Assembly: GCA_900317515.1 (NCBI GenBank)
Contig: ONHA01000011.1
Span: 1-64,000, forward strand
DNA from: an uncultured Eubacteriales bacterium
GTDB taxonomy: Bacteria; Bacillota; Clostridia; Lachnospirales; Lachnospiraceae
Reading direction: 5' to 3'
Length of the DNA stretch: 64,000 bases
Every line of letters starts with the position of its first letter. Within the stretch, counting starts at the first letter, position 1. This document shows, one piece after another, positions 1 through 64,000 of this stretch. The position numbers and the translations under genes were made by a program. The notes under the pieces are model-generated. The model had not been told where the DNA came from. It ran no database searches and saw only the letters and a program-made list of their open reading frames with translations.

Positions 1-99
1 AAGGGAAATACCCTTGTGATCGGCATCAACTACGACAGGGACTTGCCTGCCGATCACCCGGACTTCAAGCACCACAGCTGCAAGATAGAAAAATGGTAA
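1..99 (+). CDS. C-terminal fragment, probable AAA-ATPase/PD-(D/E)XK nuclease-like protein
   Basis: Frame 1 is open from the window edge to a TAA at 97-99 and gives 32 residues. The fragment contains VIGINYD and ends in KIEKW. A strand of the type 'xIGINFD' followed by a short tail ending in W is how the DUF1703-type nuclease domain of clostridial AAA-ATPase-like proteins usually ends. That family call rests on this short C-terminal resemblance only. The rest of the gene lies left of the window. It converges with the BlaR1-like gene, with a hairpin between them. Confidence 0.5.
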   Translation, partial: KGNTLVIGINYDRDLPADHPDFKHHSCKIEKW

Positions 100-107
100 C
101 GATACAA

Positions 108-133
108 AGGAGGAGGCGTCACCGCCTCCTCCT
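108..133 (-). terminator. Hairpin between convergent genes, terminator of the blaI-blaR1 operon
   Basis: An 11-bp perfect stem (108-118 with 123-133) closes a TCAC loop. On the minus strand it is followed by a short TTTG. It sits 14 bases beyond the stop of the BlaR1-like gene and 9 bases beyond the stop of the plus-strand fragment, so it may serve both. Confidence 0.65.
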
Positions 134-146
134 GATGCTATCATCC

Positions 147-1670
147 TTATGCCTCCGGAACAAAATAAGGTTCAACAGTATACGTTCCGTTCCCTTCCGA
201 CGTCAGTACACTCCCTCCCATGTGGGGTCTGGTACCCAGCGCAACAACCGCATAGTTTTCCTCATCGGAAACCGAATCCGAATCGCTCCCGAAAATCATT
301 TCTTCGAATTCTTCATATGTATACTCACCGGTATTTGAAAGAAGCACCGCGGTATAGTCATCCCCCGACTCGGAAATCCTCCCGCCTCCCGAGATCTCGT
401 GCGTGTAGGTCTTTCCGTCTTCGGTCGTAAAAGTTCCATCCTCATTTCGGCTGTACCCGGTAATGCTCTGTACCTCCCAGCCTTCGGATTGAAGCCGGAT
501 TTCATTAAAAGCTGCATAATCCCCCGCCATCAGCGCAGCATCCATACTTTTTCGTGCCAACTCTTTCTCGGCCGCCTTCCGTGCTTCCTCCTCCGCAGCC
601 CTGACCGCCTCCATCTCGGCCTGCTTTCTGGCGATCTGCCTGACCTCTTCCGCTCTGAGCGCCTCCTCCTCGGCCTCCTTGAGCGCATTCAGTGCTGAAA
701 TATCCTCCGCCTGAGCCTCCTCTGCAGCCTCCGTCTCGCGGTCCTTCGGATCCGTGAGAAAACTCACCCCGACCGCGCAGCACACGATGGTCGCCGCGGA
801 GAGGACCCAAAAGGCAGGTTTCCGGTAACAGAGGGCATTTTTCACTCTGCCCTTCACGTCATTTTCTCCGAAGGCGAGCGGGCAGGCCGTAACCATCCGC
901 CTGTGTACCGCACAGTTAAGGAGCGCTTCCGCGTAGCCGGCCCTGCCTTCCCGGCTGAGCCCCGAGACAACGCTCTCATCGCACGCCGCCTCGATATCCC
1001 GGCTGAAGAGCACGTAGGCGAGCCACAGAATCGGATTGAACCAGTACACCGAAAGGAGGAGGAACCCCGCCGGCTTCCACCAGTGGTCGAGCCTTCTTAT
1101 GTGCGCCAACTCGTGCGCGATGACATACTTTCTGGTCTCCTCCGCAAGGCCCGACGGCAGGAAAATGCGCGGCCGGATCACCCCCAGAATAAACGGGGAG
1201 TCGATCTCTTCCGAGACATAGATGTTATCTTTCAAAAGAATCGATTCTGCCGTCGCCCGCCTGAGTTTCAGATAGCTGATCAGCGCGTAAAGAAGCATAC
1301 AGGCACTCCCGGTCATCCAGACAGCAATCATCGCCGGCAGATAGAAGTCCGCGGTGTGAACCTCCGCGGTCCTGTCCTCCCCGGCCAGAGTCGGCACATC
1401 AATGCGGATCTCGGGCTGCCCGTTTTCCCCGCTGTACCGGAAGACCTCCGCGGCCCCTTCCGCATGATTCCCGTCCGGGAGCAGGTTAAAGACGGAGAAC
1501 GAGCTCTCCACGCTCACCGGGCAGACGAGCCGCACGGCCACGACCGCCCATAAAATGCACACATACCGCCTCGGCGCCTTCTTCATCAGGCCCCGGATCA
1601 GGATGATCGCGAGCACGAGGATCCCGGCGGTCAGGCTCATGTTTAAAAGCTTTGCAAATGCTCCGTACAT
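147..1670 (-). CDS. BlaR1/MecR1-family M56 membrane metallopeptidase with a non-PBP ectodomain
   Basis: 507 aa. The N-terminal half shows several membrane segments and the zinc peptidase motif HELAH at residues 186-190, with a downstream glutamate in DIEAACDE (about 227) as the likely third ligand. This is the M56 domain that in BlaR1/MecR1 triggers cleavage of the partner repressor. A last membrane helix covers about 287-305. Beyond it, where BlaR1 has a penicillin-binding domain, there is instead an Ala/Glu/Arg-rich helical stretch (about 312-375) and a small acidic domain of about 130 residues. I see no SxxK...KTG transpeptidase motif there. It lies 3 bases downstream of the BlaI-like gene in one operon. 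Peptidase family is secure; the inducing signal is unknown and need not be a beta-lactam. Confidence 0.85.
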   Translation of the reverse strand: MYGAFAKLLNMSLTAGILVLAIILIRGLMKKAPRRYVCILWAVVAVRLVCPVSVESSFSVFNLLPDGNHAEGAAEVFRYSGENGQPEIRIDVPTLAGEDRTAEVHTADFYLPAMIAVWMTGSACMLLYALISYLKLRRATAESILLKDNIYVSEEIDSPFILGVIRPRIFLPSGLAEETRKYVIAHELAHIRRLDHWWKPAGFLLLSVYWFNPILWLAYVLFSRDIEAACDESVVSGLSREGRAGYAEALLNCAVHRRMVTACPLAFGENDVKGRVKNALCYRKPAFWVLSAATIVCCAVGVSFLTDPKDRETEAAEEAQAEDISALNALKEAEEEALRAEEVRQIARKQAEMEAVRAAEEEARKAAEKELARKSMDAALMAGDYAAFNEIRLQSEGWEVQSITGYSRNEDGTFTTEDGKTYTHEISGGGRISESGDDYTAVLLSNTGEYTYEEFEEMIFGSDSDSVSDEENYAVVALGTRPHMGGSVLTSEGNGTYTVEPYFVPEA

Positions 1671-1673
1671 GCC

Positions 1674-2036
1674 TCATCCCTCCTTGTATTCATCGATCAT
1701 CTTCCGGATCTCCGCCGCTTCCTCCGCGCTGATCTTCCTTCCGGACATAAAGGCGGCAAGGAATGCCGGCAGCGACCCGTCAAATGTATCCTCAACAAAC
1801 CGTTCACTTTTGATCGCGTTGAATCTCTCCCTCGAGACGAGGGCGGTGACAAGGCCTCCTTCATTTTTAAAGAGACCCTTCTCGCACAGCTTCCGGAGCA
1901 CGGTGTAGGTGGTCGGCTTCTTCCACCCGAGCTCCTTCTCGCAGATTTTGACCAGCTCTCCCGAGCCGACGGGCTCGTGCGCCCAGATGATGTCGGCGAA
2001 GGCGGCCTGGACTTCTCCCAATTCGATGTCGAGCAT
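1674..2036 (-). CDS. BlaI/MecI/CopY-family winged-helix repressor
   Basis: 120 aa, the normal family length. The segment PTTYTVLRKLCEKG at about 40-53 is the recognition-helix region typical of BlaI/MecI/CopY repressors. The C-terminal helical part would form the dimer interface, where the partner protease cuts in studied systems. It starts at an ATG behind AAAGGAGGAA and is followed after 3 bases by the M56 gene. Two GTTTA-N7-TAAAC dyads upstream (2053-2069 and 2082-2098) are the likely operators, so the pair should repress itself. Other targets are unknown. Confidence 0.88.
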   Translation of the reverse strand: MLDIELGEVQAAFADIIWAHEPVGSGELVKICEKELGWKKPTTYTVLRKLCEKGLFKNEGGLVTALVSRERFNAIKSERFVEDTFDGSLPAFLAAFMSGRKISAEEAAEIRKMIDEYKEG

Positions 2037-2051
2037 ATGTATTCCTCCTTT

Positions 2052-2098
2052 GGTTTATTCACAGTAAACCTTCTGATTTTAGTTTACTATAGATAAAC
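2052..2098. promoter_or_regulatory. Two BlaI-type operator dyads
   Basis: Two inverted repeats share one design, GTTTA-N7-TAAAC: GGTTTA (2052-2057) with TAAACC (2065-2070), and GTTTA (2082-2086) with TAAAC (2094-2098). Their centres are 29 bp apart, close to three helical turns. The upstream dyad covers the promoter spacer and -10 region of the blaI-like gene; the other lies between the expected transcription start and the ribosome binding site. This fits repression by BlaI dimers. Confidence 0.75.
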
Positions 2099-2109
2099 CT
2101 GTTTGTCAA
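2081..2109 (-). promoter_or_regulatory. Promoter of the blaI-blaR1-like operon
   Basis: A perfect -35 TTGACA (2109 to 2104) and a weaker -10 TAAACT (2086 to 2081) are separated by 17 bp. The spacer and -10 are covered by an operator dyad. The -35 lies directly after the T-tract of the terminator at 2117-2166. Confidence 0.7.
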
Positions 2110-2116
2110 GAAAAAA

Positions 2117-2166
2117 GGACGGTTCTCGGAAAATCGCTTCAGAAAGCGATTTTCTTAGAACCGTCC
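2117..2166 (-). terminator. Terminator built from a GGACGGTTCT palindrome, downstream of tRNA-Gly
   Basis: The outer arms GGACGGTTCT (2117-2126) and AGAACCGTCC (2157-2166) enclose an inner stem AAAATCGCTT (2130-2139)/AAGCGATTTT (2144-2153). On the minus strand the hairpin is followed by six T residues, the form of an intrinsic terminator for tRNA-Gly. The outer arm sequence recurs at two other intergenic sites in the window (30329-30352 and 33384-33478). Confidence 0.75.
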
Positions 2167-2242
2167 CCGTAATCCCGGTACATTTTCCCTATAAAAGAAG
2201 AAATCCAGACCGCCCATACAGGCAACCCGGACCCCTCCCTCG

Positions 2243-2314
2243 AGCGCGAGACGGGGATCGAACCCGCGACCCCCACCTTGGCAAGGTGGTGCTCCACCGC
2301 TGAGCCACTCGCGC
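2243..2314 (-). tRNA. tRNA-Gly (anticodon GCC)
   Basis: A complete cloverleaf reads on the minus strand. The acceptor stem is GCGCGAG (2314 to 2308) paired with CTCGCGC (2250 to 2244). The T loop reads GGTTCGATCC and the anticodon loop CTTGCCAAG has GCC at its centre. CCA is not encoded. It lies between ispD and the blaI-like gene with its own promoter and a terminator. Confidence 0.97.
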
Positions 2315-2335
2315 ATCTCTCTTTGAGATGGACGT

Positions 2336-2364
2336 ATCATACACTACTTCATCTTGTATGTCAA
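2336..2364 (-). promoter_or_regulatory. Promoter of tRNA-Gly
   Basis: TTGACA (2364 to 2359), a 17-bp spacer and TATGAT (2341 to 2336) give a near-consensus housekeeping promoter. It starts transcription about 15 bases before the tRNA 5' end. Confidence 0.8.
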
Positions 2365-2394
2365 CCGCAAAATTGCACAATTTTCAGTACAATC

Positions 2395-3066
2395 TCAGCC
2401 CGAAAGCAGTCCGAGATCCTCCGGCGTGGTGATCTTGATGTTGGAATAGGCCCCCATGACCAGCTTTACGCGCCCGAGACCGGACCTCTCGATCACCATC
2501 GCATCGTCCGTGACCCCCGTCATCCCGCTCTCCTTGAGGATCTCGTAAGCTCCCCGGATGAGCGTGTAGTTGAAGGCCTGCGGCGTCTGCATGTTCCACA
2601 CGCGCCGCCGGTCGGGCGTGCTCACGACGAACCCGTGCTCGTCCGCGATCTTGACCGTGTCCTTGGACGGGACAGCCGCTGCCGCCGCGTCAAACTCTTT
2701 GACCGCTTCGGACACGCGTTCAAGGATCGCCTCCGTCACAAAGGGCCTCGCCCCGTCGTGGATCATCACATAGTCCGCCTCCGGGCATTTGAGAAGGCCC
2801 GCATAGACCGAATCGTAGCGCTCCGCGCCGCCGACCACGATTGCCCTGACCTTCTGGAAATCATTTTTGGTCACGATCTCGTCCCGGCAGAACTCGACCC
2901 ATTCCTCCCCGGTCACGAGGATGATCTCATCGATCACGGCGCTCGCCTCGAAGACGCGCAGGGTCTTTTCGATGATCATTTCATTTTCGATGTGGAGAAA
3001 CTGCTTCGGCGTATCGCTCTCCATGCGCTTCCCGCGGCCCGCCGCGAGCACAATCGCCGCCGTCAT
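2395..3066 (-). CDS. ispD: 2-C-methyl-D-erythritol 4-phosphate cytidylyltransferase
   Basis: 223 aa, the usual IspD length. It makes CDP-methylerythritol from CTP and MEP, the third step of the non-mevalonate isoprenoid pathway. The N-terminal nucleotide-binding signature [13 protein letters not shown] with the following PKQFL is clear, as is the YDSVYAGL region. Its start overlaps the tsaD stop by 4 bases (ATGA), so it is the last gene of the tsaE-tsaB-rimI-rnz-tsaD operon. Confidence 0.95.
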
Positions 3067-4091
3067 GACGCACGCTCCCCGAGCTTAAGGTCCGGGACCG
3101 CGTTGAGGTTCCAGCCGCTCCTTGTGCCGCATTTGAATTCATGGTAGGCCGCCGCTCCGATCATGGCTGCGTTATCCGTGCAGAAGATCGGCGAGGGCAC
3201 ATAAAAATGAAACCCGTTCGCCTCACATGCCTCCGCGAGCTGCCGCCGAAGCTCGCTGTTGGCCGCAACGCCGCCCGCAAGCGCGATATCCTTCATCCCG
3301 TGCTCCTTCGCCGCCCGGATCGTGTGCTCCACGAGCACGCCGACCACCGAGTTCTCGAAGCTGGCCGCGAAATCCGGGATATTGATCTCCCGGCCGGCCA
3401 TCCGCTCGGTGTTGATGTAGTTTAAGCAGGCGCTCTTAAGGCCAGAGAAGGAAAAGTCGTATTCGGAGCCGTTCACCTTCGCCTTCGTGAAATGAATCGC
3501 ATTCGGATCCCCGCCTTTCGCAGCCTTGTCCATCTTGGGTCCTCCGGGGTAGCCCAGGCCCACCGCGCGGGCCACCTTGTCAAAAGCCTCCCCCGCCGCG
3601 TCGTCCACGGTCCTGCCGAGGATCCGGAATTTATTCCAGTCCTCCGCAATCACAAGGTGGGTGTGGCCGCCCGAGACTACCAGCCCGAGATAGGGGGGCT
3701 TAAGTTCCGGGTGCTCGATGTAGTTGGCCGAGATGTGGCCCTCGATGTGGTTGACCCCGATGAGGGGCTTTCCGGCCGCAAATGCAACCGCCTTGGCCTC
3801 CGCCACCCCGACGAGAAGCGCGCCGACAAGGCCCGGCCCGTAGGTCACCGCGACCGCATCCACATCCTGAAGCGTCATGCCGGCGGTCCTCAAGGCCTCC
3901 TCGATCACGGGGTTGATCTTCTCGATGTGGGCGCGGGATGCCAGCTCCGGCACCACGCCGCCGTAGATCGTGTGCATATCGATCTGGGAGAAGATAATAT
4001 TGGAGAGCACCTCGTGCCCGTCCCTGACAACGGCAGCCGCGGTCTCGTCGCAGGAGGTCTCGATTGCCAGAATATCCGTATGTCCGTTCAT
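3063..4091 (-). CDS. tsaD: tRNA N6-adenosine threonylcarbamoyltransferase
   Basis: 342 aa, standard Kae1/TsaD length. It transfers the threonylcarbamoyl group to A37 of ANN-decoding tRNAs, acting with TsaB and TsaE, whose genes are in the same operon. The start [14 protein letters not shown] and the metal-binding HIEGH (115-119) in [11 protein letters not shown] are diagnostic, as is SGGHTHL. It abuts rnz upstream and overlaps ispD downstream. Confidence 0.97.
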
Positions 4092-5006
4092 TTATTCATC
4101 CTCTTTGAAAGTCAAAGTAATTTCCTGCCCGTCCCGGGCAGCGAGCGCGCGCGGGAATATCTCCCGGATCTCATCCATGAACTGCTCCGGCCGCATGAGC
4201 GACGGGCTGTAATGGGTGAACCAGAGCATCTCCGGCTGCGCCTTCGCGGCAAGCGCCGCGCCTTCCTGCATGGTCATGTGGCGGTTCTGCCGGGCCTTGT
4301 CGTCCATGCCGGGCTCGCCGTACATGCCCTCGCAGATGAAGAGGTCCGCCCCTTCCGCCATCTCGGCGATCACCGGAACCGGCCTCGTGTCGGTCGCGTA
4401 GACGAGCTTGATGCCCTTCCGCTCGCCCCCTAAGACCATGTCCGGCGTGTAGGTCTTTCCGTCCTCCTCGCAGATCTGCCCCTTCTGGAGCGGATTCCAG
4501 AACTTGAGCGGGATCCCCGCCTCACGGGCCCTCACCGGGTCGAAGCGTCCCCCGCGGGAGAGCTCGACCTTGTAGGCATAGCAGGTGATCGTGTGCTGCA
4601 CCCGGAAAGCCGTGACGGTGAGACCTGCAAAAATGAAGGTCTCTTCATTTCCCTCGATCTCCCGCGCGTTCACCTCAAAGGGCAGCTCCGGCGCCAGCGT
4701 CCTTACCGCCGAGACGATCCGGACGGTTCCCTTCGGGCCGATGATCGTCAGGGGGTCCGTCTTCCCGGCATTTCCCATGGTGAGAAGGAAGCCGGGCAGA
4801 CCCGCTATGTGGTCCGCATGAAAATGCGTAAGAAATATCGCCTCGATCGGCTTGAAGGACCACCCTTTCTTCCGAAGCGCGATCTGGGTCCCCTCCCCGC
4901 AGTCGATGAGCACCGAGGCTCCGTTATGCCGAAGGAGCAGGGATGTGACGTGGCGCTTCGGGAGCGGCATCATGCCGCCGGTCCCGAGCAGGCTGACATC
5001 TATCAT
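4092..5006 (-). CDS. rnz: Ribonuclease Z
   Basis: 304 aa metallo-beta-lactamase fold. RNase Z cuts the 3' trailer from tRNA precursors lacking encoded CCA. The zinc motif HFHADH is at 61-66, after the LIDCGEGTQ segment, and VYATDTRPV and the late FTHYSPS supply further ligand regions. tRNA-Gly in this window lacks an encoded CCA and would be a natural substrate. The gene sits between rimI and tsaD in the t6A operon. Confidence 0.94.
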   Translation of the reverse strand: MIDVSLLGTGGMMPLPKRHVTSLLLRHNGASVLIDCGEGTQIALRKKGWSFKPIEAIFLTHFHADHIAGLPGFLLTMGNAGKTDPLTIIGPKGTVRIVSAVRTLAPELPFEVNAREIEGNEETFIFAGLTVTAFRVQHTITCYAYKVELSRGGRFDPVRAREAGIPLKFWNPLQKGQICEEDGKTYTPDMVLGGERKGIKLVYATDTRPVPVIAEMAEGADLFICEGMYGEPGMDDKARQNRHMTMQEGAALAAKAQPEMLWFTHYSPSLMRPEQFMDEIREIFPRALAARDGQEITLTFKEDE

Positions 5007-5017
5007 GGTACATTTCC

Positions 5018-5503
5018 TTATCTTTTATCCAGTGTCATGAGCACCGCGTTCTCCCGCGGCCGCTCATAGTAGTTCTTTCGTATGCCGTCGACGGTAAAGC
5101 CGAGCTTCCCGTAGAGGGTCCTTGCCGGCGTGTTGCTCTCCCGGACCTCGAGGTGGATCACGGTGACCCCTCGTGGCTCCGCAAGCTCTCCGATTTTCCC
5201 GAGAAGCTGCGTCGCGATCCCCTGCCGGCGTGCTTCCGGCCTTACGGTGATATTTAAGATATCCGCCTCGTAGGGCACCATGAGAAGTCCCGCGTAGCCG
5301 AGAAGATGGGGCGTGTCGTAGTAGTCCTCGGGCGCCTCGCCCTCCGCGGGCACAAAGTCCAGCGAATCCGCGACCAGGAAGATCGTATCGTCCCTTAAGA
5401 GGTAGGTGAGAAGTCCGTTCGCATCCCACGGCGTCTCGGAATAGAGCTTCTCGATCTCCGCGATCTCCGCGATGTCGTCAAAGTTCATCTCCCGGATCGT
5501 CAT
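5018..5503 (-). CDS. rimI: Ribosomal-protein-alanine N-acetyltransferase RimI-type GNAT
   Basis: 161 aa GNAT enzyme expected to acetylate the N terminus of ribosomal protein S18 or similar targets. The acetyl-CoA loop RPEARRQGIATQLL and the C-terminal NTPARTLYGKLGF are typical of RimI. Its start overlaps the tsaB stop by 4 bases. The tsaB-rimI-tsaD grouping is common in Bacillota and supports the name, although GNAT substrates are hard to predict. Confidence 0.88.
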   Translation of the reverse strand: MTIREMNFDDIAEIAEIEKLYSETPWDANGLLTYLLRDDTIFLVADSLDFVPAEGEAPEDYYDTPHLLGYAGLLMVPYEADILNITVRPEARRQGIATQLLGKIGELAEPRGVTVIHLEVRESNTPARTLYGKLGFTVDGIRKNYYERPRENAVLMTLDKR

Positions 5504-6219
5504 ACGAGGCCCTTTCTCTCCCGTTCCTGCTCCGCCTGGGATTTCCTGAGATAGATCGGCGCGTGCTCCGCGGCGGTCACGTACCGACCTTCCGCAAAAT
5601 ATACCTCCGCCAGAGCCCCGACCGAGGCCGCCCGCTGGCGGTTTGTGTTTGCCGGCGCGAAGGTGTAAGGGACTTTGAGGTCCTTCTCGGCGAAGGGTTT
5701 TACGACTTTTGAGCCGTCCCCGAGGAAAATGACACCCTCCGAGGCGAGCCCGCCTTCCATCTCGTTTAACTCCGCGATGAGGTCGGCCGCCGCAACCGGC
5801 TCCTGGTTCCGCACAGTCACAAGCTTATCGCCCTCGAAGCGGTAGATGCCGCTGTAGACCTGCTGGCGCCTTGCATCCATGACCGGGCAGATGAGGCCTT
5901 TTGCCTTAAAGAGGTTCATCGCAAGGCCGGCGAGCGTCGGCACCTCGACGATCGGCACCTTGAGGGCCAGCGCAAGGCCCTTGGCCGTCGCGGACCCGAT
6001 CCGAAGGCCCGTGAAGGAGCCCGGGCCGGCCGCGATCGCGACCGCGTCGAGCGTCTTAAGGTCCTGCTCCGTCATCTTCGCGATCTCGTCGATCATCGGA
6101 AGCAGGGTCTCGCTGTGGGTCTTTTTGAAGTTCACGGTGTATTCGGCGAGCAGGTTTTCATTTTCAAGAATGGCAACCGAGGCGACGAGCCCCGAGCTGT
6201 CGATCGCAAGCAGTTTCAT
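5500..6219 (-). CDS. tsaB: tRNA threonylcarbamoyladenosine biosynthesis protein TsaB
   Basis: 239 aa. TsaB is the non-catalytic ASKHA partner of TsaD. The start MKLLAIDSSG, the SETLLPMI segment and AIAAGPGSFTGLRIG are hallmarks of the family. Overlaps of 4 bases with tsaE upstream and rimI downstream indicate translational coupling. Confidence 0.95.
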   Translation of the reverse strand: MKLLAIDSSGLVASVAILENENLLAEYTVNFKKTHSETLLPMIDEIAKMTEQDLKTLDAVAIAAGPGSFTGLRIGSATAKGLALALKVPIVEVPTLAGLAMNLFKAKGLICPVMDARRQQVYSGIYRFEGDKLVTVRNQEPVAAADLIAELNEMEGGLASEGVIFLGDGSKVVKPFAEKDLKVPYTFAPANTNRQRAASVGALAEVYFAEGRYVTAAEHAPIYLRKSQAEQERERKGLV

Positions 6220-6665
6220 AGTATGCCTCCCAGTTCAGCCGGGGTCCCGATACTGATCCGGCGATAGTCAGTTCCCTTAGAAAGGTCTTTCTCGATGCGG
6301 ACCGCCACGGTTTCCGGCGGGAAAATCTCCGGGACCAGCTCCGCCCACTCGACGAGGCTCACGCCGCCTCCGTAGAAGCAGTCCTCGCAGCCGATCTCGT
6401 CCATCTCGCTCACGTCACCGATACGGTAGACATCAAAATGAAAGAGCGGCAGCCGCCCCTCATCATAGCTGTGCAGGATCGTGAATGTCGGGCTGGTCAC
6501 GTGCTCCGTGATCCCGAGGCCCGCGGCGACGCCCTTCGTGAACACGGTCTTCCCGTTTCCGATGTCGCCGATGAGAGCGATCACCGTGTCAGGCTCCGCG
6601 CTCTCCCCGATCTTTTTCCCAAGCGCAAAGGTCTCCTCCGCGCTGTGTGTCTCATATATGTTCAT
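6216..6665 (-). CDS. tsaE: tRNA threonylcarbamoyladenosine biosynthesis ATPase TsaE
   Basis: 149 aa from the chosen ATG. The frame stays open further upstream, but the longer version would run into the cyclophilin gene. The ATG at 6665 has AAGGAGG just before it and gives the normal family start, MNIYETHSAEETFALG. The Walker A motif GDIGNGKT is at 33-40, followed by SPTF and the FHFDVYR motif. TsaE drives the TsaB-TsaD cycle by ATP hydrolysis. It is the first gene of a six-gene operon ending in ispD. Confidence 0.95.
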   Translation of the reverse strand: MNIYETHSAEETFALGKKIGESAEPDTVIALIGDIGNGKTVFTKGVAAGLGITEHVTSPTFTILHSYDEGRLPLFHFDVYRIGDVSEMDEIGCEDCFYGGGVSLVEWAELVPEIFPPETVAVRIEKDLSKGTDYRRISIGTPAELGGIL

Positions 6666-6694
6666 CCTATCCTCCTTGACGCACGCAATAGGAC

Positions 6695-6722
6695 AGTATA
6701 GCACAAAGTTCCGATTTGTGCA
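6695..6722 (-). promoter_or_regulatory. Promoter of the tsaE-ispD operon
   Basis: A -10 TATACT (6700 to 6695) with a weaker -35 TGCACA (6722 to 6717) at 16 bp. It lies about 30 bases ahead of the tsaE start and back to back with the cyclophilin promoter. Confidence 0.55.
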
Positions 6723-6738
6723 CCGTAAATTCTGTGTC

Positions 6739-6767
6739 TTGCAGGATTTCCCGGAATTTACTATAAT
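6739..6767 (+). promoter_or_regulatory. Promoter of the cyclophilin gene
   Basis: TTGCAG (6739-6744), 17-bp spacer, TATAAT (6762-6767). The start codon follows 33 bases later behind AAAGGAGG. Confidence 0.7.
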
Positions 6768-6800
6768 AGGTCCATAGTATTTAAAATAAAGGAGGCAGTC

Positions 6801-7322
6801 ATGTCCAATCCGCTTATCACCATCACCATGGAAAACGGCGATGTCATGAAGGGTGAACTCTACCCGGATATCGCTCCGAACACAGTCAACAACTTCGTCA
6901 GCCTTGTGAAAAAGGGCTTTTACGACGGACTCACCTTCCACCGCGTCATCCCGGGCTTCATGATCCAGGGCGGCTGCCCGCTGGGCACCGGCACGGGCGG
7001 TCCGGGCTACCGGATCCCGGGTGAGTTCTCCGCCAACGGTTTTGAAAATAACCTCGCCCACACGCCCGGCGTCCTCTCAATGGGCCGCGCCCAGCACCCG
7101 GATTCCGCCGGAAGCCAGTTCTTCATCATGCACAAGACCTCGCCCCACCTTGACGGCCAGTATGCCGCGTTCGGCAGGATCACCGAAGGTCTCGATGTGG
7201 TGGATAAGATCGCCAATGTGCGCACCAGCTTCTTCAACAACAAGCCGGTCACACCCCAGCGCATCGCCTCGATCACCGTGGACACGCTCGGCGTCGACTA
7301 TCCGGAGCCGAAGAAGTCCTGA
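6801..7322 (+). CDS. Cyclophilin-type peptidyl-prolyl cis-trans isomerase
   Basis: 173 aa, single-domain cytoplasmic cyclophilin without a signal peptide. The family core is complete: YDGLTFHRVIPGFMIQGG, then GxGYRIPGEF, SMGRAQHPDSAGSQFFI and the late LDGQYAAFGRI. It catalyses proline isomerisation during protein folding. It has its own promoter and a strong AAAGGAGG site. Its TGA overlaps the palindrome TGATCA that also holds the stop of the convergent yigZ gene, so there is no gap between them. Confidence 0.95.
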   Translation: MSNPLITITMENGDVMKGELYPDIAPNTVNNFVSLVKKGFYDGLTFHRVIPGFMIQGGCPLGTGTGGPGYRIPGEFSANGFENNLAHTPGVLSMGRAQHPDSAGSQFFIMHKTSPHLDGQYAAFGRITEGLDVVDKIANVRTSFFNNKPVTPQRIASITVDTLGVDYPEPKKS

Positions 7323-7958
7323 TCAGACCGTGTAGACACACGCCTCATCCAAAAGCAGTACCGCCGCGCCGTTTGTGGTCTCGGCGGTGATTTTTTTGAT
7401 CCTCTCACCCATCTCGCGGCGCATCTTAAGGGTCATCACGACGTCCTGCCCGTAGGCGATCTCGGGCTTCTCGATGCCCTCCTTCGCATAGAGGTACTGA
7501 AGCTTTCCCGCGTCCGAGTAGGAGACGCGGAAGGCGATCTTCCGCCCGCTTACGACCGTGACGATTGTTGCGTTTTCAATCGCGGCCTTGACCGCGGCGC
7601 TGTAGGCGCGCACGAGCCCGCCCGTTCCGAGCAGAGTCCCGCCGAAATACCGGGTCACGACGACCGCCGTGTTGTGGAGGTCCTCCCCGTCCAGCACCTC
7701 CAGCATGGGCTTGCCGGCCGTCCCGCCGGGCTCCCCGTCGTCATTGCCCCGCCGGATCTCCTCCGGGGTTCCGGGTACGCCGACGACCGCCGCAAAGCAG
7801 TGGTGCCTCGCGTCGTAATAGCGCTTTCTTATGGCGAGAAGCCGCTCCTCGGCCTCCTCGAGAGTCTCTGCCGGAAAGATCTCTCCTATAAATCTCGATT
7901 TTTTCTCTACAACTTCGCCCACCCCCGGCACGAGGACGGTTCTTGACACATCTTTCAT
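7323..7958 (-). CDS. YigZ/IMPACT family protein
   Basis: 211 aa. The segment EVVEKKSRFIGEIFP, the ARHHCFAAVVG motif, DDGEPGGTAGKPML and VVVTRYFGGTLLGTGGLVRAY are the standard YigZ core. The C-terminal part matches the ferredoxin-like second domain. The family relates to eukaryotic IMPACT and may act on translation; its reaction is not known. The start codon lies only 8 bases from the end of a good -10 box, so the transcript may be leaderless. Confidence 0.92.
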   Translation of the reverse strand: MKDVSRTVLVPGVGEVVEKKSRFIGEIFPAETLEEAEERLLAIRKRYYDARHHCFAAVVGVPGTPEEIRRGNDDGEPGGTAGKPMLEVLDGEDLHNTAVVVTRYFGGTLLGTGGLVRAYSAAVKAAIENATIVTVVSGRKIAFRVSYSDAGKLQYLYAKEGIEKPEIAYGQDVVMTLKMRREMGERIKKITAETTNGAAVLLLDEACVYTV

Positions 7959-7965
7959 AGCCCCT

Positions 7966-8017
7966 ATTGTACAGGAAAATCATAAGAGTTGCAATTCTCT
8001 TCTTTTTTCATTATAAT
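7966..8017. promoter_or_regulatory. Symmetric divergent promoter with one shared -35 box (yigZ and PBP1A)
   Basis: TTGCAA at 7989-7994 is its own reverse complement. Rightward it is followed by a 17-bp spacer and TATAAT (8012-8017). Leftward it is followed by a 17-bp spacer and TACAAT (7971 to 7966). Counting 6-7 bases past each -10 puts transcription starts on or next to the start codons at 8024 (PBP1A) and 7958 (yigZ). No Shine-Dalgarno sequence can lie in such short leaders. Confidence 0.75.
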
Positions 8018-8023
8018 AGCACC

Positions 8024-10615
8024 ATGAATTACACGAACAGACATATCGAGAAAACACTGAACGAATACAGCCAGGAGACGGGGACCCTCGAAACCCGAAG
8101 CGGTCTCTTTGCTCTTCGTGCTGTCTTTTTTCTGCTGGTTCTTATCCTTGTCACCGGGTCCGCCCTCGGATTCGGTGTCGTAAAGGGGATCCTCGACGGG
8201 ACGCCCGACGTCTCCACCGTCAACATCGCCCCCTCCGGGTACGCGACCTTCATCTACGACTCCGAGGGCAATCAGCTTCAGAAGCTGGTCTCCTCCAACG
8301 CGAACCGCATTTCCGTCTCCCTAGACAAGGTGCCCGACTATATGCAGAAGGCCGTCGTCGCCATCGAGGACGAACGCTTCTACGAGCACAGCGGGATCGA
8401 CCCGAAGGGCATCTTAAGGGCGGCATTTGTCGGGGTGTCGAACGGGTTTCATTTTTCGGAAGGCGCCTCGACGATCACCCAGCAGCTCCTGAAGAACAAC
8501 GTCTTTACGACCTGGACGGAGGAAAATACCCTCGTTGAGCGCGTCAAGCGAAAGCTCCAGGAGCAGACCCTCGCCCTCGCGCTTGAGGAGCGGCTCACGA
8601 ATGAGACCGGTTCCCACGCGAACGCGAAGGCCCTCATTCTGGAAAATTACCTCAACACGATCAATTTAGGCTCCGGCACCTACGGGGTGCAGGCGGCGGC
8701 CCAGAAATATTTCCACAAGGACGTCTGGTACCTGACCCTCTCGGAAGCCACCGTCATCGCCGGCATCACCCAGAACCCGAGCGCCTACAATCCGATCCGC
8801 CACCCGGAATCCAACGCGAAGCGCCGGCTCCGCATCCTCGACAAGATGGTCGAGCAGGGCTACATCACGGAAGCCCAGAAAAATGAAGCCCTCTCCGACG
8901 ACGTCTATGCCCGCATCGCCGCGGTTCAGGATGAGAGCACGGGCGCAAGCACGGTCTACTCCTACTTCATCGACGCGCTGACGTCCCGCATCATAAATGA
9001 TCTCATGAATGAGAAGGGCCTCACCGAGATGCAGGCCTCCCGGATGCTCTACTCCGGCGGCCTTCGGATCTACACGACCCAGGACATGGACATCCAGAAG
9101 ATCATGGACGAGGAGTTCGCAAATCCGGACAATTTCCCGGAAGGGACCGAGTACACCCTCGACTGGGCGCTCACGACCTCGGACAAGGACGGCAATCTCA
9201 CCAATTACAGCCGGGAAATGCTCCGCGCCTTCTACCGTGAAAATCTGGACCCCGAATTTGACCTGCTCTTCTCCTCCGAGGAGGAGGCGCTCTCCTACAT
9301 CGCCGATTACAAGGCCAATGTGGTCAACGAGGAGGCCGGCGACAGGATCATCGCGGAGCGCTACACCGTGACGCCGCAGCCCCAGTCCTCCATGGTCATC
9401 ATGGACCAGACGAACGGCCACGTGCTGGCGATCCTGGGCGGCCGCGGGACCAAGACCGCTTCCTTAACGCTCAACCGTGCGACCGACTCCGTGAGGCAGC
9501 CGGGCTCGACCTTCAAGGTCATCGGCCCCTACTCCGCCGCGCTGGAATCCGGCCAGTACACCCTGGGGAGCGTCTTCAGGGATGAGCCCTACCAGTATAC
9601 CTCCGGCGAGGAGGTCCACAACGCGGACGGCATATACCGGGGCGACATCACGATGCGCCAGGCGATCATCAACTCCGTCAACGTCGCGGCGGTCAAGTGC
9701 ATCACCGACCTCACACCCTTTACGACCTTCAACCAGCTCTTAAAATACGGTATCACAACCCTCGATGAGACCCACGACATCTACCAGCCGCTGGCTCTCG
9801 GCGGTATTTACCGGGGCGTCACCAACCTGGAGCTGACCGCGGCCTACGCCGCGATCGCGAACGGCGGGACCTACACCGAGCCGGTATTTTACACCCGCAT
9901 ACTCGATTCCGAGGGCAATATCGTCCTCGACAACACGCCGAAGACCCACACTGCGGTCTCGAAGGACACCGCGATCCTGCTCACCAGCGCCCTTCAGGAC
10001 GTTGTGAGACAGGGAACCGGCCAGCGGCTCCAGCTTGAATGCGGCATGCCGACCGCCGGCAAGACCGGTACGACGACCGGGGCCAACGACGTCTGGTTCG
10101 TCGGCTTCACGCCCTACCTGACCTGCGGGGTCTGGGCCGGCTACGACAGCCAGGAGAAGCTCCCGGACGATGGGCTCTACCGCGCTTACCACCAGATCCT
10201 CTGGCACAACGTCATGGAGCGGATCTCCGAGACCCAGCAGGTAAAGGAGTTTGAGATCCCGAGCGATTACGTCGCGGTGAATATCTGCTCCTCGACGAAC
10301 CTGATCGCGGGCCGCGGATGTCCTTCCTACACGGAGATCTTCGCCCCGGGCACGGAGCCGAGGACCACCTGCAACGGCGAGGCCCACGGCCGCAACTACG
10401 CCGAGGAGATCCGTCAGGAGCAGGAGGCCGCCGAGCGGGCCGCCAGGGAGGCCCAGGAGCGGGCGGCACGGGCCGCCGCCGAGGCAGCGAAGAAGGCCGA
10501 GGAGGCCAGGAAGGAAGCCGAGAAGAAGGCTAAGGAGGCCGAGGAGAAGGCTAAAAAGGCAGCCGAGGCAGCCTCGAAGTCCCAGGCGGCGCCGACGCCG
10601 GCACAGAGACCTTAG
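8024..10615 (+). CDS. Class A penicillin-binding protein (PBP1A-type transglycosylase/transpeptidase)
   Basis: 863 aa, bifunctional peptidoglycan synthase. One membrane anchor (about 31-53) is followed by the GT51 domain with EDERFYEH (115-122) and GASTITQQLLKN. The transpeptidase domain has STFK (495-498), SVN and KTGTT (from 680). The last 75-80 residues are an Ala/Glu/Lys/Arg-rich, probably helical tail outside the cell that ends in a Pro-rich stretch. I chose the ATG at 8024, giving MNYTNRHIEK; a TTG at 7967 is in frame but lies inside the leftward -10 box. No Shine-Dalgarno site is visible, in line with the leaderless promoter. A strong terminator follows. Confidence 0.93.
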   Translation: MNYTNRHIEKTLNEYSQETGTLETRSGLFALRAVFFLLVLILVTGSALGFGVVKGILDGTPDVSTVNIAPSGYATFIYDSEGNQLQKLVSSNANRISVSLDKVPDYMQKAVVAIEDERFYEHSGIDPKGILRAAFVGVSNGFHFSEGASTITQQLLKNNVFTTWTEENTLVERVKRKLQEQTLALALEERLTNETGSHANAKALILENYLNTINLGSGTYGVQAAAQKYFHKDVWYLTLSEATVIAGITQNPSAYNPIRHPESNAKRRLRILDKMVEQGYITEAQKNEALSDDVYARIAAVQDESTGASTVYSYFIDALTSRIINDLMNEKGLTEMQASRMLYSGGLRIYTTQDMDIQKIMDEEFANPDNFPEGTEYTLDWALTTSDKDGNLTNYSREMLRAFYRENLDPEFDLLFSSEEEALSYIADYKANVVNEEAGDRIIAERYTVTPQPQSSMVIMDQTNGHVLAILGGRGTKTASLTLNRATDSVRQPGSTFKVIGPYSAALESGQYTLGSVFRDEPYQYTSGEEVHNADGIYRGDITMRQAIINSVNVAAVKCITDLTPFTTFNQLLKYGITTLDETHDIYQPLALGGIYRGVTNLELTAAYAAIANGGTYTEPVFYTRILDSEGNIVLDNTPKTHTAVSKDTAILLTSALQDVVRQGTGQRLQLECGMPTAGKTGTTTGANDVWFVGFTPYLTCGVWAGYDSQEKLPDDGLYRAYHQILWHNVMERISETQQVKEFEIPSDYVAVNICSSTNLIAGRGCPSYTEIFAPGTEPRTTCNGEAHGRNYAEEIRQEQEAAERAAREAQERAARAAAEAAKKAEEARKEAEKKAKEAEEKAKKAAEAASKSQAAPTPAQRP

Positions 10616-10624
10616 CACCGCCGC

Positions 10625-10660
10625 GGGGACAGTCCCCGCAACGGCGAAGGGACTGTCCCC
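10625..10660. repeat. GGGGAC-core intergenic palindromic repeat
   Basis: GGGGACAGTCCC (10625-10636) is repeated inverted as GGGACTGTCCCC (10649-10660), and each arm is itself nearly palindromic. The decamer CAACGGCGAA follows each arm (10639-10648 and 10662-10671). It sits between the PBP1A stop and the terminator. It resembles the other GGGAC-type palindromes of the window but has GACAGTC instead of GACGGTTC. Confidence 0.7.
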
Positions 10661-10669
10661 ACAACGGCG

Positions 10670-10701
10670 AAAAGCGGTTCTCCTTAAAGAGAACCGCTTT
10701 T
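10670..10701 (+). terminator. Terminator of the PBP1A gene
   Basis: The stem AAAGCGGTTCTC (10671-10682)/GAGAACCGCTTT (10689-10700) with loop CTTAAA is followed by a T-run on the plus strand. Its A-rich flank may also let it stop the convergent glucokinase transcript. Confidence 0.85.
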
Positions 10702-10719
10702 TTAAGTGTCATTATTTCT

Positions 10720-11661
10720 TTACAGTTTCCCCAGCACCAGCTTCGCCGCGCCGTAGATTCCGGCGTCATTGCCGAGGCGGGCCAGCACGATCGGAGTGTT
10801 CGCGCACGATGAGAACGCGATGCTCCTGTAATAATTCCCTACGATATCGGTCAGGCACTCTCCCGCGCGGGAGACGCCGCCGCCGATGACGATGATCTCC
10901 GGGTCGATGACGACCGCGATGTTCGCGAGCGCCGTCCCGAGATACTTCGCAAAGCGGTTGACGACGCGGGTCGCCAGAGGATCGTCCTCCTTGTACGCGT
11001 CAAAGACCGCCTTGGCTGTGACCTCCCCGGTCCGAAGGTCCCCGGTGTACTCCGGATGCAGCGCCAGCTCCTCCCGGGCCAGACGGGCAATGCCGGTCGC
11101 CGAAGCCACCTGCTCAAGGCACCCGGAGTGGCCGCAGTTGCAGAGCGCGGTGATGTTGTCGTCCACATGCATGTGGCCGATCTCGCCGCCGGCTCCGTGG
11201 AGGCCTTCCACGATCGTTCCGTCGATGATGATGCCGCCGCCCACACCGGTTCCGAGGGTGACCACGATGATCTCCTTCTTGCCTTCGCCGCCGCCCTTCC
11301 AGGCTTCGCCGAGCGCCGCGACATTGGCGTCATTGGCGGCGCGGACTTTCATGCCGGTGAGCTGGCTGAGCTCGTATTCGACATTTTTCTCACCCCAGTG
11401 AAGGTTGACCGCCACCGGGACAACGCCCCGCATGACCGGTCCGGGGATGCCGACGCCGATGCCCGCGCAGTCCTCGTCCTTGTAGCCTTTCAGGCGAAGC
11501 TTGGAAATGACCGTCGCCGCAATATCCGGAAGCACATTCTCGCCGCCGTTTTCGGTGCGGGTCGTGATCTCCCACTTGTCAAGAAGAGTCCCATCCGTTG
11601 TGAACATGCCGCATTTTACGGTCGTGCCGCCTACATCGATGCCGAAACAAATCTTTGCCAT
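10720..11661 (-). CDS. glcK: ROK-family glucokinase
   Basis: 313 aa. The ATP-binding start FGIDVGGTTVKCGMF, the zinc motif CNCGHSGCLEQ and the GTGVGGG segment identify a ROK sugar kinase; length and context fit glucose phosphorylation. I chose the ATG at 11661, which has GAGGTG 6-7 bases upstream; a GTG at 11670 is in frame but too close to that site. The hprK stop lies just ahead (TGA-G-ATG), so the two genes are co-transcribed. The pairing links non-PTS glucose entry to carbon-control signalling. Confidence 0.88.
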   Translation of the reverse strand: MAKICFGIDVGGTTVKCGMFTTDGTLLDKWEITTRTENGGENVLPDIAATVISKLRLKGYKDEDCAGIGVGIPGPVMRGVVPVAVNLHWGEKNVEYELSQLTGMKVRAANDANVAALGEAWKGGGEGKKEIIVVTLGTGVGGGIIIDGTIVEGLHGAGGEIGHMHVDDNITALCNCGHSGCLEQVASATGIARLAREELALHPEYTGDLRTGEVTAKAVFDAYKEDDPLATRVVNRFAKYLGTALANIAVVIDPEIIVIGGGVSRAGECLTDIVGNYYRSIAFSSCANTPIVLARLGNDAGIYGAAKLVLGKL

Positions 11662-11662
11662 C

Positions 11663-12598
11663 TCACTCACCTCTTTTATTCATTATATTTTCCTGCACTC
11701 TCCGGTAAAGCTCCAGAGCTGCATTGTAACCCATCTTCTTCTGCCTGTGATTGACGGCCGCGGTCTCAACGATAACCGCCAGGTTGCGGCCCGGACGGAT
11801 CGGCAGCGAGTGGCAGACCACCCGGTTGCCGAGAAGCTCCGTGTACTCCTCCTCGACGCCCATGCGGTCGTACTCGCGGTCCTTGTTCCAGTCCTCCAGC
11901 TTGATCACAAGGTCGATCTGCTGGTTGTCCTTCACATGCTCGACGCCGTAGAGGGTCTTCACGTCGATGATGCCGATGCCGCGAAGCTCAATCAGGTGCT
12001 TGGTCATATCCGGCGCGGACCCGATCAGCGTCGCGTCCGACACCTTCCGGATCACGACGACGTCGTCGCTGACCAGCCGGTGGCCGCGGCGGACGAGCTC
12101 CAGCGCCGCCTCCGACTTTCCGATGCCGCTCTCGCCCATGATGAGGACACCCTCGCCGTAGACGTCGACCAGGACCCCGTGCATGGTGATCGTCGGCGCA
12201 AGCTCCATACCCAGCCAGCGGATGATCTCCGCCATGAAGCTTGAGGTCGTGCGGCCGGTCGTCAGCGTCGGGACATTGTATTTCCGGCTGATTTCGAGCA
12301 TCTCCTCCGTCGGCTCCGTGAGCGTCGTGAAGATCACGCACGGGATCCCGCTGGAAATGAACTTCTCATAGCTCTCATTCCGCGCGTCATCCTCCATCTG
12401 CATGATATAGGAAAATTCAACGAAGCCGATGATCTGGACGCGCTCATTTGCAAAATGCTCGTAATAGCCCGCCAGCTGAAGCGCCGGGCGGTTGATTTCG
12501 GGGGTTGTGATCTTGATTTTGGTCATGTCGATCTCAGGAGTGATGTTGGTGAGGTTCAGCTCCTTTGCGACCTTGGAGAGCATTACAAATGTCTTCAT
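11663..12598 (-). CDS. hprK: HPr kinase/phosphorylase
   Basis: 311 aa. HprK phosphorylates Ser46 of HPr in response to ATP and fructose-1,6-bisphosphate and reverses the reaction with phosphate. The Walker A motif GESGIGKS is at 155-162. Downstream come LVSDDVVVIRK and LIELRGIGIIDV, the HprK signature. A likely -10 TACACT (12636 to 12631) precedes the gene, so it may be transcribed separately from uvrC. The HPr encoded at 19.5 kb lacks Ser46, so another HPr must be the substrate. Confidence 0.95.
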   Translation of the reverse strand: MKTFVMLSKVAKELNLTNITPEIDMTKIKITTPEINRPALQLAGYYEHFANERVQIIGFVEFSYIMQMEDDARNESYEKFISSGIPCVIFTTLTEPTEEMLEISRKYNVPTLTTGRTTSSFMAEIIRWLGMELAPTITMHGVLVDVYGEGVLIMGESGIGKSEAALELVRRGHRLVSDDVVVIRKVSDATLIGSAPDMTKHLIELRGIGIIDVKTLYGVEHVKDNQQIDLVIKLEDWNKDREYDRMGVEEEYTELLGNRVVCHSLPIRPGRNLAVIVETAAVNHRQKKMGYNAALELYRRVQENIMNKRGE

Positions 12599-12668
12599 AC
12601 GAAGCCTCCTTACTGAAATTCTCTCACTTTAGTGTAGCATATCCTTAAAATGAAAACAACAATTTCCC

Positions 12669-14543
12669 TCATTCTCTCCTGTCCGGATGAAAGAACCTGT
12701 AGACATTTTCCGCCGCGGCCTCATTCATCGACGGCGCATGGAGAAGCTCCTCCACCGAGGCGTCCCGGATGGCTTCGGTGGTCTTGAAGGTCCGAAGAAG
12801 CGCCTTGCGCCGCGCAGGTCCGATCCCCTCGATGTCATCGAGCACCGAGTGGACCTGTCCCTTGCTGCGGAGCAGCCTGTGGTACTCGATTGCAAAGCGG
12901 TGAACCTCGTCCTGGACCCGCGTCAGGAGCTTAAATCCCTCGGAGTCCCGCTTGATCGGCAGCTCCCGGTCATGGAAATAAAGCCCGCGGGTCCTGTGAA
13001 AGTCGTCCTTGACCATGCCCGCGACCGGGATATTGAACCCGAGCTCATGCAGCACATGCTCCGCCGCGTGCACCTGACCCTTGCCGCCGTCCATCAGGAT
13101 CACGTCCGGCAGCCTTGCAAATGAGGGATCCCCCTCCTTCGCCCGCGTGTAGCGGCGCGTCAGGACCTCCTCCATGCTGGCGTAATCGTTCGGTCCCTCG
13201 ACCCATTTGATCCGGAACTTTCGGTAATCCGAGCGCTTGGGCTTGCCCTTCTCGTAGACGATCATCGAGCCGACGGAATCGGCGCCGCTGATGTTGGAGA
13301 TGTCGTAGGACTCCATGCGGTCCGCACAGGGGATGCCCAGAAGGTCACGGATCTCCCGGACCGCGCCAAGGGTCCGCATCTCCTCGCGGCGGAGCCGCTC
13401 GCGGTCGCGGTTTAGGACGATGTCTGCATTTTCCCGGGCCATCTCCACCAGCTTCTCCTTAAGACCTTTCTGGGGGATGCGGATCGTGACCTTCGACCCT
13501 CTCCGGGAGGTCAGCCACTGCTCGAGGAGCTCCCTGTCGGGGATATCCGTCTCGAGCATGAGTTCCTTCGGTATCATCGGGGTGCTCGCGTAATACTGGG
13601 AAATGAAAGCCCTCACCACCTCCCTGGGATCGTCCGTGTCGTCTGCGGTCAGGAAGAAGTGCTCGCGGCCGATCAGCTTGCCGCCCCGCACGAAAAATAC
13701 CTGGATGACCGCGTTGCGGACGAACCCGAGCTCCGGGTCCGAGGCGGCCGAGGGATGGTCCATCGCGATCGCGATGATGTCCCGGTCGTCCCCGTCGGTT
13801 CCGGTGATCTTCTGCTTCTCCCTGAGCTCCTTTATGCTCTCGATCAGGTCCCGGTAGCGGGCAGCCTCCTCGAAGCGCATGTCCTCGGAGGCTTTCATCA
13901 TTTTCTCCGTGAGCTCCGCGATCTCATCCTCGACGCGGCCCTTCAGGAAGCTTATGAGCTTCTGCACGTTTTCCCGGTACTGCTCTTTTGAAATGTATCC
14001 CTGGCACGGCGCCCCGCACTGCCCGATGTGATGGTAGAGGCAGGGCCTGTCCTTGCCGATGTCCCGCGGCAGGACGCGCGAGCAGGACCGGATGCTGTAG
14101 AGCTTCCGGAGCAGCTCGATGATGTCCCTGACCGCGGTCGCGTTGGTGTAGGGCCCGAAATAGCGGGCTCCGTCCTTCTTGCGGCTGCGGGCCACCATGA
14201 CCCGCGGGAAATCCTCCTGCACCGTCACCCGGATGTAGGGGTAGGCCTTGTCGTCCTTGAGCATCGTGTTGTACTTCGGCCGGTGCTCCTTGATGAGGTT
14301 GGACTCCAGCACCAGGGCTTCCAGCTCCGAGTCCGTGACGATATACTCAAAGCGCTCGATCTGGCTCACCATGTGCTCGATCTTCGGGCTTCTCTTGTAT
14401 CCCTTCTGAAAGTACTGCCGCACCCGGTTCTTCAGCACCACCGCCTTGCCCACATAGATGATCGTGTCGTGCCGATCATGCATGATATAGACTCCCGGTT
14501 TCGCCGGAAGTTTCTTCAGTTCTTCATCTATATTGAAATCCAT
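12669..14543 (-). CDS. uvrC: Excinuclease ABC subunit C
   Basis: 624 aa, full length. The GIY-YIG nuclease domain is at the N terminus (KPGVYIMHD ... IIYVGKA). A cysteine cluster (CSRVLPRD ... [13 protein letters not shown]) follows. A UVR segment lies near 200-235, the RNase H-like 5'-incision domain begins at [11 protein letters not shown], and helix-hairpin-helix motifs end the protein ([13 protein letters not shown]). It makes both cuts in nucleotide excision repair with UvrB. A -10 TATGAT (14587 to 14582) lies upstream. Confidence 0.97.
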
Positions 14544-14633
14544 GCTTCCTCCGTTTCCGGTGATTATTGTCTTCCACGATTATCATACCATCTCCCACCG
14601 GATTTTTCACTCGATTTAAATGACCCGCGAAAA

Positions 14634-14674
14634 GAAAATGTGCAGGCCCCGCACACCGGGTCCTGCACATTTTC
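14634..14674 (-). terminator. Terminator downstream of the lipoprotein gene
   Basis: A 13-bp stem (14634-14646 with 14662-14674) is followed on the minus strand by TTTTCTTTT. It lies 12 bases past the lipoprotein stop and ahead of the uvrC promoter. Confidence 0.85.
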
Positions 14675-14685
14675 AATCATTTTTC

Positions 14686-15735
14686 TCAGCCCTGCGCATC
14701 CGGCAGCTTCTCAAATACCAGATCCTCTTCATATTCGGACTTGTCGTCATGCCAGGTAAATGTCCCATCGCCGAAAACGACCGTTCCGGAGCAGTCCTCA
14801 GCGTCTGTCTCCTCGCTCACGATCTCGCCCTTATCATCATAGACAATGATCTGTCTCGGGCAGTTTTCGTACTCGACCGTCATTGTCTCAGAATCAAGAA
14901 GCCCGACGAGAGACCAGTGCACCGTCTCGGATGCGCTGCTGCCCCAGTCGATATTGATCCAGATATCCTCGACTCCATAGCTATCGACGATTGCATGGGC
15001 TCTGCCGCACTGATACTCACCGGTTAGCAGACTGGCCGGGCTTACATAGTCAGGATCCTCCTCAAACACAGCGATGAAATCCGCGCTCTCATCAAGCAGC
15101 ACTGTGATCTGAGCCTCGGTGGAGAAATCCTCCCCGTTTTTCGTCCACTTCACAAATCTGAACCCTTCCTTCGGCCAGGCGAGGAGCGTATACGCTGCCG
15201 GCTCGGCCAGGTTGATCTGTGCGGACTGATACGGATACTCAGTATCGATTTCCGGAGTCTCCTCGCCTTCGGCATATACGATGCTGCCCCAGCCTTCCGT
15301 ATTGATGGACACGAAAATGCTCGCTTCGGGCATTTCCATCTTCGTGAAATGATATGTTTCACCGCCTTCGACAACAACCTTGAGGCCGTCCTCACCCTCT
15401 TCGGTGATCGTGACGACCAGCGGATCTTTGCTCCCGGACGACGGAAGCTCACCGAAGAGAGCGCTGCCCTTCTCGGCAATCAACCCCCCGTAAGAGTCCT
15501 CAATCATATCCTCGCCGTTCATGAACCCGACATACCAGCCGGGTCCATCCGCCACATCATCCATCCATGTGATCGAGAGCATATTTTCGTTTTCATCTGT
15601 AAAATAACCCGCGCGGGTCCACTCAAAAGCCTGAGACTCCGTACCCGCAGGCTCTGCGGCAGAACTGCTCCCGCCGCAGGCAGTCATGGCAGACAACATT
15701 GATGCCGCAAGAAGCAGAATCACCAGTTTTTTCAT
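14686..15735 (-). CDS. Lipoprotein with an InlB B-repeat-like module
   Basis: 349 aa. The start at 15735 has AAGGAG nearby and gives MKKLVILLLAASMLSAMTAC, a lipoprotein signal with the cysteine at residue 20; Ser/Ala-rich and Gly/Ser stretches follow. In the middle, LLAWPKEGFRFVKWTKNGED with a later FIAVFEEDP matches the divergent InlB B-repeat pattern (GYxFxxWxxNG...AxF) found in Gram-positive surface proteins. The C-terminal third is acidic and beta-rich and is not recognised. It sits directly downstream of ftsH (17 bases) but ends in its own terminator. Function unknown. Confidence 0.75.
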   Translation of the reverse strand: MKKLVILLLAASMLSAMTACGGSSSAAEPAGTESQAFEWTRAGYFTDENENMLSITWMDDVADGPGWYVGFMNGEDMIEDSYGGLIAEKGSALFGELPSSGSKDPLVVTITEEGEDGLKVVVEGGETYHFTKMEMPEASIFVSINTEGWGSIVYAEGEETPEIDTEYPYQSAQINLAEPAAYTLLAWPKEGFRFVKWTKNGEDFSTEAQITVLLDESADFIAVFEEDPDYVSPASLLTGEYQCGRAHAIVDSYGVEDIWINIDWGSSASETVHWSLVGLLDSETMTVEYENCPRQIIVYDDKGEIVSEETDAEDCSGTVVFGDGTFTWHDDKSEYEEDLVFEKLPDAQG

Positions 15736-15752
15736 ATCGCATTCTCCTTCTC

Positions 15753-17810
15753 TCATTGTTCCTCAACCCCGGAATCCCGTCCGGAATTATGATACACATC
15801 TTCCATGCGGTAGGACGGCGTATCATCCGCAGGATAAGACGCCCCCTCTTCCGAAGGATCGGAATGAGTCTCCGCAGGCCCATCCTTCTTATCCTCGAGC
15901 GCACGATAAGTATTCTCCTCGATCCGGTGTTTCTGTCCCCCCGGAACCGGATCTGCAATACCCTCGACGTCCCGGAAAATCCGCATGAACTCCTTGCCGG
16001 TGATCGTCTCACGGGCGATCAGGTACTCGGCCAGCTGGTCCATCGTATCCCTGTGAGCCCGAAGCAGGCGAAGCGCCTCCTCGTAGGACTCCTTTAGGAC
16101 CTTCATGACCTCGTGGTCGATTTCGGTCGCAGTCGCGTCGCCGCAGTTCATGACCGGGCGGCCGTCCAGATATCTGTTCTCAACGGAAGCCAGCCCCATG
16201 AGGCCGAACTTCTCGGACATACCGTACTGGGTGATCATCGCGCGGGCGAGATTGGTCGCCTGCTCGATATCGTTGGAAGCCCCCGTCGTGACCGTGTCGA
16301 ACACGATCTCCTCCGCCGCGCGGCCGCCCAGCAGCTGGATCAGCCTTGCCTCGAGCTCCTTCTTGGTGTTCAGGTACTTCTCCTCCTCCGGCACGTTCAT
16401 GACGTAGCCGAGAGCGCCCATCGTGCGCGGGATGATCGTGATCTTCTGGACCGGCTCCGCATTTTTCTGAAGAGCCGACAGCAGAGCGTGTCCGATCTCG
16501 TGGTAGGATACGATCCGCCGCTCCTCCGCCGAGAGGATGCGGTCCTTCTTCTCCTTGCCGACCAGGACCACCTCGACAGCCTCGAGCAGATCCTTCTGGC
16601 AGACCGTCCTGCGGCCGTTCTTAACCGCCAGGATCGCGGCCTCGTTGATCATATTGGCAAGGTCCGATCCGACCGCGCCGGAGGTCGCCAGCGCGATATT
16701 TTCAAGATCGACCGTGTCATCCATGTTGACATCCTTCGCGTGAACCTTCAGGATCGCGATGCGGCCCTTGAGGTCCGGACGGTCCACGATCACGCGGCGG
16801 TCAAAGCGGCCCGGACGAAGCAGAGCCGGGTCGAGGACCTCCGGGCGGTTGGTCGCCGCCAGGATCAGGATACCCTTGGAGGTGTCGAAGCCGTCCATCT
16901 CCGCGAGCAGCTGGTTCAGGGTCTGTTCGCGCTCGTCGTTGCCGCCGAAGCGCCCGCTCTCGCGGGATTTGCCGATCGCATCGATCTCATCGATGAAAAT
17001 AATACAGGGTGCACTCTTCTTGGCTTCCTCAAAGAGGTCGCGCACACGGCTCGCGCCGACGCCGACGAACATCTCGACGAACTCCGAACCGGACAGCGAG
17101 AAGAACGGCACGTGGGCCTCGCCGGCCACGGCCTTCGCGAGCAGGGTCTTGCCGGTACCGGGAGGGCCGACTAAAAGCGCGCCTTTCGGCAGCTTGGCGC
17201 CGATCTCCGCGTACTTCTCGGGGTTGTGCAGGAAGCCGACCAGCTCCTGCAGGGACTCCTTGGCCTCATCCTCGCCCGCGACGTCGCGGAAGGTAACGCC
17301 CGTGTCCTTCTGCACATAGCTGCGCGCCTTGCTCTTGCCGACGTTCATCATCCCGCCGGGTCCGCCCATCCGGTTCATGAAGATGCTGAACACGATCATG
17401 AAGAGGACGACCGGGATCAGGAAGCTCAGGATGGAGGCGATGACCTCCGTCATCACCGAGGCCTCCTCCGCCTTGTAGGAGACGCCGGCGTTCTCAAGCC
17501 GCTTCGTCAGTTCATTTCCGTCCTCGATGGCCTTGGTGTAATAGCGGACGGCCGTCTTCCCCTCCTCCGCCTTCGGAGTGATCTCGATCGTGCCTGCCTG
17601 GAGAACGACGGACTCGACCTTGTCCCCCTCCAGCATCTCGATGAACTTGTCATAGGTGATCTCCTCGGAGTTTCTCCCGTTCAGGGCCCCCGAAAAAAGG
17701 CTCATGCTGGCAAGTCCGAGCAGTATGCATATAAGAAAAATGAGGAGCGACTGCCGGTTCCGGTTGCCGTTGTCCCCGCCTTGATTATTGTTGTTCTGAT
17801 TGTTATCCAT
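15753..17810 (-). CDS. ftsH: ATP-dependent zinc metalloprotease FtsH
   Basis: 685 aa from the ATG at 17810, which follows GGGAGGT. A polar Asn/Gly N terminus leads into two membrane helices (about 21-40 and 123-145). The AAA domain has Walker A GPPGTGKT (215-222), Walker B IIFIDEID and the second region of homology [20 protein letters not shown]. The protease motif is HEIGH. FtsH degrades damaged membrane and short-lived cytoplasmic proteins. The leader RNA begins with a stable hairpin directly before the ribosome binding site. Confidence 0.97.
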
Positions 17811-17820
17811 AATACCTCCC

Positions 17821-17873
17821 GTGACCGTCAAACGGTCACCGTCCATTATAAAAAATCCGGCGCATAAATGCAA
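17821..17873 (-). promoter_or_regulatory. ftsH promoter and 5' hairpin
   Basis: TTGCAT (17873 to 17868), a 17-bp spacer and TATAAT (17850 to 17845) form the promoter. The predicted start is near 17838. There the dyad GTGACCGT-TTG-ACGGTCAC (17839 to 17821) begins at the very 5' end of the message and ends next to GGGAGG. It may act as an RNA stem-loop or as a DNA operator. Confidence 0.7.
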
Positions 17874-17926
17874 GTTTTGGGCGGGTTTCATTTTCAAAAA
17901 TGTGTGAAAATTTTATGAATTTCTAT

Positions 17927-17955
17927 TTTACCGGCCGCGTCATCTGTGGTATGAT
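17927..17955 (+). promoter_or_regulatory. Promoter of the DUF1846 gene
   Basis: TTTACC (17927-17932), 17-bp spacer, TATGAT (17950-17955). The start codon follows behind AAGGAGG at 17981-17987. It is divergent from the ftsH promoter. Confidence 0.6.
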
Positions 17956-17991
17956 ACTACTTTAGAGTTAATTTTCAGCAAGGAGGTCACC

Positions 17992-19470
17992 ATGAAAATC
18001 GGTTTCAGCAATGAAAAATATCTGGAAATGCAGTCCGAGCGCATCAAGGCCCGCATCGCGGAATTCGGAGGAAAGCTTTATCTCGAATTCGGCGGAAAGC
18101 TCTTCGACGACTACCACGCGTCCCGCGTACTTCCCGGCTTCCAGCCCGACTCCAAGCTCCGCATGCTCTCCGAGCTTCGCGACCAGACCGAGATCGTGAT
18201 CGTGATCTCCGCCATCGACATCGAGAACAACAAGGTCCGCGGCGACCTCGGCATCACCTACGACACCGACGTCCTCCGCCTCATGAACGAGTTCCGCGAG
18301 CGCGGCCTCTACGTCGGCTCCGTCGTCATCACCCATTTCAAGGGCCAGGACGGCGCGCTCCTCTTCAAGAATCATCTGGAAAAATACGGCGTCCGGGTCT
18401 ACGTGCACTACATCATCAAGGGTTACCCGAACAATATCCCGCTCATCGTCAGCGACGAGGGCTACGGGAAAAATGACTACATCGAGACCTCCCGCCCGCT
18501 CGTCGTCGTCACGGCGCCGGGTCCGGGCTCGGGCAAGCTTGCGACCTGCCTCTCCCAGCTCTACCACGAGAACAAGCGAGGGATCAGCGCCGGCTACGCG
18601 AAGTTCGAGACCTTCCCGATCTGGAACCTGCCCCTAAAGCACCCGGTCAACCTGGCCTACGAGGCAGCCACGGCCGACTTAAACGACCTCAACATGATCG
18701 ACCCCTTCCATCTCGAGGCCTACAACGAGACGACGGTCAATTACAACCGCGATGTCCAGGCGTTCCCGGTCCTGCAGGCGATCTTTGAAAATATCTACGG
18801 CGAATGCAAATACAAATCCCCCACCGACATGGGCGTCAACATGGCCGGCTGCTGCATCACGGACGACGAGGTCTGCCGCGAGGCATCCCGCCAGGAGATC
18901 ATCCGCCGCTACTATGAGGCTCTTCAGGGCCTCGCCGACGGCTCCCGCCGCGAGGAGGAGGCCGACAAGATCGAGCTCATCATGAAGCAGGCTCATGTAA
19001 CGCCCGCCGACCGCCGCGTCGTCGCCCCGGCACTGGCCAGGGCCGAGAAGACGGGCGCTCCCGCTGCCGCGATCGAGCTTTCGGACGGCACGCTCATCAC
19101 GGGCCGCACCTCGGAGCTGCTCGGATCGACCTCGGCCGCTCTTCTGAACGCCCTGAAGGTCATCGCCGGCGTCCCGCATGAGATCCGCATCATCTCCCCG
19201 GAGGCGATCGCGCCGATCCAGACGCTCAAGACCTCCTACCTCGGAAGCAAGAACCCCCGTCTCCACACGGACGAGGTCCTGATCGCGCTCTCGACTTCCG
19301 CGGCTCACGATCCGAAGGCCGCTGCGGTCCTGAACGCGCTTCCCAGGCTCCGCGGCTGCCAGGCTCACTCCTCGGTCATGCTCTCCTCCGTCGACCTTAA
19401 GGTCATGAAGCGGCTGGGCATCCAGATGACCTGCGAGCCGGTCTACGAGAACAAGCAGATCTTCCACTGA
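17992..19470 (+). CDS. DUF1846 family protein
   Basis: 492 aa, the family's normal length. The N terminus MKIGFSNEKYLEMQSERI and the segments RVLPGFQPDSKLRML, VVTAPGPGSGKLATCLSQ and CCITDDEVCREASRQEI belong to DUF1846. A phosphate-binding loop of the type GPGSGK at about 177-183 suggests nucleotide handling, but no activity is established for the family. It has its own promoter, and a perfect 22-bp palindrome terminates both it and the convergent HPr gene. Confidence 0.9.
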   Translation: MKIGFSNEKYLEMQSERIKARIAEFGGKLYLEFGGKLFDDYHASRVLPGFQPDSKLRMLSELRDQTEIVIVISAIDIENNKVRGDLGITYDTDVLRLMNEFRERGLYVGSVVITHFKGQDGALLFKNHLEKYGVRVYVHYIIKGYPNNIPLIVSDEGYGKNDYIETSRPLVVVTAPGPGSGKLATCLSQLYHENKRGISAGYAKFETFPIWNLPLKHPVNLAYEAATADLNDLNMIDPFHLEAYNETTVNYNRDVQAFPVLQAIFENIYGECKYKSPTDMGVNMAGCCITDDEVCREASRQEIIRRYYEALQGLADGSRREEEADKIELIMKQAHVTPADRRVVAPALARAEKTGAPAAAIELSDGTLITGRTSELLGSTSAALLNALKVIAGVPHEIRIISPEAIAPIQTLKTSYLGSKNPRLHTDEVLIALSTSAAHDPKAAAVLNALPRLRGCQAHSSVMLSSVDLKVMKRLGIQMTCEPVYENKQIFH

Positions 19471-19485
19471 ATAACCCATACAAAA

Positions 19486-19507
19486 AACCGGGCCCATGGG
19501 CCCGGTT
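19486..19507. terminator. Bidirectional terminator between DUF1846 and HPr genes
   Basis: A 22-base perfect palindrome runs from AACCGGG to CCCGGTT around CCATGG. It is flanked by six A residues on the left and by TTTTTG on the right, so it works in either direction. Confidence 0.9.
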
Positions 19508-19527
19508 CATTTTTGTCTTAATCAGAA

Positions 19528-19785
19528 TTAAAGGTTAGCCTTCAGGAAAGCTTCGATTGCCGCAGCGTTGGCAGCCTCATCGCCGCCCTCGACCTTGACT
19601 TCGATCTCATTGCCCTGCTTTACGCCGAGGGTCATGAGGTTCATCAGCTTCTTGCCGTCAGCAGACTTGCCGTTCGCAAAGATCTTAACGTCGGAATCAT
19701 ACTTCTTGATTTCCTTTACAAGAGCGCCAGCCGGGCGAGCATGAATACCAACCGGATCCGTGACTACATACTTAAAAGATATCAT
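19528..19785 (-). CDS. HPr-family phosphocarrier protein with Lys at position 46
   Basis: 85 aa. The PEP-dependent phosphorylation site GIHARPA has His at position 15 exactly. The region normally holding the HprK target Ser46 aligns without gaps as NGKSADGKKLMNLMTLG and places Lys at position 46. Phosphotransfer at His15 should work, but regulatory phosphorylation at 46 cannot occur. The gene stands alone with its own promoter and no ptsI beside it. Related clostridial HPr copies with KxLM at this place exist to my knowledge, so this may be a defined subfamily. Confidence 0.93.
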   Translation of the reverse strand: MISFKYVVTDPVGIHARPAGALVKEIKKYDSDVKIFANGKSADGKKLMNLMTLGVKQGNEIEVKVEGGDEAANAAAIEAFLKANL

Positions 19786-19843
19786 ATTGCAATTACCTCC
19801 TGAGAATTATTATGCCTTGCGGCTCTTATTCATTGCTGACACT

Positions 19844-19872
19844 ATTATACAACATTTTTTCTCTACCGTCAC
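19844..19872 (-). promoter_or_regulatory. Promoter of the HPr gene
   Basis: TATAAT (19849 to 19844) with GTGACG (19872 to 19867) at a 17-bp spacing. It is the only promoter-like signal in the AT-rich gap upstream of the HPr gene. Confidence 0.6.
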
Positions 19873-19977
19873 CCTTTTTTGTGTTATTTTTGTAATAATT
19901 CTGTGAACTCTTTGCCCTTGCGCTCCCGTCTCCCGGATGGTAAACTGAAACTACCAATTAAGAAAGGAAGATATCCC

Positions 19978-21252
19978 TTGTCTTTTGAACTCTCACCCAC
20001 GCTTCAAAAACGGCTCGACGCCCTGAACAAAGTGCTCGATATACTCTTCTATATCACCTTCGCCCTGATCATCGCACGGGTCCAGATCTCGGCCTCCATG
20101 CTGGATCCCTCCTACGCGGGGATACTGCCGGCCAGGCCCCTCGAGCTTGCCTTCAACGTCCTCGTCAACGCGACCCTGATCCTGGCGGCCGTAAACCTCG
20201 TGACCCGGGCGAAGCTCACCTGGGACACGGTCCTCGCCGCTGCCTGCCTGGTCTTCTCCGTCATCGTGCGCCTTCGGATCGGCTACTGGAGCATGTCCTA
20301 TCTGTCCCTCTCCCTTGCGGCGGCCGCCTACGAGCGCTCCGGGAAGATCATGCTCCGCATCTCCGTGATCACAACTGCGGTCCTCTCCGTCCTTCTCTAC
20401 GTTCTCTCCCTGAACGGGTTCATCGGCTGGATCGTCACGGAGGGCCGGCATGCCTTCGGCTGGAATTATTCGACCGACGCCGCGGCCAGGGTCTTCTATG
20501 CGTTCGCCGCTCTCTTTGTCTTAAGGGAGGGGCGGCCGAACGTCTTCCACTACATCCTGCTTGCCGTCTCCGTGCTGATGAATCTCCTCTTCATGCAGGC
20601 AAAGACCGCGCTCGCGCTCTCCCTCATCCTGCTCCTCGGCACACTGATCTATCAGTATCTCATTTTCCCGAAAATGAAACCCCGCCGCAAAAAGAAGCGC
20701 CGCGCCGCATCCGACACCGCAAAGACGCTTCTTACGGCCGTGCTTGAAGCCCCTCTGGTCCTCGCCGCGCCGCTCCTTGCGGTCGGCATGATGCACCTCA
20801 CGAGACAGTATACGGATGCTCCTTCCGCCTTCTACAACCGCTTCTCATTCTTAGCCTCCTTCCGGTCGAGACTTGAGATCGGGCGGGCAGCCTTAAGTAA
20901 TTACGCGGTCACCCTCTTCGGCCAGCATGTGCCCCAGCGGGGGAACGGCGGCTTCACGATCCCGGACGGCGACGCCTACTTCTACATCGACAGCTCCTAC
21001 ATCCGGGTCCTTGTCATGTACGGGAGCGTCATCTTTATCTTCGCGCTGCTTCTCTACGCGATCCTCTCCCTGAGGGCCGCCGCTGCCGGAAACATCTATC
21101 TCCTCTGCATCCTCGCACTCATCGCCGTCGACAGCGTCACGGAGCAGTACTTCTTAAACCCCGCCTGCAACCCGTTTTTTCTTCTTGTGTTTACGAACGC
21201 GGACATTTTCAGGCGGAGGCGAGGCGTAGCGCCAGACAAATCCGCCGTCTGA
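19978..21252 (+). CDS. Polytopic membrane protein, O-antigen polymerase-like
   Basis: 424 aa from a TTG start at 19978, the only start with a good site (GAAAGGAAG, 7-8 bases upstream). Around ten hydrophobic helices are visible. Most are in the first 220 residues and the last 80, with a large loop near 300-350 that includes FGQHVPQRGNGGF and DSSYIRVLVMYG. That layout resembles O-antigen ligase/polymerase-type proteins of polysaccharide export, but I see no decisive motif. It is isolated, and its 3' end overlaps the convergent NUMOD-like gene by 99 bases. Confidence 0.65.
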   Translation: MSFELSPTLQKRLDALNKVLDILFYITFALIIARVQISASMLDPSYAGILPARPLELAFNVLVNATLILAAVNLVTRAKLTWDTVLAAACLVFSVIVRLRIGYWSMSYLSLSLAAAAYERSGKIMLRISVITTAVLSVLLYVLSLNGFIGWIVTEGRHAFGWNYSTDAAARVFYAFAALFVLREGRPNVFHYILLAVSVLMNLLFMQAKTALALSLILLLGTLIYQYLIFPKMKPRRKKKRRAASDTAKTLLTAVLEAPLVLAAPLLAVGMMHLTRQYTDAPSAFYNRFSFLASFRSRLEIGRAALSNYAVTLFGQHVPQRGNGGFTIPDGDAYFYIDSSYIRVLVMYGSVIFIFALLLYAILSLRAAAAGNIYLLCILALIAVDSVTEQYFLNPACNPFFLLVFTNADIFRRRRGVAPDKSAV

Positions 21253-21381
21253 CTTGCGTTCTCCCCGGCAGACGGACGATATGTGGGAAATGTTATACTC
21301 CGCCTGTGCCTCATGGATACTGTCCCACTCCCGCACTTTCTTCATGTCTCTGGTGTACTGCACCACGCTTCTCTCGTTCAT
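21154..21381 (-). CDS. Small stand-alone NUMOD1-like DNA-binding protein
   Basis: 75 aa. Residues 5-52 follow the NUMOD1 pattern: VVQYTRDMKKVREWDSIHEA, then ISHISSVCRGERKSDGGFVW, then RY. NUMOD1 modules are helix-turn-helix DNA-binding parts of HNH and GIY-YIG homing endonucleases; no nuclease domain is present here. The tail is Lys/Arg-rich. The start is well supported by AAAGGAG 7 bases upstream, and a promoter (21433-21461) precedes it. The last 99 bases overlap the 3' end of the convergent membrane-protein gene. It could be a remnant of an intron-type endonuclease or a small regulator. Confidence 0.72.
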   Translation of the reverse strand: MNERSVVQYTRDMKKVREWDSIHEAQAEYNISHISSVCRGERKSDGGFVWRYASPPPENVRVRKHKKKKRVAGGV

Positions 21382-21407
21382 AAACGCGCTCCTTTCATCG
21401 GAATTAT

Positions 21408-21432
21408 AAAAGCGGCCTCCCGGGCCGCTTTT
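21408..21432 (-). terminator. Terminator downstream of sigH, overlapping the NUMOD gene start site
   Basis: A 10-bp stem (21408-21417 with 21423-21432, loop TCCCG) with T-rich ends stops transcripts arriving from sigH. The promoter at 21433-21461 would start RNA inside this stem, at about 21426, so its own transcript cannot form the full hairpin. Confidence 0.75.
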
Positions 21433-21461
21433 AGTATATCCGCTGAAAGATTTTTGCGCAA
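21433..21461 (-). promoter_or_regulatory. Promoter of the small NUMOD-like gene
   Basis: TTGCGC (21461 to 21456), 17-bp spacer, TATACT (21438 to 21433). The gap up to sigH (21462-21555) is otherwise AT-rich with nothing I recognise. Confidence 0.6.
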
Positions 21462-21555
21462 GGAATTATCTGTAAATTTAAAAATCCCACCATATATTAT
21501 CAAACTATATTGCAAATTTGTGCTCTTATATTATCTTCTGCAGGAACAGCACATC

Positions 21556-22131
21556 TCACTGCTCTCCCTCCAGCACCCGCTTCGTCTTCCGGCGGATCCT
21601 CTGGAAGGCATTGTCCACCGCCTTCGGGGATTTCCCGAGCATGGACGCGATCTCCCTCGTGCTGTAGCCCTGCAGCATCATGTTGAGGACCACCATCTCA
21701 AGACGGGAGAGGGAGCCGCGGATCATCGCAAGCTTCTCCTTCCGCCCCTCCGCTGCCAGCACCATCTTTTCGGGATCCGCCGCGGTCAGGACCTTGTCCA
21801 TGTCCCCCGCATCCATCGGCACCGACTCGGAGAGGACCCGGTTCTTCCTGCTGCGGGCCGACTCGATCGCATGCATCAGCTGCCGGTCGATGCACAGTGT
21901 CGCGAAGGTTCCGAATTTTGCCCCCTCCGCTTTCACCGGGTCATAGTCGTTGACGGCCGCAAGAAGTCCGATCATTCCCTCCTGGATGAGGTCGTCATAT
22001 TCCCCTCCGGAGAGATATTTGTTGGCCGCCCGGCTTTTGACCAGCGGTTTGTATTTTTCAAAAAGGACATTGCAGGCAGCCGAATCCCCCGCACGGCAGA
22101 AACGCACCAGCTCCTCATCTGTCATGGCCAC
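21556..22131 (-). CDS. sigH: RNA polymerase sigma factor, SigH/Spo0H-like
   Basis: 191 aa from a GTG at 22131, about ten bases after AAGGAG; an ATG two codons later is the alternative. Longer starts run into rlmB. Region 2 is clear (DDLIQEGMIGLLAAVNDYDP, then FGTFATLCIDRQLMHAI). Region 4 carries a helix-turn-helix at STREIASMLGKSPKAVDNAF. This resembles Spo0H/SigH of Bacillota, which controls transition-phase, sporulation or competence genes. The position directly after rlmB is the usual clostridial place for sigH. Confidence 0.85.
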   Translation of the reverse strand: MAMTDEELVRFCRAGDSAACNVLFEKYKPLVKSRAANKYLSGGEYDDLIQEGMIGLLAAVNDYDPVKAEGAKFGTFATLCIDRQLMHAIESARSRKNRVLSESVPMDAGDMDKVLTAADPEKMVLAAEGRKEKLAMIRGSLSRLEMVVLNMMLQGYSTREIASMLGKSPKAVDNAFQRIRRKTKRVLEGEQ

Positions 22132-22136
22132 GTAAG

Positions 22137-22925
22137 TCACTCTCCTTTTACGGCCTTCTGCCGCACGACCTCGTACATCAGGATGCCCGCCGCGACCGAG
22201 GCGTTCAGCGAGTCGATCTGTCCGCGCATCGGGATCCTCGCGGTGAAATCGCATTTCTCGCGGACAAGCCGGCTCACGCCCTCGCCTTCCGCGCCGATCA
22301 CAAGCCCGATCGGACCGGTCAGAGGCAGCTCGTACATGGTCTTCCCGCCCATGTCCGCGCAGACAAACCAGAGCCCTTTTTCCTTCAGACGGTCGATCTC
22401 CGCTCCGATATTGGCGACTCTCGCCACCGGCACGTAACTCACGGCCCCGGCGGACGCCCGCACGGCCGTCGGCGTCAGGCCGACAGCCCGGTGCTTCTTG
22501 ATGACAACCCCGTGGGCGCCCGCAAGGCAGGCTGTCCGGATGATCGCGCCGAGGTTGTGGGGATCCTCGATCCCGTCCAGAAAGACGATGAAGGGCGGCT
22601 CTTTCGCCTCCTCCGCCTTCTTAAGGATATCATCGACTTCCGCATAGGAAAATGCCGCCGCCTGGGCAATCACCCCCTGATGATGGCCGGTCTCGGACAT
22701 CTCGTCGAGGCGCGATTTCGGCACGAACTTCACAAACGTGCCTGCCTTCTTCGCCTCCCTGAGGATGGTCTGGATCGGACCGTCGTAGAGCTCCTCCTGG
22801 ACGAAGATCTTATCCACGGGTCTGCCGGAGCGATATGCCTCGATGACCGCGTTGCGGCCCTCGATCTTCCCCGAGAGTTCCGCCTCAGTGCTGTTCATTT
22901 TCCGTTTGTCCGGCTGCATTTTCAT
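22137..22925 (-). CDS. rlmB: 23S rRNA (guanosine-2'-O)-methyltransferase RlmB-like SpoU protein
   Basis: 262 aa from the ATG at 22925 (AAAGGA ten bases upstream); an ATG at 22898 is possible. A short substrate-binding domain begins at GKIEGRNAVIEAY. The knotted SpoU domain has FLDGIEDPHNLGAIIRTA, GPIGLVIGAEGEGVSRLV and IPMRGQIDSLNASVAAGI, the three SAM-binding motifs. It methylates 2'-O of a guanosine in 23S rRNA. Its 5' end overlaps mrnC, and sigH follows. Confidence 0.92.
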   Translation of the reverse strand: MKMQPDKRKMNSTEAELSGKIEGRNAVIEAYRSGRPVDKIFVQEELYDGPIQTILREAKKAGTFVKFVPKSRLDEMSETGHHQGVIAQAAAFSYAEVDDILKKAEEAKEPPFIVFLDGIEDPHNLGAIIRTACLAGAHGVVIKKHRAVGLTPTAVRASAGAVSYVPVARVANIGAEIDRLKEKGLWFVCADMGGKTMYELPLTGPIGLVIGAEGEGVSRLVREKCDFTARIPMRGQIDSLNASVAAGILMYEVVRQKAVKGE

Positions 22926-23394
22926 AGTCCGCAATTCCTTTCCCGATGATTGTGAGGGCCCGTTTCTCCTGCCCGGTGAGATAGAGATATCCGATCAGTG
23001 CCTCGAAGCCGGTCGCCTGCCGGTAGTCCGACATCGACGCATGCTTCGCCATGGTTTTCGACTTTGCGTTCCGCCCGCGCCGGTAGACCGTCTCCTCCTC
23101 CTCCGTGAGGCCCGGCAGCACCGCCGCCATGATGGCCGCCTGGGTGCCCGCCTTCGCGAGGGAGCTTGTGAGCCGGTTCAGCCCGTCCGGACTTAAGTCG
23201 TGGGTTTGGACCGTCAGAGTCCGGATGCAGAGCTCGTAGACCGCATCCCCCAGAAAGGCCAGCGCAAGCGGCGAGAGCTGCCGCGCCTCCTCCTTCGTGA
23301 GCCGGGGCAGAAGCGCTCCCGCGTCGGAAAAAGCCGGCGCATCTGCCCCGGCTTTCATGTCAAAAGATGTGCTCTCTGTCACTTTCTGCTCCAC
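22885..23394 (-). CDS. mrnC: Mini-ribonuclease 3
   Basis: 169 aa. The RNase III fold lacks a dsRNA-binding domain, and LSPLALAFLGDAVYELCIRT with the later YRRGRNAKSKTMAKHASM is the MrnC signature. It trims the ends of 23S rRNA precursors. It overlaps cysS upstream by 16 bases and rlmB downstream by about 40, consistent with one transcript cysE-cysS-mrnC-rlmB-sigH. Confidence 0.93.
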   Translation of the reverse strand: MEQKVTESTSFDMKAGADAPAFSDAGALLPRLTKEEARQLSPLALAFLGDAVYELCIRTLTVQTHDLSPDGLNRLTSSLAKAGTQAAIMAAVLPGLTEEEETVYRRGRNAKSKTMAKHASMSDYRQATGFEALIGYLYLTGQEKRALTIIGKGIADYENAAGQTENEQH

Positions 23395-24785
23395 TTCACA
23401 CCCTCTTTTGTGTCCATAAGTTCAATGCCCATGCCTTTAAGCATGTCGCGGATCTCGTCGGCGCGGGCGAAATTTCTCGCCTTTCTGGCCGCCTGGCGCT
23501 CGGCGATCAGGTTCTCGATGTCGGAATCGAGCACTTCCTGCTTCGGAAGATCGATGAGACCCATGATGTCGCAGAGCTCATGCAGGGTGTCCGCCGCGAG
23601 GGAGACAAGCGCCTTCGAGGACTCCTCCGTCACCTCGACGTTCGCGTACTTTACGAGGTCAAAGATGACCGAGAGCGCATCCGCGGTGTTCGCGTCATCG
23701 TCCATCTTCTCATCAAAGCGGGAAATGAAGCCCCTGATCTCCTCCGCCTTCGCGCTCTCCTCCGGAAGAAGCTCCGCGGTCTTCGCGGCAGCCTTAAGGT
23801 CCGCAAGGCGAGAAGCCGCACGGCGGATCCTGGTCAGGCTGCTCTCCGCTGCCTCCATGAGCTCGCTGCTAAAGTTGAGCGGACTTCTGTAGTGGGCGGA
23901 CAGCATGAAGAGGCGCAGAACCTGCAGGTCATACTTCGCGGCGATGTCGCGCACCGTGAAGAAGTTCCCGAGGGATTTTGACATTTTCTTGTTGTCGATG
24001 TTCAAGAATGCGTTGTGCATCCAGTAATTTGCAAACTGCTTGCCGGAGCAGCACTCGGACTGGGCGATTTCATTTTCATGATGCGGGAAAATAAGATCCT
24101 CGCCGCCCGCATGGATGTCGATCTGTTCGCCGAGGTACTTTTTGGACATCACGGAGCACTCGATGTGCCAGCCCGGACGGCCGTCGCTCCACGGGGATTC
24201 CCAGCTGGGCTCACCCTCCTTCTTCGGCTTCCAGAGCACGAAGTCGAGCGGATCCTCCTTCTCCTCCTCGCCGGAGACCTTGAGGTCGCGGAAGCCCGAG
24301 CGCAGATCGTCCAGGTTCTTGCCGGAGAGCTTGCCGTAGCCGGAGAAGCTTCTGGTTCTGAAATAGACGGTCCCGTTCTTCTTGTAGGCGTGATCTTTTT
24401 TGATCAGAGTGCCGATCATATCGATCATGCCGTCGATCTCCTCCGTCGCGAGCGGATGGGTCGTGGCCGGAAGGACGTTCATACCTGCCATGTCCTTCTT
24501 GCACTCCTCAATGTAGCGCTTGGAAATTACATCCGAAGAAACGCCCTCCTCGTTGGCCGCCTTGATGATCTTGTCGTCCACGTCCGTGAAGTTGGAGACA
24601 TAGTTGACCTCGTAGCCCTTGTGGGTCAGGTAGCGGCGGAAGGTGTCAAACACGATCATCGGGCGCGCATTGCCGATATGGATCAGGTTGTAAACGGTCG
24701 GGCCGCAGACATACATGCGGACCTTGCCCGGCTCGATCGGTTTGAACTCTTCTTTTCTCATCGTGAGCGTGTTGAATATTTTCAT
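23379..24785 (-). CDS. cysS: Cysteinyl-tRNA synthetase
   Basis: 468 aa from the ATG at 24785 behind AAGGAGGAG; this gives the normal start MKIFNTLTMRKEEF. The class I HIGH motif appears as YNLIHIGNARP, the zinc-site residues lie in CGPTVYN and HIECSVM with FPHHENEIAQSE, and KMSKSLGNF is the KMSKS loop. No T-box leader fits in the 16-base gap after cysE, so regulation would come from the cysE promoter. Confidence 0.97.
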   Translation of the reverse strand: MKIFNTLTMRKEEFKPIEPGKVRMYVCGPTVYNLIHIGNARPMIVFDTFRRYLTHKGYEVNYVSNFTDVDDKIIKAANEEGVSSDVISKRYIEECKKDMAGMNVLPATTHPLATEEIDGMIDMIGTLIKKDHAYKKNGTVYFRTRSFSGYGKLSGKNLDDLRSGFRDLKVSGEEEKEDPLDFVLWKPKKEGEPSWESPWSDGRPGWHIECSVMSKKYLGEQIDIHAGGEDLIFPHHENEIAQSECCSGKQFANYWMHNAFLNIDNKKMSKSLGNFFTVRDIAAKYDLQVLRLFMLSAHYRSPLNFSSELMEAAESSLTRIRRAASRLADLKAAAKTAELLPEESAKAEEIRGFISRFDEKMDDDANTADALSVIFDLVKYANVEVTEESSKALVSLAADTLHELCDIMGLIDLPKQEVLDSDIENLIAERQAARKARNFARADEIRDMLKGMGIELMDTKEGVKWSRK

Positions 24786-24801
24786 TTTACGGATCTCCTC
24801 C

Positions 24802-25581
24802 TTATATATTGTCACCGAAGATGCAGTCATCGACTTCCACAAAGTCCCGCTCGTCCGGCTTAAGGTGGAAGCTCTCCCTGGCTTTCTCCTCCTCGAGCGG
24901 GGTCGCATCCGCCGTCTTGCCGGCTTTCAGGGCCTTCACCTCGGCCTCCAGCGAGATCATCCGGTTGATCAGCTCGTTGTTGGCCCGCTCCAGCACCTTC
25001 ATATCCATGAGGATCGGGTCAGGCAGGTTGGTCTGGTTGATATCGTCGCGCGGAACGATCTGGTTCTTCATGCGGACGATACGGCCCGGAACGCCGACGA
25101 CCGTACAGTTCTCCGGGACGGACTTGATCACGACCGCGCCGGCTCCGATCTTGGAGTTTTTGCCGATCGTGATGGAACCTAAAACCTTCGCTCCGGCCGA
25201 GACCATCACGCCGTCCTCGAGGGTCGGGTGACGCTTGCCCTGCTCCTTGCCGGTGCCGCCCAGTGTAACGCCCTGGTAGAGGGTGACGTTGTCCCCGATC
25301 TCGCAGGTCTCGCCGATCACAACGCCGGTTCCGTGGTCGATGAAGAAGCCCTTCCCGATGGTCGCCCCGGGATGGATCTCGATGCCGGTCTTCCTCGCCG
25401 CCCGCTGGGAAAGCCACCGGGCGGTCCAGGTGTGGCCCGAGAGCCAGAGCCTGTGGGCCCTGCGGTACATCCGCATGGCCTTGTAGCAGGGATAGAGCAG
25501 GACGTCCCAGTAGGTCCGGATTGCCGGATCCCGCTCCTTATACACTTCATAGGTTTCCTTTAAATCACTGAACCAGCTCAT
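24802..25581 (-). CDS. cysE: Serine O-acetyltransferase
   Basis: 259 aa. A helical N-terminal domain precedes left-handed beta-helix hexapeptide repeats with GIEIHPGATIGKGFFIDHG, GETCEIGDNVTLYQGVTLGG and KRHPTLEDGVMV, the serine acetyltransferase signature. It makes O-acetylserine, the precursor of cysteine. The C-terminal 80 residues are an extra helical and charged extension. Lying directly before cysS, it couples cysteine synthesis to cysteine charging. Confidence 0.95.
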   Translation of the reverse strand: MSWFSDLKETYEVYKERDPAIRTYWDVLLYPCYKAMRMYRRAHRLWLSGHTWTARWLSQRAARKTGIEIHPGATIGKGFFIDHGTGVVIGETCEIGDNVTLYQGVTLGGTGKEQGKRHPTLEDGVMVSAGAKVLGSITIGKNSKIGAGAVVIKSVPENCTVVGVPGRIVRMKNQIVPRDDINQTNLPDPILMDMKVLERANNELINRMISLEAEVKALKAGKTADATPLEEEKARESFHLKPDERDFVEVDDCIFGDNI

Positions 25582-25620
25582 CTGTTCCTCTCAAAGCATA
25601 CTAAGGCAATCGTACTTACT

Positions 25621-25648
25621 AGCATAGCATAAGTTCGCTTTTTGTCAA
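25621..25648 (-). promoter_or_regulatory. Promoter of the cysE-cysS-mrnC-rlmB-sigH operon
   Basis: TTGACA (25648 to 25643), a 16-bp spacer and TATGCT (25626 to 25621). The TGA stop codon of the EamA-family gene lies inside the -35 hexamer. Confidence 0.75.
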
Positions 25649-26556
25649 CAATGGTTTTGCTTCTCCCTGCGATTCGCCAGCACGATCGCGGCGAGCACCA
25701 TGAAGATGCCGGCGAGATTCCCCGCCGTCATGGTCTCCCTGAAAATGAAAACCCCGATCAGCGTCGCCACGACCGGCTCCACCGAGGCGGCGATGGCAGC
25801 CTTCCCGTTCTCCACGGCCGTTAGCCCGAAGTTGTAGACGATGTAGGGAAACACCGTGGTGACGATCCCGCACAGGGCCGAAAATCCGGCCATCCCGGGA
25901 CTTTTCGTCACGACGGATGCCAGCTTTCCCATGTCCGAGAGGGGGATCACCGCCGCCGCGGTGAATATGAAGGTGTAGAGCACGATCGTAAAATTGTGGT
26001 ACCCTCTCAAAAGCGCGTACCGGCTGAAGATCGAGTAGAGCGCGTAGCCGACGCCCGCTCCCAGGCCGAGCAGGATCGCCTCGAGGCTGAGCTTCACCGG
26101 GCTTCCCAGGATGCCGGTCACGAACGCGCAGCCGACGACGGTCAGGACGACGGCGAAGATCTTCATTTTCGTGATCTTCTCCTTAAAAAGGAGGGCCGAG
26201 AGGCCCATCACGAAGGCCGGAGCCGTGTAGAGCATGACCGCCGCGACCGAGAGGGATGACACCGTGATCAGCCTGAAGTAGCAGAAATTAAAAAATGCCA
26301 TGCTGACGACTCCCGTGCCGATGAAGCACCAGAGGTCCTTCAGCCTTATGCGAAGCAGCTTCCGGTCGTAGATGAGGAGAAACAGGGCCATGAAGACGGC
26401 CGTGAAGATTGAGCGCAAGGCCACGATCTCCATCGACCCGAGTGCCTCCCTGCCGAATGTCCGCACGAAGATCCCGATACTGCCCCAGGAGCACCCCGCC
26501 AGAAGGATGAGGACGGTCCCCAGACCGGGCGTGATCGTTTTTTGCTGTCCTGTCAT
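25645..26556 (-). CDS. EamA/DMT-family transporter
   Basis: 303 aa with ten predicted membrane helices in two EamA repeats; the second repeat begins near GSPVKLSLEAILLGLGAG. The end of the second repeat, VEPVVATLIGVFIFRETM, is the typical conserved stretch. It probably exports small metabolites such as amino acids, but the substrate cannot be read from sequence. It follows the glyS terminator by about 15 bases and has a good AAAGGAG site but no promoter of its own in the gap, so read-through from glyS is likely. Confidence 0.88.
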   Translation of the reverse strand: MTGQQKTITPGLGTVLILLAGCSWGSIGIFVRTFGREALGSMEIVALRSIFTAVFMALFLLIYDRKLLRIRLKDLWCFIGTGVVSMAFFNFCYFRLITVSSLSVAAVMLYTAPAFVMGLSALLFKEKITKMKIFAVVLTVVGCAFVTGILGSPVKLSLEAILLGLGAGVGYALYSIFSRYALLRGYHNFTIVLYTFIFTAAAVIPLSDMGKLASVVTKSPGMAGFSALCGIVTTVFPYIVYNFGLTAVENGKAAIAASVEPVVATLIGVFIFRETMTAGNLAGIFMVLAAIVLANRREKQNHC

Positions 26557-26570
26557 AATCTCCTTTCAAA

Positions 26571-26598
26571 AAACCGGAGCGGCACGCCGCTCCGGTTT
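26571..26598 (-). terminator. Terminator of glyS
   Basis: A 12-bp perfect stem, AAACCGGAGCGG (26571-26582) with CCGCTCCGGTTT (26587-26598), loop CACG. TTTTTTG follows on the minus strand. Confidence 0.88.
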
Positions 26599-26618
26599 AC
26601 GCTTTTATTTGCCGGCAA

Positions 26619-28055
26619 TCAGAATGTAAACTTATCCGCAAAATACGCATCCAGCTCCGCGATCGGAACGCGGACCTGCGCCATCGTGTCGCGGTCGCGG
26701 ACCGTGACGGCGCCGTCATTTTCGGACTCGAAATCGTATGTCACGCAGAACGGCGTGCCGATCTCATCCTGACGTCTGTAGCGCTTGCCGATGTTGCCGC
26801 GGTCGTCGTACTCGCAGTTGTACTTCTTGATGAGGTCGAAGTAGATCTGCTCCGCCTTCGGGGTCAGCTTCTTGGACAGCGGAAGGACCGCGATCTTGAC
26901 CGGAGCCAGCGCCGGATGGAAGTGAAGCACCGTGCGGACGTCATTCTTGGCCTCGTCGATAACTTCCTCGTCGTAGGCGGCGCACAGGAACGCCAGCGTC
27001 ATGCGGTCGACACCGAGGGACGGCTCGACGACATACGGGATGTAGCGCTCGTTCGTCTCGTCATCGAAGTAGGACATATCCTCGCCGGAGACCTCCTGAT
27101 GGCGGCCCAGGTCGTAGTCGGTTCTGTCCGCGATGCCCCAGAGCTCGCCCCAGCCGAACGGGAAGAGGAACTCGACGTCCGTCGTGCCCTTGGAGTAGAA
27201 GGAAAGCTCTTCCGGATCATGGTCGCGGAAGCGAAGCTCGGACTCCTTGAGGCCGAGGGAGAACAGCCACTTCTTCGCAAATGCCTTCCAGTACTCGAAC
27301 CACTCAAGGTCGGTGTCCGGCTTGCAGAAGAACTCGAGCTCCATCTGCTCGAACTCGCGGGTACGGAAGGTGAAGTTGCCCGGGGTGATCTCGTTGCGGA
27401 AGGATTTGCCGATCTGGCCGATGCCGAACGGAAGTTTTCTGCGGGTCGTGCGCTGCACGTTCTTGAAGTTGACGAAGATGCCCTGAGCGGTCTCCGGACG
27501 CAGATAAACCGTGTTCTTCGCATCCTCGGTGACGCCCTGGAAGGTCTTGAACATCAGGTTGAACTGGCGGATCTGGGTGAAGTTGTGCTTGCCGCAGGAC
27601 GGGCAGCAGATGTGCTTGTCCTCCACGAATTTCTCCATCTCCTCGTTGGACCAGCCGTCGACGGAGCCGAGCGGAGCAAGATCGGAGCCGTACTCCTCCT
27701 TGTCCTTCTCATTGAGGGGGATTTTATTTTCGTGGCAGTAATCCTCGATCAGCTTGTCCGCGCGGAAGCGCTCGTGGCACTCCTTGCAGTCCATCAGCGG
27801 GTCGGAGAAGGAGCCGAGATGGCCGGAAGCGATCCAGGTCTGCGGGTTCATGAGGATCGCGCTGTCAAGACCGACGTTGTAGGGATTCTCCTGGATGAAC
27901 TTCTGCCACCAGGCTTTCTTGACGTTGTTCTTGAGCTCGACGCCCAGGCTGCCGTAATCCCATGTGTTCGCGAGACCGCCGTAGATCTCGGAACCCGGGA
28001 AAATAAAGCCCCTCGACTTCGCCAGAGCAACGATTTTGTCCATTGTCTTTTCCAT
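26619..28055 (-). CDS. glyS: Glycyl-tRNA synthetase (dimeric class II type)
   Basis: 478 aa, the alpha2-type enzyme also called Gly[25 protein letters not shown] begins the protein. Class II motif 2 is [17 protein letters not shown], and motif 3 is found in [15 protein letters not shown]. An internal zinc-like pair (CKECHERF and [10 protein letters not shown]) is present. It lies 25 bases after a lipoprotein gene and appears to share its promoter; there is no room for a T-box leader. Confidence 0.96.
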
Positions 28056-28080
28056 AATAATGTCCTCTCTTATATTGATA

Positions 28081-28689
28081 TCATTTATACACTACATATG
28101 AAGGTTCGGACAGGAACCTGTCCGGATCGGCTTCCGCCCCGATCGTGACCGCAGTGCCGTCCGACACCGCGTCGCCGGAGACGTAACAGATCGTCCCGTC
28201 CGTGTAGATGCGCATGGGCTCCTCCAGGACGATGAGCATCCATTCATTTTCCGGATCCTCCCTGAGGTTTCCGAAGGTGGTGAGCAGCTTCCCGTCGGTG
28301 CTTAAGACCCGGGTCTCATCCGGCAGCCCGGACTCGGCGAGCGGCCCGTTCTCAAAGGTCAGGTTGTTGAAGGCCGCGTAATCCTCCGCCGACCTGTAGC
28401 TCATCGTGAGATACGCCTTACCGTCCCTGACGCTGAGCTTCTCAAACTTCACGCTCTTTGCGCCGTTCTCCCTGTTGTAGGCCCGCGTCTCCTCGTCGGC
28501 CATGCGCCTGAGCTCGGATTCGCTGTAGATGCTCGTGTCAAAAGGAGAAACCGTGAGCGCCGTGATCCTGTCCTTTTCGATGATCATCGTGCTCATGTCG
28601 GCGCCCTTAAGCCGTTCATCGCCTCCGCAGCCGGCAAGAAGGAGTGAAGTCACCGACATCACTGCCAGCATCAATTGTAAACGCCTCAC
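28081..28689 (-). CDS. Small lipoprotein of unknown function
   Basis: 202 aa from a GTG at 28689, 8 bases after GGAAGG; an in-frame GTG at 28698 is too close to that site. The signal ends in LLLAGC, a lipobox with Cys about residue 24. The mature part is charged and shows no cysteines or catalytic motif that I recognise. It precedes glyS on one transcript, which is not a pairing I know to be functional. Confidence 0.72.
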
Positions 28690-28722
28690 ACTTCTCACCT
28701 TCCCTCTTGCATCATTCAGACC

Positions 28723-28752
28723 ATTTTACCCTATAAGGCGGCCTTCTGTAAA
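28723..28752 (-). promoter_or_regulatory. Promoter of the lipoprotein-glyS unit
   Basis: TTTACA (28752 to 28747), 18-bp spacer, TAAAAT (28728 to 28723), in the gap after recO. Confidence 0.6.
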
Positions 28753-28753
28753 G

Positions 28754-29407
28754 TTAAACATCCATCATTTCTTCAAATGTTGCAAGGCTTTTGAACTTTC
28801 TGTCCGTCGACCGCCGCATGGCTCTCTCGACTTCCCGCGCAAAGTCCTCTCCGGCCCTCTCCGACAGGGAAAATGAAAACAGAGCGCCTGTCTTCGCCCC
28901 CGCCGCAAACCGGAGGGCGTACCAGGCGTCCGGGTCGAGATTTCCCTGCACATCCGGCGGCGCGTACTCTCCGTTTATGACGAGAACCCGAAGTTCGAAG
29001 ATCCTCCTAAGGAGCGGGAGCGGCACGTTCCCTTTCAGGATCGCCCGGAGCGCCACAAAGAGAAGGTTGACCATCTCGGAGGATTCGATGCCCTCCTGCC
29101 CGAAATAGGAGGCCAGTTCAAGGAAATAAAACCCCAGCCAGACCCCGGGCTGGGCCATCGCCAGCTCCGTAAAATAGGAGGAAACCTCGGCGCCGACGAG
29201 ATTGTAGGCATTTTTCCCCTCATAGAGGGTGAACTTTGCAAACACGAACGGGCCCGTTGCCGCGAGCAGCGGGCTGTTCTGCCGCCGCGCTCCGTGGGCA
29301 AAAGCCGTGATCTTCCCGCGCTCCCGCGTCAGGATCACCAGCCTCTTGTCATATTCACCCAGCGGCTGCGAAAAGAGCACGACGCCGGCAGCAAACACCT
29401 TGTCCAT
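28754..29407 (-). CDS. recO: DNA repair protein RecO
   Basis: 217 aa, somewhat shorter than many RecO proteins. The OB-fold start is typical: AAGVVLFSQPLGEYDKRLVI, then TRERGKITAFAHGARR. The helical C-terminal domain ends with RRSTDRKFKSL. The CxxC zinc finger of some RecO proteins is missing. RecO loads RecA on SSB-coated DNA with RecR. The gene is 9 bases downstream of era, a common order. Confidence 0.9.
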   Translation of the reverse strand: MDKVFAAGVVLFSQPLGEYDKRLVILTRERGKITAFAHGARRQNSPLLAATGPFVFAKFTLYEGKNAYNLVGAEVSSYFTELAMAQPGVWLGFYFLELASYFGQEGIESSEMVNLLFVALRAILKGNVPLPLLRRIFELRVLVINGEYAPPDVQGNLDPDAWYALRFAAGAKTGALFSFSLSERAGEDFAREVERAMRRSTDRKFKSLATFEEMMDV

Positions 29408-29416
29408 CCGTTTTCC

Positions 29417-30304
29417 TTATACCTCGTAGCCGAAATTTTTGAGATCCTTCGCGGAATCCCGCCAGTTCTTCCGAACCTTGACCCAGAGCTTCAGGTAGAT
29501 CTGGGTTCCCGTGATCTCCTCCAGCTCCTTCCGGGCGTCCGTGCCGATGCGCTTCAGCATCGCGCCGTCCTTCCCGATGATGATTTTCTTGTGACTGTCC
29601 CTCTCGCAGACGATCGTCGCCTCGATGGCCGTCAGCGTCTCGGACCGCTCCTTGTAGCTGTCGATGAGCACCGCGATGCCGTGAGGCACCTCGGCCCCGA
29701 GGTCGCGCAGGGCCTTCTCGCGGATGACCTCACCCGCGATCTGCCTGAGCGTCTGGTCGGTCACGACCTCCTCGTCGTAATATTTCGGGCCCTCCGGCAG
29801 CGCTTTGAGGATCGCATCCCGGAGCGTGTCCACGTTGGTCCCCTGCATCGCGGAGACCGGAATGATGTCCGCGAAATTCATGAGCCCCTCGTAAGCCTTG
29901 AAGACCTCCGGCAGCTGGACCTTTTTCACCTTGTCGATCTTGTTGATGACCAGGATGACCGGCTTCCCGGAAGCTTTCAGCTTCTTAACGATCGCCTTGT
30001 CGCCCTCTCCGACAAATGAGGAGGGCTCCACGAGCCACAGCACGACGTCGGCGTCCGAGATCGTCTTGACGGACACGTCCATGAGGTACTCGCCGAGCCG
30101 GTTTTCGGTCTTACGGATCATGCCCGGGGTGTCCAGAAATACGATCTGCCCCTCATCGGTCGTGAGGACCGTCTCGATCCGGTTCCGCGTGGTCTGCGGC
30201 TTCCTCGAGGTGATCGCGATCTTCTGTCCGATCAGATGGTTCATCAGTGTTGATTTTCCTACATTCGGTCTGCCGATCATCACGGCGTACCCGGATTTGA
30301 ACAT
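29417..30304 (-). CDS. era: GTPase Era
   Basis: 295 aa. The G1 loop GRPNVGKSTLMN, FLDTPGM (G3) and INKID (G4) are visible. The C-terminal KH domain has IIGKDGAMLKRIGTDARKELE. Era binds the 3' end of 16S rRNA and checks small-subunit assembly. It starts behind AAGGAGAAAAT and is followed by recO. Confidence 0.97.
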   Translation of the reverse strand: MFKSGYAVMIGRPNVGKSTLMNHLIGQKIAITSRKPQTTRNRIETVLTTDEGQIVFLDTPGMIRKTENRLGEYLMDVSVKTISDADVVLWLVEPSSFVGEGDKAIVKKLKASGKPVILVINKIDKVKKVQLPEVFKAYEGLMNFADIIPVSAMQGTNVDTLRDAILKALPEGPKYYDEEVVTDQTLRQIAGEVIREKALRDLGAEVPHGIAVLIDSYKERSETLTAIEATIVCERDSHKKIIIGKDGAMLKRIGTDARKELEEITGTQIYLKLWVKVRKNWRDSAKDLKNFGYEV

Positions 30305-30328
30305 ATTTTCTCCTTAAATTTATGATCC

Positions 30329-30352
30329 GGGACGGTTCTTCGGAACCGTCCC
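30329..30352. repeat. GGGACGGTTC palindrome with TTCG loop
   Basis: GGGACGGTTC (30329-30338) and GAACCGTCCC (30343-30352) form a perfect 10-bp stem closed by TTCG, in RNA the very stable C(UUCG)G tetraloop. It lies between the M16C stop and the era start. There is no T-tract on either side, so it is not a classical terminator. The arms match the palindromes at 2117-2166 and 33384-33478. Confidence 0.75.
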
Positions 30353-30364
30353 CTTAAGATTCAT

Positions 30365-33307
30365 TTACACCAGCGGTTCAATATGGTTAAAGAGCGCCTT
30401 CTCCTTCTCCACCGCCGTCTCGGAGCCCACAACGCAGATGTAGCCGGACTCGACCACCTCCCGGACGCTGTCCGCGAGCGACCGGATCGTCTCGTCCGTC
30501 GCGTCGAGGATCTGGTTCCGCACCTTCTGGGCCGCCTCGTCCGAGAGTCCGTTCATATAGGACCTCATGCTGATCGCGCCGAAGAGCGAGGGGGTGAGCG
30601 GCGTGTCGATCGCGCTCATGGTCCCGATGATGTACCGGGTCATCTCCTTCTCATCCGCGGTGAAGCTTGCGATATAGTCCGGAACACTCCTGAAGACATC
30701 GAAGGTGCCGGCCAGATTCGGGTCGCGGTAGGACGCAAAATAGCCCTCTCCCGCTCTTCTGAACTGAGTGCTCACGCCGTAGGCTCCGCCCTTCACGCGG
30801 ACATTCTGCCAGAGATAGCCGTAGCTTAAAAGATGGCGGAGGATCATCATGGCCCCGTTGAATTCAAGCCCCGCCGGCTTGAACGTGCCCGCCATCGCGC
30901 AGTACTGGACCTGGCCGGCGGTCGTGAAGGCCTCGTTGAGAGCCCCGAGCGGAGATACGAAATGCTGCGGGTTTTCATTTTTCGAGAAGCCCTTAAGGAC
31001 CTTCGGAAGCTCCTTCTTCAGGTACTCGTGCCCTTCCGGATCCGAGGTATAGCTCACGATGAGCTTCGAGGGGTCAAAGACCAGCCTCATGAGCTCGTTC
31101 ATGGCGGCGATCAGGTCCGCCTTCCTCTCCTCGAAGTTCTCCGCAAGATCCTTCACGGTCCTGTAAAATGAAACGCCGTTGGAATAATCCTGGAAAGCCC
31201 CCGCAGCCGAGAAGTAGGCGTTCGCCCGGGACATGGCCGTGGCGCTGCCGGAGGTCTGGAGGGCATTTTCAAGTCTCGCCCTGGTGGAAAGGAGCACCTC
31301 GCGGATCCGCTTCTCGTCCGTAAACTGCGAGGTCGCAATGACCTCCCGGATCAGGTCGAAACCGGCGCCGAGGCGTTCAAAGAGCGCCTTCATGCGGATC
31401 GAAAATACCGCGATATAGGGCTGCCTGCCCGTGAAATCATCATAGAGCCCGACACTGCTGTTTAAGCCTCCGGTCTCGATGTTGATCTCGTTGCTCAGGG
31501 CAAGGTATGTATAGTGCTCGGTATCCACGCTGCCGAGCAGTGTCCGGAATACGCCGAGATAGGGAACCAGCCTCTCCGGGATCGTGGTCAGATCCCAGAA
31601 CAGCTCCGCATAGGCGATCCCGTTGGAGACCGTGTCGTGCCAGACGATCGTCGGGGCGGCGTCAATGCCCTCCACCTCGAACTTCTCCTCGATGTTGCAG
31701 AACTTCCGGATCTTACGGCGAATGTCGGACCGGCTCAGCATCGGCAGGCACGCGAGCGTCTCCTCGCTGTCCTCCTGCTCCTGCCAGGCTGCAAGATCGA
31801 CCGTCTTTTTGATGATCGCGTCGAGCTGCTCATCCGTAAAGGAGGCCTTGAGAGCCGCGAGCTTCTCCGCGGTTTTCATTTCCCGCTCCTGCGCAAGCCC
31901 CTTCTTCGGCCGGAGGACGACAACCGAGCCGAACGGGTTGTCGAGCAGCTTCTCCTTAACCAGCTTCTCGAAATACCCCTCGTTCATCTCCTCCCTGAGG
32001 GCGGCGTAGGCGTCCAGCTGCCGCAGGGAATTGAAGGGCGCATTCTCGTCGTAGAGCCAGGTGTCGAAGACATCGATGCTGTACATTAGGCCCTTCGGGT
32101 AGGAGGCGTAGTCCGCCTCACGGAACTGGAACTCCATGTAGTTGAGGCCCGCCAGCAGGGACTTTCTGTTGATGCCCTCCTTCACCTGGTTTTCCAGCGT
32201 CGTGCGGATCACGGAAATGAATTTCTCCTCATCCTCCGCCTCCGCATTTCTGGCCATGACCGAGAAATAGGGCTGCAGGGTCCCGTCGTTGTAGGAACCG
32301 CTCACGTCCTTGCCGATGCCGGCGTCCAGAAGCGCCTGGCGCACCGGGGCGCCAGGGGCCGAGAAGAGCGCATAATCGATGACGGAGAATGCGATCATCT
32401 CCTTGATGTCCATGGGATTGCCGCAGACCACGTTCCAGGTGAGGTAGGTGTTCTCCGCCGTATCCTCCTCGTCGGAGATCGGGTAGAAGTCCTCGCGGCG
32501 GACCATCTTCTCAAAGGCCGCCTGGGCCGGGATCGAGGAGTCCACGTCGATGCGGTCATACTTCGAGAGATAGTTCTCATCGATGAAGGCGAGCGTCTCC
32601 GCCATGTCCATGTCGCCGTAGAGATAGATGTAGCTGTTGACCGGGTGATAGTACCGCCTGTGGAAATCCAGGTAGTTCTCGTAGGTCAGGCTCGGGATGA
32701 CCTCCGGGTCGCCGCCGGATTCGACCCCGTAGGGGGTGTCCGGGAAGAGCGAGTTGAAGACCGTGCGGTCCAGGACCTCATCCGCGGAGGAAAATGCCCC
32801 CTTCATCTCATTGTAGACGACACCGTTGATGGTCAGGGGTTCATTTTTGTCGGTCAGGTGATAGTGCCAGCCTTCCTGGCGGAAAATGTTCTCCTCGTGG
32901 TAGATATTCGGGTGAAAGACCGCATCCAGATAGACATGCATGAGGTTTTTAAAGTCCGCGGCGTTCGTGGATGCAACCGGGTACATGGTCTTGTCAGGGT
33001 AGGTCATCGCGTTTAAAAATGTGTTGAACGAGCCCTTCACCAGCTCGACAAACGGGTCCTTCAGCGGGAACTCTTCCGAGCCGCAGAGTACGGTGTGCTC
33101 GACGATGTGGGCGACGCCGGTCGAGTCCGCGGGCGGGGTTCTGAATGCGATGTTGAACACCTTGTTGTCGTCGGTGTTCGGTATGAGCATCACGCGGGCA
33201 CCGCTCTTCCTGTGGGAAAGAAGGAACCCCTCCGCGTGGATGTCGGGGAGTTCTTCATGCAGGATTTCTTCATAGGGACCGTCTTTAATGTATTGCTTTA
33301 ATTCCAT
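30365..33307 (-). CDS. M16C-family zinc metallopeptidase (presequence protease-like)
   Basis: 980 aa, the full length of insulinase-type M16C enzymes with four M16 domains. The inverted zinc motif HIVEH lies in STGVAHIVEHTVLCGSEEF, with the distal glutamate expected in the NEMKGAFSSADEV region. Family members degrade short peptides inside a closed chamber. No signal peptide is seen, so it should be cytoplasmic. A -10 box (33346-33351) lies upstream; era and recO follow downstream. Confidence 0.93.
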   Translation of the reverse strand: MELKQYIKDGPYEEILHEELPDIHAEGFLLSHRKSGARVMLIPNTDDNKVFNIAFRTPPADSTGVAHIVEHTVLCGSEEFPLKDPFVELVKGSFNTFLNAMTYPDKTMYPVASTNAADFKNLMHVYLDAVFHPNIYHEENIFRQEGWHYHLTDKNEPLTINGVVYNEMKGAFSSADEVLDRTVFNSLFPDTPYGVESGGDPEVIPSLTYENYLDFHRRYYHPVNSYIYLYGDMDMAETLAFIDENYLSKYDRIDVDSSIPAQAAFEKMVRREDFYPISDEEDTAENTYLTWNVVCGNPMDIKEMIAFSVIDYALFSAPGAPVRQALLDAGIGKDVSGSYNDGTLQPYFSVMARNAEAEDEEKFISVIRTTLENQVKEGINRKSLLAGLNYMEFQFREADYASYPKGLMYSIDVFDTWLYDENAPFNSLRQLDAYAALREEMNEGYFEKLVKEKLLDNPFGSVVVLRPKKGLAQEREMKTAEKLAALKASFTDEQLDAIIKKTVDLAAWQEQEDSEETLACLPMLSRSDIRRKIRKFCNIEEKFEVEGIDAAPTIVWHDTVSNGIAYAELFWDLTTIPERLVPYLGVFRTLLGSVDTEHYTYLALSNEINIETGGLNSSVGLYDDFTGRQPYIAVFSIRMKALFERLGAGFDLIREVIATSQFTDEKRIREVLLSTRARLENALQTSGSATAMSRANAYFSAAGAFQDYSNGVSFYRTVKDLAENFEERKADLIAAMNELMRLVFDPSKLIVSYTSDPEGHEYLKKELPKVLKGFSKNENPQHFVSPLGALNEAFTTAGQVQYCAMAGTFKPAGLEFNGAMMILRHLLSYGYLWQNVRVKGGAYGVSTQFRRAGEGYFASYRDPNLAGTFDVFRSVPDYIASFTADEKEMTRYIIGTMSAIDTPLTPSLFGAISMRSYMNGLSDEAAQKVRNQILDATDETIRSLADSVREVVESGYICVVGSETAVEKEKALFNHIEPLV

Positions 33308-33345
33308 AATGCCTCCATTGTAATCTCCGGTAATAACTATAGGGG

Positions 33346-33351
33346 ATTATA
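33346..33351 (-). promoter_or_regulatory. Likely -10 element of the M16C gene
   Basis: TATAAT (33351 to 33346) lies 38 bases before the M16C start codon. A -35 is weak (GTGCAA at 33374 to 33369, 17-bp spacing). It lies downstream of the long hairpin at 33384-33478. Confidence 0.5.
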
Positions 33352-33383
33352 ACACCGCCCGCGTGATTTTGCACTATAAAATA

Positions 33384-33478
33384 TTTTCGCGGGTGGGGAC
33401 GGTTCTCCGCGGAGGGGGACGGTTCTTCGCAGAGAAGAACCGTCCCCCTCCGCGGAGAACCGTCCCCACCTGCGAAAA
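33384..33478. repeat. Very long perfect hairpin made of GGGGACGGTTCT units
   Basis: The left arm 33384-33428 pairs with the right arm 33434-33478, leaving a 5-base GCAGA loop; the only irregular pair is 33391/33471 (G opposite T). Each arm contains two copies of GGGGACGGTTCT, so four copies are present, two in each orientation. It occupies the gap after the nifJ terminator and before the M16C promoter. No open reading frame of note is in it. Confidence 0.9.
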
Positions 33479-33480
33479 AA

Positions 33481-33506
33481 AGAGCGGTGCCGCAGCACCG
33501 CCCTCT
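33481..33506 (-). terminator. Terminator of nifJ
   Basis: The stem GCGGTGC (33484-33490)/GCACCGC (33495-33501) with loop CGCA is extended by an outer AGA/TCT. A run of seven T residues follows on the minus strand. It lies 18 bases after the nifJ stop. Confidence 0.9.
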
Positions 33507-33523
33507 TATAAACCTTATGGAGA

Positions 33524-36500
33524 TTACTGAGCCTTGTACAGGTCGACCAGCTTCTGGAGATACTCGAATCTCTCCTTGCACTCCTGCTCGGATCTTGCGA
33601 AGAGCTCCTTAGCGCGAGTCGGGTTAGCACGCATCAGCGAGCTGTAACGAACTTCGCCTGCGATGAAGTCCTGATAGGACTCTGTCGGAGCCTTGGAATC
33701 CAGCGTGAATGCCGGCTTGCCGGCCTTCGCGAGTTCCGGATTGAAGCGGAAGTTGAACCAGTAACCAGCCTTGACAGCGAGCTCTTCCTCTGTGATGGAC
33801 TTGCCCATGCCCTTGCGGATACCGTGGTTGATGCACGGAGCGTAAGCGATGATGAGCGACGGTCCCGGATAAGCCTCAGCCTCTGCGATCGCCTTGACAG
33901 CCTGGTTGTAGTCAGCGCCGATAGCGATGTGAGCGACATAGACATAGCCGTAGGTCATAGCCATGCCGGCAAGGTCTTTCTTCTTGGTCTCCTTACCAGC
34001 TGCTGCGAACTGAGCGACAGCGCCGGTACGTGTGGACTTGGAAGCCTGTCCGCCGGTGTTGGAGTAAACTTCGGTATCGAAGACCATGATGTTGACATCG
34101 TGGCCGGAAGCAAGGACATGGTCCACGCCGCCGTAACCGATATCGTAAGCCCAGCCGTCACCGCCGAAGATCCACTGGCTCTTCTTGGCCAGGAAGTCCT
34201 TCTTCTCGACGATTTCCTTAGCGTCTGCGGAATCGCAGCCTTCAAGAGCAGCGACCAGAGCGTCGGAAGCAGCACCGTTCTCGGCACCGTTTGCGTAGGT
34301 CTCGATCCACTTCTTGGCAGCATCAGCGGCAGCGCCTTCGCCTGCAGCGATCGCCTCGACATGAGTCTTCAGGCCTTCGCGGATAGCCTTCTGAGCGAGG
34401 AACATACCATAACCGAATTCAGCGTTGTCCTCGAACAGGGAGTTATCCCATGCCGGGCCCTTGCCTTCCGGAGTGGTGGTGTACGGTGTGGACGGCGAGC
34501 TGTTGCCCCAGATGGAGGAGCAGCCGGTAGCGTTCGCAATGTACATTCTGTCGCCGAAGAGCTGTGTGATCAGCTTAGCGTACGGAGTCTCGCCGCAGCC
34601 TGCGCATGCGCCGGAGAACTCAAGGAGCGGCTGCTTGAACTGGCTGCCCTTGACCGTAGCTTCTTTGAATTTAGCAACAACATCGTTCTTGACCGGAGTC
34701 TTGACGAGGTAATCGAAATACGGCTGTTCGCAATCTGCGTTGTCAGCCATGGAGACCATGGTAAGAGCCTTGCCGGTCTTCTTGCCCGGGCAGACGTTCG
34801 CGCAGGAGCCGCAGCCCGTGCAGTCGTAAGCGGAGATGCCGATGGTGAACTTGTAGTTTGCCATACCGGTCATCGGGAGAACCTTGAGGCCTTCCGGAGC
34901 CGCAGCGACTTCTTCATCCGTCAGAGCGAAGGTGCGGATAACAGCGTGCGGGCAGACGAACGAGCAGCGTCCGCACTGGATGCAGTTGTCCGGATCCCAC
35001 TTCGGGATGTTGACAGCGATGCCGCGCTTCTCGTAAGCAGCCGTGCCGGCCGGTGTGGAGCCGTCGACATAGTCGGCAAATGCAGAGACCGGAAGATTGT
35101 TGCCTTCCTGAGCGGAGACAGCGTTCTGGATCGTGTTGACGAACTTGACGCGGTCAGCCGGGCCCTCGGTGACGGTCTTGAAGTCAAGGCCTTCATCCTC
35201 GCAGTCAGCCCAGTCAGCCGGGATAACGACTTCGTGGATCTGCTTAGCGCCCTCTTCGATGGCTGCCCAGTTCTTCTCGACGATATCCTGACCCTTGCGG
35301 CCGTAGGTCTTCTGTGCAGCGTCCTTCATCAGCTGGATAGCGTCAGCTTCCGGAATGATGTTGGCAAGCTTGAAGAATGCGGACTGCAGGATGGTGTTGA
35401 TACGTGTCGGGCCCATGCCGGTAGCGATACCGATCTTGACGCCGTCGATCGTGTAGAACTTGATGCCGTGAGTTGCGATGAATTTCTTCATCTGGCCCGG
35501 AAGGTGAGCACCGAGCTCCTCATCGGACCATGCGCAGTTCAGAAGGAATGTACCGCCGTCGACGATCTCCTGAGCCATGTTGAACTTGCGGACGTATGCC
35601 GGGTTGTGGCATGCGACGAAGTCAGCCTTGCGGATGAGGTAGGTCGACTTGATCGGCTTCTTGCCGAAGCGGAGGTGAGACATCGTGACACCGCCGGACT
35701 TCTTGGAGTCATAATCGAAATATGCCTGAGCATACATATCGGTGTTGTCGCCGATGATCTTGATGGAGTTCTTGTTCGCACCGACAGTACCGTCAGCGCC
35801 GAGACCCCAGAACTTGCAGTTGACTGTGCCTTCCGGAGTTGCGACGATCGGAGCACCGACTTCGAGGGAGAGGTTCGTGACATCATCTACGATGCCGATC
35901 GTGAATCTCTTCTTGTCATAGTTCTCGAAGACAGCCTTGATCTGGTTCGGAGCGGTATCCTTGGAACCGAGGCCGTAGCGTCCGCAGTGGATCGGAACAT
36001 CCTTGAACTTGGAATCATGAAGAGCAGCAACAACGTCGAGGTAAAGCGGCTCGCCGTTAGCGCCCGGCTCCTTCGTTCTGTCAAGAACGTTGATGACCTT
36101 GACGGTCTCCGGGATCGCTGCGATAAGAGCTTCGTTGGAGAACGGACGATACAGTCTTACCTTGATGACACCGACCTTGGCGCCGAAGTTCTTTCTCAGA
36201 TAATCGATGGTCTCCTCGATGGTCTCGTTGACGGAGCCCATGGCGATGATGACGGATTCAGCTTCCGGATCGCCGTAGTAGTTGAAGAGCTTGTAGTCCG
36301 TGCCGATCTTGGCATTGACCTTGTCCATGTACATCTGGACGATTTCCGGCATCTTGTCATAGTACGGGTTGGAAGCTTCACGAGCCTGGAAGAAGATATC
36401 CGGGTTCTGAGCGGAACCTCTCTCGCACGGATGGTTCGGGTTCAGAGCGTGATCGCGGAACTTCTTGATGGCTTCATGGTTGACCATCTCGTCGAGGTCT

Positions 36501-37069
36501 GCATAGTCCCATGTGCGGATCTTCTGGATCTCGTGGGAAGTACGGAAACCGTCGAAGAAGTTGATGAACGGAAGGCTGCCTTCAAGAGCTGCCATGTGAG
36601 CGACCGGAGTAAGGTCCATAACTTCCTGAACGGAAGACTCGCAGAGCATGCAGGCGCCTGCCTGACGACATGCATAGACGTCGGAGTGATCGCCGAAGAT
36701 CGAAAGAGCGTGGCTGGCAACCGCACGCGCGGAGACGTCGAAGACGCCCGGAAGCTGCTCACCGGCAACCTTGTAAATGTTCGGGATCATGAGAAGAAGA
36801 CCCTGGGAAGCGGTGAATGTGGTTGTCATCGCACCGGCTGCAAGAGCGCCGTGGAAGGATCCGGAAGCGCCTGCTTCGGACTGCATCTCGGTAACCTGTA
36901 CGGTAGTACCGAAGATGTTCTTTCTCCCGGCAGTAGCCCACTCGTCAACATGCTCCGGCATGACCGACGACGGGGTGATCGGGAAGATGGTAGCTACTTC
37001 CGTAAATGCGTATGACGCATGAGCGGCAGCTTCGTTACCATCCATGGTTAACCACTTTCTGTTGTCCAT
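33524..37069 (-). CDS. nifJ: Pyruvate:ferredoxin (flavodoxin) oxidoreductase
   Basis: 1181 aa single-chain enzyme that converts pyruvate and CoA to acetyl-CoA and CO2 and reduces ferredoxin. The N-terminal pyrimidine domain has FPITPSSVMPEHVDEW. Two 4Fe-4S clusters are marked by CIQCGRCSFVC (about 693) and CTGCGSCANVCPGK (about 748). The TPP-binding domain contains GGDGWAYDIGYGGVDH (about 968) with EVYSNTGGQASKSTRTG. It is monocistronic with a leader, a strong AAGGAGG and a terminator, and its more uniform codon choice fits high expression. It marks anaerobic fermentative metabolism. Confidence 0.98.
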   Translation of the reverse strand: MDNRKWLTMDGNEAAAHASYAFTEVATIFPITPSSVMPEHVDEWATAGRKNIFGTTVQVTEMQSEAGASGSFHGALAAGAMTTTFTASQGLLLMIPNIYKVAGEQLPGVFDVSARAVASHALSIFGDHSDVYACRQAGACMLCESSVQEVMDLTPVAHMAALEGSLPFINFFDGFRTSHEIQKIRTWDYADLDEMVNHEAIKKFRDHALNPNHPCERGSAQNPDIFFQAREASNPYYDKMPEIVQMYMDKVNAKIGTDYKLFNYYGDPEAESVIIAMGSVNETIEETIDYLRKNFGAKVGVIKVRLYRPFSNEALIAAIPETVKVINVLDRTKEPGANGEPLYLDVVAALHDSKFKDVPIHCGRYGLGSKDTAPNQIKAVFENYDKKRFTIGIVDDVTNLSLEVGAPIVATPEGTVNCKFWGLGADGTVGANKNSIKIIGDNTDMYAQAYFDYDSKKSGGVTMSHLRFGKKPIKSTYLIRKADFVACHNPAYVRKFNMAQEIVDGGTFLLNCAWSDEELGAHLPGQMKKFIATHGIKFYTIDGVKIGIATGMGPTRINTILQSAFFKLANIIPEADAIQLMKDAAQKTYGRKGQDIVEKNWAAIEEGAKQIHEVVIPADWADCEDEGLDFKTVTEGPADRVKFVNTIQNAVSAQEGNNLPVSAFADYVDGSTPAGTAAYEKRGIAVNIPKWDPDNCIQCGRCSFVCPHAVIRTFALTDEEVAAAPEGLKVLPMTGMANYKFTIGISAYDCTGCGSCANVCPGKKTGKALTMVSMADNADCEQPYFDYLVKTPVKNDVVAKFKEATVKGSQFKQPLLEFSGACAGCGETPYAKLITQLFGDRMYIANATGCSSIWGNSSPSTPYTTTPEGKGPAWDNSLFEDNAEFGYGMFLAQKAIREGLKTHVEAIAAGEGAAADAAKKWIETYANGAENGAASDALVAALEGCDSADAKEIVEKKDFLAKKSQWIFGGDGWAYDIGYGGVDHVLASGHDVNIMVFDTEVYSNTGGQASKSTRTGAVAQFAAAGKETKKKDLAGMAMTYGYVYVAHIAIGADYNQAVKAIAEAEAYPGPSLIIAYAPCINHGIRKGMGKSITEEELAVKAGYWFNFRFNPELAKAGKPAFTLDSKAPTESYQDFIAGEVRYSSLMRANPTRAKELFARSEQECKERFEYLQKLVDLYKAQ

Positions 37070-37125
37070 TATGATGATACCTCCTTAAAAAAATAAGCAT
37101 AAAGATGTACTGTAACCATCTGTAA

Positions 37126-37131
37126 ATAGTA
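37126..37131 (-). promoter_or_regulatory. Likely -10 element of nifJ
   Basis: TATACT (37131 to 37126), about 57 bases before the nifJ start codon. I could not place a convincing -35. The rest of the gap to the ABC-F terminator (37132-37250) is AT-rich, and I recognise no riboswitch or operator in it. Confidence 0.45.
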
Positions 37132-37250
37132 TACCACTAAATGTGCCGAAAGTCTATCGTGTTCTAAATAAGGTGCACAAAATTTTTGTTTTTATTTGCA
37201 TACTCAATGTTATATATAGCTAACCGCAATCTCATCCGCAAAACAAAAAA

Positions 37251-37283
37251 AGTGCATACCGCCCAATTATGGCGGCATGCACT
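37251..37283 (-). terminator. Terminator of the ABC-F gene
   Basis: The stem AGTGCAT-x-CCGCC (37251-37263) pairs with GGCGG-x-ATGCACT (37271-37283) with one mismatch. TTTTTTTG follows on the minus strand. Confidence 0.88.
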
Positions 37284-37304
37284 GTCACGATCGTTATGTC
37301 TTTG

Positions 37305-38945
37305 TCAGTCGTCCATCTCCTGCTCTTCCGTCGCGACGTAGATCTGTCTCTTCTTCGCCATCGCATCGGAGGCAAGGTACTCATCGTATGTCCCGACCTT
37401 GTCGATCAGGGTGCCGTCCGGCAGGAACTCCATGATCCGGTTGGCGGTCGTCTCCACGATCTGGTGGTCGCGGGACGTAAAGAGAAGCACACCCGGGAAC
37501 TTCGTCATACCGTTGTTCAGCGCGGTGATCGCCTCCATGTCAAGATGGTTGGTCGGCTCGTCGAAAATGAGAACATTCGCGCCCGAGATCATCATCTTGG
37601 AGAGCAGGCAGCGCACCTTCTCACCTCCGGAGAGCACCCGTACGCGCTTGATACCGTCCTCGCCGGCGAAGAGCATGCGGCCGAGGAACCCGCGGACGTA
37701 GGTGGTGTCTTTATTTTCCGAATACTGGGTCAGCCAGTCGGCAATCGTGAGGTCCGAATCGAACTCCGCGTTGTAGTCGTGCGGGAAGTAGGACCGGCTC
37801 GTCGTGATGCCCCACTTGTAATACCCCTCGTCCGGCTCCATGTTGCCGGAGATGATCTCAAAGAGCGTCGTCTTGGCTCTCTCGTTGCCGCCGACAAACG
37901 CGACCTTGTCCGTCCGGTTGATGATGAAATTGAGGTCCTTGAAGATCACCTCGCCGTCGATCGTCTTCGAGAGGTGCTCGACGAAGAGGACATCGTTGCC
38001 GATCTCGCGGTTCGGGCGGAAGTCGATGTAGGGATATTTGCGGCTGGACGGCACCATCGCATCGAGCTGGATCTTCTCGAGAGCGCGCTTTCTGGAGGTC
38101 GCCTGCTTGGATTTCGAGGCGTTCGCGGAGAAGCGGGAAATGAACTCCTGCAGCTCCTTGATCTTCTCCTCCTTCTTGCGGTTCTCTTCCTTCATCTGCT
38201 TCATGAGCAGCTGGCTGGACTCGAACCAGAAGTCGTAGTTGCCCGCGAAGAGGCGGATCTTGCCGAAGTCGATGTCGGCGGTCTGGGTGCAGACCTTGTT
38301 TAAGAAGTAGCGGTCGTGGGAGACCACGATGACGGTGTTCTTGAAGTTGATCAGGAACTCCTCGAGCCACTCGATGGCTTCCATGTCAAGATGGTTGGTC
38401 GGCTCGTCGAGAAGCAGGATGTCCGGGTTGCCGAAGAGCGCCTGGGCCAGGAGGACCTTGACCTTTAAGGGACCCTCGAGGTTCGCCATGAGCTCGTGGT
38501 GGTACTCCGTGCCGATGCCGAGGCCGATGAGAAGGCTCTCCGCGTCGGATTCGGCTTCCCAGCCGTTCATCTCGGCAAACTCGGCTTCGAGCTCGGAGGC
38601 CCGGATCCCGTCCTCGTCGGTGAAGTCTTCCTTCATATAAAGAGCGTCCTTCTCCTTGCCGATGTCGTAGAGTCTTTTATTTCCCATGATGACCGTGTCG
38701 AGGACCTCATAGGCGTCGTACTTGAAGTGGTCCTGTTCCAGAAAGGAGATGCGCTCCCCCGGCGTCACGGTGATGGTGCCGGAGGTGGTCTCCAGCTGTC
38801 CGTTCAGGATCTTTAAAAATGTGGATTTGCCGGCTCCGTTCGCTCCGATGAGGCCGTAGCAGTTGCCCTCGGTAAATTTGATGTTGACGTCCGAAAACAG
38901 GGCTTTCTTGCCCACCCGGTATGTAACATTGTTTGCTGCGATCAT
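37305..38945 (-). CDS. ABC-F family ATPase with a degenerate second Walker A
   Basis: 546 aa with two ABC cassettes and no membrane segment, so a ribosome-acting ABC-F protein rather than a transporter. The first cassette has GANGAGKS (34-41) and DEPTNHLDMEAIEWLEEFL. A basic linker (KKEEKIKELQEFISRF ... SKSKQATSRKR) follows. The second cassette has LSGGEKVRCLLSKMM and DEPTNHLDMEAITALN, but its Walker A reads GGNERAKT (352-359), with Ala for the Gly before Lys. Family members with this change exist in the YbiT/YkpA branch as far as I know. A role in rescuing stalled ribosomes is likely; antibiotic resistance cannot be claimed. Confidence 0.92.
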   Translation of the reverse strand: MIAANNVTYRVGKKALFSDVNIKFTEGNCYGLIGANGAGKSTFLKILNGQLETTSGTITVTPGERISFLEQDHFKYDAYEVLDTVIMGNKRLYDIGKEKDALYMKEDFTDEDGIRASELEAEFAEMNGWEAESDAESLLIGLGIGTEYHHELMANLEGPLKVKVLLAQALFGNPDILLLDEPTNHLDMEAIEWLEEFLINFKNTVIVVSHDRYFLNKVCTQTADIDFGKIRLFAGNYDFWFESSQLLMKQMKEENRKKEEKIKELQEFISRFSANASKSKQATSRKRALEKIQLDAMVPSSRKYPYIDFRPNREIGNDVLFVEHLSKTIDGEVIFKDLNFIINRTDKVAFVGGNERAKTTLFEIISGNMEPDEGYYKWGITTSRSYFPHDYNAEFDSDLTIADWLTQYSENKDTTYVRGFLGRMLFAGEDGIKRVRVLSGGEKVRCLLSKMMISGANVLIFDEPTNHLDMEAITALNNGMTKFPGVLLFTSRDHQIVETTANRIMEFLPDGTLIDKVGTYDEYLASDAMAKKRQIYVATEEQEMDD

Positions 38946-39002
38946 GTAAGAGCTCCTCTTCTTATATTTTCGTTTGTAATCTTGTAACTATTCAGCAGTT
39001 CC

Positions 39003-39031
39003 ATCGTAAATGCCGGAAGCAAAAAAGTCAA
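39003..39031 (-). promoter_or_regulatory. Promoter of the ABC-F gene
   Basis: TTGACT (39031 to 39026), 17-bp spacer, TACGAT (39008 to 39003). The TGA stop of the VanZ-family gene lies inside the -35 box, as with the EamA stop ahead of cysE. Confidence 0.6.
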
Positions 39032-39534
39032 TCGGAATTTCCCCTGCCTCTCATCTTCCGTTCTCTCCGCCTCTCATCGAACCCCTGCCAGCCGGCATAG
39101 ATAAAAAGAAGCACCATGACGGCAGCGAGAACGCCGGTCATGTCCACGCAGACATCGGTCCACTGGCCGGCCCGGCCTGCGATCATTGTCTGATGATACT
39201 CATCGGCGCAGGCGTAAAGGAAGGACGCGAAGATTGATACCGACATTGCCCTGGTCGCCCGCATCATGGCCGCAAAGGACAGAAAGAGCAGGATGAAAAG
39301 AACCGCATACTCTCCCATGTGGGCCGCCTTCCGCACGTAAGGATGCATCAGTTCGACCAGATCCATCCCCGCGACGCGCTCCCCGAAAAGACGGTGCACG
39401 ATCTCAGCGAGCTTCTCGGTGACGGTGAGCGAAAGCCCGCCCGACACCTCCCCGACCTGGTCGGAGAACCCGTAAATCAGGTACATCCACAGGACGGAAG
39501 GTACGAACCAGAAATATTTTCTGATGATTTTCAA
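39028..39534 (-). CDS. VanZ-family membrane protein
   Basis: 168 aa with about four membrane helices. The FVPSVLWMYLIYGFSDQ start, RKAAHMGEYAVLFILLF and YACADEYHQTMIAGRAGQW-TD are the VanZ-like pattern. VanZ lowers teicoplanin sensitivity in enterococci by an unclear route; most homologues have no known function. It abuts the DUF6056-like gene with no gap and is the last gene of the envelope cluster. Confidence 0.9.
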   Translation of the reverse strand: MKIIRKYFWFVPSVLWMYLIYGFSDQVGEVSGGLSLTVTEKLAEIVHRLFGERVAGMDLVELMHPYVRKAAHMGEYAVLFILLFLSFAAMMRATRAMSVSIFASFLYACADEYHQTMIAGRAGQWTDVCVDMTGVLAAVMVLLFIYAGWQGFDERRRERKMRGRGNSD

Positions 39535-40848
39535 TTATTTATGACTCCTCTCCGGGTCTCTTTTGACCCTCCGCCGATAATAATCCCAAAGTGCGGAAAT
39601 GTCCAGTGAAAAAAGTGTAAACACGGGGATCATGAGAACCTCCCGGGCGAAGAAGATGCCGCGGTCCTCCGACACGAAAAATGTCGGTGAGAAGGCCATG
39701 ACGGCCGCCGCAAGGAGCGCTCCGGCAAAGAAGAAGGCCGGCACGATGCTGCGCTCGGCGTATGTCACCGAGAGGATCAGGAAAAAGAGCAGGAAGACGA
39801 CAAAGAGCGCGATCCCCGTGTTTATAAGCTGCTCCTCCTCCACGGTCATGACCGGCGGGTAAATATACCGGTAGTAACCTGCCAGCTCCCGGACGTCCGG
39901 GAGGCTGTAGTAAAGAAGAGGAAGAAGCGAGAGGACCGTCACGCCGAGCCCCTTTCTCCCGAGGATCGTGTAGAGAAAGAGAAAGAGGGAAATGAGAACC
40001 ATCGGGAGCCGGAGGGATCCGATAAGGTCTCCCAGCGTATAGAAGATCCCCATGAAGAATTTGTCCGCCGTGCTCAGCATGTCGAAATCCGGGTACCAGT
40101 AGAGGCACTCCTCCTCGAAACGGACTGCATTTCCCGGCGCATTCATAAAGAAAATGAAAGCCCCCGTGCCGACCGCAAAGATGATGACGTGCTTCAGCGT
40201 AACTTTCCTGCGTGAGATAAGCGCGGCAAGAAGAGCCGCTCCTCCGAAGGCCGCAAACACCGCCCCCGACGACTCGAACCCGGCTCCGTAGACCGCCCCG
40301 AAGAGGGCTGCCGCAAAGAGCCCGTTTGAGACACCCTCCCCGCTATAGAGGAGCTTTATGATGGGCCAGAGGGCCAGGAGCGCGAAAAAGAGCCCCCAGA
40401 CATAGAGAACGCCGGCCGTCTTCCAAAAGACCGTGACATTAAGGAGCTCCGCGGGCGTCGCCAGATAAAACATAAGAAGCATCAGGACCGCAAGAAGAAA
40501 GCGGCGTCCGTGCGCCTCCTTCTCCGGCTGGGCGATCTTCGCCATGAGCACGATGAGGCCCGCCGTCACGGCGGCGGACAGGATGTTGACAAGGACGGGC
40601 GAGATGCCCATGAGAAATACGAAGATCGTGTGGGGCACCACGCGGCCGCTCCAGATCATCCAGTACTCCTGGGCAAAGCTCAGGATATTGCCGTCAAAGC
40701 TCGTGAACATCCGGTCAAAATAGAGGTCGTCGAGCCGCATCGGCCGCTCGAAATTGGCGCCGAGCGCCGCCGCGAACACGATAAGGGCGGCAAGCCAGCC
40801 CTCTTTCAGATGCAGGAATATCCTCTCGGGAAGACTCTTTTTCTTCAT
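39535..40848 (-). CDS. Polytopic membrane protein, DUF6056-like
   Basis: 437 aa with about eleven membrane helices. A first periplasmic loop contains RPMRLDDLYFDRMF, where the acidic pair after the first helix recalls the DD/ED motif of GT-C glycosyltransferases. The end is a charged cytoplasmic tail. I take it as DUF6056-like from overall layout; catalytic activity is inferred only. Its start overlaps the stop of the 181-aa gene by 4 bases. Confidence 0.65.
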   Translation of the reverse strand: MKKKSLPERIFLHLKEGWLAALIVFAAALGANFERPMRLDDLYFDRMFTSFDGNILSFAQEYWMIWSGRVVPHTIFVFLMGISPVLVNILSAAVTAGLIVLMAKIAQPEKEAHGRRFLLAVLMLLMFYLATPAELLNVTVFWKTAGVLYVWGLFFALLALWPIIKLLYSGEGVSNGLFAAALFGAVYGAGFESSGAVFAAFGGAALLAALISRRKVTLKHVIIFAVGTGAFIFFMNAPGNAVRFEEECLYWYPDFDMLSTADKFFMGIFYTLGDLIGSLRLPMVLISLFLFLYTILGRKGLGVTVLSLLPLLYYSLPDVRELAGYYRYIYPPVMTVEEEQLINTGIALFVVFLLFFLILSVTYAERSIVPAFFFAGALLAAAVMAFSPTFFVSEDRGIFFAREVLMIPVFTLFSLDISALWDYYRRRVKRDPERSHK

Positions 40849-41390
40849 GGCAGCACCGCCTTCTCCTCCGTCACGAAGATGACGGGATCCGCGTTCCGCC
40901 GCATGGAGACGATCGCGATCTTCGGCTGCGCATCCCCGAAGGGCTCAAGATCCTTTTCGGTGACAAAGGTATGGAGGCCGCATTTTTCGGGAGCGCCCTC
41001 CTCCGGCCGCTTCTCCCCCTTAAAGAGCGCGTCGACATCCTTTCTCTCGACCCGCTCGCACTTAAGGAGCACGACTTTTTTCCCGTCGGTGAGGGCGAAG
41101 GCCGTATTTTCCAGCGTGGCGAAGAAGGAGTAGTCCGTCCCGAAGTTGTAGCCGTAATAGAGGACGATATCCTTTGCCCAGCCGTCGAGATAGAGTTTCT
41201 TTTCCTTTTTATCAGCCGTCATGCTGTCAAGACTTGCAAAAAACTGCTCGTCCTTCATTTTGAACGTTTCGTACGGCAGCACCGTCACCTGTTCCTCAAA
41301 ATGCAAAAAAAGCCCAACAAGAAGGAGGGCGCAAAGCGCGCCCGCAAGAAGCGGCCCTAAGGCTCCGGCTTTTGCTCTCTCCTTCTTCAT
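40845..41390 (-). CDS. Anchored extracytoplasmic protein of unknown function
   Basis: 181 aa. One membrane helix (about 11-29) is followed by a soluble domain, probably outside the cell, with KKLYLDGWAKD and a later KVVLLKCERVERKDVDALF. I do not recognise the family. Overlaps of 4 bases on both sides couple it to the YfhO-like and DUF6056-like genes, which suggests it is a partner of these membrane proteins. Confidence 0.7.
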   Translation of the reverse strand: MKKERAKAGALGPLLAGALCALLLVGLFLHFEEQVTVLPYETFKMKDEQFFASLDSMTADKKEKKLYLDGWAKDIVLYYGYNFGTDYSFFATLENTAFALTDGKKVVLLKCERVERKDVDALFKGEKRPEEGAPEKCGLHTFVTEKDLEPFGDAQPKIAIVSMRRNADPVIFVTEEKAVLP

Positions 41391-43711
41391 TGTGCTTTTC
41401 TTTTCCTCATCACCCAGTATCCGATGTACACCGCCGCGGCAAGAAGCCCCGCAAGCGAAATAATGATTCCGGCGAAAAGTCCCGGCACCGTGTAGGTAAA
41501 CTCGATCCGGTTTTCACCTTCATGGATCCTCACCGCCATGAATCCGCAGATATCCAGGATCTCCGTATCTTCCCCGTTCACCTTTGCGGTCCATCCGCCG
41601 TCATTGGGGATTGAGAAAAACGCGTACTTGTCCGCATCCGCCGTGATCGTGACCCCATAGCTCGATGTGGTCCTCACTGCCTCCCTTGCGCACTCGGAAA
41701 GGTGCGCCCGGCTTGCCTCCGGGATGTCGGCCGGCTCGGTCCCGCCGTGAACGGCCTTGCTGTAATGCGCAAGCACCTCCGAGACCTTCTCCACCTCCTC
41801 GTCCGGGATGACCAGGGTCCTCAGCATCGCGACCGCCCGGTTCGCGGAGGCGATTACCTCGAGCTCGGTGGCTGTCATATAGGTGTCATAGGTGAAGCCG
41901 ATCGGAGGCACGTCCTTATCTTCATAGACATAGAACGAGCAATCCTTTCCGCTTCTCTCCTCGATGAACGTCTCGTCCTCCCGCGGCTCATCCTCGATCG
42001 CATACCGCGCGGAGATCAGGTTCATCAGGCCTTCCGGTGCGTCCGGGCTCTTCACGTCCCGCTCCAGGCCCAGGGCCTCGTAAAAGCGGAAAATGGATCC
42101 CGACACCGTCGAGCAGAAGTTCGCGCTCCCCTGGCGGTTGTGGGCCAGCGTCTCGATGTTGTCCCGGCTCGTAAAGCGGTAGTAAGGCGCCGGATCGGTC
42201 AGCGCCGCGGTCGTGTTCAGCTCGTCGTAGATCTCCTGCGCGCCTCTTCCGTGGACCGCCTGCAGCATCGCGATATCGGTGATGCAGGTCGCGCACGAAA
42301 ATACAAACACCGAGAGAGCGAGATATACAATCTGCTTCTGCCTCAGGCGGCAGACAATGTGCCAGGTGAGGACCGTCCCCGCCACGGAGACGATCGAGAA
42401 GGCCGCAAAGAGAGGCTTGTTGTAGATCTTGCTGGGCTCGGACTTGCTCCATTTGACAAAAACAAGGAAGAGCACGAAGGCCGCCGTGATGATGCCCCAG
42501 ATGAGGGCGCTCTTTCGAACAGCCCGCTCCACGTAGTTGAGCGGTTTCTGGGGGTTATTGCCCCGGACGCTCATCCACTCATCGAGCGCCATCACGCTCG
42601 CGCCGGCCATCATGAGGACCGCCATATAGTACCAGCGGCAGTAGAGGCCCGCAAAGAGGGAAAACGAAGCGTTCAGGATCGGCACAACCGCCATCAAAAG
42701 GCAGAACTTCAGCATCCGGTTCAGCCAGTGCTTTTTGTGCAGCATGAAGAACGCAATGACCAACACCATTCCGACCACCGGCAGATACGCGCAGCAGGAC
42801 GAGAAATTGTTCTTGATCACCGCGCTCTGGTGGGACATCATCTCACCCGGGAAGATCAGGCCCTTAAGGATGTAGAGGTATCTCTCCCCCGAGAAGACCA
42901 GGGAGTTTGAGCCGGTGTAGTCGTTTTCCACCCGGGGGTTCTGTATCGTGAAAATGAAAGACGGGAGGAGCAGGACCGCCCCGATCATGACGCCGGTCAC
43001 GCTCTCGATGATGATGCGCGGCAGGCGGCGGATATATTTTTTAAAGGCCGGAACAAGATATTTCAGCCCGTAGTAGGCGATGACAAAGAGCACTTCCCCG
43101 ACAAAGAAGAAGTAGTTGACGACGGCATTGATGCACACCGCGAAAATGAAAGGACCGCGCTTCCCCTTCTTCACCAGGTCATCGAAGGTGATGAGAAGCA
43201 GGGGGAACCAGACCACAACGTCGTGGAAATGATAAAAGAGCAGGGCCTCGTTCGTGTAGCCGGAGAATGCGTAGAGCATCGAGCCGATGACCGCCGTTTC
43301 CTTGTGTTTCACGAGCCGCTCCAGATAATAATACGAAAAGAGGCCGGCAAAGGCATATTTTAAGAGATAGAGCCAGCCGACGACATACATGAAATATTTT
43401 GCGGGGAAAAGAAGGGAGACCCAGAAAGAGGGGTTCCCAAGGATGTAGAAGCTCATGCCGCCGATGAAGTTCGAGCCCAGATCGAGCGACCAGTCCCAGA
43501 TGACGTTTCCCGATTTGATTGCCTCGTTGGCGGCCATCGCAAACGTGATCTGCTGGGAGTTGAAATCCCCGGCCAGCGAGAAAAGTCCCCCCTCTGCGAT
43601 GATCGTCCAGAGAAACGAGACAAGCCCGGCAGCAAGATTGAATAAAAATGCTGCTGCCGGGCCGCTTACCGGTATATTCGGTTGTCTTAAAATCTTTTTT
43701 ACTGTTATCAT
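41387..43711 (-). CDS. YfhO-family membrane protein, GT-C fold
   Basis: 774 aa. About a dozen membrane helices (to about residue 475) precede a large extracytoplasmic domain, and a single helix ends the protein before RKRKAQ. The segment GLFSLAGDFNSQQITFA after the first helix and the following WDWSLDLGSNFIGGMSFY are typical of YfhO proteins, which help glycosylate lipoteichoic acid or other envelope polymers. The C-terminal beta region has FFSIPNDGGWTAKVNGE, also a YfhO mark. It directly follows the LCP-like gene (9 bases). Confidence 0.88.
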   Translation of the reverse strand: MITVKKILRQPNIPVSGPAAAFLFNLAAGLVSFLWTIIAEGGLFSLAGDFNSQQITFAMAANEAIKSGNVIWDWSLDLGSNFIGGMSFYILGNPSFWVSLLFPAKYFMYVVGWLYLLKYAFAGLFSYYYLERLVKHKETAVIGSMLYAFSGYTNEALLFYHFHDVVVWFPLLLITFDDLVKKGKRGPFIFAVCINAVVNYFFFVGEVLFVIAYYGLKYLVPAFKKYIRRLPRIIIESVTGVMIGAVLLLPSFIFTIQNPRVENDYTGSNSLVFSGERYLYILKGLIFPGEMMSHQSAVIKNNFSSCCAYLPVVGMVLVIAFFMLHKKHWLNRMLKFCLLMAVVPILNASFSLFAGLYCRWYYMAVLMMAGASVMALDEWMSVRGNNPQKPLNYVERAVRKSALIWGIITAAFVLFLVFVKWSKSEPSKIYNKPLFAAFSIVSVAGTVLTWHIVCRLRQKQIVYLALSVFVFSCATCITDIAMLQAVHGRGAQEIYDELNTTAALTDPAPYYRFTSRDNIETLAHNRQGSANFCSTVSGSIFRFYEALGLERDVKSPDAPEGLMNLISARYAIEDEPREDETFIEERSGKDCSFYVYEDKDVPPIGFTYDTYMTATELEVIASANRAVAMLRTLVIPDEEVEKVSEVLAHYSKAVHGGTEPADIPEASRAHLSECAREAVRTTSSYGVTITADADKYAFFSIPNDGGWTAKVNGEDTEILDICGFMAVRIHEGENRIEFTYTVPGLFAGIIISLAGLLAAAVYIGYWVMRKRKAQ

Positions 43712-43720
43712 TTTCTGAGA

Positions 43721-46396
43721 TCATGCCGCCGGGGCAAGCACCCAGGGTGCCGCCGGCGTAATCTTCGGTTCGGGTATTTCAGCATCCGATGAAGTGCTCC
43801 CGGATGCGGTGCTTTCCGATACGGTGCTCTCCGCTGCCGTGCTCTCCGCTGCGGTGCTCTCCGCCGCCGTGCTCTCCGATGCGGTGCTCTCCACCGCCGA
43901 AGCCGCAGACTCCGTGCTCTTTGCACCGGTTCCGTTTATGGCCTCCGCGAGATACTTAAGGAACGCGTCGAATTCCGGAACGATGAGCCCTCTTGCCGTG
44001 AACAGCATATTCTCCGGCGGGATGACGGTGGTCTCCGTCTTATAGCTGAAAATGCCCGCAAGCGAGGGAACTCCGGAGAGAACGGCGCCGAGCGGCAGGT
44101 TGTGCGCGATGTAAGGCAGTATCTTCTTCAGGCTGGTCCCGGTGTCCTTTTTGCTGATCTTCGCAAACAGGCCTTCCATGACCTTTCCGAGCCGGTCGTC
44201 CGTTCCCTGATGCTGGATAACGGAGGCCGCCGCCTGATAGCCGTTCGCCTCCGCCGCGGCCGAATCCGTGAGATACCAGGACTCCGGATCGGCGCCGTCT
44301 GCTTCGGCAAGTTCCTTGATCTTTACGTTGAGCGTGACGACGTCCTCGTCCGCAAGCGAAAACGGCACGCCGCCGACTTCATTCACGATCTTTGCGATAC
44401 CGGCGATATCCGTGCTCAGGTAATTGACGATCGGTATCTGGTAGGTATCCTTGAGGGTCTTCACGAGCAGAGGGCAGCCGCCGTAGGCGGTCGCATCTCC
44501 GAGACGCCCGATGCCGTGGCCCGGGATCTCCGCGTAGAGATCGGTCCGGAGCGGATAAAAGCTGATCTTCTTTGTGTCCGTGTTGACCGAGGCAAGGACG
44601 ATGCCGTCAGCGCTGCCGTAGAATCCGTTTTCCTTCCGGTCAAGGACGACCAGAAGCATGTTTTTGACATTGCGGGCTGCCATCGGCAGAACGTCCGCAT
44701 TTTTGCGGGCAGCCGATGCGTCGGCTTTGATCGTCTCCGCCTCCGCTGCCGCAAGCGGCTCCCAGCCCTCCGCGGTCAGAAGCTGCTCCGCGTTCAGGTT
44801 CTCCGGAACCTGCCTGTCGGAGATGTAGGATGCCTCCTTATAGAAGCTGTTGATGTAGAAATAGAATGCGCACGCCGCCGCGGCGACGAGAATCACCGCT
44901 GCGCCGAAGAGCTTTATAAGACCGTGCTTTTTCTTCCCGGCGGTCTTCTCCTTTTTGGGCGCGGCTTTTTTCTCCGCCTTCTTTCCGTCCGGTTTATCCT
45001 TTTCGGCCTTCCGGGTTCGTCCGGCCTTCTCGGCTTTCGAGCTCTCTCCCACCTTTTCCTTGGCGGCGGCGGCCAGAGACTTCTCGGTCTCAAAGTCGTA
45101 GAACGAGTCCTCCATCTCTTCCGGGATCGGGATCTCGCGCTTCTCCTCCGGCTCGTCCGCGATGTGGATCACGACCGATGAGGCGCTGTCGGAGACATCC
45201 CGGTAGGACGGCGTTCTCTTTTTCCTGTCGGAATTGATGTTCTTCGTCCTGTCCCCGGTCTCTTTGACCTTTTCCGTCTTCCCTGCACCGGCGGTTTTCA
45301 CCATGTCCGGCACCGCAGACTCTGCTCCGGCTGCTTCCCCGGCGCTTTCGCGCCCGGCGAACCTCTCTTCGGCTGCCTCCGCACGCTTTTTGAGCTGACG
45401 GGCCCGCTCCTCGTCGGCCGCGGTCATCCTTGCATTTTCCGGATTCTCGCCGGCTGCCTCATACTCCGCCACGCGGCGGTTTGTGATGATCCGGTCGGCG
45501 CCCTCCGCCTCCAGCGTACGCTTCAGCTCCTCGACGGACTGGGCTTCGCAGGCGGCCTGCACCGCCTCGACCCGCTGCATGCGCTTTACATTTTCATTCT
45601 GTAAAATGCGCAGGAGCATCATCTGGTAGGCTTCGTCGTACCACTTCTCAAGCTCCTCCTCGGACATGTCGGCGACATAGTCGACCCTGTCCTCGCCGGT
45701 CCGGTTGTCCGTCCGGATGTTGAAGTTGTGGAGCATGAACTCGATGTTCGAGAAGAGCTTGACGTTGCCCGGGGCCATATTGTCGGAGTAAGACTCGATC
45801 GTATCGCCCATGGACAGCAGGATATCCCGCTTTTTCTTCATGTTGCCGGCGACCGCGAAGGAGTTGTACTCGATGATCTTGTCCGTCTCCACATCGTCCG
45901 AATTGTCGGCAACGGCGTCGGCCGCGATGTTTCTGGAGACCAGATAGATGATCTCCTTGTCCGGCACGTACCGGACGTCATAGTCCAGCTCGCGCAGAAT
46001 CCTCCGGATGCTCGTTAAGAGCTCCGTGTAGCGTTTGATATTGAAATCGTAGTTCCTGCCGCCCGACTCGTTGAAACGGCGGCGGCAGAGTTCGGCGATG
46101 TTCAGCGTGTACTGCAGATAGGTCAGCACTTCATTTTTCGTCGGGTCCGGGTTGGACAGGATCCCGTCGATATTGAGCCCTCGCCGCATCGCATCCGTAT
46201 CGGCACAGTTTTCCCGTCCTTTCCAGACGGAAAAATAGTTCTTATCGACATAGTTCTCTACCGAGTACTCCTTGTAGCCGACGGAAATGACCGGGCTCTG
46301 GAAAAGCATCTCGATCTGCAGGATCTCGTCATGATAATCGGTGATGCGTTCGTTCTCTTTTTTTATTTCATTTTCATTCCGGGGTCCGGCTGCCAT
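43721..46396 (-). CDS. LytR-CpsA-Psr (LCP) family protein with a large N-terminal extension
   Basis: 891 aa. A single membrane helix sits far inside (about 493-515). The extracytoplasmic LCP domain (about 576-820) has NMLLVVLDRKENG, then SADGIVLASVN, GDATAYGGCPLLVKTLKD and IVNEVGGVPFSLADED; the usual catalytic 'SIPRDT' reads YPLRTDL, so key residues are partly altered. Residues 1-300 form a helix-rich cytoplasmic domain I cannot name. Residues 300-490 are charged and rich in Lys/Glu/Ala. The C terminus carries seven 5-residue Ser/Thr/Glu repeats. LCP enzymes attach wall polymers to peptidoglycan. The gene follows aspS by 25 bases and leads the envelope cluster. Confidence 0.78.
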   Translation of the reverse strand: MAAGPRNENEIKKENERITDYHDEILQIEMLFQSPVISVGYKEYSVENYVDKNYFSVWKGRENCADTDAMRRGLNIDGILSNPDPTKNEVLTYLQYTLNIAELCRRRFNESGGRNYDFNIKRYTELLTSIRRILRELDYDVRYVPDKEIIYLVSRNIAADAVADNSDDVETDKIIEYNSFAVAGNMKKKRDILLSMGDTIESYSDNMAPGNVKLFSNIEFMLHNFNIRTDNRTGEDRVDYVADMSEEELEKWYDEAYQMMLLRILQNENVKRMQRVEAVQAACEAQSVEELKRTLEAEGADRIITNRRVAEYEAAGENPENARMTAADEERARQLKKRAEAAEERFAGRESAGEAAGAESAVPDMVKTAGAGKTEKVKETGDRTKNINSDRKKRTPSYRDVSDSASSVVIHIADEPEEKREIPIPEEMEDSFYDFETEKSLAAAAKEKVGESSKAEKAGRTRKAEKDKPDGKKAEKKAAPKKEKTAGKKKHGLIKLFGAAVILVAAAACAFYFYINSFYKEASYISDRQVPENLNAEQLLTAEGWEPLAAAEAETIKADASAARKNADVLPMAARNVKNMLLVVLDRKENGFYGSADGIVLASVNTDTKKISFYPLRTDLYAEIPGHGIGRLGDATAYGGCPLLVKTLKDTYQIPIVNYLSTDIAGIAKIVNEVGGVPFSLADEDVVTLNVKIKELAEADGADPESWYLTDSAAAEANGYQAAASVIQHQGTDDRLGKVMEGLFAKISKKDTGTSLKKILPYIAHNLPLGAVLSGVPSLAGIFSYKTETTVIPPENMLFTARGLIVPEFDAFLKYLAEAINGTGAKSTESAASAVESTASESTAAESTAAESTAAESTVSESTASGSTSSDAEIPEPKITPAAPWVLAPAA
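43791..43895 (-). repeat. 15-bp tandem repeat coding for AxEST pentapeptides
   Basis: The core GTGCT recurs at 43794, 43809, 43824, 43839, 43854, 43869 and 43884, exactly every 15 bp. The encoded pentapeptides alternate AAEST, VSEST and ASEST in the extracytoplasmic tail of the LCP-like protein. Such in-frame repeats can change in number without breaking the frame. Confidence 0.9.
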
Positions 46397-46421
46397 ACAA
46401 ACCTCCCTGTACTGCCTTCAG

Positions 46422-48254
46422 TTACTTCTCCGGTACTGTCACAGAGATTCCAAGCTCCTCAAGCTGCTTCTTCTCAACCTCAGCCGGCGCGTCGATCATG
46501 AGATCCGAGGCATCCTTGACCTTCGGGAACGCGATGACATCGCGGATCGAATCCGAACCGGTCAGCAGCATGGCCATGCGGTCAAGACCGTAGGCAAGTC
46601 CTGCATGAGGCGGAACACCGTATTTGAAAGCGGTGAGCAGGAATCCGAACTGCTCTTCAGCGCGCTCCTTTGTGAAGCCGAGCACCTCGAGCATCTTCTC
46701 CTGAACCTCGTCAATGTGAATTCTGACCGAGCCGCCGCCGAGCTCGCAGCCGTTGAGGACGATATCGTAGGCTTCCGCGCGGACCGAGCCCGGATCATCG
46801 TCGATGTGCTCCCAGTCGGAGAGGACCGGCATCGTGAACGGATGGTGCATGGCCATAAAACGGCCCTCCTCATCCGACCACTCAAGGAGCGGGAACTCGG
46901 TGATCCAGATGAACCGCAGCTCGTTCTCATCGTAGAGATTCAGCTGACGGCCGAGCTCGAGACGGAGCGCCCCCAGGGAAGCGCAGACCACCTTGTAGCT
47001 GTCCGCCGCAAAGAGGAGCAGGTCGCCCGGCTCCGCATCCATGGCCGCGATGAGGTTCTTCACCTCATCCTCGGTGAGGAATTTCGTGAAGGAGGACTTG
47101 ATGCTGCCGTCCGCCCCGTATGCGAGATAAGCGAGGCCTTTTGCGCCGTAGGTCTTTGCGACCTCGGTCAGCTTGTCGATCTTCTTTCTCGGCATGCCGC
47201 CCTGACCCTTCACGGTCAGACCGCGGACATAGCCGCCGTTATTCAGCGCGCCGGTAAAGACGGAGAAGCCGCAGTCTTTGACGGTCTCCGATACGTCCCT
47301 GATCGGGAGGTCGAAACGGAGGTCCGGCTTGTCCGAACCGTAGAGATCCATCGCGGTCTTCCAGGTCATCTTCTCGATGCCGTGGGCCGCGATCTCCTCG
47401 CCGGCCTTTCTCGCCGCATCGGCGAGAGCCTTGTCAAAACCGAGCTCCTCGTAGATCGCCGGGATCCGGTTCAGCACATACCCGAGAAGGCGGGTATTGA
47501 CGTCCATGACGTCCTCCTGCTCGACGAAGGAGAGCTCCATGTCGATCTGGGTGAACTCGGGCTGTCTGTCCGCGCGGAGGTCCTCGTCGCGGAAGCAGCG
47601 GGCGATCTGGTAATAGCGGTCAAAGCCGGAGCACATGAGCAGCTGCTTGAAGAGCTGCGGGCTCTGGGGCAGAGCGTAAAAGCATCCCGGATGCACGCGG
47701 CTCGGGACCAGATAGTCACGGGCGCCTTCCGGCGTCGAGCCGATGAGGTCCGGCGTCTCGATGTCGAGGAAGCCCTCGCTCTCCATGAAGGATCTGACAA
47801 GGGCCACCAGACGGCTCCTGAACATGATCTTCTTCTGGAGCTCCGGACGGCGGAGATCAAGATAGCGGTATTTCAGGCGGATATCTTCCCTCGTGTCGAT
47901 CCCGTCCTGCACCGGATAGGGCGGCGTCAGGGCCTCGGAGAGGACCCGGAGAGACTCCGCTCTCACCTCCATGGTTCCGGTTTTAAGATTCGTATTCACC
48001 GCGCCGCCGCGCTTTTCGACGATGCCGGTCACCGCGATGCAGAACTCGCTCCGAAGAGCGCCTGCCCGCTCGTTGTCTCCCTCAAATATGATCTGCATGA
48101 TGCCCGAGCGGTCCCTGAGATCGATGAAGACGATGCCGCCCTTGTTTCTGCATTTTGCGACCCAGCCCATGAGAGTCACTTCCTGCCCGATCATGGCCTC
48201 CGTGACTTCACCGCACCGGCATGTGCGTCTCAAGCCTTTGATTGATTCTGCCAT
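46422..48254 (-). CDS. aspS: Aspartyl-tRNA synthetase
   Basis: 610 aa, bacterial-type length. The N-terminal OB-fold anticodon domain includes GWVAKCRNKGGIVFIDLRDRSG. Class II motif 2 is FRDEDLRADRQPEFTQIDMELSF. The bacterial GAD insert lies between, and motif 3 reads GLAYGLDRMAMLLTGSDSIRDV. It follows hisS, the usual order in this group. No T-box leader is present between the two genes. Confidence 0.98.
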   Translation of the reverse strand: MAESIKGLRRTCRCGEVTEAMIGQEVTLMGWVAKCRNKGGIVFIDLRDRSGIMQIIFEGDNERAGALRSEFCIAVTGIVEKRGGAVNTNLKTGTMEVRAESLRVLSEALTPPYPVQDGIDTREDIRLKYRYLDLRRPELQKKIMFRSRLVALVRSFMESEGFLDIETPDLIGSTPEGARDYLVPSRVHPGCFYALPQSPQLFKQLLMCSGFDRYYQIARCFRDEDLRADRQPEFTQIDMELSFVEQEDVMDVNTRLLGYVLNRIPAIYEELGFDKALADAARKAGEEIAAHGIEKMTWKTAMDLYGSDKPDLRFDLPIRDVSETVKDCGFSVFTGALNNGGYVRGLTVKGQGGMPRKKIDKLTEVAKTYGAKGLAYLAYGADGSIKSSFTKFLTEDEVKNLIAAMDAEPGDLLLFAADSYKVVCASLGALRLELGRQLNLYDENELRFIWITEFPLLEWSDEEGRFMAMHHPFTMPVLSDWEHIDDDPGSVRAEAYDIVLNGCELGGGSVRIHIDEVQEKMLEVLGFTKERAEEQFGFLLTAFKYGVPPHAGLAYGLDRMAMLLTGSDSIRDVIAFPKVKDASDLMIDAPAEVEKKQLEELGISVTVPEK

Positions 48255-48290
48255 TTATGCCTCCTTATAATGAATTGTCTTAAAAGACAT

Positions 48291-49496
48291 TTATCTTGCA
48301 AAAATTTCCCGGATCTCCGTATAGCCTTCTGCCTGAAGCTGATCCTTCTGGAACTTTTTGTTCTTCTTCATGACGGAAATAAGAACCGCCCTCCCGGCCT
48401 TTCTCTCCTCCTCCGCTGCCTTGAAAACCTCCGTGAGCTTCTCGCCCGGGATCTTCTTCTCGATGAGGAAGGCCACCTTCTCCTTCGCGTCCGGCACCTT
48501 GAAGCCGCGCTCAAGGAGAAGCATGATGATGCGCTCGAAGCCAATCGAGAAGCCCACGGCCGGCGTCGGCTGACCCGTGAACTTGCCGATCATCTCGTCA
48601 TAGCGGCCGCCGCCTCCGACGGAACCGCCGAACTCGTCCATCGCGATCTCGAAGATCGGGCCTGTGTAATAACCCATGCCGCGGACCAGAGTCGGATCGA
48701 ACTTCACCTTGAAGTCCGCCGTCCTGACCGCGTCCACCGCCGCGATGATCGTGGGCAGGTCGGAGCCTTCCATGAGGGCTGCCGGGTCTTCATTTTCCGC
48801 AAACTGCGCGAGGTAGGCGTCCACGGTCTCCTCCGGGAAGTTCTCGAGGAGCTCCTTCCTGACGCCGTCCCAGCCGATCTTGTCCATCTTGTCCAGGATG
48901 ATGAAGACCTTTTCGTTGTCGGTCTCCGCAAAGCCGGCCTTCTTCGCCATGTTCTTCAGGATCTTTCTGTCATTGATGCGGATCGTGAAGTTCTTAAAGT
49001 CAAGGCGGGAAAGAGCCGTCGTTGTGGCCAGGATGAGCTCGATCTCGGAGATGTAGGACGGATCGCCCAGGATATCGATGTCGCACTGGGTGAACTGGCG
49101 GAAGCGCCCTCTCTGCGGGCGGTCGGCGCGGAACACCGGACCGATCTGCAGCGCCTTGAACGGCGACGGCAGCTCGCTCATGTGATTTGCGTAGTAGCGG
49201 GAAAGCGGCAGCGTGAGGTCGTAGCGAAGACCGCTGTCCGCAAGGTCATCCTCGGATTCCGCGGCGTCGAGGCGGAGCTTCTCGCCGCGCTTCAGGATCT
49301 TGAAGATGAGTTTTTCATTTTCACCGCCCTGCTTGGAGAGCAGGTTCTCGATGTGCTCCACCACCGGAGTCTCGATCGACGAAAAGCCGAACTCCGCATA
49401 GGTCTTTCTGATGACCTCCGTCACGTAGGTCCGAACGGCCATCTCCGCCGGAAGTATGTCTTTCATGCCGGTGACCGGCTTCTTAATCATTGCCAT
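48291..49496 (-). CDS. hisS: Histidyl-tRNA synthetase
   Basis: 401 aa, slightly shorter than the typical enzyme. Motif 1 lies near the N terminus (GMKDILPAEMAVRTYV). Motif 2 is FRADRPQRGRFRQFTQCD and the histidine-specific loops are RGMGYYTGPIFEI and GGGGRYDEMIG. It starts behind AAGGAG and overlaps the HD-GYP gene by 14 bases. Confidence 0.95.
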   Translation of the reverse strand: MAMIKKPVTGMKDILPAEMAVRTYVTEVIRKTYAEFGFSSIETPVVEHIENLLSKQGGENEKLIFKILKRGEKLRLDAAESEDDLADSGLRYDLTLPLSRYYANHMSELPSPFKALQIGPVFRADRPQRGRFRQFTQCDIDILGDPSYISEIELILATTTALSRLDFKNFTIRINDRKILKNMAKKAGFAETDNEKVFIILDKMDKIGWDGVRKELLENFPEETVDAYLAQFAENEDPAALMEGSDLPTIIAAVDAVRTADFKVKFDPTLVRGMGYYTGPIFEIAMDEFGGSVGGGGRYDEMIGKFTGQPTPAVGFSIGFERIIMLLLERGFKVPDAKEKVAFLIEKKIPGEKLTEVFKAAEEERKAGRAVLISVMKKNKKFQKDQLQAEGYTEIREIFAR

Positions 49497-50115
49497 CCTT
49501 TATCTCCTTTTTCAGGTCATTTTCAAGTTCCGCAAGCAGCGTATCGTCCGAGTCGGGGAATGTCACTTTAAAGTCCGCCCCGATGCGGTGCACGACCCGC
49601 TCAAACGCGAGAAATATCTGCATGTCAAAATGGTTGATCTCATCGATCATGAGGCCCATCGCCTCGTCGTCGGAGAAGCGCTTCCGGTAGGGCCGGTCCG
49701 AGGTCAGCGCCGCATAGACGTCGCAGACGCGAAGGATCCGGGAGCTCTCCGGGATCGCCTTCCCTTCCAGGTTGTCCGGGTAGCCCGAGCCGTCGTAGTT
49801 CTCATGATGGTGACGGACCGCCGTCAGGATATACTCGTCGAACCCTTTCTCCCGGAGAATCCCGTAGGAGAGCATCGAGTGCATACGCACATATTTCATC
49901 TCCTCGATCACGAGCGGGCTCTCGATCTTCTTCTCCCCATATATGTAATTTGCCAGTTTAAGCTTCCCGATATCGTGGACAAGACCCGCGAGCGCGAGCT
50001 TATACTGTTCCTCTTCACTCTTTCCGAGTTCACGGGCAAGCTCCCGCGCAAGGCAGCTCACGTATGTCCCGTGGGCCAGTTCCTCCGTCAGGTTGTAATC
50101 AACGATGCGCCCCAT
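49483..50115 (-). CDS. HD-GYP domain protein, possible cyclic di-GMP phosphodiesterase
   Basis: 210 aa, nearly all one HD-GYP domain. The metal-binding HDIGKL is at about 48-53. The GYP part is complete: HHHENYDGSGYPDNLEGK, then ESSRILRVCDVYAALTSDRPYR. Intact HD-GYP domains often hydrolyse cyclic di-GMP. There is no sensor or receiver domain. It lies between hemZ and hisS, has its own promoter (50166-50194) and is coupled to hisS by overlap. Confidence 0.88.
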   Translation of the reverse strand: MGRIVDYNLTEELAHGTYVSCLARELARELGKSEEEQYKLALAGLVHDIGKLKLANYIYGEKKIESPLVIEEMKYVRMHSMLSYGILREKGFDEYILTAVRHHHENYDGSGYPDNLEGKAIPESSRILRVCDVYAALTSDRPYRKRFSDDEAMGLMIDEINHFDMQIFLAFERVVHRIGADFKVTFPDSDDTLLAELENDLKKEIKDGND

Positions 50116-50165
50116 AAAAACCCCACAAGCAGCGTAAAATTTGCCGGATTACCCGACGATAAATA

Positions 50166-50194
50166 ATCATACCAAACAGCGGGCTCAAATGCAA
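50166..50194 (-). promoter_or_regulatory. Promoter of the HD-GYP-hisS-aspS unit
   Basis: TTGCAT (50194 to 50189), 17-bp spacer, TATGAT (50171 to 50166). It overlaps the 3' end of hemZ and leaves a leader of about 45 bases with a weak GGGG ribosome site before the HD-GYP start. Confidence 0.6.
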
Positions 50195-51594
50195 GTCTGC
50201 CGTTCAAGATATGTTCTCACATCTTTCGGATTGATCACCCGCTCGGGCTTCTTCCCGGGCAGGATCTTCTTCTTGGAGGCCGCCGCCCCGAACGCGCGGA
50301 TCTCCGCGATCTCCTCCATGATAAGGATATTGTAGAGGCACTCTCTGCCCCGCACGGCAAATCCCGTGTTCTCAAGGCCCCCCTTCATATTCTTCTGCCG
50401 GTAGAGGTAGTAGGGCTCCATGTGAAGACCTGCGGCCGTATCGTAGGCCATCTCAATGATCTCCTCACTGTTGGAAAATGAAAGCCCCGCATATTTGCTG
50501 TAATCAAAAGCTCTTCCGGCCTCCTGCTCCTCCCGCAGAGAGGCATTCAGCCTCGAGGCCCGCTTTACCGCCAGGGAGTGGACCGTCAGCGAGTCGGGTT
50601 TCATCTTCTCAATCTCCCGGAGCGTGTGCGTGACCTCCGGGATGTCCTCGCCGGGGAGTCCCAGGATGATATCCATGTTGATGTTGGTGAAGCCTTCCTC
50701 CCTCGCGAGAGCAAAGGCCCGGACCGTGTCCTCCGCCGTGTGCTTCCGGCCGATGAGGGCAAGGGTTTTGTCGTTCATGGTCTGGGGATTCACCGAGATC
50801 CGGTCGATCCCGTGCTTCTTTAGGACCCTGAGCTTCTCCCTCGTGATCGAATCCGGCCTGCCGGCCTCAACGGTGCGCTCGAGGGACGCGTCGATATCAT
50901 AGTAATCTCTCACCCTCGTGAGCAGGTAATCGAGCTGGTCCGGCGTAAGCGACGTCGGCGTACCTCCTCCGATGTAAAATGACACCGGAACCGGCCGTTT
51001 TCCGTCCCGCAGCACGGTCTCCCACTCCATCTCGGAGAGCATCGCGTCGATATAGAGATCCGCCTTATCCTTCCACAGATCGATCGGCGAGGCCGAAAAT
51101 GTGCAGTAGAGACAGATCGACGGGCAGAACGGCACATGCAGGTAGAGGCAGAAGGGGTCTTCCGCCCAGCCGTCAATGCCGGAGAGGACTTTGGTTTCAT
51201 TTTCCGCGACCCGGATCGCGAGGTCGATCTTCGCATCCGAGGTGAGATAGTTTTCCTTCATATAGGAAGCGATCTCCTCCGCTGTCTTTCCCTCGGAGAA
51301 GAGCTTCGTCGGGATCTTGGTCGGCCGGATCCCCGAGAGGGTCCCCCATGGAAGCGTCCTGCCCGTCTCGGCGGAGAGCCGATGATAGAGCTCACGCTTG
51401 AGCGTATCCTTTGCGGCTTTCCGGTCGGTGTACTCCGGTATGTGCACGGACATGACAAGGTCCCTCGGAACGGCCGATTTGATCTCGTCCGACGCGGCAA
51501 AGACCTGCACCGTATCGTCCGGATAGAATGCCTTCACCAGCGAGTGGACGTCATAGGAAAAATCATCCTTATCAAGCTTTACTCCGATGTTCAT
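50185..51594 (-). CDS. hemZ: Coproporphyrinogen III oxidase-like radical SAM protein HemZ
   Basis: 469 aa. An N-terminal domain of about 150 residues precedes the radical SAM core with CPSICLYC (CxxxCxxC) in HVPFCPSICLYCTFSA, and YIGGGTPTSL follows. This layout matches HemZ of Bacillota. In Bacillus it takes part in anaerobic haem synthesis; in clostridia that make no haem its substrate is uncertain. The ATG overlaps the MBL gene stop by 4 bases, a widely conserved pair in this group. Confidence 0.9.
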   Translation of the reverse strand: MNIGVKLDKDDFSYDVHSLVKAFYPDDTVQVFAASDEIKSAVPRDLVMSVHIPEYTDRKAAKDTLKRELYHRLSAETGRTLPWGTLSGIRPTKIPTKLFSEGKTAEEIASYMKENYLTSDAKIDLAIRVAENETKVLSGIDGWAEDPFCLYLHVPFCPSICLYCTFSASPIDLWKDKADLYIDAMLSEMEWETVLRDGKRPVPVSFYIGGGTPTSLTPDQLDYLLTRVRDYYDIDASLERTVEAGRPDSITREKLRVLKKHGIDRISVNPQTMNDKTLALIGRKHTAEDTVRAFALAREEGFTNINMDIILGLPGEDIPEVTHTLREIEKMKPDSLTVHSLAVKRASRLNASLREEQEAGRAFDYSKYAGLSFSNSEEIIEMAYDTAAGLHMEPYYLYRQKNMKGGLENTGFAVRGRECLYNILIMEEIAEIRAFGAAASKKKILPGKKPERVINPKDVRTYLERQTCI

Positions 51595-52220
51595 GCGAAT
51601 CCCTTGACCTTCTTCTCAAATCCGATCGTCGTCATCTCCCCGTGCCCGGTCAGGACCGTGACGTCCTCCGGCAGGGTCGTACAGAGGCGGGCGAGCGAGA
51701 ACTCCATGTCATCCTCCGACCCGGTCGGGAGGTCCGTCCTGCCCCAGCTGCGGTAAAAGAGTGTGTCCCCGGCGAAGAGGAGCTTCTCCGCCTCCATGTA
51801 GAAGCAGATGGAGCCCCGGGTGTGGCCGGGCGTTTCGATCACGGAAAATGAAAGGCCGCCCGCCTTGATCACGTCGCCCTCCTTCACCCAGATGTCCGCA
51901 GATACGCAGGCTCTCGTGTCATAGTAGCCCTGATTCAGGTGAGGATCCGCCAGGAGGTCCTTCTCGGCCTCCGCGGCGTAGACGACCGCATCCGGCCACT
52001 TCGCCCTGATCTCGTTCACCGCCAGGATATGGTCAAAATGGCCGTGGGTTAAGAGGATCGCGGCAAGCTTCTCGCCGTGTCCGACCGCGTGCGCAAGGAT
52101 CGTCTCCGCCTCGTCGCCCGGATCGACGATCACGACTTCCCCCGTGTCTTCATTTGTCAGGATGTAACAGTTGGTGCCTATGCTCCCGACGACGCATACG
52201 CCGACTTTCAGCTTGCCCAT
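51591..52220 (-). CDS. MBL-fold hydrolase, glyoxalase II-like
   Basis: 209 aa. The metal motif is HGHFDHI in LLTHGHFDHILAV. The DPGDEAE, PGHTRGSICFY and AGDTLFYRSWGRTDLPTG segments fit the GloB-like branch of hydrolases. The true substrate is unknown. It starts behind GGAGGAGCGT, 22 bases past the relA terminator, and no promoter is visible in the short gap, so it likely depends on read-through or on a promoter within relA. Confidence 0.9.
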   Translation of the reverse strand: MGKLKVGVCVVGSIGTNCYILTNEDTGEVVIVDPGDEAETILAHAVGHGEKLAAILLTHGHFDHILAVNEIRAKWPDAVVYAAEAEKDLLADPHLNQGYYDTRACVSADIWVKEGDVIKAGGLSFSVIETPGHTRGSICFYMEAEKLLFAGDTLFYRSWGRTDLPTGSEDDMEFSLARLCTTLPEDVTVLTGHGEMTTIGFEKKVKGFA

Positions 52221-52242
52221 ACGCTCCTCCGCTCTTAAAAAA

Positions 52243-52267
52243 GACCCGCGGCTTACGGCTGCGGGTC
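52243..52267 (-). terminator. Terminator of relA
   Basis: GACCCGC (52243-52249) pairs with GCGGGTC (52261-52267), extended inward by GGC/GCT-type pairs. TTTTTTAAG follows on the minus strand. Confidence 0.82.
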
Positions 52268-52278
52268 ACGGGTGTCAG

Positions 52279-54597
52279 TTACCCGACTTTTCTTGTTACT
52301 TCAATGATACTTCTGATTTTCTTCAGCTCCCGGAGAATCGTGTCAAGCTCCTCCGATGAGTGTACGAAGAAGCTGATCTCCAGCGTCGCCATGCCCTGTT
52401 TCGAGATGCGGGCGCTCATATTGCCGACGGGGATCTTGCGGTCGGCAAACGTGCGGGAGATATCCACCAGAAGCCCGGTGCGGTCCTCCGCATAGATGCT
52501 GACCTCGACACCGTAGGTGTTTCCGCTCTTCTCTCCGTCCGGCAGCTGCCATTCGGCATCTACAAGGCGGTCCCGCTCCTCGTCCGACATGTTCATGATG
52601 TTGATGCAGTCGGTCCGGTGGACCGTCACGCCGCGGCCGCGGGTGATGTAGCCCACGATCTCGTCGCCGGGGATCGGGCTGCAGCATTTTGCAAAATGCA
52701 CCGCCAGGTCATGAAGACCCTTCACGACGATGCCGCCGCGCCCCTCGCGGGCTACCAGCGGGAGCTTGTTCTGGGCCGCCTGGGCGGCCTTAAGTATCTC
52801 CTCGTCGGTCTCCTTCTTCTTGTTTTCCTTCTCGAACTGGTCGACCAGCTTGTTGACGACCTGATTCTCCTTGAGGCCGCCGTGGCCGATCGCCGCAAGC
52901 ACGGAATCCCAGTCGCGGAAGCCGTATTTCTGAAGAACTCCGTCCATGTACTCCTGCTTCAGGAGGTCTGACATGGCATAGCCCTTCTGCTTCGCGGCCT
53001 GGGAGATCAGCTCCTTGCCCCGTTCGATGTTGTCATTTTTGAGCTCGGCCCGGAACCACTGATTGATCTTGGTCTTGGCCTGGGAGCTCTTGACGATCTT
53101 GAGCCAGTCCCGGCTCGGTCCCTTGGAGTTCTGGGATGTCAGGATCTCCACGCGGTCGCCGTTTTTGAGCTGATACTCGATCGGCACCAGCCGTCCGTTA
53201 ACGCGCGCGCCGACCATGCGGTTGCCGACCGCCGAGTGGATGCTGTAGGCGAAATCCACCGGACATGAGCCGTAGGGCAGCTGCTTGACATCGCCGGCCG
53301 GGGAGAAGCAGTAGACATTCTCCGAGAAGAGATCCAGGTCGGACTTGATCATCGTCAGGAATTCATGGTTGTCGGAGGTGTCCTGCTGCCACTCCAGGAT
53401 CTGGCGCAGCCAGGCCATCTTGGCCTCCTCCTGATCGTCGACCTTCTTGCCGTAGGAGGTCTCCTTGTATTTCCAGTGGGCCGCGATACCGAATTCGGCG
53501 GTGCGGTGCATCTCCCAGGTCCTGATCTGGATCTCGAACGGGGTGCCCGTCGGGCCGATCAGGGTCGTGTGCAGGGACTGATACATGTTCTGCTTGGGCA
53601 TCGCGATGTAGTCCTTGAAACGCCCGGGCACCGGCTTGTACATATCGTGGATGATGCCGAGGGCCGCATAGCAGTCGGGCACGGAGTCCACGATGATGCG
53701 GACCGCGAACAGATCGTAGATCTGGTCGATGGTCTTGTCCTGGGTCACCATCTTCTTGTAAATGGAAAAGAAGTGCTTGATCCTGCCGTTGACCTCGCCC
53801 TTGATGTTGTTCTCGGCGAGCTTGCCCCTCACATCCGTGACGATCCCGGTGACAAACGCTTCCCTCTGGTCTTTTCTGGCCCCGACCTGGCGCACCAGAT
53901 CCCGGTAGATCTCCGGCTTCAGGTATTTCAGGGCAAGGTCGTCGAGCTCGGTCTTGATTTTCATGATACCGAGTCTCTGGGCGAGCGGCGAGTAGATGTC
54001 CAGCGTCTCGCGGGACTTTTCCTCCTGCTTTGCGGGCTTCATGTACTGAAGCGTACGCATGTTGTGGAGACGGTCCGCCAGCTTGACCAGGATCACGCGG
54101 ATATCCTTCGCCATGGCGAGGAACATCTTGCGCAGGTTCTCCGCCTGCGCCTCGACCTTATCCGCCTTGTAGTCGATCTGGCCGAGCTTTGTCACACCGT
54201 CCACGATCAGCTCCACCTCGCTGCCGAACATCCGGCGGACATCCTCGTTCGTGTACTCGGTGTCCTCCACGACATCATGCAGCAGGCCCGCCGTGATGGA
54301 CTCCTTGTCGAGCTCGAGTTCCGCCAGAATGATCGCCACGCAGATCGGATGGATCACGTAGGGCTCTCCCGACTTGCGCTTCTGGGTCTTATGGGCGTCC
54401 AACGCGATCTCGTAAGCCTTGCGGATCATGGAGAGGTCGTCTGAAGGGTGATATTTCAGGACCGCCCGCTCGAGCTCCCTGTAGAGCTCTTCGGGCGTAG
54501 CAAAATTATCCGGTTTCGGGAGCTCCTGGTCTGACTCTTCCAGCAGTATCTTGCGGGATTTAATGCTTTCTAACTCTTTAATCTCAGCTGTTGTCAT
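52279..54597 (-). CDS. relA: Bifunctional (p)ppGpp synthetase/hydrolase
   Basis: 772 aa from the ATG at 54597, which has AAGGAGG four bases before it; an upstream start 11 codons earlier lacks a site. The hydrolase HD domain is intact (GLLHDVVEDTEYTNEDVRRM, LVKLADRLHNMRTL). The synthetase domain has YDLFAVRIIVDSVPDCYAALG and QSLHTTLIGPTGTPFEIQIRT. TGS (CFSPAGDVKQLPYG) and ACT domains end it. This is a long-form Rsh enzyme for the stringent response, downstream of apt. Confidence 0.97.
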   Translation of the reverse strand: MTTAEIKELESIKSRKILLEESDQELPKPDNFATPEELYRELERAVLKYHPSDDLSMIRKAYEIALDAHKTQKRKSGEPYVIHPICVAIILAELELDKESITAGLLHDVVEDTEYTNEDVRRMFGSEVELIVDGVTKLGQIDYKADKVEAQAENLRKMFLAMAKDIRVILVKLADRLHNMRTLQYMKPAKQEEKSRETLDIYSPLAQRLGIMKIKTELDDLALKYLKPEIYRDLVRQVGARKDQREAFVTGIVTDVRGKLAENNIKGEVNGRIKHFFSIYKKMVTQDKTIDQIYDLFAVRIIVDSVPDCYAALGIIHDMYKPVPGRFKDYIAMPKQNMYQSLHTTLIGPTGTPFEIQIRTWEMHRTAEFGIAAHWKYKETSYGKKVDDQEEAKMAWLRQILEWQQDTSDNHEFLTMIKSDLDLFSENVYCFSPAGDVKQLPYGSCPVDFAYSIHSAVGNRMVGARVNGRLVPIEYQLKNGDRVEILTSQNSKGPSRDWLKIVKSSQAKTKINQWFRAELKNDNIERGKELISQAAKQKGYAMSDLLKQEYMDGVLQKYGFRDWDSVLAAIGHGGLKENQVVNKLVDQFEKENKKKETDEEILKAAQAAQNKLPLVAREGRGGIVVKGLHDLAVHFAKCCSPIPGDEIVGYITRGRGVTVHRTDCINIMNMSDEERDRLVDAEWQLPDGEKSGNTYGVEVSIYAEDRTGLLVDISRTFADRKIPVGNMSARISKQGMATLEISFFVHSSEELDTILRELKKIRSIIEVTRKVG

Positions 54598-54654
54598 TGG
54601 ACCTCCTTCCGCCGTAATATCGTCTGACAAAATAAATGCTTTAAACAGGTGTCT

Positions 54655-55185
54655 TTATTTGCCTTCGTACGCAAGCACGGACTTGACATCATACTCCGCA
54701 AGGCGCTTGCGGCCCTCGAGGCCCTTAAGCTCCATCAGGAATACCATGCGGACAACTTTGCCGCCGAGCTTCTCGATCAGCTTCGCGGCCGCCTCCACCG
54801 TGCCGCCCGTCGCGATGAGGTCATCGACGATGACGATCTTATCGCCCGGCTTCACGGCATCCTTGTGGATCTCGATCGTCGCCTGCCCGTACTCGAGGTC
54901 GTAGCTCTGGGAAACCGTCTCGCCCGGCAGCTTGCCCTTCTTGCGGACAAGAAGCAGCGGCTTGTGCATATTGTAGGCGAGCGCCGCCCCGAAAATGAAG
55001 CCCCTGGACTCCGCCCCGGCGATCATGTCGAAATCGACGTCAGAAAGCAGCTTCTGCATCTCGTCGATCGCGAGCTGAAGGCCGTCCGCATCCTGCAGGA
55101 CCGTCGTGATGTCGCGGAACATAATGCCCGGCTGCGGGAAATCGGGAATCGTGCGTACGTAATCTGCCACATTTTTAGATGCCAT
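54655..55185 (-). CDS. apt: Adenine phosphoribosyltransferase
   Basis: 176 aa. The PRPP-binding motif VIVDDLIATGGT and the start IPDFPQPGIMFRDITTVL are diagnostic. It salvages adenine to AMP. It precedes relA by 57 bases with no terminator, the usual clostridial order recJ-apt-relA. Confidence 0.97.
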   Translation of the reverse strand: MASKNVADYVRTIPDFPQPGIMFRDITTVLQDADGLQLAIDEMQKLLSDVDFDMIAGAESRGFIFGAALAYNMHKPLLLVRKKGKLPGETVSQSYDLEYGQATIEIHKDAVKPGDKIVIVDDLIATGGTVEAAAKLIEKLGGKVVRMVFLMELKGLEGRKRLAEYDVKSVLAYEGK

Positions 55186-55232
55186 AGTGATAAACCTCCT
55201 TCATAATAGTACAGGCGTTTTGATAATGCGGT

Positions 55233-55238
55233 ATTATA
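55233..55238 (-). promoter_or_regulatory. Likely -10 element of the apt-relA unit
   Basis: TATAAT (55238 to 55233), about 48 bases before the apt start. The -35 region is weak (TTTATT at 17 bp). Confidence 0.5.
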
Positions 55239-55275
55239 GCATGAAATAAATCCAAAATAAAGACCTTTTATCACC

Positions 55276-56940
55276 TCAATGGAAATGCGTGATCACCGCC
55301 TGCAGATTCTTCCTGCCCATAAACTCGTTGAAATCCGGGTAGTAGGTGATCATGACGGAGCCGGCGGCCGCCTTCCTTGCAAGCTCCTCGACATTGTTGA
55401 AGGAGATCACGTCGAGCCTCCTCCCGTCCGGGAAATACGCGATCCCCCGGAACACGTTCCGCTTCGCCCCCAGGACCCTGGGGTTCCGGATGTGGACGTC
55501 CTTCGCCGCAAAGAGAGGCCTCGGGTTCGCGGTGCCGAAGGGCTCAAGGTGCCGGAGCTCATCGGTGAGCTTGCTGGTGACCTTCGAGAGCGGCAGGACC
55601 ATGTCAACCTTCACCTTCTCGTAGAAGTCGTCCTTTCCGAGAGCGCATTTTTCGTTCAGCTCCTTCCGGAACGCCTCGAGATTCTCCTCCTCAAGCGAAA
55701 GTCCCGCTGCCATCGGGTGCCCGCCGAACTTCGTCATGAGCGGCTCCACCCTGGAGAGCTCCTCGAACATGTTGTAGTTCTCGGTCGACCTGCCCGAGCC
55801 TTTGAGGCCCTTCTCGGTCCTCGTGAGCACGATCGTCGGGTGATGGTACTTTTCCCGGATCCGGCCGGCGATGATGCCCGCCACGCTCTCGTGGATATCC
55901 GGCAGGAAAATGACGTACACCTTCTCTCCTCCCGCCTTCTCCTGCTCCACCATGGCGGAAGCCTCGGCGACGCCTTCCTCCGTCATGCGCTTTCGGCTGT
56001 CGTTTAAGTCGGAGAGCTTGCGGGCGATGATGCCGGCCTGCTCTTCATTTTCCGCAAAGAGAAGATCGAGGCCCAGCATGGCCGTGTCGAGCCGGCCGCT
56101 CGCGTTGAAGCAGGGGCCCAGCACAAAGCCCACCTGGTAGGAGCCGACCGAGTTGATGTCGACGCCCGAGATGCCCGAGAGCGCGAGCATGCCCGGATTG
56201 TCCGTGTGGTGGAGCCGCCGGAGCCCCTCCTTCACCATGACCCGGTTCTCGCCGGTGAGCGCGACCACGTCGCCGATCGTCGCAAAGGCGACGAACTGGA
56301 GAAGCTTCATCTCCGGGTCTCCGCCGAGCGCGAGGATCAGCTTCCAGGCGACGCCGGCCCCGCAGAGTTCCGTGTAGGGGTAGGTCTCTCCCTCCTGCTT
56401 GGGATCCACGACCGCGTCCGCCTCCTCCGGAAAATGAAGGACCTCATGATGGTCCGTGACCACCACCGTCATCCCGAGGCTCTTTGCGAGCGCGATCTCC
56501 TTCCCGGCCGAGATCCCGTTGTCGCACGTCACGATCGTGTCGACGCCGTCCTCGTGAGCCTCCCGGATCATCCGCTCGCTCATGCCGTAGCCGTCCGTGA
56601 TCCGGTCCGGGATGCGGATGTCCGCATCGGCGCCCAGCTCCGCAAAGCCTCTCTTTAGGATGTAGGAGGACATGATCCCGTCGATATCATAGTCGCCCAT
56701 GATCCGGATCTTCTTTCCCTCCGCGATCTTCTCCTTCACGATCCCGGCCGCCTTGTCCATCCCCTTCATGCGCATAGGGTCGTGGAAGCATTCCGTGCCG
56801 CCCTTTAAAAACTCATGGATCGCCTCATAACCGATCACGTCCCTGTTTCTGATCACGCGGGCGGTCACCGGGTCGATCCCGAACCGCGCCGCGATTCCCT
56901 CAAAATCAGCATGCTTGTTGGTTACAAACCATTTTTCCAT
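55276..56940 (-). CDS. recJ: Single-stranded-DNA-specific exonuclease RecJ
   Basis: 554 aa. The DHH phosphoesterase motifs are MGDYDIDGIMSSYIL, then VTDHHEVLHFPEEADAVVDP, then CGAGVAWKL. The DHHA1 domain has GSGRSTENYNMFEEL and KFGGHPMAAGLSL, and an OB-fold ends the protein (HIRNPRVLGAKRNVFRGIAYF). It degrades single-stranded DNA 5' to 3' in recombination and repair. It belongs to the recJ-apt-relA order. Confidence 0.94.
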   Translation of the reverse strand: MEKWFVTNKHADFEGIAARFGIDPVTARVIRNRDVIGYEAIHEFLKGGTECFHDPMRMKGMDKAAGIVKEKIAEGKKIRIMGDYDIDGIMSSYILKRGFAELGADADIRIPDRITDGYGMSERMIREAHEDGVDTIVTCDNGISAGKEIALAKSLGMTVVVTDHHEVLHFPEEADAVVDPKQEGETYPYTELCGAGVAWKLILALGGDPEMKLLQFVAFATIGDVVALTGENRVMVKEGLRRLHHTDNPGMLALSGISGVDINSVGSYQVGFVLGPCFNASGRLDTAMLGLDLLFAENEEQAGIIARKLSDLNDSRKRMTEEGVAEASAMVEQEKAGGEKVYVIFLPDIHESVAGIIAGRIREKYHHPTIVLTRTEKGLKGSGRSTENYNMFEELSRVEPLMTKFGGHPMAAGLSLEEENLEAFRKELNEKCALGKDDFYEKVKVDMVLPLSKVTSKLTDELRHLEPFGTANPRPLFAAKDVHIRNPRVLGAKRNVFRGIAYFPDGRRLDVISFNNVEELARKAAAGSVMITYYPDFNEFMGRKNLQAVITHFH

Positions 56941-56997
56941 AAATTCTGCCCATCCTTTGTGTTATTTGCCGCATCCGCGGCGAAGTAATGAAAAAGA

Positions 56998-57025
56998 GCA
57001 TGGGCCGTCTTACACGGCTCCATGC
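56998..57025 (-). terminator. Terminator of the small membrane protein gene
   Basis: GCATGG-GCCGT (56998-57008) pairs with ACGGC-T-CCATGC (57014-57025) with one bulged base. CTCTTTTTC follows on the minus strand. Confidence 0.78.
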
Positions 57026-57046
57026 CCCGTAAACATATTCAGTTGA

Positions 57047-57583
57047 TCAGAGAGACTTGCGTCCGAATTCCGAGATCTTCGAGAGCATCATGTAGAAGAC
57101 CGCAAGGATGATCAGGGAAAGGCTGTTTCCGATGCCGGTTCCCAGCAGATTCTCGACCGCGAAATCTTTCGCGACAAAAGTAAGAACGACGGACTCAACG
57201 ATCATAAGGACCGCGCAGATGATCTGAATGACGGCCGCACCGCTGAGCGCCTTGCTGCACTTCTCGGAGAACGGCTTCTCATCTCTGACCTCACCGAGCG
57301 CCGTGCGGACCTTGGAGACCGAAACCGTCTCAAGGATAAGCTCCACGAGAGCTGCACCCATCACACCGAGAACCGTGTTCTTGACGGCGAGGATCGCTTC
57401 GAGCGTTGCGGGCTGCCCGTTTAATGTGACGCCGGCGAGCGCCCCGTCGGCGAGATTCTCCGGAAGGATGCCCGGAGCCACCGCTAAGACCACTGCGGAA
57501 AGGGCAACGAGCGCGATTCCGATAACCAGAAATACCAGGACGATTGTTGACAGAATTCTTAAAAATCCGGCTGTACCACTCAT
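57047..57583 (-). CDS. Small four-helix membrane protein of unknown function
   Basis: 178 aa, starting behind AAAAGGAG. Four hydrophobic segments are visible (about 10-34, 65-85, 112-135, 150-168), with a conserved-looking cytoplasmic piece RTALGEVRDEKPFSEKC in the middle. The layout recalls DUF2975-type clostridial membrane proteins, but I cannot confirm the family. It has its own terminator. Confidence 0.65.
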   Translation of the reverse strand: MSGTAGFLRILSTIVLVFLVIGIALVALSAVVLAVAPGILPENLADGALAGVTLNGQPATLEAILAVKNTVLGVMGAALVELILETVSVSKVRTALGEVRDEKPFSEKCSKALSGAAVIQIICAVLMIVESVVLTFVAKDFAVENLLGTGIGNSLSLIILAVFYMMLSKISEFGRKSL

Positions 57584-57624
57584 AATAATTATCTCCTTTT
57601 TTAAAATATACTGTTATAATACTC

Positions 57625-58677
57625 TTATTTCTTATCTTCTTCAAGAATAGAATCCAAAATTGCATCAAGTTTGCGCAGATCCTCGTCGGTTGTCGACCAG
57701 CTCGCGGCAAATCGGACGACCGTGTGGGTCTCATCCGCCTTCTCCCAGAAGCTCACGGCGACTTTCTCCTTGAGCTTCTTAAGCAGGCTGTCTTCGAGGA
57801 CCACGAACTGCTGGTTGGTGGGCGATGCGATATAAAAATGAAGCCCGTGCGCCTTCAGGATGTCCTTCATTTTCTCCGTCATCTCTATCGCATGCCGGCT
57901 GATCTCAAAATAGAGGTCATCGGTAAAGAGCGTGTCGAACTGGACCCCGAGGAGCCTCCCCTTGGCGAGCAGCGCCCCTCTCTTCTTCACCGAGTTCATG
58001 AAGTGGGCCGGCTTATTGCCCTTCGTGAAAACGACCGCCTCCCCGCAGAGCGCTCCGACCTTGGTGCCCCCGATGTAGAAGACGTCGCAGTACTCCGCGA
58101 TATCGGCGAGGGTCACATCCGTCTCACGGCTCATGAGCCCGTAGCCGAGCCGCGCCCCGTCAAGAAAGAGCGGGATCCCGTACTCCCGGCAGATGCCGGA
58201 GAGCTCATAGAGCTCGCTCTTTTTATAGAGCGTTCCGTACTCCGTCGGATGGGAGATGTAGACCATTCCCGGGAACACCATGTGTTCATGGTTGCCGTCC
58301 GCATAGAAGCCTTCAAGGTAGGTGCGGAGGACTTCCGGCAGGATCTTGCCGTCCTTCTCCCTGACCGTGAGCACTTTATTTCCGGAATACTCGACGGCGC
58401 CGGCCTCGTGAACGCTTATGTGGCCGGTCTCCGCGGCGATGACCCCCTCAAAATCTCTCAGCATCGACGAGATGATCACCGCATTCGTCTGGGTTCCCCC
58501 GACCAGGAACTCCACGTCGAGGTCCTCCCGGCCGATCGTCCTTTTGATCTTCTCCTTCGCGCGCTCCGAGTAGCGGTCGGTGCCGTACCCGGGCAGAGCC
58601 TCCATGTTGGTCTCCGCAAGGTTCTTCAGGATCACCGGATGGGCGCCTGCGATATAGTCGCTTTCAAATGAAATCAT
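57625..58677 (-). CDS. Low-specificity L-threonine aldolase-like PLP enzyme
   Basis: 350 aa. PLP fold-type I features include the substrate-binding start GAHPVILKNLAETN, LEGFYADGNHEHMVFP, the aspartate in LFLDGARLGYGL and the Schiff-base lysine in FYIGGTKVGALCGEAV. It would cleave threonine or allo-threonine to glycine and acetaldehyde, though related beta-eliminating lyases share the fold. It stands apart from amino-acid genes. Confidence 0.87.
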   Translation of the reverse strand: MISFESDYIAGAHPVILKNLAETNMEALPGYGTDRYSERAKEKIKRTIGREDLDVEFLVGGTQTNAVIISSMLRDFEGVIAAETGHISVHEAGAVEYSGNKVLTVREKDGKILPEVLRTYLEGFYADGNHEHMVFPGMVYISHPTEYGTLYKKSELYELSGICREYGIPLFLDGARLGYGLMSRETDVTLADIAEYCDVFYIGGTKVGALCGEAVVFTKGNKPAHFMNSVKKRGALLAKGRLLGVQFDTLFTDDLYFEISRHAIEMTEKMKDILKAHGLHFYIASPTNQQFVVLEDSLLKKLKEKVAVSFWEKADETHTVVRFAASWSTTDEDLRKLDAILDSILEEDKK

Positions 58678-58689
58678 GAAAAATCACCT

Positions 58690-59163
58690 TCAGTTAAATT
58701 CTATCGTATCGAGGATCTCCGCAAAGAGCGCTTCATTTTCCTCACGGTTCTCCGTTCTTCCGTTGATCGTGAAGCGGTAAACCGTCTTCCCGTGCAGCAC
58801 CAGCAGGCACACCGCGCTCTGGTTTGCATTTTCAACATGGAAGGAGAAGCGATAGCCCTCCGCGGAGAGTCCGCCGACCTCGCGCTTAAAGCCGCCCTCT
58901 GCCTCATAGCCGAGATTTGTGTAGAGCTTGCGGTTCAGCTCTTCATTTCTCTTTGCGATCTTCTGAATATCGGTCATCATGAGCATGAGACCGCTGTACT
59001 TCTTTGCGTCCACGAGGAACATCACGTGGCGCTCCTTGTCCCAGAGTCCGAAGCGCTCCGAATCGTCGCCGCTCGAAAGCTTCGCGATCTCCTCCGCCGT
59101 CATGAGCTGAAAGCCCTCGGCCGCCTCAAGTTTGATTTCTCCGTTTACCGTATATTTATTCAT
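58690..59163 (-). CDS. Uncharacterised protein
   Basis: 157 aa from the ATG at 59163, 6 bases after AAGGAGG. It has no signal peptide or membrane helix. It reads as an alpha/beta protein: EGFQLMTAEEIAKLSSG, LWDKERHVMFLVDAKKYSG, and SAVCLLVLHGKTVYRFTING. I do not recognise a family. It is 12 bases upstream of the threonine-aldolase-like gene and probably shares its transcript. Confidence 0.68.
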   Translation of the reverse strand: MNKYTVNGEIKLEAAEGFQLMTAEEIAKLSSGDDSERFGLWDKERHVMFLVDAKKYSGLMLMMTDIQKIAKRNEELNRKLYTNLGYEAEGGFKREVGGLSAEGYRFSFHVENANQSAVCLLVLHGKTVYRFTINGRTENREENEALFAEILDTIEFN

Positions 59164-59262
59164 GTTCTGCCTCCTTAGTATGTACTCTTCCCGGATCAAA
59201 TCCGTTTGTTTTTTATCTGACATGTGCAGTATACCTCATATAGTATCACAGAAGTATCACAC

Positions 59263-60075
59263 TCACATCCCCTTGATCTCAATTCGGTCCAGAATTCCCT
59301 GCACCCCGACATTTTTGTGGGTCAGATACATGCGGGCGACATCCTCGATGAAGGAGGGCTCCGCATGGGTCTTTTGGGCGATCGCCTCAAGGCTCCTCCC
59401 CCGGTCGATCTCCTTCATGATGCGCTGCACGAGCGCAAAGAGCTCCTTCTCCTTTTTGGGAGAGTTCTTCGGAGCAGACGGCCCCTCCGCAAGCACCGCC
59501 TTCGGCGCATGTCCGTAATACACCGTGCGGGGCTTTCGCGCAAGGAGTTTTTGCCAGGTCTCCCAGATTTCTCCCCCTTTGTGGGCCTCGAGCTCATAGA
59601 GGGGGTTCAGGTCGCCGACAAAGAGCTCCCCCGTATCGAGTGAGAGCGAGATGCTGTCCTCACTGTGCCCCGGGGAGGGCAGAATCTCGCCCCGGATCCC
59701 GAGCCTCATAAGAAAGTCCCGGCTCTCCTCCGTTTTGAAGAACAGGACTTCCGCCTCCCTGATCGGGGAAAATGAAACCCTCCTATCCTTCAGAAACACG
59801 CCGTCCGCGGCATGGATAAACTCCCTCTGGAGGTCCGCCGCGGCAATTTTCGGCCCCAGGTCCGCAATCTCCTGGGCAATCCCCATGTGGTCCGGGTGAA
59901 AATGCGAGATCAGTATATAATCGATGTCCTGCACCGGCACCCCGATCTCTCCCATGGCCCGGCAGAAGGCCGGAAATGTCCCCGCCCAGCCGGTGTCGAA
60001 GAGCAGAGTCCCCTTCTCTCCCCGGATGAGATATGTGTTTGTGTTTGAATAGCGGAGCTCATGGATCAAGTGCAT
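59263..60075 (-). CDS. MBL-fold hydrolase with a C-terminal winged-helix-like domain
   Basis: 270 aa. The metal site is HFHPDHMG, with LPSPGHSEDSISL and VGDLNP as later ligand regions. The last 65 residues (KKEKELFALVQRIMKEIDRG, then the helical stretch to IEIKGM) resemble the small helical domain at the end of LACTB2-like enzymes. The substrate is unknown. It ends convergent to nothing and is separated from secDF by a hairpin. Confidence 0.83.
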   Translation of the reverse strand: MHLIHELRYSNTNTYLIRGEKGTLLFDTGWAGTFPAFCRAMGEIGVPVQDIDYILISHFHPDHMGIAQEIADLGPKIAAADLQREFIHAADGVFLKDRRVSFSPIREAEVLFFKTEESRDFLMRLGIRGEILPSPGHSEDSISLSLDTGELFVGDLNPLYELEAHKGGEIWETWQKLLARKPRTVYYGHAPKAVLAEGPSAPKNSPKKEKELFALVQRIMKEIDRGRSLEAIAQKTHAEPSFIEDVARMYLTHKNVGVQGILDRIEIKGM

Positions 60076-60100
60076 TTTCTTCTCCCTGCCGAAAGCACAA

Positions 60101-60129
60101 GGAACCGGAAAGCATATGCCCCCGGTTCC
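60101..60129 (-). terminator. Hairpin downstream of secDF
   Basis: GGAACCGG (60101-60108) pairs with CCGGTTCC (60122-60129) around an inner GCATATGC. On the minus strand only TTG-TGCTTT follows, so termination may be partial. Confidence 0.6.
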
Positions 60130-60142
60130 TTCTTATTAAGCA

Positions 60143-62497
60143 TTATTTCTTTTTCTTTTTTCTGATGACGTTCGGGTTCTTCGAGGAGCGTACGCCCTCT
60201 GCCGCAGCTGCGTTTCCGGAAGCTGCCGGAGCCTTCGCCGCTTCCACTTCGTGGGCATAGTCGCCGGCATCCTTGCCGAGGCGCGTGCGCATGAGGTACC
60301 AGAGCGGACCGGTCAGGAACACGGACGAGAATGTACCGGCCACGATACCGACCATCATCGGAAGCGTGAACTCCTTGATGGAGGTGACGCCGACTATGTA
60401 GAGGACCAGGATCGAGGCAAGGGTCGTCAGGTTCGTGTAGATGCTTCGTGTCAGTGTCCGGTTGATGGACGCGTTGACGAGCTCCGCCAGATTCGTTCCC
60501 TTGTTTGCGGTCTGCAGGTTCTCACGGATACGGTCGAAAATGACGATCGTGGAGTTGATCGAGTAGCCGAGGATCGTGAGCATGACGGCGATGAAGGAGT
60601 TGCCGACGGAAATTCTGAGGACCGCATAGGCCGCCAGCGTGACCAGGACGTCGTGGATCAGAGCGATGACCGCGGAGGTCGCGAAGCGCATATCCTTGAA
60701 ACGGATAAAGATGTAGAGCAGCATCAGGACGACCGCCACGACGACCGCGAGGATCGCGTCGTTGCGCATCTCGGCGCCGACCGTGGCGGAGATATTTTCC
60801 GTCGTGATCGAAGCGGAGTCGATGCCGAAGTTCTCGCTCAGGGAGTCTGTCAGCTTCTGTCTCTCATCGACCGTAAGGGTGCGGGTCTTGATGACGACTT
60901 CCGTGGAGCCGACGACCTGCTGCATGGAGACATTTGCGTCACCGGTGACATCCATGACCACCGGCTTGACCTCGTTGTCGAGCTCCTCAAGGGTGTAGTC
61001 CTTCTCGAAGCCGACCGTCGTGGAGGTACCGCCGAGGAACTCCATGGAGAAGTTCAGGGCGCGCTTGCCGGAAGCCGCATTGACGACCATCACGACAAGA
61101 CCGAGGGCGATCACAGCGCCGGCGACGATCTGGGAGATCTTCTTTTTGCCGACGAAGTCAAAACTGTGGGCAACCAGCTTGTGCGACCAGAACTTCGGAT
61201 CGCGGACGCCGACCGCGTAGACAGCAAATACGATGAAGCGGGAAACGACGCAGGCCGTGAAGAGCGAGAGCACAACGCCGAGGGCGAGGGTCATCGCAAA
61301 GCCCTTGATCGTGCCGGTGCCGAGCATGCCGAGGACGGCTGCGGCGATAAGAGTCGTCACGTTGCCGTCGATGATGGCGGACATGGCCTTGGAGAAGCCG
61401 GCCCGGATCGCGTTCAGAACCGAGGAACCCGCCGCGATCTCCTCGCGGATACGGGCATAGATGATGACGTTCGCGTCAACCGCCATACCGATGGAGAGGA
61501 TGATACCGGCGATACCCGGAAGAGTCAGCGTCAGGTCAAACGCGTTGAGCAGCACCAGGATCAGGGCTGCATAGAGCACCAGCACGAAGGACGCGATGAT
61601 ACCCGGGACCAGGTAGGCGATGATCATGATGACGCAGACGATGGCAAGACCGATCGCGCCGCCGATCAGGGATGTGCGGATCGCGTTCTGGCCGAGCTGG
61701 GCGCCTACGACATTGGAGCGGATCTCATTTAAGAGAAGCTTCAGACCGCCGATACGGATGTAGGAAGCAAGCTCCTTGGCCTTCTCGATGGACTCCATGC
61801 CCTCGATGACCGCCTGGCCGTTGGAGATGATGGAGTTGACCGTCGGGACGGAGACGAAATGACCGTCGTAGTAGATGCCGATGGTCTCATTGTTCTTCAC
61901 AGCCTTCTCGGTCGCCGCCGCGAACGCAGCCGTAGCAGACTCGTTGAAGGTGAGCTGGACGACATACTTGTTGCCGGTCGCCTCCTGCGTGGAGACCGCA
62001 CCTTCGGCGGAGGCCACGTCGGAGCCCGTGCAGACGATCGCGCCGTTCTCTGTCAGCTCCTCGATCGTGTAGTTAAGAACATACTCGCCGACCGTGCTGT
62101 CGTAGGAATAGGAGGTGTTGCCGCTCTCATCCGTCTGGGCGATGAAGTAGAGGGAACCCGGCGTTCCGAGCTCAGCCAGGATCGCATCGGCGTCCGTGAC
62201 GCCCGGGATCTCGACGCTGATACGGTTCGCGCCTTCCTGGTAGACATTTGCCTCGGTCGAGTACTCCTCGACACGCTTCTGCAGCTTATAGATCGTATCG
62301 TTCATGTCCGACGCGGACGGGGCCGCCTCGTTGGCCTCGTACGTGATGGAGACACCGCCGGAGAGGTCAAGACCGGTGTGGATGTTTCTCATCGCCCCGG
62401 TACCGCCTGCGCCCCATCCGGCAATTGCAGTGTAGCACATGAGCACCGTAATGATAATGCTCAGCGCAATGACGATTACGCCTGTTTTCTTCTTCAT
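60143..62497 (-). CDS. secDF: Fused protein translocase subunit SecDF
   Basis: 784 aa, SecD and SecF in one chain with twelve membrane helices. The SecD part begins with one helix and the GLDLSGGVSITYE motif. It has the D4-D5 pair region GIAGIILSIGMAVDANVIIYARIREE. The SecF part has SMEFLGGTSTTV, then GYSINSTIVIFDRIRENL. It uses the proton or sodium gradient to pull secreted proteins outward. The tail is a run of lysines. It follows the SCIFF maturase by 21 bases, the standard clostridial neighbourhood. Confidence 0.96.
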   Translation of the reverse strand: MKKKTGVIVIALSIIITVLMCYTAIAGWGAGGTGAMRNIHTGLDLSGGVSITYEANEAAPSASDMNDTIYKLQKRVEEYSTEANVYQEGANRISVEIPGVTDADAILAELGTPGSLYFIAQTDESGNTSYSYDSTVGEYVLNYTIEELTENGAIVCTGSDVASAEGAVSTQEATGNKYVVQLTFNESATAAFAAATEKAVKNNETIGIYYDGHFVSVPTVNSIISNGQAVIEGMESIEKAKELASYIRIGGLKLLLNEIRSNVVGAQLGQNAIRTSLIGGAIGLAIVCVIMIIAYLVPGIIASFVLVLYAALILVLLNAFDLTLTLPGIAGIILSIGMAVDANVIIYARIREEIAAGSSVLNAIRAGFSKAMSAIIDGNVTTLIAAAVLGMLGTGTIKGFAMTLALGVVLSLFTACVVSRFIVFAVYAVGVRDPKFWSHKLVAHSFDFVGKKKISQIVAGAVIALGLVVMVVNAASGKRALNFSMEFLGGTSTTVGFEKDYTLEELDNEVKPVVMDVTGDANVSMQQVVGSTEVVIKTRTLTVDERQKLTDSLSENFGIDSASITTENISATVGAEMRNDAILAVVVAVVLMLLYIFIRFKDMRFATSAVIALIHDVLVTLAAYAVLRISVGNSFIAVMLTILGYSINSTIVIFDRIRENLQTANKGTNLAELVNASINRTLTRSIYTNLTTLASILVLYIVGVTSIKEFTLPMMVGIVAGTFSSVFLTGPLWYLMRTRLGKDAGDYAHEVEAAKAPAASGNAAAAEGVRSSKNPNVIRKKKKK

Positions 62498-62518
62498 AAT
62501 ACCTACGCTCCTTGTTCC

Positions 62519-63907
62519 TTATGGTTCTAATTCCGCTTCCGCGGCTTTAAGCATGATTGCACACTCGACGCGCTTCTTCTGAAGCTGGCATCCGATCTCA
62601 TAGACATCGTTGATCCCGCCGGTAAAGTTGTAGGAGTTGGCCGCACAGCCGCCGCTGCAGTAGAACCTTGAAAAGCAGGTGCTGCACTCCTTCTTGGAAT
62701 AGACATTTACCTTCTTGAATTCCGCCACGATGTCATCTCTCACGATGCCCTCGTCGACATTTCCGAGCAGGAAACCGTCCGTACCGACAAACTGGTGACA
62801 CGGATAGAAGTCTCCCCACGGTGTGACCGCGAGATACTCCGTTCCGGAACCGCAGCCGGACAATCTCTTGTAAACACAAGGGCCACCCGTTAAATCTATC
62901 ATAAAATGAAAGAAATTAAAACCCCTGCCTTCTTTTTTTCTGCGAATCATTTCCTTTGCGAGATAGTCATACTGATCACAGAGGTACGGAACATCCTCCG
63001 GGCGGATCGCGTAATCTTCCGTCGGCGGCGCGACGACCGGCTCCACCGAGATCTGGTCAAACCCGAGGTCGGCCAGATGGAGCACATCCTCCGCAAAATC
63101 AAGGTTCCAGTGCGTGTAGGTTCCGCGCACATAGTACTGAAGACCGAGCTCGTTTCTCATTTTCGCGAATTTCAGGAATTTCGGGAGAATAAGATCATAG
63201 CTCCCCTGCCCTTTCCTGAAGGGACGCATCCGGTCGTGCACCTCTTTGCGGCCGTCGATCGAGAGGACGACGTTGTGCATCTCCCGGTTGCAGAACTCCA
63301 TGATCTCGTCGCTTAAGAGAACCCCGTTGGTTGTGAGCGTGAAACGGAACTTCTTGGGCGCGATCGTGTCCTTCGTCTTCTCCTCCAGCTCATGGCCGTA
63401 GGCGACCAGCTGCTTCACGACCTCCCAGTTCATAAGCGGCTCGCCGCCGAAGAAATCCACCTCAAGGTTCTGCCTGTAGCCGGAATTTTTCACCAGAAAA
63501 TCCAGCGCCTTCTTTCCGACCTCAAGGCTCATCAGAGCGCGGCGGCCGTGATACTCGCCCTCCTCCGCAAAGCAGTAGCGGCAGGCCAGGTTGCAGTCGT
63601 GAGCGATGTGAAGGCATAAGGCCTTTACGACGGTCGGGGCCTTGGAGAAGCGGTCGATCGCCGGCGAGTAGGGCTCTTCGGAAAATAAAGACCCCTCGCT
63701 CTTAAGCGCGCCGATCTCCTCGATTGCCTCCTCGATCTCCTCTGCGGGATAAGTCCCCGCAAGGGCTTCCCTGATTTTTTCGCTGTCCCCGCCGCCCCGC
63801 ATCACGGCTACAGCATCATAGAGCACGTCGTCCGCGACATGGACGGATCCGCTCGGGACATCAAGGATCATATTGTATCCGTTATTTTTGTACTGGTGTA
63901 CCTGCAT
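62519..63907 (-). CDS. scfB: SCIFF-peptide radical SAM maturase
   Basis: 462 aa from the ATG at 63907, which has GGGGAG five bases upstream; a GTG two codons earlier is too close to that site. The radical SAM cluster motif is CNLACRYC (105-112). The SPASM-type auxiliary clusters use the later cysteines in CGSGTEYLAVTPWGDFYPC and CSTCFSRFYCSGGCAAN ... GCQLQKKRVEC. This enzyme makes thioether bonds in the small peptide SCIFF (six cysteines in forty-five). The peptide gene should lie just right of the window. Confidence 0.93.
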   Translation of the reverse strand: MQVHQYKNNGYNMILDVPSGSVHVADDVLYDAVAVMRGGGDSEKIREALAGTYPAEEIEEAIEEIGALKSEGSLFSEEPYSPAIDRFSKAPTVVKALCLHIAHDCNLACRYCFAEEGEYHGRRALMSLEVGKKALDFLVKNSGYRQNLEVDFFGGEPLMNWEVVKQLVAYGHELEEKTKDTIAPKKFRFTLTTNGVLLSDEIMEFCNREMHNVVLSIDGRKEVHDRMRPFRKGQGSYDLILPKFLKFAKMRNELGLQYYVRGTYTHWNLDFAEDVLHLADLGFDQISVEPVVAPPTEDYAIRPEDVPYLCDQYDYLAKEMIRRKKEGRGFNFFHFMIDLTGGPCVYKRLSGCGSGTEYLAVTPWGDFYPCHQFVGTDGFLLGNVDEGIVRDDIVAEFKKVNVYSKKECSTCFSRFYCSGGCAANSYNFTGGINDVYEIGCQLQKKRVECAIMLKAAEAELEP

Positions 63908-63974
63908 GGTCACTCCCCGGTTTCATATATTATGATAAGCCGGCCCAACGAGCCCGGCATTTTTTACATTTGAA

Positions 63975-64000
63975 AAGGGTCTGCTTATGCACAGACCCTT
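63975..64000 (-). terminator. Hairpin at the right edge, likely terminator of the SCIFF peptide gene
   Basis: AAGGGTCTG (63975-63983) pairs with CAGACCCTT (63992-64000). TTTTC follows on the minus strand. It lies where the end of a SCIFF precursor gene would be expected. A second GC-rich dyad (63940-63959) lies between it and scfB, followed on the plus side by a T-run. Confidence 0.6.

Follow-up and report, generated by a model that had tools for sequence, protein, structure and literature searches.

How are two divergent genes transcribed and translated when only 65 bp separate them? The question arises in the stretch of 64,000 nucleotides analysed here (the window), the first part of contig ONHA01000011.1 from an uncultured Lachnospiraceae bacterium (assembly GCA_900317515.1; 2.72 Mb, 79 contigs). 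The rightward gene, pbp1A (8024–10615, + strand), encodes a class A penicillin-binding protein of 863 aa, and the leftward gene, yigZ (7323–7958, − strand), encodes an IMPACT-family protein of 211 aa. Their matches to TIGR02074 (PBP1A family; 494.6 bits, cut-off 508.75) and TIGR00257 (YigZ/IMPACT; 165 bits, cut-off 167.95) were both slightly under the curated cut-off. The start codon of pbp1A is the ATG at 8024–8026, and that of yigZ is CAT at 7956–7958, i.e., ATG on the − strand. Alignment of the PBP1A N-termini of 26 sequences from the window's genus indicated the same first residue, M, followed mostly by N or D and then by Y or F; residues 4–30 were variable, and the window protein aligned from residue 1. 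No in-frame ATG, GTG, or TTG was present in codons 2–50 of the window's pbp1A. An in-frame TTG upstream, at 7967, was not credited as the start; it would place the −10 box described below inside the coding region.

Neither ATG is preceded by a Shine-Dalgarno (SD) match of at least 4 nt at a usable spacing. The sequence AGGGG does lie near the yigZ ATG, but the 2 nt between them are fewer than is usual for an SD, and neither L003 nor L004 has kept it. Of 49 ORFs called roughly in the window, 30 matched AAAGGAGGTGA over 5 nt or more near a possible start, nine over 4 nt, and ten not at all; at least one of these ten is a spurious antisense ORF. The original prediction, that both genes lack an SD while most other genes of the window have strong AAGGAGG sites, was therefore correct for pbp1A and yigZ and fair with regard to "most", but it overstated the strength of the sites.

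Both genes diverge from a 52-bp core inside the interval. The core contains TTGCAA (7989–7994), a −35 box that is its own reverse complement and thus serves both strands. On the + strand, the pbp1A −10 box TATAAT (8012–8017) is located 17 bp from it and 6 nt before the ATG; on the − strand, the yigZ −10 box TACAAT (7966–7971; ATTGTA on the + strand) is likewise located 17 bp from it and 7 nt before the ATG. All of these letters, spacers, and coordinates had been given correctly in the original prediction, and a promoter scan of the window reported both promoters, with scores of 10/12 and 9/12. TG one base 5′ of the −10, which defines an extended −10 promoter, was absent from the pbp1A promoter of the window. 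The optimal start is described as the 7th base after the −10 (PMC12825309). With a gap of 6, this base is the A of the pbp1A ATG, at the end of the stretch AGCACC plus A (8018–8024, + strand), and the message would start at 8024. For yigZ, the stretch from the −10 to the ATG (7958–7965, − strand) would place the start at 7958 or 7959, and the predicted starts of the two messages are approximately 66 bp apart.

We consider it likely that the interval is a compact two-way promoter of the sigma-A type, with a shared −35 and two leaderless messages. The palindromic TTGCAA would serve polymerase in both orientations, and a −10 lies 17 bp off on each side. Since each −10 is so near the start codon, each message would begin on the AUG or about one base from it at most; both mRNAs would then be leaderless and translated from a 5′-terminal AUG without SD pairing. 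The site would presumably admit one polymerase at once.

It seems extremely improbable that an AT-rich interval matched this layout by accident. TTGCAA does agree with the consensus TTGACA at only 4/6 positions, as an accidental match might. Nevertheless, among 200,000 random 65-mers generated by a first-order model from the dinucleotides of the interval, just 26 reproduced the layout, defined as a shared hexamer of at least 4/6 on both strands and a −10 of at least 5/6 at 16–18 bp on both sides. Conservation, which is a stronger test than this random null for the reality of the shared layout, already contradicts an accident. The same core and 65-bp interval, ATTNTA-17-TTGCAA-17-TATAAT, were found in 6/37 genus loci, in all of which TTGCAA is invariant and the yigZ −10 pattern ATTNTA is kept. 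Over the three hexamers, 17/18 positions were invariant in these six loci vs 11/34 spacer positions (Fisher p = 2e-5, with relatedness ignored). The six loci form two triplets (genomes G000, G006, and G014, and genomes G021, G034, and G041); in three comparisons between the triplets, 17/18 hexamer positions but 15 or 16 of the 34 spacer positions agreed. The core is offset by one base between the triplets, giving yigZ/pbp1A gaps of 7/6 or 6/7, with both 17-bp spacers kept, and it therefore behaves as one block. In addition, TTGCAA-17-TATAAT-N5-7-ATG occurred at 17 sites in the 42 genus genomes, six of them being the pbp1A–yigZ interval, and at no site in the backwards control. The shared core was absent from the other 31/37 genus loci. 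Conservation of the hexamer and spacers in relatives, on which the original prediction had been staked, was thus found in six loci and was missing elsewhere in the genus; within the clade, a lack of conservation was not observed. The shared palindromic −35 is real and is a trait of one clade.

The near −10 of pbp1A had a broader distribution. The genus set came from 42 genomes, 39 of which had a PBP1A match; G002 and G003, with weaker matches only, were left out, which gave 37 loci. The 81 loci of other genera consisted of about the best-scoring 44 of 148 matching family genomes and 37 of the 39 loci L141–L179, which are mostly from Lachnospiraceae and some of which may repeat species of the other genomes counted. 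L180–L219 (40 of 80 loci) were left out of this set, and L140 (same contig as L017), L172 (a fragment without the start), and L177 (start not placeable) were removed before counting. A −10 of at least 5/6 was located 6–8 nt before the pbp1A ATG in 25/37 genus loci (20 at 6 nt, four at 7, and one at 8) and was missing at this position from 12. In the other genera, this layout was found in 1/81 loci (L086), and 71/81 had an SD of at least 5 nt. Their loci carried a −10-like box upstream of pbp1A in 74/81 cases, with a −10-to-ATG gap of at least 22 nt in 71 of the 74; a common arrangement was TATAAT, approximately 22–28 nt containing AAAGGAGG, and then ATG. The simplest reading of this TATAAT with its AAAGGAGG-bearing leader is a loss of the leader in the window's genus, that is, the genus probably lost a short SD-bearing leader of pbp1A, kept by other genera, and retained the promoter. 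The comparison also suggests that pbp1A often stayed leaderless in the genus thereafter. Hence, the claim that pbp1A is leaderless appears well supported, and its leaderlessness would be broader than the shared −35 and would not depend on it.

The real starts might instead lie upstream, with leadered transcripts and an ATG-adjoining −10 that is minor or idle. For pbp1A, a second match on the + strand, TTGACA-16-TATTGT (7943–7970), also scored 10/12, although it is more poorly placed; a start from it would give a leader of approximately 47 nt, without an SD. Clostridium phytofermentans belongs to Lachnospiraceae and was taken as the nearest mapped relative. In the account of its start sites, genes that may be leaderless generally possess a further start upstream and a ribosome-binding site of the typical kind (PMC5171806). 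We regard leadered transcripts as quite unlikely here. An SD match of at least 4 nt was found in 0/25 leaderless-type loci, so that a longer leader would supply none, and the TTGACA of the upstream match was not kept in L003 or L004.

Further features of the 5′ ends were compared with the leaderless reading. Genes with a −10-like TANNNT approximately 12 bp before the start and no SD, termed TA-led genes, are read as leaderless (PMC3160421). Both window genes have this arrangement, pbp1A with a gap of 6 and yigZ with a gap of 7, and both lack an SD, the AGGGG being 2 nt before the yigZ ATG. The base before the pbp1A ATG was C or T in 24/25 leaderless-type loci, which fits the YR start motif, called universal (PMC4782308); the same was observed in 78/92 other rows, mostly as T, and this feature therefore adds little to the case for a leaderless start. 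The stretch of 40 nt that begins at the ATG is predicted to be almost unstructured in the 25 leaderless-type loci, with a mean folding energy of −0.9 kcal/mol, as against −4.0 for the 12 remaining genus loci and −2.5 for the other genera; for nt 61–100, the corresponding means were −12.8, −13.0, and −5.5 kcal/mol. An unstructured 5′ end is well suited to leaderless initiation; as the gradient, although less strong, is also seen in the non-leaderless genus loci, it is support and not proof.

For yigZ, the case was less firm. The gene is divergent upstream in 23 genus loci, in one of them at 1,692 bp. A −10 of at least 5/6 was located 6–7 nt from its ATG in 11/23 loci, namely the six core-sharing loci plus L006, L007, L010, L020, and L036, whereas the remaining 12 had SD matches of 4–7 nt. 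Among the other-genus rows checked for yigZ, such a near −10 was found only in L097. Leaderless yigZ, as had been claimed, is likely within the clade, less securely than leaderless pbp1A in view of the gap of 7, the fewer loci, and the lower certainty of some starts.

The pbp1A promoter itself differed between groups of the genus. TGn preceded the −10 in 16/16 leaderless-type loci without a TTGCA-type −35 and in 0/9 loci with one; in these nine, the −35 at 17 bp was TTGCAA in six and TTGCAT in three. TGn was common in the other genera (64 of the 74 rows with a −10-like box), and the extended −10 is therefore probably ancestral. The window's own clade appears to have swapped this extended −10 for a TTGCA(A/T) −35. 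In the yigZ tree, the nine TTGCA-type genomes formed one clade (support 97/96), in which the six core-sharing loci were not grouped by themselves (p-AU 0.165 when held together). The PBP1A tree recovered the genus as one clade (SH-aLRT 99) and grouped neither the six (p-AU 0.138 when held together) nor the nine (p-AU 0.057). It is plausible that TTGCAA was present in the ancestor of the nine and that the symmetry was later lost in the TTGCAT trio (L005–L007). The trio lacks the symmetric hexamer and has intervals of 412, 91, and 92 bp. The two members with the shorter intervals carry TAAAAT 6 nt from the yigZ ATG together with a separate yigZ −35 (TGCACA at 17 bp and, by eye, TTGCAC at 18 bp). 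On the PBP1A tree, the leaderless layout required six changes with labelled rows or seven with all rows, and reversions or repeated gains consequently took place.

Motif surveys placed these findings in a wider frame. ATTNTA-17-TTGCAA-17-TANAAT was found at 37 sites in 36/397 family genomes, with 0 in the backwards control. In the same 397 genomes, spacers of 21/21 gave five sites, and one-sided spacers of 21/17 gave 24 (backwards control, 2). The excess of the symmetric layout was thus approximately 7-fold over 21/21 but 1.5-fold over the fairer one-sided control, and we therefore do not claim it as a widespread design in the family. A genus-wide leaderless habit was also rejected: TATAATNNNNSCATG matched 135 times vs 23 in the backwards control in the 42 genus genomes, with pbp1A accounting for 14 of the 135, and 344 times vs 166 in 59 genomes of other genera, so that the genus, with an excess of 2.7 per genome, was not richer than the other genera, with 3.0. 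In the window's own genome, TATAAT-N5-7-ATG gave 58 matches vs 34 in the backwards control, and approximately eight or nine of the 58 precede real-looking genes, judged by eye. A further leaderless candidate in the window, at 46340 (+ strand), was discarded, as its frame resembles an antisense ORF by eye. The start of the PBP paralogue in the same genome was not clear.

Why the two genes share a −35 is a separate matter. The interval may simply have shrunk until two ordinary promoters overlapped at the −35, with coupling of the genes neither selected nor felt. The weak enrichment of the symmetric layout across the family (37 vs 24) and the longer intervals of the same-clade loci L005–L007, which lack the symmetric hexamer, are consistent with such compaction, as is the report that five E. 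coli bidirectional promoters with a shared −10 exhibited no competition at basal activity (PMC12825309). Against it, two triplets that differ at about half of their spacer positions have both kept the palindrome and the two 17-bp spacers, and to us the case for compaction alone is evenly poised. The shared −35 could otherwise ensure that initiation at yigZ excludes initiation at pbp1A and vice versa, and it could have been kept since it couples their levels. The rigid conservation of the symmetric core favours this idea, and both polymerases would be expected to cover the same −35. The original prediction likewise expected the two genes to compete. However, we know of nothing that connects YigZ and PBP1A functionally, and TTGCAA is a middling −35. 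Competition in E. coli is described as needing strong promoters (PMC12825309), and we find a competitive switch rather unlikely. That exclusion between two polymerases regulates both genes is, in the same measure, doubtful.

Returning to the two-way promoter with leaderless messages, a bolder conjecture, which we judge improbable as a whole, is that a class A PBP gene became leaderless in the genus and for the most part remained leaderless, and that in one clade it was then coupled to yigZ by one palindromic box for sigma binding, with the two messages made in turn. If so, alternating messages would link cell-wall synthesis to yigZ and to the conditions favouring leaderless translation. The occurrence of leaderless-type and SD-led pbp1A within one genus makes the cost and use of leader loss directly testable, and the clade offers natural controls in its TTGCAT genomes, which have longer intervals and, in two cases, a separate yigZ −35.

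The arrangement is real, conserved, and unusual in combination, and its components are known. In the titles and opening lines of abstracts of open-access literature on divergent promoters, shared or overlapping −35 elements, and leaderless penicillin-binding protein genes, this arrangement was not found. The best-supported novelty is the probable, conserved loss of the leader from pbp1A. Leaderless genes have mostly been studied where they are common, and here the promoter of one ortholog can be traced through a family. Like the SD-led pbp1A of other Lachnospiraceae genera, the window's gene is divergent from yigZ, as in many of those loci, and shares with them a −10-like box, which in those genera is mostly preceded by TGn. 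Unlike it, those genes usually have an SD leader and a long −10-to-ATG gap. In C. phytofermentans, 4% of one class of start sites were potentially leaderless, and leaderless transcription was described as far less common than in other bacteria (PMC5171806).

Three reported systems are close. The TA-led genes of Zheng et al. 2011 (PMC3160421), given as present in 56/209 Firmicutes genomes with a mean of 4.2% of genes, resemble pbp1A and yigZ in their near −10 and lack of an SD, but they represent a genome-wide class, whereas here the apparent loss of an SD leader concerns one orthologous gene within a genus. In Deinococcus-Thermus, a −10 adjoining the ORF is reported to yield leaderless mRNA and to be common in the phylum (PMC12340547); the −10 also abuts the ORF here, in a single Lachnospiraceae gene pair with a shared −35. 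As in the bidirectional promoters of Warman and Grainger, described for five E. coli cases by Warman et al. 2026, in which competition appeared only once one direction was strengthened (PMC12825309), one sequence would engage polymerase both ways, and exclusion at the binding site would be expected. Those promoters share or overlap at the −10, and their start sites are most often separated by 18, 10, or 23 bp (PMC12825309). In the pbp1A–yigZ promoter, by contrast, the −35 is shared, the −10s flank it, and the predicted starts lie well outside the range of about 10–23 bp; a shared palindromic −35 is a two-way geometry unlike the shared −10 type.

Among the 81 pbp1A loci from genera other than that of the window, the leaderless layout was identified only in L086 (genome G073), where the -10 box TATAGT lies with a gap of 6 to the pbp1A ATG. 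In the tree, L086 and the window's genus stand well apart, and L086 is therefore probably an independent case of this layout. At three further pbp1A loci (L008, L009, and L012), reading of the upstream regions revealed neither a -10 box adjoining the ATG nor a Shine-Dalgarno site at the normal distance; AAAGGAGG or GAAGGAGG was observed approximately 33 nt or more ahead of the ATG.

A WTGTGAA motif, frequently in the form TTTGTGAAC, was found upstream of the pbp1A promoter in 7 of the 25 leaderless-type loci of the window's genus (L010, L016, L017, L020, L027, L028, and L030) and in 16 of the 81 other-genus loci; the same motif searched backwards gave 0 and 4 matches, respectively. The pbp1A ATG was located 36–130 nt downstream of the motif, which is a candidate regulator site.

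Beyond the yigZ-pbp1A interval, two more symmetric TTGCAA sites, in which the palindromic -35 is accompanied by -10 boxes at 17 bp on both sides, were detected (L226 and L227; sites in G079 and G402). Each is present in two genomes of one genus (g34 for one site, g39 for the other), and both may be additional instances of a shared -35 that has been conserved. Of the genes on either side of the g34 site, one encodes a Fur-like regulator and the other a small membrane protein, both named by eye.

Besides pbp1A, the genome holding the window contains further real-looking genes with TATAAT 5–7 nt before the ATG (L055, L105, L107, L108, L114, L121, L041, and L042), whose products we take by eye to be chorismate mutase, ResB, a transposase, an acetyltransferase, YidD, Tex, a small DNA-binding protein, and a dehydrogenase.

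In the 25 leaderless-type pbp1A loci, the stretch between the -10 box and the ATG was G+C-rich near the start (bases -3 to -1), with G or C at position -2 in 22 loci and at position -3 in 19. This composition is reminiscent of the discriminators of growth-rate-controlled promoters.
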